Shown here in pieces: positions 1 to 49,767 of a DNA stretch of 49,767 bases (within the stretch, counting starts at the first letter, position 1; each line of letters begins with the position of its first letter). Origin of the DNA: Pseudomonadota bacterium (GTDB lineage: Bacteria; Pseudomonadota; Gammaproteobacteria; Burkholderiales; Rhodocyclaceae); NCBI GenBank assembly GCA_018241725.1, contig JAFEDI010000149.1, forward strand, positions 1 to 49,767, written 5' to 3'. The position numbers and the translations under genes were made by a program. A model generated the notes under the pieces. That model was not told where the DNA came from and searched no databases. It worked only from the letters and a program-made list of their open reading frames with translations.

Positions 1-387
<387 letters not shown>

Positions 388-412
388 GGTGGGATGCGCC
401 TGGTGGCGGCTG

Positions 413-1168
413 TCAGATCATCTCCCAGCCCAGCTTGCCGATCAGCACCGTCACCACGGCCAGGAAGGCCTTGCGCACGAAGCCGCTGCCGTGGCGAACG
501 GCCAGCCGCGTGCCGACCTGGGCGCCGGCCAGGTTGCACACCGCCATCGTCAGCCCGATGCCCCACAGCAGCGGGCCGTGGCTGGCGAAGAAGGCGATGG
601 CCGACAGGTTGGTGGCGACGTTGACCAGCTTGGCGCTGGCCGAGGCGCGCAGGAAGTCCATGCCGAACAGGCGCACGAAGCCGAAGATCAGGAAGCTGCC
701 GGTGCCGGGGCCGAAGAAGCCGTCGTAGAAGCCGATGGCGGCGCCGAAGGCGGCGGCGCGCCAGCGGTCCGACGGGCGCAGCTCGCGGGTCGGCGCGTGG
801 CCGAGCTCCTTGCGGCGGAAGGTGTAGATGGCCACCGCCAGCATCAGCACCATCACCAGCGGGCGCATCGCTTCGCGGGGCAGCCAGGCCACCACTGCCG
901 CGCCCAGCCAGGCGCCGGCCAGCGCGGCAAGCGCCGCCGGCAGTACGACGAACCATGGAATCCGTACGGTCCGCGCGTACTGCCACAGGGAGGCGCCGGT
1001 GCCGGCGATGCTCGACAGCTTGTTGGTGCCGAACAGGGTCGGGATGGGCACCTGCGGAAAGTGACCGAGCAGGACCGGGATCTGGATCAGGCCGCCGCCG
1101 CCGACCACGGCATCGACCGCACCGGCGAAGAAGGCCACGCTGCCGAGCAGCAGGAGTTCGAGGGACAT
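413..1168 (-). CDS. TSUP/TauE-SafE family sulfite/anion permease
   Basis: 251 residues, strongly hydrophobic, with about eight predicted membrane segments arranged as two related halves. The N-terminal half carries the family pattern GAVDAVVGGGGLIQIP followed by PTLFGTNKLSS, and the second half GFYDGFFGPGTGSF, both typical of PF01925 (TauE/SafE, DUF81) proteins such as E. coli YfcA. These inner-membrane proteins are thought to export sulfite, sulfoacetate or related organic anions, but the substrate here cannot be read from sequence. It stands alone: convergent to thiC and 113 bases downstream of the dctA stop on the same strand. Family call is strong, function open. Confidence 0.88.
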   Translation of the reverse strand: MSLELLLLGSVAFFAGAVDAVVGGGGLIQIPVLLGHFPQVPIPTLFGTNKLSSIAGTGASLWQYARTVRIPWFVVLPAALAALAGAWLGAAVVAWLPREAMRPLVMVLMLAVAIYTFRRKELGHAPTRELRPSDRWRAAAFGAAIGFYDGFFGPGTGSFLIFGFVRLFGMDFLRASASAKLVNVATNLSAIAFFASHGPLLWGIGLTMAVCNLAGAQVGTRLAVRHGSGFVRKAFLAVVTVLIGKLGWEMI

Positions 1169-1238
1169 CGTGTTCGGTTTTCCGTTGGGGCGAAATCATG
1201 CGTCCTCCTGGCGGATCTTGTGGCCGAGGGCGAATGAG

Positions 1239-1261
1239 TTCGCCCCCGCAAGGGGGGCGAG
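1239..1261. repeat. GC-rich hairpin between dctA and the TSUP gene
   Basis: CGCCCCC at 1241-1247 pairs with GGGGGCG at 1253-1259 around a 5-base loop, extended by two flanking T-A/T-G pairs. No T-run follows on either strand, so it is not a canonical intrinsic terminator; it may protect the 3' end of the aspA-dctA mRNA or assist Rho-dependent termination. Confidence 0.5.
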
Positions 1262-1281
1262 TTTCGGGGGGCGAAGTTGGA

Positions 1282-2577
1282 TCAGGCTACGGCGGGGGCT
1301 TCGGCGACCGGCAGGGCTTCGTCTTCGTCGTCGAAGGCTTCATCGACCGGGACGATGGCATTTTCCCACTTGGCGACGACGCTGGTGGCGATGGCGTTGC
1401 CGAGCACGTTGGTCACGGTGCGGCCCATGTCGAGGAAGTGATCGATGCCCAGCACCAGCAGCAGGCCGGCTTCCGGCAGGTTGAACATCGGCAGCACGGC
1501 GGCGACGACGACCAGCGAGGCGCGCGGTACGCCGGCGATGCCCTTGGAGGACACCATCAGCACCAGCAGCATGGTGATCTGCGTGGTCAGGCTCATTTCG
1601 ATGCCGTAGGCCTGTGCGACGAACAGCGCGGCGAAGGTGGTGTAGATCATCGAGCCGTCCAGGTTGAAGGAGTAGCCCAGCGGCAGCACGAAGCTGGTGA
1701 CCCGGTTCTTGATGCCGAACTTTTCGAGCTGCTCCATCAGCTTCGGATAGACCGATTCGCTGGAGGCGGTCGAGAAGCCGACCAGCATCGGGCCGCGGAT
1801 CAGCTTGAGCAGGCGGAAGACTTCCTTGCCGAGCACGAAGTAGCCGGCGGCGATCAGCACGATCCACAGGGCGGCCAGCGCCGCGTAGAAGCTGAGCAGC
1901 AGCTTGCCGAAGACGAGCAGCATGCCCAGGCCGTTGGTGGTGATGGCACCGGCGACGGCACCGAACACGCCGACCGGGGCGAAGCGCATCACGTAGTCGG
2001 TGACCTTGAGCATCACGTGGACGACTTCTTCCATGGTGCACACCAGGCTGCGCGCCGTCTGGCTGTGCAGGTGGCCCAGGGCGGTGCCGAAGAAGACCGC
2101 GAAGACCAGGATCTGCAGGATTTCATTGGCCGCCATCGCTTCGAAGATGTTCTTCGGGAAGACGTGGGTGATGAAGTCCTTCAGGTTCAGCGCGCTGGTC
2201 TTCAGGTTGGTGGCGGTGCCAGCCTCGGGCAGCGGCACGTTGAGGCCGGTGCCGGGCTGCAGGATGTTGGCGAAGAGCAGGCCGAGCAGCAGCGAACAGA
2301 ATGAGGCGCCGACGAACCAGCCGAGCGCCTTGAGGCCGATGCGGCCGACCGTTTTGGTGTCGCCCATGCCGGCCAGGCCGGCGACCAGGGTCGCGAAGAC
2401 CAGCGGGGCGATGATCATCTTGATCAGGCGCAGGAAGACATCGGTCAGGATGCCGAAGTAGGAAGCGATCTCCTTGGCCTGGGCGGGGGTGGCGGCCAGC
2501 GTGTTGCAGGCGTAGCCGACAATGATGCCGAGCACCAGGGCGATCCCGATCAGGGACGTCAGCCGGTTCATTTTCAT
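1282..2577 (-). CDS. dctA: C4-dicarboxylate:cation symporter DctA
   Basis: 431 residues of the DAACS family (sodium/proton-dicarboxylate symporters), normal length for DctA. Visible hallmarks are the long N-terminal hydrophobic region, the serine-rich re-entrant loop STASSESVYPKLME, and the substrate region LPLGYSFNLDGSMIY followed by SSKGIAGVPRA. It imports succinate, fumarate, malate and usually aspartate across the inner membrane. A good Shine-Dalgarno (AAGGAGAAC) precedes the ATG at 2577. It lies 34 bases downstream of aspA on the same strand, so the pair is probably one operon: uptake of aspartate or dicarboxylates coupled to deamination to fumarate. No DctBD-type regulator is in the window. 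Confidence 0.95.
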   Translation of the reverse strand: MKMNRLTSLIGIALVLGIIVGYACNTLAATPAQAKEIASYFGILTDVFLRLIKMIIAPLVFATLVAGLAGMGDTKTVGRIGLKALGWFVGASFCSLLLGLLFANILQPGTGLNVPLPEAGTATNLKTSALNLKDFITHVFPKNIFEAMAANEILQILVFAVFFGTALGHLHSQTARSLVCTMEEVVHVMLKVTDYVMRFAPVGVFGAVAGAITTNGLGMLLVFGKLLLSFYAALAALWIVLIAAGYFVLGKEVFRLLKLIRGPMLVGFSTASSESVYPKLMEQLEKFGIKNRVTSFVLPLGYSFNLDGSMIYTTFAALFVAQAYGIEMSLTTQITMLLVLMVSSKGIAGVPRASLVVVAAVLPMFNLPEAGLLLVLGIDHFLDMGRTVTNVLGNAIATSVVAKWENAIVPVDEAFDDEDEALPVAEAPAVA

Positions 2578-2611
2578 GATGTTCTCCTTGTTTCTATGAA
2601 TGGAGGGCTGC

Positions 2612-4036
<1,425 letters not shown>

Positions 4037-4188
4037 GCGTGTCTCCAATGCTTTTGAATGTCGTTTGCCGGGCCGTGGAGAGGCCGTCGTGCCCATTCAT
4101 TTGCAGGAGCTGTGCCACCGCCCGGACCTCGATCCGAGTTTTTATATGTATGTTTTTAAAGGGTTTTGTTTTCTCTGGTTACGGGCTT

Positions 4189-4236
4189 GTTCGGATTCCC
4201 GGAAAGGGGGCGAAAAAAGCATCCGGAAATCCGAAC
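4189..4236. repeat. Long imperfect inverted repeat upstream of aspA / downstream of the cytochrome c gene
   Basis: A 14-base arm at 4189-4202 (GTTCGGATTCCCGG) pairs with 4223-4236 (CCGGAAATCCGAAC) with a single mismatch and a 20-base loop. It sits between the end of the alcohol dehydrogenase operon and the aspA promoter region, both on the minus strand. No U-tract follows the stem in the minus direction, so an ordinary intrinsic terminator is not supported. It could be a 3'-end stabilising structure. Confidence 0.5.
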
Positions 4237-4256
4237 GCCGCGAAGATGGGGCGGGC

Positions 4257-4736
4257 TCAGTACCAGTTCGAATCGTCGTCGTCGGTCGCCTTGCGGGCGG
4301 CGGCCTTTACGCGGACGGCTTCTTCGCGCAGGAAGGTGACGATCTGCCAGATTTCCTCCTCGCCGAGGGCCATGCCGAAGGAGCCCATCTGCGTGTTGGG
4401 GCGGCCCTTGGAGATGGTGTCGAACATGAACTTGTCGGAGTTGGGGCCGCCGGGGGCCCAGGCGCCGCGCACGAGCTGCGGGCATTTGCCGCCGTGGCCG
4501 CGGGTATTGTGGCATTGCTGGCAGTTGCGGCCGAATAGCTCCTCGCCCTTGCGGGCGGCCTCGGCGTTGCCGGCGAGGGGATTGGCCGATGCGGCGGTGG
4601 GGGTGCCACCGGCCGGCGTCACACCGAAGGCGTGGGCCAGGCCGCTGAGCCCGAGGGCGAGGCACAGGCCGATGGCGGAGGCCCGCTGCCGGACGGCACG
4701 GGCGGTGAGGGACTTGGGGGAGATGGGGTGTGTCAT
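4257..4736 (-). CDS. Periplasmic c-type cytochrome of the PQQ dehydrogenase operon (XoxG/cytochrome c-L-like role)
   Basis: About 159 residues from the ATG at 4736. An N-terminal signal peptide ends near GLAHAFG. One haem-c site CQQCH is followed about 65 residues later by the likely axial methionine in MGSFGMAL; the tail is acidic (DDDDSNWY). The family role is to accept electrons from a quinoprotein alcohol dehydrogenase and pass them to the oxidase chain. An alternative GTG start at 4769 overlaps the upstream stop as GTGA, but neither start has a strong ribosome site. It is the third gene after the dehydrogenase and the binding protein. Its role as the physiological acceptor is inferred from position. 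Confidence 0.85.
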   Translation of the reverse strand: MTHPISPKSLTARAVRQRASAIGLCLALGLSGLAHAFGVTPAGGTPTAASANPLAGNAEAARKGEELFGRNCQQCHNTRGHGGKCPQLVRGAWAPGGPNSDKFMFDTISKGRPNTQMGSFGMALGEEEIWQIVTFLREEAVRVKAAARKATDDDDSNWY

Positions 4737-4765
4737 GGTTCTCTGGTGTGGGGTCGTTGGTTTGA

Positions 4766-5554
4766 TCACGGCGTCAGGCCGTGGGCCCTCAGGATTGCGT
4801 CGAGGCGGCCGTCGCTACGCAGGCTGTTCACTGCGGCATTGACGTCGGCCAGCAGGGCTGCGTCGCTGCGGCGCAGCGCGAAGACGAAGCGGGTGCGGCC
4901 GGCGTCGGGCAGCGACAGGCCGTCGATGGTTGGGGCCTTGCCCAGCCGCCGGGCCTCGGCAAGGGCCGGTTGCCACAGCGCAGCGGCGTCCACGCTGCCG
5001 TCGGCGAGGGCGGCCAGCAGTGCGCCGTTGTTGCCGTAGGGCACCCGGTGCAGGTGCTGCTGGAACAGGTAAAGGTCGGCCGGCGTGGCGGTGACCACGC
5101 CGATCCGGCCGAGCTGGCGGGCGTCGTCGAGGCGGCGCACTGCCGTGCGTGCGCCGACCAGCACGTAGCCGGTTTCCAGGTATGGGTTGCTGGCCGCCAG
5201 GCGTTTCTCGGCCAGATCCTCGTTGGGCCCGCCACTCTCCGGGATGCCGGCAAACAGCGCGCAGGTGCCGCCACCAAGGTTCTGCGCGAGGGCTTTTCCG
5301 AGGCCGCCCCGGTTCGGGATGGTCACCCACTGCAGGCGGACTTCCCGGCCGAGTTGCCCGGCAATGGCGCGGGCCAGTTCGGCGTCGATGCCGCCGTCCG
5401 GCAGGCTGCTGGCCGAGAACGGGGTGTTGGCCTCGGCGAGGCAGACGGTCAGCGGGCCGCCGCCTGGTTCTGTCGGAGGCGGCGCGCTGCCGGCCGGCAG
5501 GCCGTGGGCGAGCAGGGCCAGCAGAGCGCCGCAAAGGCGTGTGCGCGGTGTCAT
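4766..5554 (-). CDS. Quinoprotein-dehydrogenase-associated periplasmic binding protein (XoxJ/MxaJ-like)
   Basis: About 262 residues. A signal peptide (MTPRTRLCGALLALLAHGLPAG) precedes a type-3 solute-binding fold: LTVCLAEANTPFS near the start, then GGIDAELARAIAGQLG. This matches substrate-binding-like proteins found beside PQQ alcohol dehydrogenases (MxaJ, XoxJ), which are thought to help maturation or activation of the dehydrogenase rather than feed an ABC transporter; no permease or ATPase is nearby. The ATG at 5554 is preferred over 5578 because GGAG lies 6 bases upstream. It lies 61 bases downstream of the dehydrogenase stop and abuts the cytochrome gene. Confidence 0.82.
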   Translation of the reverse strand: MTPRTRLCGALLALLAHGLPAGSAPPPTEPGGGPLTVCLAEANTPFSASSLPDGGIDAELARAIAGQLGREVRLQWVTIPNRGGLGKALAQNLGGGTCALFAGIPESGGPNEDLAEKRLAASNPYLETGYVLVGARTAVRRLDDARQLGRIGVVTATPADLYLFQQHLHRVPYGNNGALLAALADGSVDAAALWQPALAEARRLGKAPTIDGLSLPDAGRTRFVFALRRSDAALLADVNAAVNSLRSDGRLDAILRAHGLTP

Positions 5555-5615
5555 GGATCGCTCCGCGGGCGCGGCCAAGGCTTCGGCTGCGCCCGCCGCA
5601 AGGGCTGGGACAGGG

Positions 5616-7379
5616 TTAGCGGTACTGGGGCGAGAGGGCGAAGACCATCATGCCGCCGCCGCGGTTCTGGTGCTTGAACAGCTCGCCGTACACCAGCGGC
5701 CACAGGCTGCCGCCGCCAGGGCCGTAGACGATGGCTACGTACTGCTGGCCGTTCACGTTGAAGGTGGTCGGGTTGCCGTGGATGCCGGTGCCGACATTGA
5801 AGCGCCACAGGGTCTCGCCGGTGTCGTCGCGCATCGCCGAGAAGTAGCCCTCGGCGTCGCCGGAGAAGACCAGCCCGCCGGCGGTGGCGAGCAGGCCGCT
5901 GGTGGCCGGCGTGCTCTGCGGGCGGGACCACGCCAGCTTGCCGGTGGTGGCGTCGAAGGCCTTCACGCCGCCCGTGTAGGGGTTGGCCTTGAGGACCTTG
6001 GACGACAGGAACCACTCGCCCTGCTTCCATTCCATCTTCTTGGCCTGGATGTCCATCGAGCTGTCGATGTAGGGCACGTAGAGCAGCTTGGTCAGCGGGC
6101 TGTAGGCGGCCGGGTGCCATTCCTTGCCGCCGTCGAGGATGGGGGCCACGTCGGTGGCAACCTTGTCGTAGCCGGGCACCTTGTCCGGATTGACGATCGG
6201 GCGACAGTTGCCCTGGAAGCCGGTGACCCAGTTCACGCGGGCGATCGGCACCACCCAGTTGCACTTGCCGCTGTCCCGGTTGATGGAATAGACGTGGCCG
6301 TTGCGGTCGGCGTGCAGCCACACCTTGCGGCCCTGGTCGTCGTCCACCAGGATGGTTTCGTTGTTGCCGTCGTAGTCCCAGGAGTCGTTGGGGGTGTACT
6401 GGAAGTGGTGCTTGATCTTGCCGGTGGCGGCGTCGAGGGCCAGCGTGGAGTTGCTGTACAGGTTGTCGCCGGCGCGCACGCGGGGATCGAAGTCCGGTGT
6501 TGGGTTGCCGACGCCCCAGAAGATGGTCTTGGTCTTGGGGTCGTAGTTGCCGGTCAGCCAGGCGGAAGCACCGCCGGTCTTCCAGGAGTCGTTGGCCCAG
6601 GTCTTGGCGACGGGGTCGTTGGCGCTGGTCGGGCGGGTGGTGGTCTGCCAGACGGTCTTGCCAGTGTCCGGGTCGAGGGCGGTGATCTTGCCGACGTTGC
6701 CGCCCACGTCGGAACCTGAGTTGCCGACCACGATCAGGCCATTGGCGACCAGCGGCATGGAGGTGTAGATCTCGCCGCTGCGGTAGTCGCCGAGCGCGAC
6801 GTCCCACACCACGCGGCCGGTGGTGTTGTCGAGGGCGACCACGTGGCTGTCGAGGGTCGCCATGTAGACCATGTTCTTGAACACCGCGACGCCCCGGTTG
6901 ACGGCCTCGCAGCACAGGCGTGGGCCAATGTCGCCGGGCAGCGGATGCTCGTACTTCCACAGCATGCGGCCGCTTTCGCCATCGAGGGAGAAGACCTTGT
7001 TCTGGCTGGCGGTGACGTAGATGCGGCCGTTGACGACGGTGGTCTGGCTGTCCTGGGCGTCGTTCACGCCGAAGGACAGGTTCCATTTGGGCACCAATCT
7101 CACCACGTTGTCGCGGGTGATCTGGTGCAGCTGGCTGAAGCGGGTGGCCTGGTAGTCCTTGCCGTAGTGCAGCCAGTTGTTGGCGTCCTTGTCGGCGTTG
7201 ATCAGCATGTCCTCGGACACGTAGTTGGGGCGCCACTTGAAGCCGGCTTCCAGGACGTCGACACCGAGGGGCGGCTCCGGATCGGCAGGGGCCGCGTCGG
7301 CCGCCAGCGCGCCGGTGGCGAACAGCGTCGCCAGGGCGGCGGCCAGCACCGACCCGGAAATGCGTTGGGTTTTTCTCAT
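5616..7379 (-). CDS. PQQ-dependent alcohol dehydrogenase, predicted lanthanide type (XoxF/ExaF/PedH-like)
   Basis: 587 residues from the ATG at 7379 (GGGAG 8 bases upstream). The signal peptide ends near ATGALAAD. The fold is the eight-bladed quinoprotein propeller with tryptophan-docking repeats such as ALDPDTGKTVW. Adjacent cysteines (CC, residues 156-157) form the PQQ-stacking disulfide of this family. Asn292 in GVGNP and catalytic Asp335 match metal/PQQ-site residues, and Asp337, two residues on (WDYDG), is the extra aspartate that marks lanthanide-dependent members; calcium enzymes carry a small residue there. Odd: where the family has a metal-binding Glu (SGAE), this protein appears to have Asp224 (SGSD). 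Substrate probably a primary alcohol, not determinable here. First gene of the module. Confidence 0.9.
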   Translation of the reverse strand: MRKTQRISGSVLAAALATLFATGALAADAAPADPEPPLGVDVLEAGFKWRPNYVSEDMLINADKDANNWLHYGKDYQATRFSQLHQITRDNVVRLVPKWNLSFGVNDAQDSQTTVVNGRIYVTASQNKVFSLDGESGRMLWKYEHPLPGDIGPRLCCEAVNRGVAVFKNMVYMATLDSHVVALDNTTGRVVWDVALGDYRSGEIYTSMPLVANGLIVVGNSGSDVGGNVGKITALDPDTGKTVWQTTTRPTSANDPVAKTWANDSWKTGGASAWLTGNYDPKTKTIFWGVGNPTPDFDPRVRAGDNLYSNSTLALDAATGKIKHHFQYTPNDSWDYDGNNETILVDDDQGRKVWLHADRNGHVYSINRDSGKCNWVVPIARVNWVTGFQGNCRPIVNPDKVPGYDKVATDVAPILDGGKEWHPAAYSPLTKLLYVPYIDSSMDIQAKKMEWKQGEWFLSSKVLKANPYTGGVKAFDATTGKLAWSRPQSTPATSGLLATAGGLVFSGDAEGYFSAMRDDTGETLWRFNVGTGIHGNPTTFNVNGQQYVAIVYGPGGGSLWPLVYGELFKHQNRGGGMMVFALSPQYR

Positions 7380-7466
7380 CGTTTTGTCTCCCGCTTTGTG
7401 CGTGGTGTGGTGGATCTTGTCGTCAGGCCGTGCGAGGCTGCGTCGCAACGGCCGGCGAGCTTCTCC

Positions 7467-7482
7467 AGCCAGCTTTGTGCCA
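7467..7482 (-). promoter_or_regulatory. Predicted sigma-54 (-24/-12) promoter of the PQQ dehydrogenase operon
   Basis: The minus strand reads TGGCACAAAGCTGGCT: TGGCAC at -24 and TGGC at -12 with GG and GC exactly 10 bases apart, one base off the core consensus. Predicted start of transcription is near 7457, giving a leader of roughly 77 bases to the ATG at 7379. The two operators upstream are placed as sigma-54 enhancers normally are. Confidence 0.65.
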
Positions 7483-7533
7483 GACAGTGAAATCTTTTCT
7501 TAACAAGGGCTTGCGTTCGGGGTGCAGTCGGCA

Positions 7534-7552
7534 GACGAGACATTTATCTCAA
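7534..7552. promoter_or_regulatory. Enhancer-like operator, promoter-proximal copy
   Basis: GACGAGACATTTATCTCAA on the plus strand, a near-palindrome (GAGA...TCTC) centred about 87 bases upstream of the predicted sigma-54 start. It shares 16 of 19 positions with the copy at 7575-7593. The spacing of exactly 41 bases, about four helical turns, puts both on the same face of the helix. Confidence 0.6.
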
Positions 7553-7574
7553 TTTGGGTAGTCCGGCCGAGACG

Positions 7575-7593
7575 GACGAGACAGCTGTCTCAA
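7575..7593. promoter_or_regulatory. Enhancer-like operator, distal copy with perfect 14-bp palindrome
   Basis: GACGAGACAGCTGTCTCAA contains the perfect palindrome GAGACAGCTGTCTC at 7578-7591, centred about 128 bases upstream of the predicted sigma-54 start. It is probably bound by a Fis-type bacterial enhancer-binding protein (for example an AcoR-like alcohol/acetoin regulator); none is encoded in the window. The remainder up to the epd start (7594-7787) shows no further clear site. Confidence 0.6.
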
Positions 7594-7787
7594 ACCCGCA
7601 GTGGTTCCCTGGGCGGGGCGACGGAAGGGGCCGGAGGGGACGCGGACGGTCCGGAGGGTGTAGTCTCGCCCCTGTCGGGCGGGCGTCGGTCGCTCCTGTC
7701 CGTCATGCGTCGCGCCCCGCGCGATGCGTCGAGGCCGGTCGGGACGACCGGGATGCGGGCCGGATGCGGTGTGTGACGAGTGGATCG

Positions 7788-8813
7788 ATGTCTTTGCGGA
7801 TTGCAATAAACGGGTACGGGCGGATTGGACGGTGTTTCCTGCGGGCCTTGCTGGCCTCGCCGATGCGGGAGGGGTTTTCGGTGGTGGCGATCAACGAGCC
7901 GGCCGATCTGGACAGCATGGCCTACCTGACCCGCTTCGATTCCACCCACGGCTGTTTTCCGGGCACCGTGGAGGTCGGCGAAGGCTGCCTGCGCATCGAC
8001 GGCAAGGACATCCCGGTCTTCCATGCGGATACGCCGGAGGGCGTGGACTGGGGCAAGATCGGCGTGGATTTGCTGGTGGAGGCTTCCGGGCGCTACAGCT
8101 ACCGGCCGGAACTGCAGCGCTTTCTCGATGCCGGCTGCCGGCGCCTGCTGCTATCCCATCCGGGGCATAGCGCCGGTGACGTGGAGCAGACCATTGTCTT
8201 TGGAATGAACCATGAGTTGCTGAGCGGCGCGGAGCGCATCGTGTCGGCAGCGTCGTGCACCACCAACGCCATCGTGCCGGTGCTGTCCATCCTCGACGAG
8301 GCCTACGGGCTGGACCACGCGATGCTGACCACGCTGCATTCGGTGATGAACGACCAGCCGCTGATCGACGGCTACCACCACACCGACCTGCACCGCACCC
8401 GTTCGGCGATGCAGTCGATGATCCCGGTGTCCACCGGTCTTGCCCGCGGCGTGCAGCGCCTGCTGCCACATCTTGCCGGGCGCATCGAGGCGAAGGCGAT
8501 CCGCGTGCCGGTTGTGAACGTATCGGCCATCGACCTGATGGTGACGCTCAAGCGTGGCACCGACGCGGCCGACGTGAAGGCTCGCCTGCGGGCGGCGGTG
8601 GAGGGCCAGGGCTCGGGCCGCATGGCCTACACGGACGAGCCGCACGCCTCCATCGACTTCAACCACAGCCCCCATTCGGCCATTGTGGACTGTGGCCAGA
8701 CCCGCATGAGCGGCGACCGACTGCTCAACCTGCTGGTGTGGTTCGACAACGAATGGGGCTTCGCCAACCGGATGGTGGACGTGGCCGCCTTCTGGGGCTC
8801 GCGGATGGGCTGA
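7788..8813 (+). CDS. epd: D-erythrose-4-phosphate dehydrogenase / GAPDH-family enzyme
   Basis: 341 residues. Nucleotide-binding start MSLRIAINGYGRIGRCFLRA, catalytic cysteine in SCTTNAIVP, then the Epd-like stretch HSVMNDQPLIDGYHH and DFNHSPHSAIVD near the C-terminus. Epd oxidises erythrose 4-phosphate to 4-phosphoerythronate in the DXP-dependent route to pyridoxal phosphate; the closely related glycolytic GAPDH differs mainly in this HS..D..DGYH segment. The open frame continues about 78 codons upstream, but that segment is arginine/glycine-rich low-complexity translation and the protein begins naturally at 7788. No pgk or pdxB neighbours to confirm. GAPDH activity remains possible. Confidence 0.82.
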   Translation: MSLRIAINGYGRIGRCFLRALLASPMREGFSVVAINEPADLDSMAYLTRFDSTHGCFPGTVEVGEGCLRIDGKDIPVFHADTPEGVDWGKIGVDLLVEASGRYSYRPELQRFLDAGCRRLLLSHPGHSAGDVEQTIVFGMNHELLSGAERIVSAASCTTNAIVPVLSILDEAYGLDHAMLTTLHSVMNDQPLIDGYHHTDLHRTRSAMQSMIPVSTGLARGVQRLLPHLAGRIEAKAIRVPVVNVSAIDLMVTLKRGTDAADVKARLRAAVEGQGSGRMAYTDEPHASIDFNHSPHSAIVDCGQTRMSGDRLLNLLVWFDNEWGFANRMVDVAAFWGSRMG

Positions 8814-8823
8814 GTGCAGGGCG

Positions 8824-8862
8824 GGTCGGTATCTGGGCGGGGATGTCCGCCAGATACCGACC
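8824..8862. repeat. Very stable inverted repeat between convergent epd and MFS genes
   Basis: GGTCGGTATCTGG at 8824-8836 pairs perfectly with CCAGATACCGACC at 8850-8862; the stem continues 3 bp inward past a bulged G, leaving a 6-base loop. No T-tract follows on either side. It most simply acts as a shared 3'-end structure for two convergent transcripts. The rest of 8863-8950 shows nothing recognisable. Confidence 0.6.
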
Positions 8863-8950
8863 GACGGTCTTGATGGCAGCGACGAGTGCGGAGCCGGCGT
8901 ATCCCTGTGCCGCCGGATGCCCATCGACCCGCGCCGTAACAACTTTGCTT

Positions 8951-10195
8951 TCAGCGCGACGGCGTGCCGTGCAGGGATTCGGTCTGTCTCAATTGCGGGA
9001 ACAGGCGCGTCCACAGTGCCACGACCATCAGCGTGGCGGCGCCGCCGATCAGCACCGACGGCACTGCTCCGAACCACGCGGAGGTGAGGCCGGATTCGAA
9101 TTCGCCGAGCTGGTTGGAGGCGCCGACGAAGATGGAGTGGACCGCGCTGACCCGGCCGCGCATGTCGTCCGGCGTCTGCAACTGCACCAGGGACTGGCGG
9201 ATCACCATGCTCACCATGTCAGTGGCGCCGCCGATGGCGAGGAAGAACACCGATAGCCACAGGTTGGAGGACAGGCCGAAGGCGATGATGGACAGCCCGT
9301 AGGCGGCCACCGCTGCGTACAGGATGCGCCCCACCGAATGGCGCAGTGGGTTGCGGGCCAGCCACAGGGCCATCGCCAGTGCGCCGATGGCCGGTCCGGA
9401 GCGGAGCAGGCCGAGGCCCCAGGAGCCGGTGTGCAGCACCTCGTGGGCGATGATCGGCAGCAGCGCGGTGGCGCCGCCGAACAGCACCGCGAAGAGGTCC
9501 AGCGACATGGCGCCGAAGACGATGCCCTGGCCGCGGATGAAGCGGATGCCGGCGACGAAGCGTTGCCACGCGGAGCCGGACAGCACACGCTCCACGTGCA
9601 CGTCGGGCAGGCGAGACAGGAAGAGCGACGACAGGGCCAGCAGCAAAGCGGTGAGGCCGTACACCAGCGGCGCACCGAGCAGGTAAAGGAAACCGCCGAG
9701 GGCCGGCGCGACGATGGTCGCCGCCTGCATCGCCGAGGCGCTCAGGGCCAGCGCCCGCGGTAGCGCGGCGGCGGGCACGAGGCTCGGCAGCAGGGACGCG
9801 CTGGCCGGCATCTGGAAGGTCTGGGCGGCACCGAGGATGAGCACCACGCCGAAGATCAGCTCGCGGCTGACGAAGCCGGTGGCGCTGGCGACTGCGAGGA
9901 CGGCCAGACCGACGGTCTGCACCAGTTGGGCGGCGACGGTCAGCCAGCGCCGGTCATGGCGGTCGGCCAGATCGCCGGCGATGGCGGTGAGCAGTATGCG
10001 CGGCAGGAACTGGATCAGGCCAACCAGGCCCAGGTCCAGCGCGCTGCCGGTGAGCTGGTAGACCTGCCAGCCGACCGCCACGTCCTTGATCTGGCTGCCG
10101 CCGCCATACAGGATGCGGGCCAACCAGAACAGCACGAATGGGCGGTGCCGGCGCAGAAAGTCCGGCGCGTGAGGGTCGGGGGCAGGGGCGCTCAT
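8951..10195 (-). CDS. MFS exporter, EntS-like (MFS_3) family
   Basis: 414 residues with about 12 hydrophobic segments. The N-terminus FLRRHRPFVLFWLARILYGGGSQI and the loop motif GDLADRHDRR between helices 2 and 3 are typical of MFS_3/EntS-type exporters; a second loop reads LVQLQTPDDMRGRVSA, also characteristic. The substrate is unknown. Its ATG overlaps the upstream protease stop as ATGA, so the two are translationally coupled. Whether they share a function is not known; coupling of a DegS-like protease to an exporter is not a standard arrangement. Confidence 0.85.
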   Translation of the reverse strand: MSAPAPDPHAPDFLRRHRPFVLFWLARILYGGGSQIKDVAVGWQVYQLTGSALDLGLVGLIQFLPRILLTAIAGDLADRHDRRWLTVAAQLVQTVGLAVLAVASATGFVSRELIFGVVLILGAAQTFQMPASASLLPSLVPAAALPRALALSASAMQAATIVAPALGGFLYLLGAPLVYGLTALLLALSSLFLSRLPDVHVERVLSGSAWQRFVAGIRFIRGQGIVFGAMSLDLFAVLFGGATALLPIIAHEVLHTGSWGLGLLRSGPAIGALAMALWLARNPLRHSVGRILYAAVAAYGLSIIAFGLSSNLWLSVFFLAIGGATDMVSMVIRQSLVQLQTPDDMRGRVSAVHSIFVGASNQLGEFESGLTSAWFGAVPSVLIGGAATLMVVALWTRLFPQLRQTESLHGTPSR

Positions 10196-11361
10196 TCGCC
10201 GCGGGACAGCGCCGGGCGGCGACCGATTTCCACTTTCAGGTCGAGCTTGTCCTTGCCGCGGCGCAGTTCGACGTTGGCCTTGCGCCCCGGCAGGAGCGCC
10301 GCGATGGCTTCCAGCATGATCTGTGGGTCATTGACCTTGCGCCCTTCGACGGTCAGCAGCACATCGCCTGGCTTCACGCCGGCCCGGTCGGCAGGGCTGC
10401 CACGCATGACGCCGGAGATCAGCGTACCGTCGCTGGATGGCATGCCGAAGGAGTCGGCCAGGTCGGACGTGATGGCCTGCACCTCGACGCCGATCCAGCC
10501 GCGCGTGACGGAGCCGCTCTGGATGATCTGCTCCATCACGCTGCGGGCCAGGGACACCGGGATTGCGAAGCCGATGCCGAGGGAGCCGCCGGAGCGGGAG
10601 TAGATCGCCGCGTTGATGCCGACCAGGTTGCCGGCCGCGTCGATCAGCGCGCCGCCGGAGTTGCCGGGGTTGATCGCCGCATCGGTCTGGATGAAGTCCT
10701 CGAAGGTGTTGATGCCCAGGTGGGAGCGGCCAAGGGCCGACACGATGCCCATCGTGACGGTCTGGCCGACGCCGAAGGGGTTTCCGATGGCGAGCACCAC
10801 GTCGCCGACGTGGAGCTGTTCGGTGTGGCCGAAGGTGATCGGGTGCAGCTTGCCGTCGGTCTTGATCTGAAGCACGGCCAGGTCGGACTCCGGATCGCGG
10901 CCGACGATGCGGGCCGGGAGCTTGCGGCCATCGTTGAGAGCGACCTCGATCTCGTCGGCGGCTTCGATGACGTGGTTGTTGGTGAGGATGTAACCTTCCG
11001 GTGACACGATGACGCCCGAGCCGAGGCCGGAGGCGCGTTGCTGGGGCTTGTTGTTATTGTTCAGGCGGTCGCCGAAGAAGTGGCGGAACAGCGGGTCATC
11101 GCTGAAGGGATTGCGCTGGGCCTTCACCTCCTTGCTGGTGAATACGTGCACCACGGCTGGCAGCGCGGCTTTGGCGGCGTCTGCATACGAAGCCGGGCCT
11201 TTCCCCGTCGGGAGCGCCGCAGGGGCCGCTGCTTCCTGGATGGTCACGGAGGGCAGTACGGCGCGCTCGCCGATCCATTCGGGTTTCAGCGTGCTGACCA
11301 CGAACAGGATCGCCACCGAGATGGTGACGGCTTGGGCAAAGATCATCCACAGGCGATGCAT
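10192..11361 (-). CDS. Membrane-anchored trypsin-like serine protease with one PDZ domain (DegS/AlgW-like)
   Basis: 389 residues. One N-terminal hydrophobic anchor (about 5-24) faces the protease into the periplasm. The catalytic triad is visible: His130 in LTNNHVIE, Asp160 in DPESDLAVLQI and Ser235 in NPGNSGGALID. One PDZ domain follows (about 275-385), ending LRRGKDKLDLKVEIG. A single PDZ plus membrane anchor is the DegS/AlgW arrangement, the site-1 protease that cuts anti-sigma factor RseA under envelope stress, rather than the two-PDZ DegP form. It is divergent from the NIF3-like gene with a 67-base shared promoter gap and is followed by the coupled MFS gene. Anti-sigma cleavage is inferred from architecture. 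Confidence 0.9.
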   Translation of the reverse strand: MHRLWMIFAQAVTISVAILFVVSTLKPEWIGERAVLPSVTIQEAAAPAALPTGKGPASYADAAKAALPAVVHVFTSKEVKAQRNPFSDDPLFRHFFGDRLNNNNKPQQRASGLGSGVIVSPEGYILTNNHVIEAADEIEVALNDGRKLPARIVGRDPESDLAVLQIKTDGKLHPITFGHTEQLHVGDVVLAIGNPFGVGQTVTMGIVSALGRSHLGINTFEDFIQTDAAINPGNSGGALIDAAGNLVGINAAIYSRSGGSLGIGFAIPVSLARSVMEQIIQSGSVTRGWIGVEVQAITSDLADSFGMPSSDGTLISGVMRGSPADRAGVKPGDVLLTVEGRKVNDPQIMLEAIAALLPGRKANVELRRGKDKLDLKVEIGRRPALSRGE

Positions 11362-11428
11362 CGTAAAATCTGCGACCGGGGGTGCCCGAAGGCATCCGGA
11401 AATATTGAAGGGTTAAGGGGAGGCGGCC

Positions 11429-12175
11429 ATGGACAGAGCCGAATTGCAGCGCTATCTCGACACTCTGCTGAATGTCGGCGGATTCAAGGATTATTGCCCA
11501 AATGGGTTGCAGGTGGAAGGACGGGGCGAGGTGCGCCGCGTGGTGTGCGGCGTGACGGCCAGCCAGGCGCTCCTCGATGCGGCGGTAGCGAAGCGGGCGG
11601 ACGCGGTGCTGGTCCATCATGGCTACTTCTGGCGTGGCGAGGACGGGCGCATCACCGGCATGCGCAAGCGTCGCCTGGCAACGCTGCTCAACAACGATAT
11701 CAACCTGTTCGCATACCACCTGCCGCTGGACGCCCATGCGGAGCTGGGCAACAACGCCCAGTTGGGCAAGCTGATGGGTTGGCACGGGGACGGGCGCTTC
11801 GGCGAGCAGGATCTGGGCTGGACTGGTTCTTTATCCCATGAAACCACGCTGACGGCGCTGGCTCGCCAGGCTGCCGCGCGGCTCGGGCGCGAGCCGCTGG
11901 TGCTTGGCGATGCCCGGCGAGCGGTACGACGGGTGGCCTGGTGCACGGGCGGTGCGCAGGGCTATTTCGAGCAGGCCATCGCCACCGGCGTGGACTGCTT
12001 CATCTCTGGTGAGGTGTCGGAGCAGACGACCCACCTGGCGCGAGAGTCTGGCGTGGCCTACCTGGCGGTGGGCCACCATGCCAGCGAACGTTATGGCGTG
12101 CAGGCGCTGGGCCGCCACTTGGCCGAAACCTTCGGCATCGATGCCGAGTTCGTCGAGGTGGATAACCCGGTCTGA
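11429..12175 (+). CDS. NIF3-like dinuclear metal-centre protein (YbgI/DUF34 family)
   Basis: 248 residues, the short bacterial form without the inserted middle domain. Metal-site motifs are [10 protein letters not shown] near residue 65, YHLPLDAH near 97 and GHHASERYG near 215. The family forms hexameric toroids with two metal ions per subunit; proposals include GTP cyclohydrolase-like or metal-chaperone roles, but no function is settled. A strong Shine-Dalgarno (AAGGGGAGG) precedes the ATG. The stop codon is immediately adjacent to the stop codon of the convergent FimV-like gene. Confidence 0.9.
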
Positions 12176-13948
12176 TCAGGCTGCCTTGCTGGCCGGACTG
12201 GGCTCCAGGTCTGCGAGGGTGAGTTCCAGGTTAGGCCGATAGGTGCCCAGTGTGTCGTCGAGGACGGCGACCAGCAGCAGGAGTTCTTCGATCACGTTGA
12301 GGGGGAAGCCCTGACGGGTGCCGTTGCGGTTGTCACGCAGCAACTGGTGGATGTAGACCTGGGCTTCCCGGGTTCCCCACAACTCCTGCAGTTGGTGCGT
12401 GACATGCTCCATCTGTTCGATGGAGTCCGGTGCGGCCCGGGACGCCTTGAAGTCGGCCCAGGTGATCGTCTTGACGTTGAAGGTCTTGTTGAGCTGACGG
12501 GTCAGTGCCTCGAACTCGGCCCGCATGCCGGCCACATGATAGACGTCGAGCAGCTTGAGCCACGGTTTTACGGCCTGGCGCGGGTTATGGCGGATATAGT
12601 CGGCCAGCGTCTCGGCGGCACCTTGAGTGCGGCCAAAAGACATCATGATTTCCGCCAGTTCGAGGGCTGAATCCTGTTCGTCGACGGTTTCGTCGAAAGG
12701 GATCGGATGGGCAGGGGCGAACGTGCGCGCGGTCCAGTCGGTAGCCTCGTCGGGGGCGGCCTGCTGCGCGTAGGATTGCGGCGTGAGAGGTATCGCTGGC
12801 AGCGCGGTCGGCGCGGCCTGGGCCGGCGGTACCGCAGGAATGGCGGCCGCCTCGGTGTGGGATTCGATGACGGGTTCGCGGGGGTACGAGGTCTCGTCCG
12901 GTAGCTCCGCATCGACTTCGGTTGCAGATCCGGTCTCAGCGCGTCGCTTGCGCATCCACATCAGGGCCAGGCCGCCAGCGATCACCGCTACGATGCCGCC
13001 GAGCGCGATCAGCCAGTCCGGCATGGCGCCAGGGCCGACATTGGCCTGCTGCGGGGCAGCGGGAGGCATGGGCCGCGCTGGGGGGGGAGGAGCTGCCGTA
13101 GCCTGCTCAGGGGGGGGCTGCTCCGGCGCCGGGTGCCGGGCGGCCTCCTGCCTGTCCAGTTCGGCAATGCGTTGGCGTAGCACCGTCTGGTATTCCTCGA
13201 GGCGCTTGATCTTTTCGTCGAGTTCCAGTTGGGCCGAAACGCTTGCGTCGTAGGCGGAGACCGTCGATTTGCCGGCGGGAGGCTCCTGGGTGTCTGCCGT
13301 AGCGGGGGGATGGGAAAGCTGGTAGTCGAGGCGCAGCGCCGGGTTTTTGTCCTTGCTGAGGATCAGTCTATCGCCATGTCGGTTCTTGCCCGTCCCTGTC
13401 CGGGTGGTCTTGTTGCGTGCAGTGACCGTAGGTTGGCCGGCATGGTCGCTGCGTTTGCCGACAGGCACTGCGACGGTCTGCGAGGATCTGTGGGCCGGGG
13501 TGCCACGGGGGCGCGGCGAGGGGAGGGCGTTGGCGGCTGTGGGGGGGCTGATCTCCGGGGTGCTCGCGTGTTCGATCGGCGGTTGCAGAAGGATGGGATA
13601 GTCGCGCTGGAGGTCGACTCCGCAGGTCATGCGCAGGCTGAGCATGGCGGCCGGATGGTTGATGGGCTCGCGGGTTGTGATGCGCAGCCGGTTTCCTTGG
13701 AGTGAGAGCCGGGCGTTCCGGATCCAGGGCAGGTCGTCAGCACTTGCCGTAGCAGGCGCGACGATCAGGAGACAGTCCGGCTCGATTGATTCACCCGCAG
13801 CAGGAGTCAGCCGCAGTTCTGCGCGCAGGGGTTGGCCCAGCGCGGAGTGGACGACAAGATCACCCATCCCTGCCGCCATGACGGAAGGTTCGAATAACAG
13901 GGCAAGCGTCGCGACGAGTATGGAGAGGGGCTTTTGCGCGCTGTTCAT
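12176..13948 (-). CDS. FimV-like pilus/polar-hub protein
   Basis: 590 residues from the ATG at 13948; the open frame extends further but only this start gives a signal peptide (MNSAQKPLSILVATLALLF). Then comes a FimV-type core, GMGDLVVHSALGQPLRAELRL, about 25-115. A low-complexity Pro/Ala linker follows with a coiled coil (LELDEKIKRLEEYQTVLRQ), a membrane segment near 285-305 followed by RKRR, and a C-terminal TPR-like region (ELAEIMMSFGRTQGAAETLADY). FimV organises the cell pole and type IV pilus/type II secretion assembly in pseudomonads. The C-terminal FimV motif is only partly recognisable. Poly-G tracts of 7-8 bases lie in the linker. Confidence 0.82.
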   Translation of the reverse strand: MNSAQKPLSILVATLALLFEPSVMAAGMGDLVVHSALGQPLRAELRLTPAAGESIEPDCLLIVAPATASADDLPWIRNARLSLQGNRLRITTREPINHPAAMLSLRMTCGVDLQRDYPILLQPPIEHASTPEISPPTAANALPSPRPRGTPAHRSSQTVAVPVGKRSDHAGQPTVTARNKTTRTGTGKNRHGDRLILSKDKNPALRLDYQLSHPPATADTQEPPAGKSTVSAYDASVSAQLELDEKIKRLEEYQTVLRQRIAELDRQEAARHPAPEQPPPEQATAAPPPPARPMPPAAPQQANVGPGAMPDWLIALGGIVAVIAGGLALMWMRKRRAETGSATEVDAELPDETSYPREPVIESHTEAAAIPAVPPAQAAPTALPAIPLTPQSYAQQAAPDEATDWTARTFAPAHPIPFDETVDEQDSALELAEIMMSFGRTQGAAETLADYIRHNPRQAVKPWLKLLDVYHVAGMRAEFEALTRQLNKTFNVKTITWADFKASRAAPDSIEQMEHVTHQLQELWGTREAQVYIHQLLRDNRNGTRQGFPLNVIEELLLLVAVLDDTLGTYRPNLELTLADLEPSPASKAA

Positions 13949-14168
13949 CAATGGAGACGGAGGCGATGGGATCGCGGTTGCTTTGTTGTGCGTTGCGGCA
14001 TCCACCAGTGCGCCGCAGTCGATACAATATTCTAGTGAAGTTTGTCTGTAGGCGCGGTGCCTTGTTTTCCGCGAAACAAAGGCAAATGTTACGTGTCGTG
14101 AAATGGACCACGGATTTTCTTTCGGTCCATTTGCGTATTGTCCCTCGTCATTTTGTTTTTCGATTTCA

Positions 14169-14726
14169 ATGCCGCTTTCCGAACCTGTTGTCCGGCGTCG
14201 TCGCGCCCATACCCGTAGCATCGAAGTCCAGGGCTTTTTGAGGGACGATGGCTTGTTCGACCTGGATGCTCGCCTGACCGACGCGAAGGATGCCGACTAT
14301 CCGCTTGCGTCCGGCATCCGCAAGGCCGGCGACCCGGTGCATGACCTGTTCATCCGCGTCACCATCGATAGTTCTTTCGAGGTCGTCGATGTGGAGGCTC
14401 ATTCCGAATGGGTGCCATATCCAGGTGGTTGTGACACCATCGGGCCTGCATATCGGGCGCTGATCGGCCTGAATCTGGTGCGTGGCTTCCGCAAGGCTGT
14501 CAGCGAGATGTTCAGCGATGTGCGGGGATGCACCCATCTTACGGAATTGCTGGCATCCCTGCCGACCGCGGCGATCCAGACGATGGCCACCTTCCGGCGC
14601 GATACGGGAGAGGGCGACGACGGTGGCAAACCCTTCCAGCTCGACCGTTGCCATGCCCTCGAAACGACCTCTCAGACGGTGAAGCGCTACTACCCGCGCT
14701 GGTACCGCAAGTCCGATCCCGCATAG
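14169..14726 (+). CDS. DUF2889 family protein
   Basis: 185 residues from the ATG at 14169 (MPLSEPVVRRRRAHTRSI), a start more natural than the upstream in-frame ATG at 14103. Recognisable DUF2889 features are the opening RRxHTRSIEVQGFLRDDGLFDLDARL, the metal-site-like C..C/H residues in PGGCDTIGPAYRALIGLNLVRGF and the ending TVKRYYPRWY. Function is unknown; no signal peptide or membrane segment, so probably cytoplasmic. It is divergent from the FimV-like gene across a 220-base gap that carries AT-rich promoter-like DNA (about 14025-14165) but no site I can define. Confidence 0.75.
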   Translation: MPLSEPVVRRRRAHTRSIEVQGFLRDDGLFDLDARLTDAKDADYPLASGIRKAGDPVHDLFIRVTIDSSFEVVDVEAHSEWVPYPGGCDTIGPAYRALIGLNLVRGFRKAVSEMFSDVRGCTHLTELLASLPTAAIQTMATFRRDTGEGDDGGKPFQLDRCHALETTSQTVKRYYPRWYRKSDPA

Positions 14727-14785
14727 CCCGGAACTGCCGCCACTGTGCGGTGCAGCGTGAAAGCGGTTGTGCCCGAGGTTTCGTA

Positions 14786-14810
14786 TATAATCGGTCGGTC
14801 CAAATACCGA
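14786..14810 (+). promoter_or_regulatory. Promoter -10 with overlapping operator-like inverted repeat upstream of sucC
   Basis: A consensus -10, TATAAT at 14786-14791, is followed at 14795-14810 by TCGGTCCAAATACCGA, an inverted repeat (TCGGT/ACCGA, 6-base spacer) that would cover the transcription start. The CGGTCGGT character resembles TetR-family operators. The -35 is poor. The resulting sucC leader would be about 215 bases. Confidence 0.4.
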
Positions 14811-14973
14811 CATGTCAAGAAGCAGGTCGGCTGCGGATGGTTTTCCGGCCAGCTCGGCAGCATAAGCGGGCAGGGTGGAGAGCGGGGCGGTACATACGTT
14901 GGACGAGGGAGAACGGCGTATGTGTCGCGGGGTGCGTACTGGCCCCGAAGAGTCCCATCAACCAAGCGTGAGC

Positions 14974-15004
14974 GGCCTTTATAAGGCCAAGACTTCGATC
15001 GAAG
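14974..15004 (+). promoter_or_regulatory. Leader hairpin and palindrome at the sucC ribosome binding site
   Basis: GGCCTTTATAAGGCC (14974-14988) forms a 6-bp stem, and the 12-bp perfect palindrome CTTCGATCGAAG (14993-15004) ends 8 bases before the sucC ATG and includes the AAG of its only ribosome-site-like sequence (GAAGGG). These structures could modulate sucC translation. The rest of the leader (14811-14973) shows no gene or known riboswitch that I recognise. Confidence 0.4.
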
Positions 15005-15011
15005 GGCAACC

Positions 15012-16172
15012 ATGAAAATTCACGAATATCAGGGCAAACAAATCCTGAAGAAGTTCGGCGTAACGGTTCCGCGCGGTATTCACTGCACGACCGTGGACGA
15101 CGCGGTCAAGGCAGCTGAAACCCTGGGCGGTAAGGTTTGGGTCGTCAAGGCCCAGATCCACGCTGGCGGGCGCGGCAAGGGCGGTGGCGTGAAAGTCGCC
15201 AAGTCCCTGGACGAAGTACGCCAGTACGCCGACCAGATCCTCGGCATGCAGCTGATCACCCATCAGACCGGCCCGGAAGGCCAGAAGGTGCGTAATCTGC
15301 TGATCGAGGAAGGCGCCGACATCAAGCACGAGTACTACGTTGCAGCGCTGACCGACCGCGCGACCCAGAAGGTTGCGATCATGGCCTCCTCAGAAGGCGG
15401 CATGGACATCGAGGAAGTTGCCCACAGCACCCCCGAGAAGATCATCAAGGTCTTCGTCGATCCGCTCACCGGTCTGACCGACGAGCAGGCGCTGACGCTG
15501 GCCAAGGGCATCGGCATTCCCGAAGGCTCCGTGGCCCAGGCCGTGGACACCTTCAAGAAGCTGTACACCACCTACATGGAAACCGACGCTTCGCTGGCGG
15601 AAATCAATCCGCTGATCCACGAAGGCGACGGCACCATCAAGGCTCTGGACGCCAAGTTCAACTTCGACTCCAACGCCCTGTACCGCCATCCCGAAATCGT
15701 CGAGATGCGCGACCTGGACGAAGAAGACGCGGACGAAATCGAAGCTTCCAAGTTCGACCTGGCCTACATCTCCCTGGACGGCAATATCGGCTGTCTGGTG
15801 AACGGCGCCGGTCTGGCGATGGCCACCATGGACACCATCAAGCTGTTCGGTGCCGAGCCGGCCAACTTCCTCGACGTGGGCGGCGGTGCCACCACCGAGA
15901 AGGTGACCGAAGCCTTCAAGATCATGCTCAAGAACCCCAAGGTCAAGGGCATTCTCGTCAACATCTTCGGCGGCATCATGCGCTGCGACACCATCGCCAC
16001 CGGCGTGGTCACCGCGGCCAAGGAAGTGCACCTGTCCGTCCCGCTGGTCGTCCGCATGAAGGGCACCAACGAAGAGATCGGCAAGCAGATCCTGCGCGAT
16101 TCGGGCCTCCCGATCATCGCGGCCGACACCATGGCCGAAGCGGCCCAGAAGATCGTCGACGCGGTCAAGTAA
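15012..16172 (+). CDS. sucC: Succinyl-CoA ligase (ADP-forming), beta subunit
   Basis: 386 residues, full length. Starts [17 protein letters not shown] as in all SucC proteins; the ATP-grasp lysine/histidine region ([18 protein letters not shown]) is at about 42-60 and the CoA-ligase signature [16 protein letters not shown] with DVGGGAT near 260-290. Catalyses succinyl-CoA + ADP + Pi to succinate + ATP + CoA in the TCA cycle, with SucD. It is separated from sucD by 11 bases and from DUF2889 by a 285-base leader region. The sucAB-lpd genes that often precede sucCD are not in the window. Confidence 0.98.
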
Positions 16173-16183
16173 GGAGTTAGCGA

Positions 16184-17077
16184 ATGTCCATCCTGATCAA
16201 CAAAGACACCAAGGTCATCACCCAGGGCATCACCGGCAAGACCGGTCAGTTCCACACCGAGAAGTGCCAGGAGTACGCGAACGGCAAGGAATGCTTCGTC
16301 GCCGGTGTGAACCCCAAGAAGGCTGGCGAGAAGATCTTCGATATCCCCATCTACGCGTCCGTCAAGGAAGCTGCCGGTGAAACCGGCGCTACCGTGTCCG
16401 TGATCTACGTGCCGCCCGCAGGCGCGGCTGCCGCGATCTGGGAAGCTGTCGAGGCCGACCTGGATCTGGCAATCTGCATCACCGAAGGCATCCCCGTCCG
16501 CGACATGCTGGAAGTGCGCAACAAGATGAAGGCCAAGGAAGCTGCTGGCGGCAAGAAGACCCTGCTGCTGGGGCCGAACTGCCCCGGTCTCATCACCCCC
16601 GACGAAATCAAGATCGGCATCATGCCGGGCCACATCCACCGCAAGGGTCGTATCGGCGTGGTTTCCCGCTCCGGCACCCTGACCTACGAAGCCGTTGCCC
16701 AGCTGACCGAAATCGGTCTGGGTCAGTCTTCCGCCGTCGGTATCGGTGGTGACCCGATCAACGGTCTGAAGCACATCGACGTCATGCAGATGTTCAATGA
16801 CGATCCGGATACCGACGCTGTCATCATGATCGGCGAAATTGGTGGTCCCGATGAAGCTGAAGCCGCCCAGTGGTGCAAGGCCAACATGAAGAAGCCGATC
16901 GTCGGCTTCATCGCCGGTGTGACTGCCCCCGCGGGCAAGCGCATGGGCCATGCAGGCGCCCTGATCTCCGGCGGTGCGGATACCGCTGATGCCAAGCTCG
17001 CCATCATGGAAGAGTGCGGCTTCAAGGTGACCCGCAACCCGTCCGAAATGGCCAAGCTGCTGAAGGCTATGCTGTAA
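16184..17077 (+). CDS. sucD: Succinyl-CoA ligase, alpha subunit
   Basis: 297 residues. CoA-binding N-terminal domain (MSILINKDTKVITQGITGKTG), SRSGTLTYEA in the middle, and the active-site histidine in GKRMGHAGALISGG near residue 250, phosphorylated during the reaction. AAGGAG lies 7 bases ahead of the ATG. It forms an operon with sucC and is closed by a strong intrinsic terminator at 17101-17139, so the following terC gene is likely transcribed separately. Confidence 0.98.
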   Translation: MSILINKDTKVITQGITGKTGQFHTEKCQEYANGKECFVAGVNPKKAGEKIFDIPIYASVKEAAGETGATVSVIYVPPAGAAAAIWEAVEADLDLAICITEGIPVRDMLEVRNKMKAKEAAGGKKTLLLGPNCPGLITPDEIKIGIMPGHIHRKGRIGVVSRSGTLTYEAVAQLTEIGLGQSSAVGIGGDPINGLKHIDVMQMFNDDPDTDAVIMIGEIGGPDEAEAAQWCKANMKKPIVGFIAGVTAPAGKRMGHAGALISGGADTADAKLAIMEECGFKVTRNPSEMAKLLKAML

Positions 17078-17100
17078 TCAGGCTTATAGCTTGACGCAGA

Positions 17101-17139
17101 CCGCGCCCGTGGCTGACGCCCGGGCGCGGTTTTATTTTT
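17101..17139 (+). terminator. Intrinsic terminator of sucCD
   Basis: CCGCGCCCG (17101-17109) pairs with CGGGCGCGG (17121-17129), a 9-bp GC stem, followed by TTTTATTTTTA. Confidence 0.9.
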
Positions 17140-17170
17140 AGTACCCTTCTTTCCATTGATTGAGTCTCAC

Positions 17171-17869
17171 ATGCCCGAGTTTCTGGTGCCGATGTTCTGG
17201 ATTGGCTTGCTGCAGATCGTGGCTATCGATCTGGTGTTGTCCGGTGACAACGCGGTGGTTATTGCGTTGGCTTGCCGGCGCTTGCAGCCGGAACAGCGGA
17301 AGGTCGGTATCTTCTGGGGCGTGGCAGGGGCTGTTGGCCTGCGAGTGGTGCTGACCGCGTTTGCGGCGAGCCTGCTCGGGCTGGCCTGGCTGAAACTGAT
17401 CGGTGGGCTCGTGTTGCTGTGGATTGGCACCAAGTTGCTGCTGCCCGAGGATGATGGCAATCACGAGATCGACGCGGCGACCTCGGTCGCGGGAGCGGTG
17501 AAGACGATCATCCTGGCCGATTTCGTGATGAGCGTCGACAATGTGATCGGTGTAGCGGGGGCTGCGGGAGACAGCCTGGTGCTGTTGGGGCTCGGTCTGG
17601 CAGTGAGCATTCCGATCATCGTGTGGTCCAGCCAACTCATCATGAGGTGCATGGAGCGCTTTCCGTTGATCGTCACGCTCGGGGCGGCGCTACTGGGGTG
17701 GGTGGCAGGAGGCATGATCGTCGATGACCCGCTCTGGCGTTCCATCCTGGTCGATCGTCCCGCATGGTTGAGGCCAGTGGCGGGAGGCGTGGGGGCCTTG
17801 GTCGTGTTGGGGGTGGCCCGTTTGCTGCAAAAGCGCACAGAGAACGCTCCGGAGCGGCAGATTCTTTGA
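17171..17869 (+). CDS. TerC family integral membrane protein (YjbE-type)
   Basis: 232 residues from the ATG at 17171. About seven membrane helices, with the two acidic intramembrane motifs of the family: DLVLSGDNAVVIALA near residue 20 and ADFVMSVDNVIGVAGAA near 120. Members of this family have been linked to manganese export/metallation of exoenzymes and tellurium resistance; the short form with two duplicated halves resembles YjbE, often under Mn riboswitch control. Here only 31 bases separate the sucCD terminator from the start, too little for such a riboswitch. It is followed after 23 bases by the PP2C gene and may be cotranscribed with it. Confidence 0.85.
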   Translation: MPEFLVPMFWIGLLQIVAIDLVLSGDNAVVIALACRRLQPEQRKVGIFWGVAGAVGLRVVLTAFAASLLGLAWLKLIGGLVLLWIGTKLLLPEDDGNHEIDAATSVAGAVKTIILADFVMSVDNVIGVAGAAGDSLVLLGLGLAVSIPIIVWSSQLIMRCMERFPLIVTLGAALLGWVAGGMIVDDPLWRSILVDRPAWLRPVAGGVGALVVLGVARLLQKRTENAPERQIL

Positions 17870-17892
17870 GGCGCATTGCCTAAACTTCGACC

Positions 17893-18672
17893 ATGGAACA
17901 ACAACAGTCTGTGCGTTGGCGCATGGCCATGCTTTCCCATGTTGGGCGTGTTCGCGTCCGGAATGAGGATTACGTCTGTTGTTCCGAGCGCCTGGGCCTT
18001 GCCGTACTGACCGATGGTATGGGGGGGCATGTAGGGGGGGCCGTGGCATCCCGCCTTGCTGCCGAGGCCTGGATGGCGTACATGCAGATAGTCGTGGCAC
18101 AGGGGGCGGTCAATGAGGGCGAGCTGAGGGGAGCGGTTGCTGCTGCCAATCAGTCCGTGTTCGACGAGGCCCGGCGGGATCCGTTTCTGAGGCAGATGGG
18201 AACGACCTTGGCCGGGATCTGCCTGCCTGATTCCTGCGACCGCTTGCTGGCCTGTCATGTGGGAGATTCCCGCATCTACCGGTGGCGGAACGATGTACTC
18301 GATTGCCTGACCCGTGATCACAGCGTATTGCGGGAGCAATGCGACGCGGGCATGATTGATCCCCTTGCTCCCGGCCCCCTCGAGTTGCGTGGTCTGTTGA
18401 CCCGGGCGGTTGGTGTGGCTGCCAGTGTCGAAGCGGATGTCGCTGATTTTCCGCTGCAGGATGGTGACATTTATCTCCTGTGCTCGGATGGGGTAACCGA
18501 TATGCTTCCCGACTCTGAAATCGCGGATGTGCTGGGGGCGCTTGGTGGGGCTCCCCGATTGGCGGCAGAGCACCTCATCGATCTGGCGAATGATCGGGGG
18601 GGCGTGGATAATGTTTCGGTTGTCATTGCGTCGTCGCGCCGAGCAGGACGGCTCGGCACTGAACTTGATTGA
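17893..18672 (+). CDS. PP2C-type Ser/Thr protein phosphatase (Stp1-like)
   Basis: 259 residues, a single PPM domain. All bacterial PP2C motifs are visible: GRVRVRNEDYV (metal Asp), LTDGMGGHVGG, the GDSRIYRWR strand, LTRDHSVL, SDGVTDML and GGVDNVSVVI. The enzyme removes phosphate from Ser/Thr residues of proteins in a Mn/Mg-dependent reaction, normally opposing a Hanks-type kinase; no kinase is encoded in the window. It is 24 bases upstream of an FHA (phosphothreonine-binding) protein, which supports a phosphosignalling role. Two G7 tracts fall inside the DGMGGHVGG codons (18021-18027 and 18034-18040). Confidence 0.93.
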   Translation: MEQQQSVRWRMAMLSHVGRVRVRNEDYVCCSERLGLAVLTDGMGGHVGGAVASRLAAEAWMAYMQIVVAQGAVNEGELRGAVAAANQSVFDEARRDPFLRQMGTTLAGICLPDSCDRLLACHVGDSRIYRWRNDVLDCLTRDHSVLREQCDAGMIDPLAPGPLELRGLLTRAVGVAASVEADVADFPLQDGDIYLLCSDGVTDMLPDSEIADVLGALGGAPRLAAEHLIDLANDRGGVDNVSVVIASSRRAGRLGTELD

Positions 18673-18696
18673 GGCTGGTTGTAGATAGGAAGAGTG

Positions 18697-19377
18697 ATGC
18701 CCAGGTTGATATTGAGCATGGATGGTCTGGTGTTGAAGGAAATGACTCTTGAAAAGGAGCGCACGACCATCGGCCGGAAACCGCACAACGACATCCAGAT
18801 CGACAATCTGGCAATCAGCGGCGAGCATGCGGCGATCGTGACCATCCTCAATGACGCTTTTCTTGAGGACATGAACAGTACCAATGGCACCTATGTGAAT
18901 GGGCAGCCGGTCAAGAAGCATGTCCTGAAGGACAGCGATGTTATCGAGTTGGGAAAGTACCGCTTGAAGTATCTTGTCGACAGTGCGTCCGGGGCTGAGC
19001 AGGGTGAGGCCGTGAGCTACGCTCAGGCTGCTGTGGCGACGGACGTGGGGTCTGCGTCGAATGCATCGGCGGATCTGACTTCCACCAATGCTGCCGCTCC
19101 GGTGGGGGCACTGGGCATGCTGCAGATTCTCAGCGGAGCGCATGCGGGGCGCACGCTGGAATTGTCCAAATCCCTGACCACTCTTGGCAAGCCGGGTACC
19201 CAGGTTGCGGTGATTACCCGGCGTCCGCACGGTTATTTCATCACCCACGTCGAAGGGACTGTCTTCCCGCTTCTGAATGGCCGCGCCCTGGATGCCCAGG
19301 CGCATCGCCTGAACGACAATGACATCATTGAAATTGCCGGTGTCAAAATGGAGTTCTTTACGAAGAGCGCGACTTGA
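18697..19377 (+). CDS. FHA-domain protein (one canonical, one degenerate FHA)
   Basis: 226 residues; ATG at 18697 with AGGAAGAG just upstream. The N-terminal FHA (about 5-90) has the phosphothreonine-pocket residues GRKPHNDIQIDN, SGEHA and NSTNGTYVNG. After an Ala/Thr-rich linker a second FHA-like fold (about 130-222) reads LQILSGAHAGRTLELSKS and then LLNGRALDAQAHRLNDNDIIEIAG, but lacks the GR...SxxH pocket, so it probably does not bind phosphopeptide. No membrane segment. It likely recognises a Thr-phosphorylated partner controlled by the adjacent PP2C phosphatase; the partner is unknown. 140 bases precede the next gene. Confidence 0.88.
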   Translation: MPRLILSMDGLVLKEMTLEKERTTIGRKPHNDIQIDNLAISGEHAAIVTILNDAFLEDMNSTNGTYVNGQPVKKHVLKDSDVIELGKYRLKYLVDSASGAEQGEAVSYAQAAVATDVGSASNASADLTSTNAAAPVGALGMLQILSGAHAGRTLELSKSLTTLGKPGTQVAVITRRPHGYFITHVEGTVFPLLNGRALDAQAHRLNDNDIIEIAGVKMEFFTKSAT

Positions 19378-19517
19378 CCGGGGGGCCGACTTGGCTGCGT
19401 TGATCCACTCGCGCCAGGGATGGCAGTGCGTAGCCCGGAGTTCAATGGAATTTTTCCGACTATTCGCGAGGGCTGGGCGACTGGCCGATCGCACTTGAGA
19501 GGTGCCGAGATATCAAG

Positions 19518-20288
19518 ATGAAAGTAAGGGTTCTCGGGTGCAGCGGCGGGATTGGTGGGCGTAGTCAGCGTACTACCGCCCTGCTGGTGGATCATGATGT
19601 GCTGATTGACGCCGGTACGGGTGTTGGTGATCTGGAATTTGAAGAACTCCTGCGCATCGATCACGTCTTCGTGACACACGCCCATCTCGATCACATTGCG
19701 ATGATCCCCTTGCTTGTCGACACGGTCGGTGACGCACGTTCGATGCCAATCGTCGTGCACGGCACCCCCGAGACGCTGCGTATTCTGCGTTCGCACATTT
19801 TCAACTGGCTGGTGTGGCCCGATTTTTCGTCGATTCCCGATCGTAGCAATCCGTTCCTGCGTTTCCAGGAAATGCGGGTTGGCGAGTCGGCGCGGATTGG
19901 AGGAGGGCGTGAGGTCGCGATGCTGCCGGCACTGCACACAGTGCCAGCGGTGGCTTATCAGTTGTCGGTGGATGGGCGCAGTCTGGTGTTCTCTGGTGAT
20001 ACGGCGTACTCGGATGCGCTGATTGCAGCCATCAACAAGATTCCCGATCTTCGGCATCTGATTGTCGAGACCGCTTTTCCCGACGAGCAACAAGATCTGG
20101 CACTGGCATCCCGTCATCTGTGTCCAAGCCTGCTGGCCTTGTTCCTGGAAAAGGTGAAGGCGACGCCGGATGTATGGATTACCCACCTCAAGCCAAGTCG
20201 AGCACAGACGACGCTGCAGGAAATTACCGACAATTGTGGCCAATTCAAGCCGAAAGCGTTGTACAACGGTCTTGAAATCGAGGTCTGA
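19518..20288 (+). CDS. Metallo-beta-lactamase-fold hydrolase, class II cyclic-nucleotide phosphodiesterase-like
   Basis: 256 residues. Zinc-site motifs THAHLDHIAMIP (about residue 54), LHTVPAV (about 140), SGDTAYSD (about 158) and THLKPS near the end define a binuclear MBL fold. The HAHLDH context and the overall layout resemble class II 3',5'-cyclic-nucleotide phosphodiesterases (yeast Pde1/Vibrio CpdP type), so cAMP or cGMP hydrolysis is a reasonable prediction, though RNase Z-like or other MBL chemistry is not excluded. It is 105 bases upstream of the GAF-GspE ATPase gene on the same strand. Confidence 0.75.
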   Translation: MKVRVLGCSGGIGGRSQRTTALLVDHDVLIDAGTGVGDLEFEELLRIDHVFVTHAHLDHIAMIPLLVDTVGDARSMPIVVHGTPETLRILRSHIFNWLVWPDFSSIPDRSNPFLRFQEMRVGESARIGGGREVAMLPALHTVPAVAYQLSVDGRSLVFSGDTAYSDALIAAINKIPDLRHLIVETAFPDEQQDLALASRHLCPSLLALFLEKVKATPDVWITHLKPSRAQTTLQEITDNCGQFKPKALYNGLEIEV

Positions 20289-20393
20289 TTGCCGGGGGTG
20301 CCGTTACGTCGAAGTTACCGGCTCTTCTCTGTGAGTGTTTCTTCAAGTCAAGCGGCTGTATGAAATGTTTCATTTTCCGGATATGACTTTTCC

Positions 20394-22751
20394 ATGAGTA
20401 GCAGTGCTCTCAGCAGACCGAGCGGCCGTGATGTGGCCAGTCGCCTAGCCTTCTTCAAAGGTCTTCAGGCCGTCACCAACAGAGTTCATGCAACCGAGAA
20501 CATCGACGAAATCATCTTCGAGCTCTCGTCGGAGATCTGTGCGCTGTTTGCTGCCGAGCGCATGACTATTTATGTGGTCGATGACAATCGCAGCACGATC
20601 TCATCGCGGATCAAGACCGGCTTGCAGACCATCCGTACGATCCGGCTGCCAATCGCCGAGAACAGTGTGGCCGGCTATGTGGCGCTGACAGGGAAAATGC
20701 TCAATATCGTCGATGCGTACGATGAGCATGCGCTGAAGGCCATCTCGCCACGCATGGAGTTCCGGCGGGAAGTCGACGAGAGATCGGGTTATCGGTCCCA
20801 TCAGATGCTGGTGGCGCCGATCCGGCAGGACGAAGGTGATGTGCTGGGGGTCATTCAGCTCATCAATAGCCGTAGTGGCGAAGCTTTTTCGTCCGTGGCG
20901 GAAGAAGGCATTCAGGGGCTTGGGCAGACGCTCGCGATAGCTTTCTCCCAACGTCGCCATGCGCTGACCCAGCCCAAGTCCAAATACGAGGGCTTGGTGC
21001 ACGACTCGAAGCTGACGGCACAGGAACTCGAGACGGCAACCAGCCTTGCACGGGAGCGCGGCATTTCCATCGAGCAACTGCTCATTACCGATTACGGGAT
21101 CACGCTGGCCGACATCGGCAACGCGATTTCCCGTTTCTTCGGGGTGCCCTATGAGCCTTTCCGGCCAGACCGGGTCAAGCCCTTCGACCTGCTTCGTAAC
21201 TTGAAGCGGGACTACGTGCAGCAGGTCGAATGGTTGCCGTTGGAGGAGGGGGCGGATGGCTTGGTAGTGATGGTTACCGATCCCGAGCAGGCAACGGCCT
21301 CGCGGATGGTGCAGAACGTCTTTCCGAAGGCGGTGCCTGTCTTCCACGTGACCACGCACCTGGAGTTCATGCAGACTGTGGCCCAGTTGTTTGCGGCCGG
21401 AGCTGATGATGCATCGGTGACGGAGCTGTTGTCCGACATGGGGGAGGACGAAGGAGAGGGAGGCGTCTCCACCGATGATGCGTCGGCTGCCGCCGACAAT
21501 GAGTTGGTCAAGCTCGTGAACCGGATCATCGTCGACGCCCATCGTCAGGGGGCGTCGGACATCCATATCGAGCCGCGGCCGGGTAAGGAAAAGACCCAGA
21601 TCCGTTTCCGTAAGGACGGTTCGCTGGTCCCCTACATCGAGATTCCGGCCAGCTACCGGAGCCCGATCGTTACCCGCATCAAGATCATGTGCGATCTGGA
21701 CATCTCCGAGCGTCGCAAGCCGCAGGACGGCAAGATCAGGTTCCGGCGCTTTGCGCCTCTCGACATCGAACTACGGGTTGCCACGATCCCCACCGCAGGC
21801 GGCACGGAAGACGTGGTGATGCGTTTGCTGGCCAACAGCGAACCGCTTCCTCTCGACAAGCTTGGCTTGCTGGAAAACAATTTCGCCCGCCTGCAGCAGA
21901 CGATTACCAAGCCCTATGGAATCTTCTTCGTCTGCGGCCCGACGGGGTCGGGCAAAACCACGACACTGCACTCCATTCTCGGTTCGATCAATACTCCGGA
22001 CACCAAGATCTGGACGGCCGAGGATCCGGTGGAAATCACGCAGAAGGGCTTGCGTCAGGTGCAGGTGAATCGTAAGGCGGGGCTCGATTTCCCGACGGTG
22101 ATGCGCTCCTTTCTGCGGGCCGACCCCGATGTGATCATGGTCGGTGAAATGCGTGACAAGGAGACGGTGTCCATCGGCCTGGAGGCCTCACTGACGGGCC
22201 ATCTGGTGTTCAGCACCTTGCACACCAACAGTGCGCCGGAGTCGGTGGTGCGCCTGCTGGATATGGGCATGGATCCTTTCAATTTCTCCGACGCGCTGCT
22301 GGGCGTGCTGGCTCAGCGCCTGGCCAAACGCCTGTGCGGAAAGTGCAAGCAGGCCTATCAGCCGGACGAGGCGGAGATACGTCACCTGCTCGACGAGTAT
22401 TGCGAAGATCTGCGCCATACGGCCGCTTTCCAGGAGGACCCGGTGCGGGAGCGGGGCGATATTCTCAATGCCTGGCGCCAGCGCTACGCGGATGCGCAAG
22501 GACGGTTCACGCTGTATGCACCGGTCGGCTGCGAACATTGTACCGGAGGCTACAAGGGCCGCCTGGGCTTGCATGAGTTGATGGTCGGGACCGAGCGCGT
22601 CAAGGAACTGATCCAGGAGCGCGCCCGGGTCGCCGTGCTGCTCGCCACTGCCCTCGAAGAAGGAATGCGGACGCTGCGCCAGGATGGCATCGAAAAGGTG
22701 CTGGACGGTCTGACCGACCTCAAGCAGGTGAGCAAGGTCTGCATTCGCTGA
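20394..22751 (+). CDS. GAF-MshEN-GspE/PilB family secretion/pilus ATPase
   Basis: 785 residues. Domains in order: GAF sensor (about 25-185; LFAAERMTIYVVDD, LVAPIRQDEGDVLGVIQLIN), an MshEN/T2SSE_N-like domain (about 200-335; RERGISIEQLLITDYGI, FFGVPYEPF), then the GspE hexameric ATPase with GASDIHIEPRPGK, Walker A GPTGSGKTTT (about 515-523), Walker B DPDVIMVGEMRD (about 577-588) and a tetracysteine zinc site CGKC (648/651) with CEHC (713/716). The fused GAF domain is unusual for PilB/GspE. No pilin, PilC/GspF or secretin genes are adjacent. The ATPase machinery looks intact; the partner machine is unknown. The ATG has no clear Shine-Dalgarno. Confidence 0.9.
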   Translation: MSSSALSRPSGRDVASRLAFFKGLQAVTNRVHATENIDEIIFELSSEICALFAAERMTIYVVDDNRSTISSRIKTGLQTIRTIRLPIAENSVAGYVALTGKMLNIVDAYDEHALKAISPRMEFRREVDERSGYRSHQMLVAPIRQDEGDVLGVIQLINSRSGEAFSSVAEEGIQGLGQTLAIAFSQRRHALTQPKSKYEGLVHDSKLTAQELETATSLARERGISIEQLLITDYGITLADIGNAISRFFGVPYEPFRPDRVKPFDLLRNLKRDYVQQVEWLPLEEGADGLVVMVTDPEQATASRMVQNVFPKAVPVFHVTTHLEFMQTVAQLFAAGADDASVTELLSDMGEDEGEGGVSTDDASAAADNELVKLVNRIIVDAHRQGASDIHIEPRPGKEKTQIRFRKDGSLVPYIEIPASYRSPIVTRIKIMCDLDISERRKPQDGKIRFRRFAPLDIELRVATIPTAGGTEDVVMRLLANSEPLPLDKLGLLENNFARLQQTITKPYGIFFVCGPTGSGKTTTLHSILGSINTPDTKIWTAEDPVEITQKGLRQVQVNRKAGLDFPTVMRSFLRADPDVIMVGEMRDKETVSIGLEASLTGHLVFSTLHTNSAPESVVRLLDMGMDPFNFSDALLGVLAQRLAKRLCGKCKQAYQPDEAEIRHLLDEYCEDLRHTAAFQEDPVRERGDILNAWRQRYADAQGRFTLYAPVGCEHCTGGYKGRLGLHELMVGTERVKELIQERARVAVLLATALEEGMRTLRQDGIEKVLDGLTDLKQVSKVCIR

Positions 22752-22774
22752 CCTCGCCCACTTGCGCCCCCCTC

Positions 22775-24193
22775 TCAATCGAGGCGGGCCAGCTTGGATT
22801 TGGCCATCGGCGGGTTCTTGGCGAAGTAGCGGCGCAGCCCACGCAGGATCGCGTCGGCCATCCGGTCCTGGTAAGCCTCGTCGTTCAGCCTGGCCTCTTC
22901 GTCCGGGTTGGAGATGAAGGCGGTTTCCACCAGGATGGACGGAATGTCCGGGGCCTTCAGCACGGCGAAGCTTGCCTGTTCGACCTCGCCCTTGTGCAGG
23001 CGATTGATGTTGCCGAGCTCACCGAGGACTGCCTTGCCGACTTTCATGCTGTCGTTGAGGGCTGCAGTTTGGGACAGGTCGAGCAGCGTGCGGGCAAGGT
23101 GATCGTCCTTTACGCCCAGATTGACGCCACCGATCAGGTCGGCCGCGTTTTCCTTCTGGGCCAGCCAGCGCGCAGCCGTGCTCGATGCACCCTTTTCGGA
23201 CAGCACGAATACCGAGCTGCCGCGGGCTGTCGGGCTGATGAATGCGTCGGCATGGATCGACACGAACAAATCGGCCTGCACCCGGCGGGCTTTGGCGACG
23301 CGCTGCTGCAACGGTACGAAATAGTCCGCGTCGCGGGTCAGCATGGCACGCATGTTGGGTTCTGCGTCGATCTTGGCTTTCAGCCGTTTTCCTACCGATA
23401 GCGTGACGTGCTTTTCGTAGCTGCCGGCAGCCCCTACGGCGCCGGGATCTTCGCCGCCGTGGCCGGGGTCAATGGTGATGGTGATCAGGCGACTGATGCT
23501 GCCATCTTCGTCCGCCGGCTTGGCGGCCGGGCGAGAGGCCTGCTGGGGTGGCTCGATGCTGGTCGGTTCACGTTTCGGCGATGGTTCCGGCTTGCGGGCG
23601 ACATCGATGGCCTTGCGCGGCTCTTCGGGTTTTTCCGGCTTCTGGGGCGGTGGCGCACCGCCGACGACGGCTTCTTCAGGTGTGATCTTTTCGAGTAACG
23701 CCAGCAGGGGGTCGACCGGCTCGGTTGGATAGAGGTCGAGTACCAGGCGATGGCCGTATTCGCCGATCGGTTTCAGTGTAAACACCTGTGGGCTGATTTC
23801 GGCCTTCAGTTCGATGACCAGCCGCACGACACCAGGGCGGTTGCGCCCGGCTCGGATCAGCTGGATGTACGGATCCTGACCCGTGATCTTGGTTGGCAGG
23901 GACTGGAGCACCTCGTTGAGTTCGACACCCTCCAGGTCGACGACCAGCCGTTCCGGGCTGTGTACCAACTGGTGGGTAAAATTGAGGGCGTCACGGCTTT
24001 CCAGGGTGATGCGGGTGTAGTCCTTGGCCGGCCAGACCCGCACGGCCAGCACACTGCTCTGGGCGGCGCGGCCCAGTGGGCTGATCAACAGGAGGAGGCT
24101 GGCACCTGCGGAACCGATGAAGCGTCGACGCAGGTTGGCATCGACGCCCAGGGGAGTCAGTGGTGATGGGATGCGGCGAAACGTTCGAGACAT
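22775..24193 (-). CDS. amiC: N-acetylmuramoyl-L-alanine amidase, AmiC type
   Basis: 472 residues. A twin-arginine-like signal (LRRRFIGSAGASLLLL, about 21-36) precedes an AMIN domain (about 48-155) that targets the septum, a Pro/Lys-rich linker, and an Amidase_3 domain (about 235-460) with zinc ligands in TIDPGHGGEDPGAVG, the Glu of YEKHVTL and VSIHADAF. It splits septal peptidoglycan between MurNAc and the stem peptide during cell separation and is normally activated by EnvC/NlpD. Its 5' end overlaps the tsaE 3' end by 37 bases, the usual tsaE-amiC pairing of proteobacteria. It converges on the GspE gene with 23 bases between stops. Confidence 0.93.
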   Translation of the reverse strand: MSRTFRRIPSPLTPLGVDANLRRRFIGSAGASLLLLISPLGRAAQSSVLAVRVWPAKDYTRITLESRDALNFTHQLVHSPERLVVDLEGVELNEVLQSLPTKITGQDPYIQLIRAGRNRPGVVRLVIELKAEISPQVFTLKPIGEYGHRLVLDLYPTEPVDPLLALLEKITPEEAVVGGAPPPQKPEKPEEPRKAIDVARKPEPSPKREPTSIEPPQQASRPAAKPADEDGSISRLITITIDPGHGGEDPGAVGAAGSYEKHVTLSVGKRLKAKIDAEPNMRAMLTRDADYFVPLQQRVAKARRVQADLFVSIHADAFISPTARGSSVFVLSEKGASSTAARWLAQKENAADLIGGVNLGVKDDHLARTLLDLSQTAALNDSMKVGKAVLGELGNINRLHKGEVEQASFAVLKAPDIPSILVETAFISNPDEEARLNDEAYQDRMADAILRGLRRYFAKNPPMAKSKLARLD

Positions 24194-24663
24194 GTGCGAC
24201 CTTCTCCGCTCAACGGCCGAAATTCCAGAGTACGGCCGCCTTCGACGGAAAGCTGCAGCTGAACTTCGAGGTCTGCTGCCGGAAGATAAGGGTTCGCGCG
24301 ATCAGGCCACTCCACAATACGAATGCCGTCGCCTTCGAAGTATTCTTCCAGTCCTGCCTCGAGAAATTCCTCTGCATGGGTGAAACGATAAAAATCAAAG
24401 TGATATACGATAATTCTAGAATCTTTATACGGTTCGACCAAGGTATATGTTGGGCTTTTTACCTTCCCGGTGAAGCCGAGGCCCCGTAGCAGACCGCGAG
24501 TGAGCGTCGTTTTGCCGGCCCCAAGGTCACCGCGTAGGACGATGGTCAGGCGTGAAGGAAGGGCTGTTGCCAGCTGTTCGCCAGCGGCGAGAGTGGCATC
24601 TTCATTGGCAAGGTACAGGCTCCCGAAGGGGGCGTTATCATGACTGGGATGAGCGTGGGACAC
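24157..24663 (-). CDS. tsaE: tRNA t6A37 threonylcarbamoyladenosine biosynthesis ATPase TsaE
   Basis: 168 residues from a GTG start at 24663, chosen because AAAGGA stands 5 bases upstream and the protein before it has no family similarity; the open frame itself runs much further. P-loop LRGDLGAGKTTLTRGLLRGLG near residue 40, then SPTYTLVEPY and YHFDFYR, and IVEWPDRA, all TsaE hallmarks. It energises the TsaB-TsaD complex that puts threonylcarbamoyl on A37 of ANN-decoding tRNAs. It overlaps amiC at its end and the divergent queG gene at its start by 24 bases, so the two promoters lie within each other's coding sequence. Confidence 0.92.
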   Translation of the reverse strand: MSHAHPSHDNAPFGSLYLANEDATLAAGEQLATALPSRLTIVLRGDLGAGKTTLTRGLLRGLGFTGKVKSPTYTLVEPYKDSRIIVYHFDFYRFTHAEEFLEAGLEEYFEGDGIRIVEWPDRANPYLPAADLEVQLQLSVEGGRTLEFRPLSGEGRTCLERFAASHHH

Positions 24664-25746
24664 GATAATCCTTTTGATGAACGAGGTGATCTGGCATCTC
24701 TGGCGTTGCAGATCAAGGACTGGGCACAAGCCCTGGGTTTTGATGAGGCGGGTGTTTCGGATGTCGATCTGACGCATGCAGAATCCGGCCTGGAAGACTG
24801 GCTTGCCGCCGGTTGCCATGGACAGATGGATTATATGTACAAACATGGAGCCAAGCGTTCCCGTCCGGCGGAGCTGGTTCCTGGCACGCGGAGAGTCATT
24901 TCGGTGCGTATGTCGTACTGGCCCGTGGCCACACCGGCTGCAGATGTATTGGCGGACCCCACCCTCGCTTACGTATCCCGTTACGCGCTTGGGCGTGACT
25001 ACCATAAGGTGCTGCGCGGACGTCTGCAAAAGCTGGCGGACCGGATCAGTGCTGCGCTTCCCCACAGCTATCGGGTATTCGTGGATTCCGCGCCGGTGAT
25101 GGAGGTTGCACTGGCTGACAAGGCGGGTTTGGGCTGGCGGGGCAAGCACAGCTTGCTGCTGTCGCGGCGAGTCGGTTCATTCTTCTTTCTCGGTGAAATT
25201 TATACAGACCTGCCGCTACCGGTGGATCCACCAGTGGAAAGCCATTGTGGTAGTTGTTCCGCTTGCATTGCTGCGTGCCCCACGGGGGCGATCATCGCGC
25301 CTTACCAGGTGGACGCTCGCCGCTGTATTTCCTACCTCACCATCGAGTTGAAAGAAGCCATTCCTATGGAATTTCGCCCGCTGCTCGGGAACCGGATTTA
25401 CGGCTGCGATGATTGCCAGGTAGTATGTCCTTGGAATAGATTTACCCGCGTCTCCGTCGAGGCTGAGTTCGCCCCGCGACATGGGCTTGATAATGCAAAA
25501 CTGGTAGAGTTATTCCATTGGACAGAAAGGGATTTTGTCGAACGTATGGCTGGTAGTCCGATATACCGTATAGGTTACGAGCGCTGGTCACGCAATCTGG
25601 CCGTTGCGTTGGGTAACGCACCTAGTGAAATAGCGGTGAGGCAGGTTCTCGAGACTCGTCTCGGGGGAGCTTCTCCATTGCTTGCAGAACATATCCAGTG
25701 GGCTTTGCAACAACACGATGCACAGCGCCAGGATGCCGCGGTATAG
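24640..25746 (+). CDS. queG: Epoxyqueuosine reductase QueG
   Basis: 368 residues. Cobalamin-dependent iron-sulfur enzyme that reduces epoxyqueuosine to queuosine in tRNA. Two ferredoxin-type 4Fe-4S motifs are visible: CGSCSACIAACPTGAI (about 204-219) with a second CDDCQVVCPWN (about 254-264); GYRSH-type cobalamin region appears as DSAPVMEVALADKAGLGW near 148. C-terminal HEAT-like tail ends EHIQWALQQ. Start at 24640 is used; an ATG three codons on is equally possible. It is divergent from and overlapping tsaE. The following acyltransferase gene begins within 10 bases. The PduO-type adenosyltransferase at 27.5 kb is consistent with cobalamin use. Confidence 0.93.
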   Translation: MTGMSVGHDNPFDERGDLASLALQIKDWAQALGFDEAGVSDVDLTHAESGLEDWLAAGCHGQMDYMYKHGAKRSRPAELVPGTRRVISVRMSYWPVATPAADVLADPTLAYVSRYALGRDYHKVLRGRLQKLADRISAALPHSYRVFVDSAPVMEVALADKAGLGWRGKHSLLLSRRVGSFFFLGEIYTDLPLPVDPPVESHCGSCSACIAACPTGAIIAPYQVDARRCISYLTIELKEAIPMEFRPLLGNRIYGCDDCQVVCPWNRFTRVSVEAEFAPRHGLDNAKLVELFHWTERDFVERMAGSPIYRIGYERWSRNLAVALGNAPSEIAVRQVLETRLGGASPLLAEHIQWALQQHDAQRQDAAV

Positions 25747-25755
25747 TTGGTGACG

Positions 25756-26529
25756 ATGTTCCGAAAACAGTCAAAACTTCCCGTACACGAAACTCCGGCT
25801 CCGCAAACTCTAGCGGAAGTTACTGCCATGGAGTCGTGGCGTTTCGATCCACTGTGCATCGCTGAAGACGATCCGAAGGTCGATGCGCCTAGCCACCGGC
25901 CGGACAAGTTCCGGATCAAGATGCTGATGCGTGACGGCGAGCGCCGCCGCGAAACCGAGCTTCTGATCCAGAAGCGTTATGCGTGGCGCGGTTACGGCCA
26001 GCTCGACTCCAAGGATGAGCCGAATCAGCTGACGATGAATGCTGAGCTGTTCGGTCGTGTCTATGCAACCCTCACGGTCAATGTCGACTCGCCTGCCGGG
26101 CTGGCGCTCGACAGCACTTATGGGGCCGAAGCTGCACGCCTGCGCGCGCAAGGGCGCAAGCTGTGCGAGTTCGGTCGCTTTGCAATCGACCCGTCGGCTC
26201 GTTCCAAGCGCCTCATCGCCTCCCTGTTCAATCTGCTCTATGTCTATTCGGCGCGCGTCAAAGGCTGTACCGACATTCTCATCGAGATCAATCCGCGCCA
26301 CCGGGATTTCTATGAAAAGATGCTGGAATTCAGGCAGTTGGGTGAAGAGCGTACGTGTGAACGTGTCAAGGCCCCGGCCCTTCTGATGCACATATCATGC
26401 GCCCGCATCGAGCAGCGGATGAAGGAAATCGGTGGGCGCTGGCGCGAGTTGCCGGATGAGAAGTCGATCTACAAGTTCGCCTTCACGCCTGAAGAAGAAC
26501 TGGAAATGATTGAGCGCCTCAAGAACTGA
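25756..26529 (+). CDS. FeeM-like N-acyl amino acid synthase / GNAT-fold acyltransferase
   Basis: 257 residues from the ATG at 25756. It resembles the FeeM catalytic-core family (GNAT-like enzymes that join long-chain acyl-ACP to amino acids): KRYAWRGYGQ, VYATLTVNVDSPAGLALDSTYG, CEFGRFAIDPSARSKRLIASLF and IEINPRHRDFYEKMLEFRQLG occur in the family order. Substrate and product are unknown; related proteins also accompany exosortase/PEP-CTERM systems, for which nothing is visible here. It begins 9 bases after queG, suggesting cotranscription. A weak GC-rich hairpin (26537-26557) without a T-run follows. The family call rests on recognition by eye. Confidence 0.65.
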   Translation: MFRKQSKLPVHETPAPQTLAEVTAMESWRFDPLCIAEDDPKVDAPSHRPDKFRIKMLMRDGERRRETELLIQKRYAWRGYGQLDSKDEPNQLTMNAELFGRVYATLTVNVDSPAGLALDSTYGAEAARLRAQGRKLCEFGRFAIDPSARSKRLIASLFNLLYVYSARVKGCTDILIEINPRHRDFYEKMLEFRQLGEERTCERVKAPALLMHISCARIEQRMKEIGGRWRELPDEKSIYKFAFTPEEELEMIERLKN

Positions 26530-26598
26530 TTGATGAGGCCCCGCACCAGCAGGGGCCGGCTGGCGTAGAATCCCGACTCCTCTTTCCCTCGCATTTTC

Positions 26599-27408
26599 AT
26601 GTCTGATCCTGGCAAGCTGCCCATCGGCGTCTTCGACTCCGGTGTGGGTGGACTAACCGTGGTGCGAGCGCTGATGGAGCGCTTGCCCCTCGAGAACATC
26701 GTTTACTTCGGCGATACGGCCCGCGTTCCTTACGGTGTGAAGTCGGTGGCGACCATCGAGCACTTCACCGGGCAGATCACCGATTACCTGCTTGAGCAGG
26801 GTGTCAAGATGTTGATCATCGCCTGCAACACGATGGCGGCGGTGGCAGCTCAGGTGGTCAAGCAGAAGGCCGGCGCAATCCCCGTGCTCGACGTGATCGA
26901 CGCGGGGGCACGGGCGGCGGTGGCCGAATCCCGCTCGCGGGCAATTGGCGTGATCGGTACGCCGACGACGGTCAACAGCAATGCCTACGCCCGGCGGATG
27001 CACGCCATGGACCCCAGCGTGCGCGTGTATTCCCAGGCCTGTCCGCTCTTCGTGCCGCTTGTCGAGGAGGGCTGGCTGGAGCACGAGGTCACCCGTCTGA
27101 CGGCCCACGAGTACCTCAAACCGGTACTGGCCGAGAACGTGGATACGCTGGTCCTCGGTTGCACCCATTACCCGCTGATCAAGCCCCTCCTGCAGGACGT
27201 GGTCGGGCCGGACGTGCATCTGGTCGATTCCGCCATCACCGTCGCCGAGCAGGCGGCACGCAGGCTGACCGAGATGGGGCTCGCCAATCCAGGCGACAGT
27301 CTGTCCACCTACCGCTATACCGTCACCGACATCCCGCTGCGCTTTCAGACCATCGGCGAACGCTTTCTCGGGCGTTCGCTGGGGCAGGTCCAGAAAGTGG
27401 ACTGGTGA
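26599..27408 (+). CDS. murI: Glutamate racemase
   Basis: 269 residues, normal length. Interconverts L- and D-glutamate for peptidoglycan. The two catalytic cysteines are in LIIACNTMAA (about residue 76) and LVLGCTHYPLI (about 189), with GVFDSGVGGLTV at the N-terminus and YFGDTARVPYG following. A TAGAAT -10-like element precedes the gene by about 25 bases. It ends before a strong bidirectional terminator shared with the convergent adenosyltransferase gene. Confidence 0.97.
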   Translation: MSDPGKLPIGVFDSGVGGLTVVRALMERLPLENIVYFGDTARVPYGVKSVATIEHFTGQITDYLLEQGVKMLIIACNTMAAVAAQVVKQKAGAIPVLDVIDAGARAAVAESRSRAIGVIGTPTTVNSNAYARRMHAMDPSVRVYSQACPLFVPLVEEGWLEHEVTRLTAHEYLKPVLAENVDTLVLGCTHYPLIKPLLQDVVGPDVHLVDSAITVAEQAARRLTEMGLANPGDSLSTYRYTVTDIPLRFQTIGERFLGRSLGQVQKVDW

Positions 27409-27431
27409 ACAAGGGCGCTCATCCCGGTAAG

Positions 27432-27460
27432 AAAAAGGCTGCGTGATCCGCAGCCTTTTT
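27432..27460. terminator. Bidirectional intrinsic terminator between murI and the adenosyltransferase gene
   Basis: AAAAAGGCTGCG (27432-27443) and CGCAGCCTTTTT (27449-27460) form a perfect 12-bp stem with loop TGATC; each strand ends in a U5 tract. Confidence 0.92.
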
Positions 27461-27464
27461 CAAT

Positions 27465-28016
27465 TTACGCGTTCTTGCGCTTCTGCCACAGCACGTCGCC
27501 GCGGCCGCCAGCGCGGTTGAGGACGCGGCCGAGCACGAAGAGCAAGTCGGACAAGCGGTTGAGGTACTGGCGCGGTGCGTCGTTGACGGCTTCTTCCTGG
27601 GCCAGTGCGACGATCATCCGCTCGCCGCGGCGGCAGATGGTGCGGGCCTGGTGGGCGAGGGCGGCAGCGCGGGTGCCGCCGGGCAGAATGAAGTCCTTCA
27701 GCGGCTCGAGGTCGTCGTTGAAACGATCCAGTTCGTCTTCCAGGTACTGCACCTGCTTGGCGGTGATCATCTCCATGCCGGGGATGCACACTTCGCCGCC
27801 CAGATCGAAAAGATCGTGCTGCACATTGGTCAGCAGCGTGTTCACGTCGTCCGGCAATTCTTCGCACAGCAGTACGCCGATGGCGGCATTGACCTCGTCC
27901 ACTTCACCGAGGGTGTGGATGCGCAGGCTGTTCTTGGAAACCCGGTTACCGTTGCCGAGGCCGGTAGTGCCGGCGTCGCCGGTGCGGGTGTAGATCTTGG
28001 ACAGGCGGTGGCCCAT
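27465..28016 (-). CDS. Cob(I)alamin adenosyltransferase, PduO type
   Basis: 183 residues. Transfers the adenosyl group of ATP to cobalamin. Family motifs: [17 protein letters not shown] at the N-terminus (ATP-binding), [12 protein letters not shown], then [25 protein letters not shown] and [17 protein letters not shown]. These are the PduO/MMAB trimer type, not CobA/BtuR. A ribosome site AGGAGA precedes the ATG at 28016. It is divergent from alaS with about 140 bases between. No cobalamin-synthesis genes or B12 riboswitch are visible beside it. Confidence 0.93.
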
Positions 28017-28159
28017 TGTGCTGTCTCCTGAAGGAGTTGTGTTTTTGGAAGGCCGATTATAGCCAGCGGGGCCCGGCGGGGAGGGATGCTACAATTTCCG
28101 GCTTTGATACTTGTCCTTCCCCGACCGTCGCAGTTGAGACAACCGGAGACCCCACGCCG

Positions 28160-30784
<2,625 letters not shown>

Positions 30785-30829
30785 GTGCCGGCCCGGGTTC
30801 CTGGGGTGGCGCGCGTCAGCGCTGCTGCC

Positions 30830-33133
30830 TCAGGCGTCGCCGATTTTCTCTCCCGTAGGTGAGGCGGCTTCCAGATGAACGGCCGGGTTGTCTCCAGGCC
30901 GTTTTTCCGTGGACGATTCCGGATGGAAACTGAAGCCGTTACGACTGTCGCCCTTGACGAGGTACAAGGCCTGGTCAGCTTTTTGGAAGAGGGTTTCGAT
31001 GTCCTTCGCATCCGAAGGGTATAGGGCGATGCCGATGCTGGCCGAAATTCGTGCGTCGCCTTCCTTGAGAGTGTAGTGATTGGCCAATGTGCTTCGGATC
31101 GACTGGGCGATAGGTTCGACGTGCTGCCGATTCGTGATACCACCGAGGAGCACGGCGAATTCGTCGCCGCCGAGACGGGCTGCGGTGTCCATCTCGCGGA
31201 TGCAGAACTCCAGACGGTGGGCGACTTCGACCAGCAATTGATCGCCGGCCAGGTGGCCGAGGCGGTCGTTAACCTCCTTGAAGTAATCGAGGTCTACTAG
31301 CAGCAAGGCGACTTGCGTCTTCGTGCGGTCAGCAATGCTCATGTCCTGCTGCAGGCGATCCAGCAACAGACGACGGTTGGGCAGGTCCGTCAGCGTGTCG
31401 TAGCTGGCTTGGCGCCATAGCTGCTCTTCCGCACGCTTCTGTTCGGTGACGCTCGAGTACATGCCGACTCGCCACTGCACTTGGCCGTTGTCGTCGTAGA
31501 TCGTGTTGATCATCAGCCAGTCAGCAGCGATTTCCCCGTTGCGCCGGCGGTTCAGTATTTCCCCTTTCCAGGTGCCGGTGGCGTCAAGGCTCTCCCACAT
31601 GCTGCGGAAGAAGGCGTGGTCGTGGCGCCCGGAACTGAAAAAGGCTGCCTGTTGTCCGATTGCCTCTTCGGGCGTGAAGCCGGTGAGCCGGGTGAAGGCG
31701 GGATTGATGGCGACGATGCGATTGGTCGTGTCGGTGACCATGATGGCCTCGCCGACCGCCTGATAGACGAGCGAAGCCAGCCGTAGGGCATCTTCCCGCT
31801 CGCGGCGTTCGCTGCTGTCCCGGATTACCAATGTCGCCATGCGCCCACTCTCGGTTTCGGTCGGGGTCATGCTGACGCTGATCGGGAAGCTGCGGCCGTC
31901 TGCAGCTATGGCGATGAGGTCCACGTCGGCGACGGAATGGGATGGTTGCGTCAGTTCGCTCCACTCGGATGCCAGCAGGTTCTCGACGGGGCGTCCTATC
32001 AGGTCTTCGTACTGATAGCCGAAGGTGCTCAGTGCGCGCTGGTTGGCACGGCGGACATGCCCGGACGAATCGATGATGATGATCGCATCTGGGGCGGTAT
32101 CGAGCAGGATGCGCAGTTCCAGTTCCTTGCTGGCGATGTGTTTCATGTCCCGTTCCCGAAGTGACCATGTGTGGATGAGCAAGCTCAGCATGAGAAGGGT
32201 TGCCAGCATGAAGGCGGCGACCTGCACGGCAGTCTTGGTGAGCTCGCGGTACCAGCCGAGCAGGTAGTCGTCATCAGCCAGCCCGACGATGATGTAATAA
32301 GGGTAGTGGCTCATGCGCTGATAGGCATTGGTCCGCTCTATGCCGTCGATCTTGGTGGCGGCGAGATAGGCCCCCTGCTCGGGGTTGGCCCGGATCGCGG
32401 CGGCGAGCTGAGGTGAGACGACTCGCGAGCCCATCGATACTTCGGGTGTGCTCGGGGCTGGATGACGGGTGATCAGACCCAGGTCGGCGTCACGCAGGGT
32501 GACAGCACCGCCCGGTCCGAGATTGATGCCGGCAAACAGCTCGCGCAGGTGGGCGAGGCTGATGCTGGCGACGGCCATGCCGGAGAACCGGCCATCTCCG
32601 GTGTTGATGCGGCGGCTCAAGGTGATGATCCACTCGCCGCCGGCACGTCCCCGCTGGGGCGGGGAGATGATGAGACCTGCCGATGCCGAGTCACGGTGGT
32701 GCCGGAAGTAATCCCTATCTGCTAGCAGGGCTGGGGTCCGGTCCAACGGGTTGCTGCTGGCAAGCAGGCTACCCCGTTCATCGACGACCAGCAGGTTGTG
32801 CAGGGCCGGCTGCCTGGCGAAGTGCTGCTGAACAATGCTCTGGTAGCGCGCGGGATCATGTTTGCTCGCAGGGCTATCGTCGAGATCATCCACCAGGGCT
32901 TGAAGCGTCAGGTCGATGCGATCGAAGATGGAGGCGATGTCGTGATCGAGCAACTGCGCCAGATTGCGGGTGTTGACGATGGCGCGCGCACGAGACTGTT
33001 CCAGCCCCTGGTGCAGGGACTGGAAAGCCAGGCCGATGACCATCAGGTTCAGCAGGACGACAGCAATGATTAGCCGTGTCCGGAATTGGGATCCGCTGAA
33101 GCTTGCCGACTGAAAAGTGGGCACAGCCTTCAT
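30830..33133 (-). CDS. Cache-PAS-PAS-GGDEF diguanylate cyclase
   Basis: 767 residues. Two membrane helices (about 18-40 and 300-322) flank a periplasmic Cache-type sensor (about 45-290; LLVVDERGSLLASSNPLDRTP, WIITLSRRINTGDGRFSGMAV). Two PAS domains follow (about 338-455 and 462-585, the second ending with the PAC-like WRVGMYSSVTEQKRAEEQL), then a GGDEF domain with intact GGDEFAVLL and a product-inhibition RxxD site (REMD) five residues before it. The enzyme makes c-di-GMP in response to an external signal, probably a small organic ligand; there is no EAL domain. A GGAG site precedes the ATG. It stands alone between alaS and the AlgC-like gene. Confidence 0.92.
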   Translation of the reverse strand: MKAVPTFQSASFSGSQFRTRLIIAVVLLNLMVIGLAFQSLHQGLEQSRARAIVNTRNLAQLLDHDIASIFDRIDLTLQALVDDLDDSPASKHDPARYQSIVQQHFARQPALHNLLVVDERGSLLASSNPLDRTPALLADRDYFRHHRDSASAGLIISPPQRGRAGGEWIITLSRRINTGDGRFSGMAVASISLAHLRELFAGINLGPGGAVTLRDADLGLITRHPAPSTPEVSMGSRVVSPQLAAAIRANPEQGAYLAATKIDGIERTNAYQRMSHYPYYIIVGLADDDYLLGWYRELTKTAVQVAAFMLATLLMLSLLIHTWSLRERDMKHIASKELELRILLDTAPDAIIIIDSSGHVRRANQRALSTFGYQYEDLIGRPVENLLASEWSELTQPSHSVADVDLIAIAADGRSFPISVSMTPTETESGRMATLVIRDSSERREREDALRLASLVYQAVGEAIMVTDTTNRIVAINPAFTRLTGFTPEEAIGQQAAFFSSGRHDHAFFRSMWESLDATGTWKGEILNRRRNGEIAADWLMINTIYDDNGQVQWRVGMYSSVTEQKRAEEQLWRQASYDTLTDLPNRRLLLDRLQQDMSIADRTKTQVALLLVDLDYFKEVNDRLGHLAGDQLLVEVAHRLEFCIREMDTAARLGGDEFAVLLGGITNRQHVEPIAQSIRSTLANHYTLKEGDARISASIGIALYPSDAKDIETLFQKADQALYLVKGDSRNGFSFHPESSTEKRPGDNPAVHLEAASPTGEKIGDA

Positions 33134-33245
33134 GGCTGCTTCTCCATTGAGGCGTGGAACTTATGACGGCGTCCCGGTGAGGGCTGTCCGGATGTTGCCA
33201 GCCGCCAGTCTCACTTTTTTCGCGCAGGGGAGGAAGCGATTTGTG

Positions 33246-33298
33246 TAAAAAACCATCGGGCCGGGCTTGCCGCTTTATCGTCAGGCCCGGCCCGATGG
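33246..33298 (-). terminator. Intrinsic terminator of the phosphohexomutase gene
   Basis: Arms 33253-33266 (CCATCGGGCCGGGC) and 33285-33298 form a perfect 14-bp stem; on the minus strand a TTTTTT tract (33247-33252) follows directly. The region from here to the cyclase start (33134-33245) shows nothing else. Confidence 0.92.
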
Positions 33299-33299
33299 A

Positions 33300-34682
33300 T
33301 CAGAACGGCAGTGCGACGCCCGGCCAGACTCCTTCGATGGCACGCCGAAAATCGGCCTGGATGCGCTCGATGGCGGCCTGGTTGTCGGCTTCGAACCGCA
33401 GGACAACGACCGGAGTGGTGTTGGATGGGCGCGCCAGGCCGAAGCCGTCGGCGTATTCGACGCGCACGCCGTCGATGGTCAGGATGCTTTCCGCGCCGTT
33501 GAACTGGGCTTCGGCCTTGAGCTTGTCCACCAGCGCGAAGGGTTCGCCTTCGTTCATCTTGATGTTCAGTTCGGGGGTGCTGGTGGCGTTCGGCAGGCCC
33601 TTCAGCACCGGGTTGGCGTCGGCGTGGCGGGACAGGATCTCGAGCAGGCGCGCACCGGTATAGAGGCCGTCGTCGAAGCCGTACCAGCGTTCCTTGAAGA
33701 ACACATGACCGCTCATTTCGCCGGCCAGCGGTGCGCCGGTTTCCTTCAGCTTGGCCTTTACCAGCGCGTGGCCGGTGTTCCACATGGTGGGCTTTCCGCC
33801 GCGGTCCTTGATCCAGCCGGCCAGGTTGCGGGTGCATTTGACGTCATAGATGATCTCGCCGCCGGGCACGCGGGTCAGCACGTCTTCGGCGAACAGCATC
33901 AGCTGGCGGTCGGGGAAGATAATCTCGCCGTCCTTGGTGACGACGCCCAGGCGGTCGCCGTCGCCGTCGAAGGCCAGGCCGATTTCCGCGTCGGTCTCCT
34001 GCAGGGCACGGATCACGTCCTGGAGGTTCTCAGGCTTAGAAGGATCGGGGTGGTGATTGGGGAAATTGCCGTCCACGTCGCAGAACAGTTCGACCAACTC
34101 GCAACCGAGGCGCTTGAAGAGTTCCGGCGCAACGGCGCCGGCCACGCCGTTGCCGCAATCCATGACGACCTTCATCGGGCGGGACAACTTCACGTCGCCG
34201 ACGATCTTGGCCACATAGGCCGGCACCACGTCGGCGTGGCTGAGCTTGCCGGGTTCGGCGGCGGTCACGAGATTGTCGTCGATGATGCGTTGGCGCAGGC
34301 CCTGAATCAACTCGCCAAACAGGGTCTGGCCGCCGAGGACCATCTTGAGGCCATTGTAATCGGGCGGGTTGTGGCTGCCGGTGACGGAGACGCAGGAGTT
34401 GGTGCCCAGTTCGTAGGCGGCGAAGTAGGTGAGGGGGGTCGGCACGCAGCCGACGTCGATGACGTCGACGCCGGCGGCCCGAATGCCGTCAGCCAGCGCA
34501 CCGGCCAATTCCGGACCGGAGAGGCGGCCATCCCGTCCCACTGCGATGGCTTTCTGGCCGCGGGCAACTGCTTCGGAACCGAGGGCCTGGCCGATCGCCC
34601 GCACGGCTTCGGCAGTCAGGGTCTTGTTAACGATGCCGCGAATGTCATAGGCCTTGAAGATCTCTGGGGCGGGAACGAACAT
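33300..34682 (-). CDS. Phosphomannomutase/phosphoglucomutase, AlgC-like
   Basis: 460 residues. Interconverts hexose 1- and 6-phosphates for LPS, exopolysaccharide or nucleotide-sugar synthesis. The phosphoserine loop VTGSHNPPDYNGLKM (about 104-118) is of the AlgC rather than GlmM type; the metal loop DGDGDRLGVV (about 240-249), sugar-specificity GEMSGHVFF (about 322-330) and phosphate-binding RPSNTTPVVVLRFEA follow in order. Four-domain length is complete. GGAG 8 bases before the ATG; a perfect terminator follows the stop. Not in an operon. AlgC and ManB names are both in use for such proteins. Confidence 0.93.
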   Translation of the reverse strand: MFVPAPEIFKAYDIRGIVNKTLTAEAVRAIGQALGSEAVARGQKAIAVGRDGRLSGPELAGALADGIRAAGVDVIDVGCVPTPLTYFAAYELGTNSCVSVTGSHNPPDYNGLKMVLGGQTLFGELIQGLRQRIIDDNLVTAAEPGKLSHADVVPAYVAKIVGDVKLSRPMKVVMDCGNGVAGAVAPELFKRLGCELVELFCDVDGNFPNHHPDPSKPENLQDVIRALQETDAEIGLAFDGDGDRLGVVTKDGEIIFPDRQLMLFAEDVLTRVPGGEIIYDVKCTRNLAGWIKDRGGKPTMWNTGHALVKAKLKETGAPLAGEMSGHVFFKERWYGFDDGLYTGARLLEILSRHADANPVLKGLPNATSTPELNIKMNEGEPFALVDKLKAEAQFNGAESILTIDGVRVEYADGFGLARPSNTTPVVVLRFEADNQAAIERIQADFRRAIEGVWPGVALPF

Positions 34683-34807
34683 GCTGTGGACTCCGGTCGG
34701 AAACGATGAGGGTTCGATTATACGCGGTGCACCATGACGGCTGGGTGTGCCGGTGGCACGAAATTTGACGTTTTATCGGCTGCCAGAGCTTGGCTAGATC
34801 GCAAGCT

Positions 34808-35782
34808 TTAGTTGCCTGTCTGAAAAAAGGACAGTATGCGCATGGGGAGCCAGTTCAGATGTCCGGGCCATACTCCGCTGACGAAGCCTACGTGACCTCC
34901 CTCCCGTGGCTGCTCCAAGAGCACCGTGTTGGAAACGTCGCGTAGTCCGGGCAGATGATGGGCTGGAAGGAAGGGATCGTTCCGCGGATTGAGCAGCAGC
35001 GTCGGAACACGGATGCCCGCCAAGTGCGGCTTGCTGGACGCTTGGCGCCAATATTCGTCTGCACTCCGGAATCCGTGTAAGGGGGCGGTTACCAGATCGT
35101 CGAATTCGTACAGTGTACGCGCGCGCCACATGCTCTGCCCGTCGAAGAGCCCCGGATGTTGGCTCAGCTTGACGGCCGCATTGTGCTTGAGGGTGGCCAG
35201 GAAGTGGCGGGTGTAGAGGCGGTTGAAGCCGCGGGCCAGCACGTGGCCCGTTGCCGTCATGTCGACCGGGGGGCAAATCGCAGCAGCGGCGGTGACCAGA
35301 CCGGTGGCAGCGTTGCCGCGGGTGCCGAGCCACAGCAGCAGAGCATTGCCCCCGAGGGAGACGCCGGCGGCATAGCGGGGCTGTGTCGGAAACAGGCCGG
35401 TCAGCCGCTCCAGGATCCAGCCGATTTCGTCGGCGTCACCGGCGTGGTAGCCACGGGGCAGGCGGTTGGGTTCGCCGGAGCAGCCGCGGAAATGCGGGAT
35501 CACGCCATTCCAGCCCTGTTCCGCCAGGTGTCGCATGAGGTGGCGCGCGTACGGCGACTGGCTCGAGCCTTCCAGCCCATGGAAGAGGACGACCAGCGGT
35601 GCATCGGGTCGAGGCGGCAACCAGTCGAGGTCGATGAAGTCGCCATCCGGCGTGTCCCAGCGTTCCCGGTAGAGAGGCGGTGCCGGTCCCTTGCGCAGCA
35701 GAGGCCAGATGGTCTGGGCATGCCCGCCGGGAAGCCAGCGGGGGGCGGCATAGGTCCCCGTGGCCGCTGTGTAGAGCGTCAA
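34808..35782 (-). CDS. YheT-like alpha/beta hydrolase
   Basis: 324 residues. The N-terminus reads APRWLPGGHAQTIWPLL, a hallmark of the YheT/ABHD1-3 (UPF0017) group; the oxyanion region LFHGLEGSSQSPYARHL and FRGCSGEPN precede the nucleophile serine in GVSLGGNALL (about 140), with the acid in LLNPRNDPFLP and His in GGHVGFV. Probable esterase/acyl hydrolase, substrate unknown. No signal peptide. The ATG at 35782 overlaps the upstream NTF2-like gene by four bases (ATGA), so it is translationally coupled and is the last gene of the ilvE operon. The 125 bases between it and algC are promoter DNA for algC. Confidence 0.88.
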   Translation of the reverse strand: MTLYTAATGTYAAPRWLPGGHAQTIWPLLRKGPAPPLYRERWDTPDGDFIDLDWLPPRPDAPLVVLFHGLEGSSQSPYARHLMRHLAEQGWNGVIPHFRGCSGEPNRLPRGYHAGDADEIGWILERLTGLFPTQPRYAAGVSLGGNALLLWLGTRGNAATGLVTAAAAICPPVDMTATGHVLARGFNRLYTRHFLATLKHNAAVKLSQHPGLFDGQSMWRARTLYEFDDLVTAPLHGFRSADEYWRQASSKPHLAGIRVPTLLLNPRNDPFLPAHHLPGLRDVSNTVLLEQPREGGHVGFVSGVWPGHLNWLPMRILSFFQTGN

Positions 35783-36210
35783 TGGACCACGTGGGGAGCG
35801 TCGTTGCTGTGCAGGCTGTCCATGTCGGGCGCGAGCGAGGCATGGTGCATGACCATGCGCCAGCCCAGTGCTCCACGGGTGAAGACGTTGGTGGCGATGA
35901 TTGGGGGGTGCAGCCTGTCGTCACCCTCCACATGTACGTGCTGCTGCAGGGTATGGACCGCCGTCATGACGCTGACCCAGCGGACCGGGTGGCTGATGTT
36001 GACGTTGATGCGGGTTCCGCTGGCGAAGAGTTGGCGCCAGGATTCGCGGATCGCGGCGAGTCCGACGAGACGGATGCTGCCGGGCTGGACGCAGACGACC
36101 TCCTCGTCCTCCGACCAGACGGACATCATGCCGTCAATATCAGCGCGGGTCAGCGCGGCGTAGAACGCGGCTTCGGCGTCGTCGGGGGAAGTGTAGATCG
36201 GGTTGCTCAT
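35779..36210 (-). CDS. NTF2-like / DUF4440-type protein
   Basis: 143 residues from the ATG at 36210 (MSNPIYTSPDDAEAAFYAAL), chosen over the much longer open frame because upstream translation is low complexity. The predicted cone-shaped SnoaL/NTF2 fold is suggested by ADIDGMMSVWSEDEEVVCVQPGS, GLAAIRESWRQLF and WRMVMHHAS. Such small proteins may bind ligands or act as isomerases; role unknown. It lies between the zf-CHCC gene (79-base gap holding a hairpin) and the coupled hydrolase gene. Confidence 0.8.
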   Translation of the reverse strand: MSNPIYTSPDDAEAAFYAALTRADIDGMMSVWSEDEEVVCVQPGSIRLVGLAAIRESWRQLFASGTRINVNISHPVRWVSVMTAVHTLQQHVHVEGDDRLHPPIIATNVFTRGALGWRMVMHHASLAPDMDSLHSNDAPHVVH

Positions 36211-36242
36211 GCGGGTTTCTCGAATGGACGTTCGCATGCGAC

Positions 36243-36264
36243 ACGGGGGCGTTGCCGCCCCCGT
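36243..36264. repeat. Intergenic GC hairpin in the ilvE operon
   Basis: ACGGGGGCG (36243-36251), loop TTGC, CGCCCCCGT (36256-36264): a perfect 9-bp stem without a T-tract on either strand. It separates the zf-CHCC gene from the NTF2-like gene and may act as an mRNA processing or stability element. Confidence 0.6.
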
Positions 36265-36289
36265 TCCGACTGGAGCCCGATGAGGAGCC

Positions 36290-36490
36290 TCAGTGATGTC
36301 CCTTGGGCAGTTCGCCCTTGAAGACGTATTTCGCGCCGCAGTACGGGCAGGTTGCCTCGCCTTCCTTGGTGACGTCAAGGAAGACGCGCGGGTGTCGTGC
36401 CCACAGTGGGGCGTCGGGCATCGGGCAGTGCAGCGGTAGCTCGTGGGCGGTGACTTCGATCGGCTTCGACTTGTCCTGATTTTCAGGCAT
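36290..36490 (-). CDS. Small zinc-finger protein, zf-CHCC family
   Basis: 66 residues. The CHCC zinc site consists of Cys22 in HELPLHCPMP, His33 in ARHPRVFLDV and the CPYCG pair near residues 48-51, the pattern of PF10276 (bacterial relatives of mitochondrial complex I subunit NDUFS6). Its role in bacteria is not settled. GGAG stands 6 bases before the ATG. It lies 18 bases after ilvE on the same strand, a linkage seen in other betaproteobacteria. Confidence 0.9.
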   Translation of the reverse strand: MPENQDKSKPIEVTAHELPLHCPMPDAPLWARHPRVFLDVTKEGEATCPYCGAKYVFKGELPKGHH

Positions 36491-36508
36491 GGGTTGCTCC
36501 GTAGGATC

Positions 36509-37429
36509 TTAGATGTAAGACAGCCATTCTTCGTATTCGGGGGCCTGGCCGCTGACGATCTGGAAGAAGCGGCTCTGCAGCTTCTCGGTGATCGGGCCAC
36601 GTTTGCCTTCGCCGATGGTGCGACCGTCCAGTTCGCGGATCGGAGTCACTTCGGCGGCAGTGCCGGTGAAGAACGCTTCATCGGCGATGTAGATATCGTC
36701 GCGGGTGATGCGCTTGGAAACCACGTCGAGGCCGAACTCCTTGGCGACGCGGATCACGGACGCGCGGGTGATGCCGGTCAGCGCAGAGGCGATCTCGGGT
36801 TCGTAGATGGCACCGTCCTTGATCACGAAGAGGTTTTCGCCGGCGCCTTCGGCGACGAAGCCGTTGGTGTCGAGCAGCAGGGCTTCGTCGTAGCCGGCTT
36901 CGGTGGCTTCCAGGTTGGCCAGGATGGAGTTGGCGTAGGTGGAGGCCAGCTTGGCGCGCGGCATGGTGACGTTGACGTGGTGGCGAGCGAAGGACGAGGT
37001 CTTCACTCGGATGCCCTTCTCGAGGCCGTCTTCACCCAGGTAAGCGCCCCACGGCCAGGCGGCGATCGCCACATGGACGGTGGCACCTTTGGTGGAGATA
37101 CCCATCTTTTCGGAGCCGTAGAAGGCGATCGGGCGCAGGTAGCAGGACTCGAGCTTGTTGGCGCGGACGACTTCCAGTTGGGCTTCCATCAGAACTTCCT
37201 TGGAGTAAGGAATGTTCATCATGTAGATCTTGCCGGAGTTGAGCAGGCGCTGGGTGTGTTCGGCGAGACGGAAGATCGCCGTGCCCTTGACGGTCTTGTA
37301 CGCGCGGACGCCCTCGAATACGGACAGGCCGTAGTGCAGGGAGTGGGTGAGCACGTGGGTGGTCGCTTCGCGCCACGGCACGAGCTTGCCGTCGTACCAG
37401 ATGAAACCGTCGCGGTCTGCCATTGACAT
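36509..37429 (-). CDS. ilvE: Branched-chain amino acid aminotransferase
   Basis: 306 residues, class IV PLP aminotransferase. The last step of Leu/Ile/Val synthesis. Visible motifs: HYGLSVFEGVRAY (about 32-44), the PLP lysine in RAKLASTYANS (about 160), and EGAGENLFVIKDG followed by GITRASVI. GGAG lies 9 bases upstream of the ATG at 37429; an ATG two codons downstream is an alternative. It heads a likely operon with zf-CHCC, NTF2-like and YheT-like genes, and is divergent from the NUDIX gene across 116 bases. Confidence 0.96.
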   Translation of the reverse strand: MSMADRDGFIWYDGKLVPWREATTHVLTHSLHYGLSVFEGVRAYKTVKGTAIFRLAEHTQRLLNSGKIYMMNIPYSKEVLMEAQLEVVRANKLESCYLRPIAFYGSEKMGISTKGATVHVAIAAWPWGAYLGEDGLEKGIRVKTSSFARHHVNVTMPRAKLASTYANSILANLEATEAGYDEALLLDTNGFVAEGAGENLFVIKDGAIYEPEIASALTGITRASVIRVAKEFGLDVVSKRITRDDIYIADEAFFTGTAAEVTPIRELDGRTIGEGKRGPITEKLQSRFFQIVSGQAPEYEEWLSYI

Positions 37430-37545
37430 TGTGGGGATCTCCAGCTGAAAACAATAAATTTTGAGCCCACGATTCTAGCTCATTCCGCGGGGACTGCGGA
37501 CCCTCACCCGGAACGGGGTAAAATGCTGCCTTTATCCGCAGTGGG

Positions 37546-38004
37546 ATGGCGATGAGAGTCTGGAAGCCGAATGTGACGGTGGCGGCCGTGGTCGAACGCG
37601 ACGGACGCTTTCTGGTTGTCGAGGAGGAGACCGAGACCGGTTTGCGTTTCAACCAGCCGGCCGGGCACCTGGATCATGGGGAGTCCCTGCAGCAGGCCGT
37701 CGTCCGCGAAGCACTTGAGGAAACCGCCCATTACTTTCGGCCGGAGTTCCTGGTTGGGATTTACCAGTGGCCCAAGCCCGACAGCGACATTACTTATTTG
37801 CGTTTCACTTTCGGCGGCAGCGTTACGGGGTTCGATCCGGAGCTGCGCCTGGATTCTGGGATCGTGCGGGCCGTGTGGCTGACGCTGGAGGAGTTGCGGG
37901 AGACACGGGAGCGCCATCGCAGCCCGCTGATCCTGCAGTGTTGCGAGGATTACCTTGCCGGCCGGCGCTATCCGCTGGACCTGGTGCGCCATTACGACGC
38001 CTGA
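37546..38004 (+). CDS. NUDIX hydrolase, NudJ-like
   Basis: 152 residues. N-terminus MRVWKPNVTVAAVVERDGRFLVVEEET resembles E. coli NudJ (thiamine pyrophosphate/HMP-PP and nucleotide phosphohydrolase). NUDIX box: GHLDHGESLQQAVVREALEE, all metal-binding glutamates present, but the usual Gly after EEx is Ala (EETA). An ATG at 37552 is also possible; TAAAAT at about 37519 may be its -10. The stop TGA overlaps the ATG of the next gene by one base (TGATG), so three genes through mnmA are likely coupled. Substrate not determinable. Confidence 0.85.
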   Translation: MAMRVWKPNVTVAAVVERDGRFLVVEEETETGLRFNQPAGHLDHGESLQQAVVREALEETAHYFRPEFLVGIYQWPKPDSDITYLRFTFGGSVTGFDPELRLDSGIVRAVWLTLEELRETRERHRSPLILQCCEDYLAGRRYPLDLVRHYDA

Positions 38005-38573
38005 TGGCATGCAGGTGGGTTCTGTCCGCAGCGTTGCTACTGTGTTTCGGTGTCGCGCAAGCCACCGAGCAGGTCGTGGTGTGTTTCAACTACGGTTGTC
38101 TGAGCGAGACGACGGTGGTGTTTTCCGATGAACGCCTCGCCGAGGCTGGCGAGCGCCTGAAGCAGGCCACGTCACCGATCGAGGAAAGGGCCATCCTGGC
38201 CCAGGTCATCGGGCAGCTTTATCGTTGGGCGGGCGAGCAGTCGCCGATTCATGCCGACAGGCCGGGGGATTTCCTCGATGACGATGTGCCCGGCAAGATG
38301 GATTGCATCGATCATGCAGAGACGACGACGCGTCTGTTGAAGATGCTGGAGCGGCGCGGCATGCTGCGTTTTCATGTGGTGGATGAAGTGCATCGTCGGG
38401 TGCGCTGGCTGGTTGCCCAGCATTTCTCGGCGGTGATTCGCGAGAAAGACGCTGCTGCGCCGAAAGGCGGAGCGCGATTCGTGGTGGACTCCTGGTTTGG
38501 GGAGCACGGCGATCCTGCCGTTGTCTTGCCCCTGGAAGATTGGCTGGATGGAGAGGGACCGAATGTCTCGTAA
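38004..38573 (+). CDS. Hypothetical secreted protein with possible Cys-His-Asp catalytic residues
   Basis: 189 residues from the ATG at 38004. A signal peptide ([20 protein letters not shown], cleavage after AQA) indicates export. I do not recognise a named family. The mature part has CFNYGCLSE near its start, then [30 protein letters not shown] and [13 protein letters not shown]. The order Cys (in DCIDHA), His (in QHFSA), Asp (in VVDSWF) recalls transglutaminase/papain-like folds, so a periplasmic cysteine peptidase or amidase is conceivable. It overlaps the NUDIX stop by one base and the mnmA start by 11 bases. Function unknown. Confidence 0.75.
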
Positions 38574-39675
38574 GGAAAAAGTCATCGTCGGCATGTCCGG
38601 CGGCGTGGATTCGTCCGTGGCGGCGATGCTGCTCAAGCAGCAGGGCTACGACGTGGTCGGCCTGTTCATGAAGAACTGGGAAGACGATGACGACGATGAA
38701 TACTGTTCCACCCGGGAAGACCTGGTGGACGTGGTGTCGGTGGCCGACGTGCTGGGCATCGAGCTGGAAGTGGTGAATTTCTCCAAGGAATACAAGGAGC
38801 GGGTATTTGCCGATTTCCTGCGCGAGTACGAGGCGGGCCGCACGCCCAATCCGGATATCCTGTGCAACTCGGAGATCAAGTTCAAGGCTTTCCTCGATCA
38901 CGCCCTGGCCTTGGGGGCGGACCGCATCGCGACCGGGCATTACGCTCAGGTGCGTGAGTGGACCAACGACGGGCGTACCGAGTACCAATTGCTCAAGGCG
39001 GAAGACGGTACCAAGGATCAGAGCTACTTCCTGTATCGCTTGAATCAGGCCCAACTGTCGAAGGCCTTGTTCCCTATTGGCCATCTCTACAAGCGTGACG
39101 TGCGCAAGATGGCCGAGGCGGGAAACCTGCATGTACATGCCAAGAAGGATTCGACGGGTATTTGTTTCATCGGCGAGCGCCCGTTCAGGGAGTTCCTGTC
39201 TCGCTACTTGCCAGCCAAGCCGGGAGAGATCCGCACGCTGGAAGGCGATAAGGTGATCGGACAGCATCAGGGCCTGATGCATCACACCATCGGTCAGCGC
39301 AAGGGCCTGCAGATCGGCGGTATCAAGGGCAATCAGGATGATGCGGGCGAGCACGACGCCTGGTACGTCGCGCAGAAGGACATGGCGAAGAACGTGTTGT
39401 ACGTTGTGCAAGGCCATGATCACCCCGCGCTGCTGAAGGATCGCCTCGTGATTACAGATCTGAGCTGGGTTTCCGGTCGGGATCCGCGTACGCATTGGGT
39501 GTACACGGCCAAGCCGCGTTACCGGACTCCGGATGCGCCCTGCGAGATCGATGTCCTTGCCGATGGCCGGGCCGAGATCGCCTTTGCTCAGCCTCAGTGG
39601 GCGGTGACGCCTGGGCAGAGCGTGGTGGTCTACGAAAGCCGGGTTTGCCTGGGCGGTGGCATCATCACGGCCTGA
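38563..39675 (+). CDS. mnmA: tRNA-specific 2-thiouridylase MnmA
   Basis: 370 residues from the ATG at 38563 (GAGAGG upstream). Installs 2-thiouridine at U34 of Lys, Glu and Gln tRNAs. P-loop [10 protein letters not shown] at the N-terminus, catalytic cysteine in [12 protein letters not shown] (about 104) and the second in [11 protein letters not shown] (about 205), with DQSYFLYRL between; C-terminal beta-barrel ending [12 protein letters not shown]. It overlaps the preceding secreted-protein gene by 11 bases and is closed by a strong terminator. Confidence 0.97.
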
Positions 39676-39695
39676 GCCTTCTGTTGGTACATAAG

Positions 39696-39727
39696 CAAAC
39701 GGGCGCTGTGTGGCGCCCGTTTGTTTT
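39696..39727 (+). terminator. Intrinsic terminator of mnmA
   Basis: CAAACGGGCGC (39696-39706) pairs perfectly with GCGCCCGTTTG (39713-39723), an 11-bp stem with a 6-base loop, followed by TTTT. It abuts the stop codon of the convergent lytic transglycosylase gene and may serve both strands. Confidence 0.88.
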
Positions 39728-40353
39728 CATGGGGTCTGAGCTAGCCGGAAGCTCGGATAGGCCCAGTTGTGCTCCCACGCGGCACGCACCATGTTCGGAT
39801 ACTCGGGCCGCCCAAGGCTGCCGTTGTAGCGCCCCAGCGCGCGGAACAGGTCGCCCCGTTCGATGTCCAGGTAATGGCGCAGGATTGTGCAGCCAAAGCG
39901 CAGGTTGGTGCGCATGTAGAAGAGGTTGCTCTCTTGATTGCCGATCAGTTTGACCCAGAATGGCATGACCTGCATGTAGCCACGGGCGCCCGCTGAAGAC
40001 AGGGCGTATTTCTTGAAGCCGCTTTCCACCTGGATCAGGCCCAGCACCAGTTGTGGGTCGAGGCCAGCGCGGGTGGCTTCGTAGTGGATTGTCCTCAGTA
40101 GCTCTGAGCGATAGGTTTCGTCTGGGATGCGCTTGGCCAGGCGACGGGACATCTCGGCCAGCCAGCGGGCCCGCTCGGGAGAGCGTTCGAAGCTCGGGTC
40201 GAGCGGGGCCTGGTCGGCGACGGCCGCATGCAGTGCAGCCTGTACGCTGGCGGCGAGCGGCTCGTAGAGCTGATTGCCGGCATGCGCCATCGTCGCCCCG
40301 CCCAGCAGGCAGGTGGCCAGCAGGCGGGTGACGATGGGGCGCATGGGCAGCAT
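39727..40353 (-). CDS. Soluble lytic murein transglycosylase (SLT domain)
   Basis: 208 residues. A signal peptide (LLATCLLGGATMAHA) is followed by a helical region and an SLT domain (about 85-200): catalytic Glu in GLIQVESGFKKYALSSAGA, then GYMQVMPFWVK and NLRFGCTILRHYLD, and the final RYNGSLGRPEY. It cleaves peptidoglycan glycan strands with formation of 1,6-anhydromuramic ends. Start at 40353 or the ATG three codons on. It begins 5 bases after proS and is therefore cotranscribed with it. Confidence 0.9.
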   Translation of the reverse strand: MLPMRPIVTRLLATCLLGGATMAHAGNQLYEPLAASVQAALHAAVADQAPLDPSFERSPERARWLAEMSRRLAKRIPDETYRSELLRTIHYEATRAGLDPQLVLGLIQVESGFKKYALSSAGARGYMQVMPFWVKLIGNQESNLFYMRTNLRFGCTILRHYLDIERGDLFRALGRYNGSLGRPEYPNMVRAAWEHNWAYPSFRLAQTP

Positions 40354-40358
40354 GCTTC

Positions 40359-42077
40359 TCAGCCCTTCAGTTTGGCGATGACCGTGGCTGCGATGTCGCC
40401 AACGGCCAGCTTGGTGGCTTCGGCGTCGCGGCGGCCCTGATATTCGACGACGCCTTCCTTCAGGCCACGGTCGCCGATGACGACACGGTGCGGCGTGCCG
40501 ATCAGCTCATTGTCGGCCAGAAGGGAGCCCGGACGTTCGTCCCGGTCGTCGAGGAAGGCGTCGATGCCAGCTGCAACGAGCTCCCCGTAAAGCTTGTCGG
40601 CGGTTTCGCGCACCGCTTCGGACTTGGCGTAGCCCATCGGCACGATGGCCACCTGGAAGGGGGCGATGCCGTCCGGCCAAATGATGCCGCGGGCGTCGTT
40701 GTTCTGTTCGATGGCGGCGCCGAGGATGCGCGAGACGCCGATGCCGTAGCAACCCATCTCCATGACCTGTTCCTTGCCCTGTTCGTTGAGGAACTTGCAG
40801 CCGAGGGCTTCGGAGTACTTGGTGCGCAGCTGGAAGATGTGGCCGACTTCGATGCCGCGGCAGATGTCGAGGCTGCCCTTGCCGTCCGGCGACGGGTCGC
40901 CGACGACGACGTTGCGCAGGTCGGCCACTTCGGCCTCGGGGAAGTCACGGCCGATGTTGACGCCTGTGTAGTGGTAGTCGTCCTCGTTGGCGCCGGTGAC
41001 GAAATCGGCCATCGCCGCAACGGTGCGGTCCATGACCACGCGGCCCTGGAAGCCGACGGGGCCGAGGGAGCCGGCGTTGGCGCCGAAGGCCGCAAGGATG
41101 GAGGCCGGGCTTGCGAAGGTCAGCGGATTCCTGACGCCGGCGACCTTCTGGGCCTTGACCTCGTTCAGTTCATGGTCGCCGCGCAGCAGGAGCAGTACCG
41201 GCTTGCTGCCGGATGCTTCGTCGCCGTCCACCACGATCGCCTTGACGGTCTGGGTGGCTGGAATCTTCAGGAAGGCCGCCAACTCGTCGATGGTCTTGGC
41301 GCCGGGCGTGTGCACCTTGGTCAGCGTAGCGCTGGCAGCGGGGCGAGGCGTGGTCGGTGCCAGGGCTTCAGCGAGCTCCACGTTGGCCGCGTAGTCGGAG
41401 TCCGGACAGTAGGCGATGTCGTCTTCGCCGGTTTCGGCGATCACATGGAATTCGTGGGAGCCGGTGCCGCCGATCGAGCCGGTATCTGCCGCAACAGCCC
41501 GGAACTTCAGGCCGAGCCGGTTGAAGATGCGGTGGTAGGTGTCGTACATGTTGCGGTACTCCCGCTGCAGATCCTCGAAGGAACTGTGGAAAGAGTAGCC
41601 GTCCTTCATGACGAATTCGCGGCCACGCATCACGCCGAAACGGGGGCGGATCTCGTCACGGAACTTCATCTGGACCTGGTAGAAGTGCTTGGGCAGCTGG
41701 CGATAACTTTTCAGCTCTTTGCGCACCACGTCGGTGATGACTTCCTCGTGGGTCGGGCCGACGACGAAATCACGGTCGTGGCGGTCCTTGAAGCGCAGCA
41801 GCTCAGGGCCGTAGAAATCCCAGCGGCCGGATTCCTGCCACAGCTCGGCCGGTTGAACGGCGGGCATCAGCACTTCGATGGCGCCGGCCCGGTTCATCTC
41901 CTCCCGCACGATGGCTTCCACCTTGCGCAGGGCGCGCAGGCCCAGAGGCATCCAGGTATAGATACCGCCGGCGAGGCGCTTGATCAGCCCCGCGCGCATC
42001 ATCAGTTTGTGGCTGATGACTTCGGCGTCGGAAGGGGCTTCCTTGAGGGTGGAGAGGAAGAACTGGGAGGCACGCAT
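40359..42077 (-). CDS. proS: Prolyl-tRNA synthetase (bacterial type)
   Basis: 572 residues from the ATG at 42077; upstream in-frame ATGs exist, but [20 protein letters not shown] matches ProS N-termini and gives the exact family length. Class II core: [31 protein letters not shown], then an inserted YbaK-like editing domain (about 225-400; [19 protein letters not shown]), [13 protein letters not shown] and the anticodon-binding C-terminus. The operon continues into the lytic transglycosylase. It is divergent from rppH over 154 bases; TAAAAT on the minus strand near 42110 may be its -10. Confidence 0.97.
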
Positions 42078-42231
42078 GACGGAGTCCATTGTTAGTACAG
42101 CATGCAATTTTAACGTGCACCTTGCGCCTTGGCGCCGCTTCTGTTGCATTGCACCGATTCGGGGCGTCGGCTTCCGTGGCAAGGGGAAATATGGAAGAAT
42201 TCCGCACAGTTCATGAATTAAAGGTTGCACC

Positions 42232-42783
42232 ATGCTCGACCGTGAAGGCTACAGGCCTAACGTCGGCATCATTCTGGTGAATGCGCGCAACGAGGTTTTC
42301 TGGGGCAAACGGATACGAGAACATTCCTGGCAGTTTCCGCAGGGCGGAATCAAGCACGGCGAGTCGCCGGAACAGGCCATGTACCGTGAGCTCTTCGAAG
42401 AAGTCGGCTTGAAGCCTGAGCACGTTCGTATCATCGGCCGCACGCGCGGCTGGTTGCGCTATGACGTGCCCAAGCACTGGATCAAGCGGGAATGGCGTAA
42501 CACCTATCGCGGCCAGAAGCAGATCTGGTTCCTGTTGCGACTGGTGGGGCGCGATTCCGACGTCTGCCTGCGTGCAAGTACTCACCCGGAGTTCGATGCC
42601 TGGCGCTGGAGTTATTATTGGGTGCCCCTTGAGGCGGTCATCGAGTTCAAGCGCGGCGTTTATCAGGCGGCGCTGCTGGAACTGTCCCGTCTGCTGTTCC
42701 GTGATCGAAGCCTCGACATCCCGGAAAGTTACCGACCGATAGTAGTGACCCCGGAATCCCCGGGAAAGCCCCCTCTCTCCTGA
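42232..42783 (+). CDS. rppH: RNA pyrophosphohydrolase RppH
   Basis: 183 residues. Begins [27 protein letters not shown], the RppH N-terminus; NUDIX box [23 protein letters not shown] is complete. RppH removes pyrophosphate from the 5' end of mRNAs and starts RNase E decay. AAAGG precedes the ATG by 8 bases. Divergent from proS. Followed immediately by an extended terminator hairpin. Confidence 0.96.
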
Positions 42784-42784
42784 C

Positions 42785-42823
42785 AAGACGTGTGCCGAGT
42801 TGAAACTTGGCACACGTCTTTTT
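42785..42823 (+). terminator. Intrinsic terminator of rppH
   Basis: AAGACGTGTGCC (42785-42796) pairs perfectly with GGCACACGTCTT (42809-42820), the stem possibly extending into the 12-base loop, followed by a T-tract (TCTTTTT). Confidence 0.92.
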
Positions 42824-42939
42824 GTCTTACCCTCCGATTGTTGCTGGTTTTGTCGCCGCCTGCGATGCGACGACGGGTCCGGGTATGCCGTTGTCGGCCA
42901 ATCCCGGTTCATTGTTGTAGGGGCACATCGGGAGACACC

Positions 42940-43533
42940 ATGGAGCGCTTGCACTATCAGCCGATCCGGCAGTTCCGGGTCAAGAGCGGCACCTGCGAAG
43001 TTGCGGATGCTTGGAGTCTGACCAAGGTCGTTGCGTCGTCGCCGGCCATCGAAGTGATGACTGACCTGAGACGAATCCCAGCGGCAACCATTTCCGACAC
43101 GGTTTCACTGGTCGAAGCCAATCACAGCATGATTTTGCGCGGTGTGCGAATGCTCTTCGCGACGGATAACGACCGCCGTGTGGTGGGCATCATCACGTCC
43201 AACGATCTGCTGGGCGAGAAACCCACGCGGGTTGCCAGGGAGCGGATGTCACGGCATGAAGAGCTGACCGTGCGCGACATCATGGTGGCAACCGAAGAGC
43301 TTGATGCGGTGACGATGGCGGAAGTCCTGCGCGCTGAGGTGGGGCATGTCGTGGCAATGCTCAAGGCCTGTGGGCGGCAGCATGCGCTCGTGGTGGAAGA
43401 GGAGGGCGGCATGACGCCGGTGATCCGGGGCATTTTCTCGGCCTCGCAGATTGCGCGCCAGATGGGCATTCCCCTGCAAACCACGGAGGTGGCACGTACG
43501 TTTGCTGAGATCGAGGCAGCTATCAGGAGTTGA
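42940..43533 (+). CDS. CBS-domain protein
   Basis: 197 residues from the ATG at 42940, which has GGGAG at a good distance; the longer open frame upstream runs through the rppH terminator region and is rejected. Two CBS motifs: DTVSLVEANHSMILRGVRMLFATDNDRRVVGIITSNDLLG (about 48-90) and the second covering VRDIMVATEELDAV to RGIFSASQIARQMG. CBS pairs bind adenosyl nucleotides as regulatory sensors. No enzymatic domain is attached. The 116 bases ahead (42824-42939) show no clear promoter. Confidence 0.85.
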   Translation: MERLHYQPIRQFRVKSGTCEVADAWSLTKVVASSPAIEVMTDLRRIPAATISDTVSLVEANHSMILRGVRMLFATDNDRRVVGIITSNDLLGEKPTRVARERMSRHEELTVRDIMVATEELDAVTMAEVLRAEVGHVVAMLKACGRQHALVVEEEGGMTPVIRGIFSASQIARQMGIPLQTTEVARTFAEIEAAIRS

Positions 43534-43634
43534 GTTTGCAGGCCGGCAAGCGCCGGGTGCTGCGCGGGTTTGGCCCGGCGAAAGGGGAGGGGAGTAGAAT
43601 CTCGGCTGTCCTCCATCCTTCCCTTTGAAACCTG

Positions 43635-44171
43635 ATGGCAGCAGTTTCCCGTTTAGCGCGTTCATGCCTTCCATTTTTCTTCGTCGCGGCAAGCGTTGCA
43701 CTCGTTGGGTGTGCAACTGGTGGTCGCACATACCTGTTTGAAGAAGAAGCCAAGTCTGCTTGGAAGGAAGTCGAGCCGGAGCTTCCCGCGTTTCCCGAGC
43801 GAGCAAATCTGATCCCTCTCGATCTGGGGGGCGAATCCACCTCATTGTCTTTTATCGATGAAAAATCGCTGACCCTTGCAGAAGACGGCGTCGTGCGCTT
43901 TACATTGGTTGTGCGTGCCGCGGGTGGTGCCCAGAACGTGAGTTTCGAGGGTATCCGCTGTGAGACGGCGGAGCGCAAGCTCTACGCGATAGGTCGCAAT
44001 GACCGGGAATGGATCAAGCCTCGTGCCGGCGACTGGCAGAGGATTTCAGACAATGGATACAACCGTCAGTACGCTTTGCTGGCGATTGATTTCTTTTGTC
44101 CGCGGGGGGCAATTCTTCCGAACCGGGATGAGATCGTGAAATCCCTGCGGCAGGCGGCCCGCCTGCGTTAG
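43635..44171 (+). CDS. CNP1-like family lipoprotein
   Basis: 178 residues. A lipoprotein signal peptide with lipobox LVGC (Cys about 26) is followed by the CNP1-like (PF08750) domain: [39 protein letters not shown] and [20 protein letters not shown]. Its function is unknown; the name comes from a neisserial gene. It precedes coq7 by 25 bases and may be cotranscribed with it. Start codon has no strong ribosome site. Confidence 0.88.
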
Positions 44172-44196
44172 CGTCAAATTTCGAGTGGAGTTTGTG

Positions 44197-44817
44197 ATGC
44201 TGGATCAACTGATTATTGGCTTTGACAAGGCCTTGCGTACGGTCTTTGCGGACGCCTACACAGTGCGTCCGGTTCCGGGGGAGGCGCTGCCTGAAGCTGA
44301 TCTGAGTGAACAGGAGAAGCGCCGTGCGGCATCCCTGATGCGAGTGAATCACTGTGGTGAAATCTGCGCTCAAGCCTTGTATCAAGGGCAGGCGTTGATG
44401 TCTCAGAATGAAGGTATCAAGAAGGCGTTGGCAGGTGCCGCGCACGAGGAGACCGAGCACTTGGCTTGGACAGAGCGCCGGATTGCTGAGTTGGGTGGGC
44501 GTAAGAGCTTCCTTAACCCGCTCTGGTACGGCGGTTCGCTAGCTATCGGTATGCTAGCCGCGCGCTTTGGCGATGGGGTGAACCTCGGCTTTTTGGCCGA
44601 AACAGAGCGCCAAGTGGAGGCCCATCTAATCAGTCACCTGGGCCGCTTGCCGGAACAGGATCAGCGTTCGCGGGAAATTGTTACCCAGATGAAGATCGAC
44701 GAAGTTGCTCATGCCGATACGGCAGTCCGCCTCGGCGCGGTGGAACTGCCGACGCCAGTGAAGGCCGCTATGAAGGCGACCTCGAAAGTCATGACTGGCG
44801 TGGCTTACTGGGTCTGA
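44197..44817 (+). CDS. coq7: Demethoxyubiquinone hydroxylase Coq7 (di-iron)
   Basis: 206 residues from the ATG at 44197; GGAG 6 bases upstream decides this over the in-frame GTG at 44185. Performs the C6 hydroxylation in ubiquinone synthesis; in betaproteobacteria it replaces UbiF. Di-iron ligands are visible in [31 protein letters not shown] (ExxH), [14 protein letters not shown] and [16 protein letters not shown] (ExxH). Peripheral inner-membrane protein. Confidence 0.95.
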
Positions 44818-44828
44818 TCGGAAAGAGA

Positions 44829-45245
44829 CTAGACCTGAACGATTTCCCAGGTGTGTTCGATTTCCGCGGTCTTGCTGAGCATGATCGTGGCGGAGCAGTA
44901 CTTGTCGGACGACAGCTTGATTGCGCGCTCGACGCTCTCCGGCTTCAACTCATGGCCCGTGACGGTGTAGTGGAACGCTATACGGGTGAACACCTTGGGG
45001 TCGGCTTCGGCGCGTTCCGCCGTCAGGCGGACGCTGCAGCCCCGCACATCCTGCCGACCGCGTTTGAGAATCAGGACGACGTCAAATGCCGTGCAGCCGC
45101 CTGCGCCGGCCAGCATCAGCTCCATCGGTCGGGGGGCAAGGTCGCGCCCGCCGGCTTCCGGGGCGCCATCCATGGTGACGATATGGCCGGAACCAGTTTC
45201 CGCCATGAAGGTCATGTCGCCAACCCACTTAACTACGCACTCCAT
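44829..45245 (-). CDS. OsmC family protein (YhfA-like)
   Basis: 138 residues from the ATG at 45245, with AAGGGAAG just upstream (an in-frame TTG lies 5 codons earlier). The two redox cysteines of OsmC/Ohr-type peroxidases are at LAGAGGCTAFDVVLILK and SSDKYCSATIMLS. The compact size and the ADPKVFTRIAFHYTVTGHEL segment fit the YhfA group, for which peroxidase activity is less clear. Convergent with coq7 (11-base gap). Confidence 0.88.
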   Translation of the reverse strand: MECVVKWVGDMTFMAETGSGHIVTMDGAPEAGGRDLAPRPMELMLAGAGGCTAFDVVLILKRGRQDVRGCSVRLTAERAEADPKVFTRIAFHYTVTGHELKPESVERAIKLSSDKYCSATIMLSKTAEIEHTWEIVQV

Positions 45246-45487
45246 TCTGCTTCCCTTCAATATTGACTGTATGGAGAGGCTAGGCCCCTTCTTCCGGCGC
45301 TGATTGTAGCTGTCTTGCCGCGGGGCGCTGGAGTGTCTTTGTGCTGCAATGCCGCATTTTTGTAGGGCGAAGTTCTTATGAGTGCGCTGTGATGCGCGTC
45401 TTGGGTCGGTTGTTTTTCAATTAAATCATGGGCTTGAACGAGCTTTCTGTTGAATAAAAAAAATTTATCATTAGATACGTAATTTTA
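45246..45487. other. AT-rich intergenic region upstream of the predicted sRNA
   Basis: No gene supported. The stretch becomes strongly AT-rich from about 45420 (runs of A and T at 45456-45486), unlike the rest of the window, which would suit an UP-type promoter region for the predicted small RNA. The short open frames in it have no Shine-Dalgarno and no family resemblance. Confidence 0.5.
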
Positions 45488-45502
45488 TTGTGCAATGCAC
45501 AA
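45488..45502. promoter_or_regulatory. Operator-like inverted repeat upstream of the sRNA promoter
   Basis: TTGTGCAATGCACAA is a perfect inverted repeat (TTGTGC/GCACAA, 3-base spacer), centred about 50 bases before the predicted sRNA start and just ahead of its -35. The pattern recalls TGCA-rich operators such as those of polyhydroxyalkanoate regulators (PhaR); assignment is tentative. Confidence 0.4.
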
Positions 45503-45509
45503 AAAAATC

Positions 45510-45538
45510 TTGCACCAAGGGGGCAGGGGGGAGATAAT
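45510..45538 (+). promoter_or_regulatory. Predicted promoter of the sRNA
   Basis: TTGCAC (45510-45515), a 17-base spacer, GATAAT (45533-45538). The -10 matches the consensus at five of six positions, the -35 at three; spacing is optimal. Start expected near 45545. Confidence 0.45.
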
Positions 45539-45544
45539 TTGCTC

Positions 45545-45647
45545 AGTCCAGTTGCTTTTGTTGTTTGAAGCGGCTGAAAGGTGTCTCCTCCACCCTCCTC
45601 CTTTGGTGTGGATTTAGCGCAGATCTCCCCGATCTGCGCTTTTTTTT
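45545..45647 (+). ncRNA. Predicted ~100-nt small RNA with anti-Shine-Dalgarno loops
   Basis: Between promoter and terminator no open frame with a ribosome site is seen, but the RNA folds into clear elements. Stem 1: CAGTTGCTT (45549-45557) with AAGCGGCTG (45568-45576), nine pairs including two G-U that exist only in the plus-strand RNA, with a U-rich loop. Next, GGTG (45580-45583), CACC (45591-45594), GGTG (45605-45608): CACC can pair with either neighbour, exposing TCTCCTC or CTCCTCCTTT, both complementary to Shine-Dalgarno sequences. Last, the terminator at 45617-45647. This layout recalls Neisseria NmsR/RcoF and alphaproteobacterial CcsR-type RNAs. Expression is not shown by sequence. Confidence 0.5.
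45617..45647 (+). terminator. Intrinsic terminator of the predicted sRNA
   Basis: GCGCAGATC (45617-45625), loop TCCCC, GATCTGCGC (45631-45639), then TTTTTTTT. A textbook terminator with no protein gene upstream on the plus strand for 800 bases, which argues that an untranslated RNA is made here. Confidence 0.92.
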
Positions 45648-45662
45648 GCCTTGATTTAGTGT

Positions 45663-45692
45663 TTGACACTGGCCTTGAGCCTAGGGTAAAAT
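45663..45692 (+). promoter_or_regulatory. Sigma-70 promoter of rplM-rpsI
   Basis: TTGACA (45663-45668), an 18-base spacer, TAAAAT (45687-45692); a perfect -35 and a near-consensus -10. Leader of about 50 bases to rplM. Confidence 0.8.
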
Positions 45693-45749
45693 CCGCGGCT
45701 TTCCGAATTATGGTCGTTCCCGGTGTCGGGAAAAGTCAGAGGGATCTTC

Positions 45750-46178
45750 ATGAAAACGTTTTCTGCCAAGCCGCATGAGGTCAAGCGCGACTGGTTCGTC
45801 GTTGATGCGACGGACTTGGTCCTTGGTCGGCTTGCTTCCCAAGTTGCGCTTCGCTTGCGCGGCAAACATAAAGCCATCTACACCCCGCACGTTGATACCG
45901 GTGACTTCATCGTTGTCGTCAATGTCGACAAGCTGCGTGTAACCGGCACCAAGGCCCAGGACAAAAAGTACTACCGTCACTCCGGTTACCCGGGCGGTAT
46001 CTACGAAACCAATTTTACCAAGCTGCAGCAGCGTTTCCCGGCTCGCGTGCTTGAGAAGGCCGTCAAGGGCATGCTGCCCAAGGGGCCGCTCGGCTACGCC
46101 ATGCTGAAGAAGCTGAAGTGCTACGCCGGTGCTGAGCATCCGCATGCCGCACAGCAGCCCCAAGTTCTCGCGATTTAA
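45750..46178 (+). CDS. rplM: 50S ribosomal protein L13 (uL13)
   Basis: 142 residues from the ATG at 45750 (GAGGG upstream); begins [20 protein letters not shown] as in other L13 proteins, with [20 protein letters not shown] and VRGMLPK-like [19 protein letters not shown]. Early assembly protein of the large subunit. Twelve bases from rpsI, the near-universal L13-S9 operon. Confidence 0.98.
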
Positions 46179-46190
46179 CAGGAGCCGATA

Positions 46191-46583
46191 ATGGCTGTGA
46201 CTTACAACTACGGTACCGGTCGTCGCAAGTCGGCTGTTGCTCGTGTCTTCATCAAGAAGGGCTCCGGCAACATCGTCGTGAACGGCAAGCCGGTTGATCA
46301 GTTCTTCTCCCGTGAAACCGGCCGCATGATCGTGCGTCAGCCGCTGGTTCTGACCAACTTCGTCGACACCTTCGACATCCTGGTCAATGTGACCGGTGGT
46401 GGCGAATCCGGCCAGGCTGGTGCCGTTCGTCACGGCATTACCCGTGCGCTGATCGACTACGATGCAGAGCTCAAGTCCCCGCTGAAGAAGGCTGGCTTGG
46501 TTACTCGCGATGCCCGTGAAGTCGAGCGTAAAAAGGTCGGTTTCCGCAAGGCGCGTCGTCGCAAGCAGTTCTCCAAGCGTTAA
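46191..46583 (+). CDS. rpsI: 30S ribosomal protein S9 (uS9)
   Basis: 130 residues. Starts [20 protein letters not shown], contains [19 protein letters not shown] and ends in the basic tail [12 protein letters not shown] whose C-terminal Lys-Arg reaches the P-site tRNA. AGGAG precedes the ATG. Second gene of the operon, closed by the terminator at 46602-46627. Confidence 0.98.
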
Positions 46584-46601
46584 TTCGCTTCGAGTATGGT
46601 C

Positions 46602-46627
46602 AAAAAGCCGCCTTCGGGCGGCTTTTT
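46602..46627. terminator. Intrinsic terminator of rplM-rpsI
   Basis: AAAAAGCCGCC (46602-46612), TTCG tetraloop, GGCGGCTTTTT (46617-46627): an 11-bp stem with U-tracts on both strands and the very stable UUCG loop. Confidence 0.95.
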
Positions 46628-46701
46628 GTCATCTTGGCGTAGTATGTTTTCCGGCGTAGTTTTGGTATCTGCTGGTAGTTCATTTCCTGTTGGGGGCGAG
46701 A

Positions 46702-47730
46702 ATGATCAAGGTTGGTGTAGTTGGTGGGACCGGATATACCGGGGTTGAACTGTTGCGCTTGCTGGCGCAGCATCCGGAGGTGGAGCTGAAGGCAATCACC
46801 TCGCGTGGTGAGGCGGGGATGCCGGTGGCTGATATGTTTCCGAGCCTTCGCCGCCGGGTGGATCTGCGGTTTATCGATCCCCAGGCAGCAGATCTGTCGG
46901 GGTGTGACGTCGTCTTCTTCGCTACGCCTAACGGGATTGCGATGCAGCAGGCTGCGGCCCTTGTTGCTGCGGGTGTGAAGGTCATCGATCTGGCTGCGGA
47001 TTTCCGGATCTCCGACGTGGCTGAATGGGAAAAGTGGTACGGGATGAAGCACGCCTGCCCCGAGCTGGTTGCCGAGGCCGTGTATGGTTTGCCTGAGGTG
47101 AATCGCGAGGCTGTCAAGGCTGCGCGGGTGGTGGCCAATCCGGGTTGTTATCCCACCGCGGTGCAGCTCGGCTTCTTGCCGCTCGTCGAGGCCGGTATTG
47201 TGCAGCTGGATGGCTTGGTTGCTGATGCCAAGTCCGGTGTCTCCGGTGGTGGCCGTAAGGCGGAAACGCACATTCTGTTCTCCGAGTCGGCAGACAACTT
47301 CCAGGCTTACGGTGTGGCCGGTCATCGGCATCTGCCGGAAATTCGGCAGGGGCTGTCGCGCTACGCCAAGGCGCCCGTCGGGCTGACTTTCGTTCCGCAT
47401 CTCACGCCCATGATTCGTGGTATCCATGCGACTCTGTATGCGCGCCTCACTAAGGATGTCGATCTGCAGGAGCTGTTCGAGGCCCGTTTTGCCGACGAGC
47501 CGTTTGTCGATGTGATGCCGCGCGGGGCCCATCCTTCCACGCGTTCTGTGCGCTCTGCCAACATCTGCCGGATTGCGGTTCATCGTCCGCAGGGTGGGGA
47601 TGTGGTGGTGGTGCTGTCGGTCATCGACAACCTCGTGAAGGGGGCGGCAGGTCAGGCGGTGCAGAACATGAACATCCTGTTCGGGTTGCCTGAAGCGGCA
47701 GGGCTTGGGCAGATCCCGGTGATGCCTTGA
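46702..47730 (+). CDS. argC: N-acetyl-gamma-glutamyl-phosphate reductase
   Basis: 342 residues from the ATG at 46702 (an in-frame TTG four codons earlier is less likely). NADPH-dependent third step of arginine synthesis. Dinucleotide fold [20 protein letters not shown], catalytic cysteine in [15 protein letters not shown] (about 149) and the base His in [10 protein letters not shown]. Alone; other arg genes are not adjacent. Stop is 99 bases before erpA, which has its own promoter. Confidence 0.97.
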
Positions 47731-47772
47731 ACTAAAATTGAGTGTTTTTGTCGACTATTTGATGGTGTTGCC

Positions 47773-47801
47773 TTGACCCGCTGTTGGGGGCTGACCATAA
47801 T
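47773..47801 (+). promoter_or_regulatory. Sigma-70 promoter of erpA
   Basis: TTGACC (47773-47778), a 17-base spacer, CATAAT (47796-47801); each hexamer is one base off consensus. Start near 47808, leader about 22 bases. I do not see a clear IscR site. Confidence 0.75.
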
Positions 47802-47829
47802 CCGACGATCGTTTTGAAGGAGTTGTTCC

Positions 47830-48180
47830 ATGGATGCCGTGACCGAAATGCCGAGCCCGTTTGTGTTTACCGATAGCGCTGCTAGCAAGGTGAAGGAACT
47901 GATCCTCGAGGAAGGGAATCCGGATCTCAAGTTGCGTGTCTTCGTGACGGGTGGCGGCTGTTCCGGTTTTCAGTACGGTTTTACCTTCGATGAAATCTGC
48001 AACGAAGACGACACCGTTATGGAAAAGGATGGCGTGATGCTGCTGATCGATCCGATGAGTTATCAATATCTGGTTGGGGCTGAGATCGACTATACGGAAG
48101 GTCTTGAAGGTTCGCAGTTTGTTATTCGTAACCCCAATGCGACAAGCACCTGTGGTTGTGGCTCGTCGTTCTCTGCATAA
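47830..48180 (+). CDS. erpA: Iron-sulfur cluster insertion protein ErpA (A-type carrier)
   Basis: 116 residues. The three cluster cysteines are in [12 protein letters not shown] (about 45) and STCGCGSSF near the C-terminus, with [13 protein letters not shown] at the N-terminus. ErpA passes 4Fe-4S clusters to apo-enzymes, including isoprenoid-synthesis IspG/H. GAAGGAG lies 7 bases ahead of the ATG. Monocistronic: own promoter and terminator. Confidence 0.95.
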
Positions 48181-48235
48181 CCTGAGCGATCAGTTGGTGC
48201 GGGAAGTCGCGCCCTGATTTGGTGGGTTGTGTTGG

Positions 48236-48269
48236 AAGGCGCCTGTTGCGAAAGCGATAGGCGCCTTTT
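48236..48269 (+). terminator. Intrinsic terminator of erpA
   Basis: AAGGCGCCT (48236-48244) pairs with AGGCGCCTT (48259-48267); inside, TTGC/GCGA closes a GAAA tetraloop; followed by TTTTCTT. Confidence 0.88.
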
Positions 48270-48409
48270 CTTCGTTAACGAAAATCGGAAGGTTGAGTTC
48301 GGCCCACTGGGATGGGCTAGAATTTTGGCTCTTTTTTTGGGGTGGGTTTGTAGATGTGGCTGCTTAAGCGCGCACTTGCGCCCCGCTCCAAGGCTGTCCA
48401 AGGACAAAT

Positions 48410-49609
48410 ATGACTGACATTACTGCATCGCTGGAGCTGATCAAGCGTGGGGCGGATGAGCTGCTCGTTGAGGCTGATCTAGTAGAAAAACTCAAAACCG
48501 GGCGCCCGTTGCGCGTCAAAGCGGGTTTTGATCCCACGGCGCCAGATCTGCATCTTGGACATACCGTTCTGATCAACAAGCTGCGCCACTTTCAAGAGCT
48601 TGGTCACCAGGTTCTGTTCCTGATCGGTGATTTCACGGGGATGATCGGCGATCCGTCGGGAAAAAATACAACACGGCCGCCGCTGACCCGAGAGCAGGTG
48701 CTTGATAATGCACGTACATATCAGGATCAGGTGTTCAAGATTCTGGATCCGGAGAAAACTGAGGTCTGCTTCAATTCGAGCTGGATGGAGGCGTTGGGGG
48801 CTTCAGGCATGATCCGCCTTGCTGCGCAACATACTGTGGCGCGGATGTTGGAGCGGGATGATTTCTCGAAGCGTTACTCGGCTCGGCAGCCGATTGCGAT
48901 TCATGAATTCCTCTACCCCCTGTGCCAGGGTTATGACTCGGTGGCTTTGAAGTCGGATATCGAGCTTGGGGGGACGGACCAGCGTTTCAATCTGCTGGTC
49001 GGTCGAGAACTGCAGAAGCACTACGGCCAGGCCCCGCAGTGTGTCTTGACGATGCCACTCCTTGAGGGCTTGGATGGTGTGAACAAGATGTCCAAATCCT
49101 TGGGCAACTACATTGGTATTTATGAGTCGCCCAACGAGATTTTCGGAAAGGTGATGTCTGTCTCTGATGAATTGATGTGGCGCTACTACGATCTGCTGTC
49201 GTTCAAGGGCGTATTAGAAATCAAGGGGTTGCGTGAATCAATTGTGGAAGGGCGGAATCCCCGCGATGTGAAAGTAATGCTGGCGCAGGAGTTGGTTGCG
49301 CGTTTTCATGGCCATGCGGCGGCGGTTGCTGCCCTGGAGGACTTTGAGGCGCGCTTTCAGCGCAATGCCATCCCTGATGATATTCCTGAGGTCTCAGTGC
49401 TTGGAGGGGAGGGAGGGGTTGCGATTGCTGCTGTCTTGAAACTGGCGGGTTTGACGGCCAGTACCTCGGAGGCTCTGCGTATGATTGATCAGGGGGGGGT
49501 GCGAGTGAATGGTGAGAAGCTGGCTGATAAGGCGCTGGTATTGAAGACTGGAGATGCGGTGGTGCTTCAAGTCGGTAAGAGGAAGTTTGCGCGGGTAAGT
49601 GTGGCTTGA
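48410..49609 (+). CDS. tyrS: Tyrosyl-tRNA synthetase
   Basis: 399 residues. Class I signatures HLGH (about residue 47, the HIGH site) and KMSKS (about 227); tyrosine site in [12 protein letters not shown] and [10 protein letters not shown]-terminal S4 RNA-binding domain ([16 protein letters not shown]). The KMSKS-type motif with this N-terminus marks the TyrRZ subfamily, distinct from E. coli TyrS. AAGGA precedes the ATG. TAGAAT at about 48320 may be its -10. A G8 tract occurs at 49492-49499 in the S4 domain. Confidence 0.97.
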
Positions 49610-49687
49610 ATTTAGGGTGCAGTGTAAGGGGCTGCGCTAGCTGGGGGAGGGGCTGAGGCACGCCGAGAATTATTTTTGTGAATGTTG

Positions 49688-49715
49688 TTGACGGTTTCTG
49701 ATAATTCTTTATAAT
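49688..49715 (+). promoter_or_regulatory. Strong rRNA-type promoter at the right edge
   Basis: TTGACG (49688-49693), a 16-base spacer, TATAAT (49710-49715), an AT-rich upstream stretch (49661-49680) and a GC-rich discriminator (GCGCAG), as in stringently controlled rRNA/tRNA promoters. A small hairpin, GCAGC/GCTGC, follows at about 49718-49733. The transcript leaves the window; a 16S rRNA gene is likely to follow. Confidence 0.7.
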
Positions 49716-49767
49716 GCGCAGCTCTTTCGCTGCAGCGCGTTACGAAGTAGGCGCTACGGGGTGAGGA

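Follow-up and report, generated by a model that had tools for sequence, protein, structure and literature searches.

The window analysed here is a 49,767-nucleotide stretch of DNA from a genome of the genus Zoogloea (host genome G000, in which the window is labelled G000:C54). Upstream of its ribosomal protein genes rplM and rpsI lies an intergenic region that holds a predicted sRNA gene and, in front of it, a PhaR-type palindrome. The features on which the argument turns are as follows:

44185-44817, plus strand: coq7 (Pfam PF03232), the second gene upstream of the sRNA
44829-45260, minus strand: OsmC-like gene (Pfam PF02566), the divergent neighbour
45341-45357, no strand assigned: degenerate distal PhaR-like site with 3 mismatches, 146 bp further upstream than the proximal one, in the interval between the OsmC-like gene and the sRNA
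45487-45503, no strand assigned: PhaR-type palindromic operator with the sequence ATTGTGCAATGCACAAA, ending 6 nt before the -35 element
45510-45538, plus strand: sigma-70-like promoter TTGCAC-17-GATAAT, predicted start at about A45545
45549-45557/45568-45576, plus strand: 5' leader hairpin of 9 bp including 2 G-U pairs, read from the sequence
45580-45583, 45591-45594 and 45605-45608, plus strand: GGTG, CACC and GGTG, elements of a proposed switch
45582-45591, plus strand: Site 1, single-stranded UGUCUCCUCC, a putative anti-Shine-Dalgarno (anti-SD) element
45582-45647, plus strand: RF02278 core, predicted to remain after processing as an RNA of about 66 nt; the unprocessed RNA would span about 45545-45647
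45589-45612, plus strand: hairpin 1 (UCCACCC / GG-U-GUGGA), from the Rfam alignment
45596-45604, plus strand: Site 2, the hairpin 1 loop UCCUCCUUU
45616-45640, plus strand: intrinsic terminator with a perfect 10-bp stem, T8 run at 45640-45647
45663-45692, plus strand: rplM's own promoter-like pair TTGACA-18-TAAAAT, 3' of the sRNA terminator
45750-46178, plus strand: rplM (L13), after which rpsI starts at 46191

A cmscan search of the whole window recovered a single match over a curated cut-off, namely RF02278, the Betaproteobacteria toxic small RNA, at 45582-45647 on the plus strand (65 bits against a cut-off of 50, E 6.1e-11, model positions 1-64 of 64). The traits of this family are found in the sequence: it contains two hairpins, the second of which is the terminator, and its 5' end and loop are CU-rich. 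The molecule therefore belongs to an already described family, and we regard it as virtually certain that it is a member of RF02278, the family of Burkholderia ncS27, which is related to Bordetella S17. Searches with a 35-nt core recovered no match in phage or plasmid collections, where a low-complexity filter may hide matches. The elements that an earlier note had read at this place, i.e. a promoter-like pair, a 9-bp stem with G-U pairs, a GGTG-CACC-GGTG segment and a T8 terminator with no protein gene ahead of it, are all present, the last because the nearest upstream gene, the OsmC-like one, is on the opposite strand. The -35-like TTGCAC (45510-45515) agrees with TTGACA at 3 of 6 positions and the -10-like GATAAT (45533-45538) scores 5 of 6, with a spacer of 17 nt; this pair is not among the output of a consensus promoter scanner for the window, and a comparison of upstream sequences showed the CTTG and ATAAT elements to be alike in most Zoogloea orthologs. 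Judged by its letters, the sRNA promoter is a weak, sigma-70-like one.

The stretch 45540-45650 folds at -40 kcal/mol (z -5.16), and none of 200 shuffles folded as well. Across 20 Zoogloea sequences 99.0% of the cells of the three helices were paired, a value equalled by 0 of 500 shuffles, and 3 pairs had changed on both sides, which 3 of the 500 shuffles matched; slid versions of the structure reached at most 39.6% paired with 1 pair changed on both sides, a comparison biased towards the unshifted structure, which was derived from the window sequence. The covariation in these 20 sequences falls on the 5' leader hairpin (97.2% of cells paired, 2 pairs changed on both sides) and on the terminator, in which a U-A pair is replaced by C-G in two of them. 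Hairpin 1, for which predicted pair probabilities are about 0.98 in four of the five lower pairs, is invariant among them, and in the wider paralogs the two sides of its stem change together (UCCAC/GUGGA 47 times, UCCAA/UUGGA 6 times and UCCGU/UCGGA once among 66 distinct 5' parts). Both CU-rich elements are conserved throughout the family: Site 1 (GTCTCCTCC) is preserved in 100 of 105 copies, and the Site 2 loop contains CTCC or CCTC in 101 of 105 and CTCCTCC in 85. These results support the sRNA gene with two CU-rich anti-SD elements that the earlier note had proposed. The leader is more variable; its sequence differs among the 16 non-Zoogloea orthologs, whose mean folding z is -1.17, with 9 of the 16 lower than -1; the mean is -1.77 for 19 Zoogloea leaders, and the matching stretch in 70 paralogs, mostly promoter sequence there, has a mean of -0.52. 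The leader hairpin is probably absent from a processed form of the RNA.

Six RF02278 copies over the cut-off are encoded in the host genome. Across 60 genomes, the host included, 45 had a match at E<=1e-4, giving 110 matches in total, and none of 14 control genomes had one. Our comparison tables cover 105 of these matches (35 orthologs and 70 paralogs), with the other five left out. The L13 gene was found in 56 of the 60 genomes, and 35 of the 56 have a same-strand sRNA copy 83-264 nt before rplM. When 80 named rplM loci, a set that overlaps the 60 genomes in some members, were searched with a covariance model of our own built from 28 cores, 41 proved to have the RNA ahead of rplM; these 41 include Thauera, Azoarcus, Aromatoleum, Dechloromonas, Cupriavidus, Ralstonia, Herbaspirillum, Undibacterium, Aquitalea, Vogesella and Andreprevotia, with L226 as a weak member (E 0.03). 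When ten of these named sRNA loci were compared with Rfam, 9 matched RF02278 at E<=0.01, 8 of them over the cut-off, and L196 gave no match. Within the fetched sequence coq7 was present in 27 of the 41 named loci with the sRNA versus 7 of the 39 without it. By its sequence context the window sRNA is a positional ortholog of the copies that stand beside rplM in many Rhodocyclales and in some further betaproteobacteria, and the reported position of Bordetella S17 beside coq7 fits this orthology.

The palindrome TGCRNYGCA recurs in the upstream regions of the 105 matches compared (of 110), and the window operator differs at one position from the published PhaR consensus of Ralstonia eutropha, YTKNTGCRNYGCANMAR, as given in the available part of PMC12849132. 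According to the same source, gel shifts confirmed three PhaR sites at phaP3, phaP1 has one site immediately ahead of its -35 element, and PhaR can also activate, as at phaP3; the same kind of core is described for S. meliloti PhaR (PMC12542648, in part). In the window as a whole 7 sites with up to two mismatches were found versus 7.2 expected by chance, so a lone site says little without its conservation. Between -150 and -1, sites of this quality occur in 34 of the 35 orthologs and in 37 of the 70 paralogs. The exact 9-base core is found within 150 nt in 21 of 35 and 42 of 70, respectively, versus shuffle means of 1.0 and 1.8. These counts are not independent, as the sequences are related. 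In the control stretch from -300 to -151 the core was present in 4 of 69 paralogs, and the site frequency was high in orthologs (18 of 30) because many of these have a second, distal site. Of the 41 named sRNA loci, 31 have a site in the bin from -200 to -1 and 21 in that from -400 to -201, while the 16 remaining bins have 0-3 apiece; the background in the host genome is 70 sites in 412,325 bases, or 0.034 per 200 nt. Among the paralog cores, 38 of 45 start at -36 to -30 from the RNA core, i.e. over the expected -35 position.

As a check of the motif we built a matrix from 37 sites in 17 phasin upstream regions of our own choosing (14 from relatives, one per genome, and the 3 best of 5 host hits), all 17 of which contain at least one site; the two weakest host hits (L241 and L242) had no site with up to two mismatches in 400 nt. 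On this phasin-only matrix the window operator scores 23.5, while 2738 background tiles, each of 150 nt and most of them coding DNA, reach 18.0 at most. The 99th percentile was exceeded by 34 of the 35 orthologs, by 45 of the 70 paralogs and by 33 of the 41 named loci. An operator match thus stands in the sRNA promoter, and its motif is common to phasin genes, as would be predicted for a member of the PhaR regulon. A PhaR gene (PF07879) is present in the host genome (G000:C68:47179-47358) and was found in 47 of the 60 genomes; in G044 and G049, two genomes without a PhaR match, even the best site within 200 nt of the sRNA copies has five mismatches or more.

Several observations point the other way. 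Of the six host copies only three, the window copy, L003 and L005, score high on the phasin matrix, and the PhaR-type site is absent from L002, L004 and L006. In the -150 to -1 stretch 33 of 70 paralogs have more than two mismatches and 28 lack the core. No site with up to two mismatches lies between -200 and -1 in 10 of the 41 named loci, and five of the loci (L217, L230, L167, L235 and L226, including Ralstonia L230 and Cupriavidus lacunae L235) have no proximal site even at 3 mismatches. Conversely, G034 has a site, but no PhaR gene was found in that genome, and the upstream region of the host phaR has no site. On balance PhaR probably controls the sRNA promoter, as suggested by the position and conservation of the operator-like site.

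Other promoter types are apparent among the copies without the core. In 8 of these 28 paralogs, versus 0 of the 42 with the core, ACAATCAA or ACAATAAA is found 20-55 nt upstream (L002, L004 and L006 of the host genome, and L102, L113, L130, L131 and L135), and they form a putative second promoter class of sRNA paralogs. Three others, L101, L105 and L109, have a AACTTTGCA-like sequence in common at the -35 region.

A reading that keeps the same sRNA would have the palindrome used by a regulator other than PhaR, or chiefly for the divergent OsmC-like gene. The latter is found in 36 of the 41 named loci with the sRNA, and a second site further upstream, nearer to this gene, is found in 21 of the 41, at -238 to -300 from the sRNA. 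In the 18 named loci with both sites, the distance between them is 144-158 bp in 15, or about 14-15 helical turns, and 165-187 bp in three; the pair may serve DNA looping or joint control of the OsmC-like gene. However, the short paralogs elsewhere in the genomes have the site at -35, the same motif lies before all the chosen phasin genes, and of the named loci without the sRNA 14 of 39 keep the OsmC-like gene, yet a site lies within 500 nt of rplM in only 4 of 37. We therefore consider such an alternative unlikely and retain control of the sRNA by PhaR.

The conserved position of the sRNA on the same strand before rplM could also suggest a cis-acting leader or attenuator of the rplM-rpsI operon. 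Against this, 75 of the 110 family matches are not beside a found rplM (in G001 no rplM was found), 21 of 56 rplM genes have no nearby match, and between the sRNA and rplM stand a perfect terminator and the separate promoter-like pair that the promoter scan detected after it. A cis-leader is thus very improbable and was rejected, as most family matches are not beside rplM. The earlier note had placed the sRNA beside the L13-S9 operon; its adjacency to rplM is conserved, but no functional tie to L13-S9 was found.

The same note had proposed two mutually exclusive hairpins as a built-in switch, in which CACC would pair with either GGTG and so expose one or the other anti-SD loop. The pairing is feasible on paper, and the GTG within the upstream GGTG is invariant in the 20 Zoogloea sequences. 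However, the alternative 4-bp hairpin has -3.6 versus -9.1 kcal/mol and a predicted pairing probability of 0.006-0.008, i.e. below 1%; it has no compensatory change, its outer pair of four is lost in 4 of the 20 sequences, and the upstream GGTG, present in 15 of the 19 Zoogloea orthologs, is rare elsewhere, with 2 cases among 16 other orthologs and 1 among 70 paralogs. Given the weak energy, the lack of covariation and a GGTG mostly confined to Zoogloea, the two-state switch was rejected, and there is scarcely any likelihood left to it. A functionless chance array of promoter- and terminator-like sequence can be dismissed: single patterns are weak, the terminator-like one being no better than chance by itself (1 found versus a shuffle mean of 1.7), but the RF02278 match, the folding z and the conservation and covariation stand against it.

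To return to the RF02278 sRNA, its possible targets were sought in the host genome through complementarity upstream of start codons. The exact complement of Site 1, GGAGGAGACA, occurs 0-8 nt before ATG at 9 places, and AAGGAGGAG occurs 3-9 nt before ATG at 20 places that include doubtful starts (e.g. L244, L247, L248 and L257), both with 0 in the reversed control; the two lists overlap at five places. A search with GTGGAGGAGA gave 7 places, of which two are one start region and several are poor starts. The Shine-Dalgarno control AAGGAGATA occurs at only 5 places, too few for an enrichment test; among background genes 4 of 318 have at least 9 exact complementary bases before the start. Pfam was consulted for 21 of the 30 distinct candidate starts and for 4 of the 5 controls. 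The predicted targets include a branched-chain amino-acid permease, EutC, a pyridine-nucleotide oxidoreductase, a 3HB-oligomer hydrolase, an acyl-CoA synthetase, a Phenol_MetA_deg protein, two DUF1302 proteins, two porins, a phenol hydroxylase subunit, an enoyl-CoA hydratase, an alpha/beta hydrolase, a periplasmic binding protein, a MadM symporter, a peroxidase, an Oxidored_q6 protein and a cytochrome c, with an acyl-CoA dehydrogenase at one GTGGAGGAGA start; a phage-sheath protein and a peptidase M23, also among the candidates, do not fit the uptake and catabolic pattern. This predicted set resembles the targets that the available accounts report for ncS27 and S17. We consider it very likely that the sRNA is an anti-SD repressor, and the earlier suspicion of an anti-SD riboregulator is correct. 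As a separate observation, the 3HB-oligomer hydrolase start (L249, G000:C51:10335-10350) reads AAGGAGGAGACAC-ATG, a perfect Site 1 match, which may be a possible direct RNA link to PHB use.

The closest known systems are Burkholderia cenocepacia ncS27 and the other 'toxic' or double-hairpin sRNAs of RF02278, with which the window sRNA shares the Rfam family, the double hairpin, the CU-rich sites and the multi-copy state. As far as the available descriptions go, Burkholderia members are expressed as short independent RNAs and are toxic when cloned in E. coli. In the accessible part of PMC5688073, a longer member can be processed to the short form; ncS27 itself is processed, attenuates growth upon overexpression and has CU-rich parts predicted to pair with RBS regions. 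The portions of this literature at hand call the regulator of ncS27-type sRNAs unknown, whereas the Zoogloea copy, one of six in its genome, has a PhaR-type operator. Bordetella pertussis S17 has a 5' end closely similar to RF02278 and adjoins coq7; it is processed by RNase E and represses targets at their RBSs, but differs in its much higher level in the Bvg+ mode, its longer leader and its 190-nt primary RNA (PMC11722255, in part). A PhaR-controlled sRNA has a precedent in Sinorhizobium meliloti MmgR, which is repressed by PhaR/AniA through a promoter site; it differs in belonging to another RNA family and in being reported to tune phasins (PMC12542648 and PMC8401924, both in part), and the suhB/MmgR model (RF00519) gave the window sRNA 22.7 bits, below its cut-off of 41. 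The comparison with Neisseria NmsR drawn in the earlier note is apt: in a permissive search the NmsRb model (RF02877, Neisseria RcoF1) matched 45553-45645 over its full length (1-91) with 40.9 bits, although below the cut-off of 52. NmsRA/NmsRB (RcoF) are alike in having three stem-loops and two anti-SD sites, and in the available descriptions NmsR represses TCA-cycle mRNAs; they differ as tandem genes connected to RelA. The Rhodobacter CcsR 'cuckoo' RNAs also have CU-rich anti-SD loops, and differ in forming a tandem set beside ccaF1; no CcsR-named family was among the permissive Rfam matches to the window sRNA region.

The family, the synteny, the structure and the conservation of an operator-like site shared with phasins are established by the sequences, and on them we base the following model. 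The sRNA would be transcribed as an RNA of about 103 nt and probably shortened to about 66 nt by a cut near T45582. The 5' end UGUCUCCUCC and the loop UCCUCCUUU of this RNA would then pair with Shine-Dalgarno sequences and block the translation of uptake and catabolic genes. Without PHB, PhaR would bind beside the -35 element and repress the promoter. As PHB granules form, PhaR would be drawn to them and the RNA would be made together with the phasins, such that further carbon uptake, oxidation and 3HB-oligomer hydrolysis would be damped. The repressive sign, suggested by the operator position at -35 and by phaP1, is tentative, as PhaR can activate too, for instance at phaP3. Taken as a whole, an RF02278 sRNA that acts as an anti-SD repressor of uptake and catabolic genes from a promoter under PhaR is an explanation in which we have good confidence.

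The molecule itself is known, and what appears to be new is the PhaR-type operator of its promoter. Among the open-access papers searched, none connects PhaR with RF02278, ncS27 or S17, and as a whole word PhaR is absent from the main texts of PMC5688073, PMC4603805, PMC11722255 and PMC10175445. The accessible part of PMC5688073 mentions an upstream motif common to three homologues (supplementary figure), so that an earlier notice of the operator motif is possible. PhaR control is hence offered as a well-supported, testable prediction. It would supply the RF02278 family with a signal, carbon storage, and would give PhaR a fast post-transcriptional arm, in parallel to the alphaproteobacterial PhaR-MmgR pair with an RNA of another Rfam family. 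More broadly, and with somewhat less assurance, we favour the view that in PHB-storing betaproteobacteria PhaR controls, besides phasins, a multi-copy anti-SD sRNA family, of which half of the host copies would respond to PhaR and the rest act via other promoters, such that stored carbon directly sets the translation of uptake and catabolic genes, that of 3HB-oligomer hydrolase among them, and the family serves as an integrator of several storage or starvation signals. Zoogloea is a floc former of sludge, where carbon storage matters.

Some further copies are worth recording. Upstream of rplM in G024, L058 is a decayed sRNA-like stretch (TCTCCTCCTCACTCG...) that is not listed at E<=1e-4, with a PhaR-type palindrome still upstream of it. 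The host copies L002 and L006 (G000:C93) are about 9 kb apart, and by eye an apparent alpha/beta-hydrolase gene lies near each. Finally, the single-contig relative G042 has nine RF02278 matches, several with altered loops and stems, and this set is natural material for the study of target drift.
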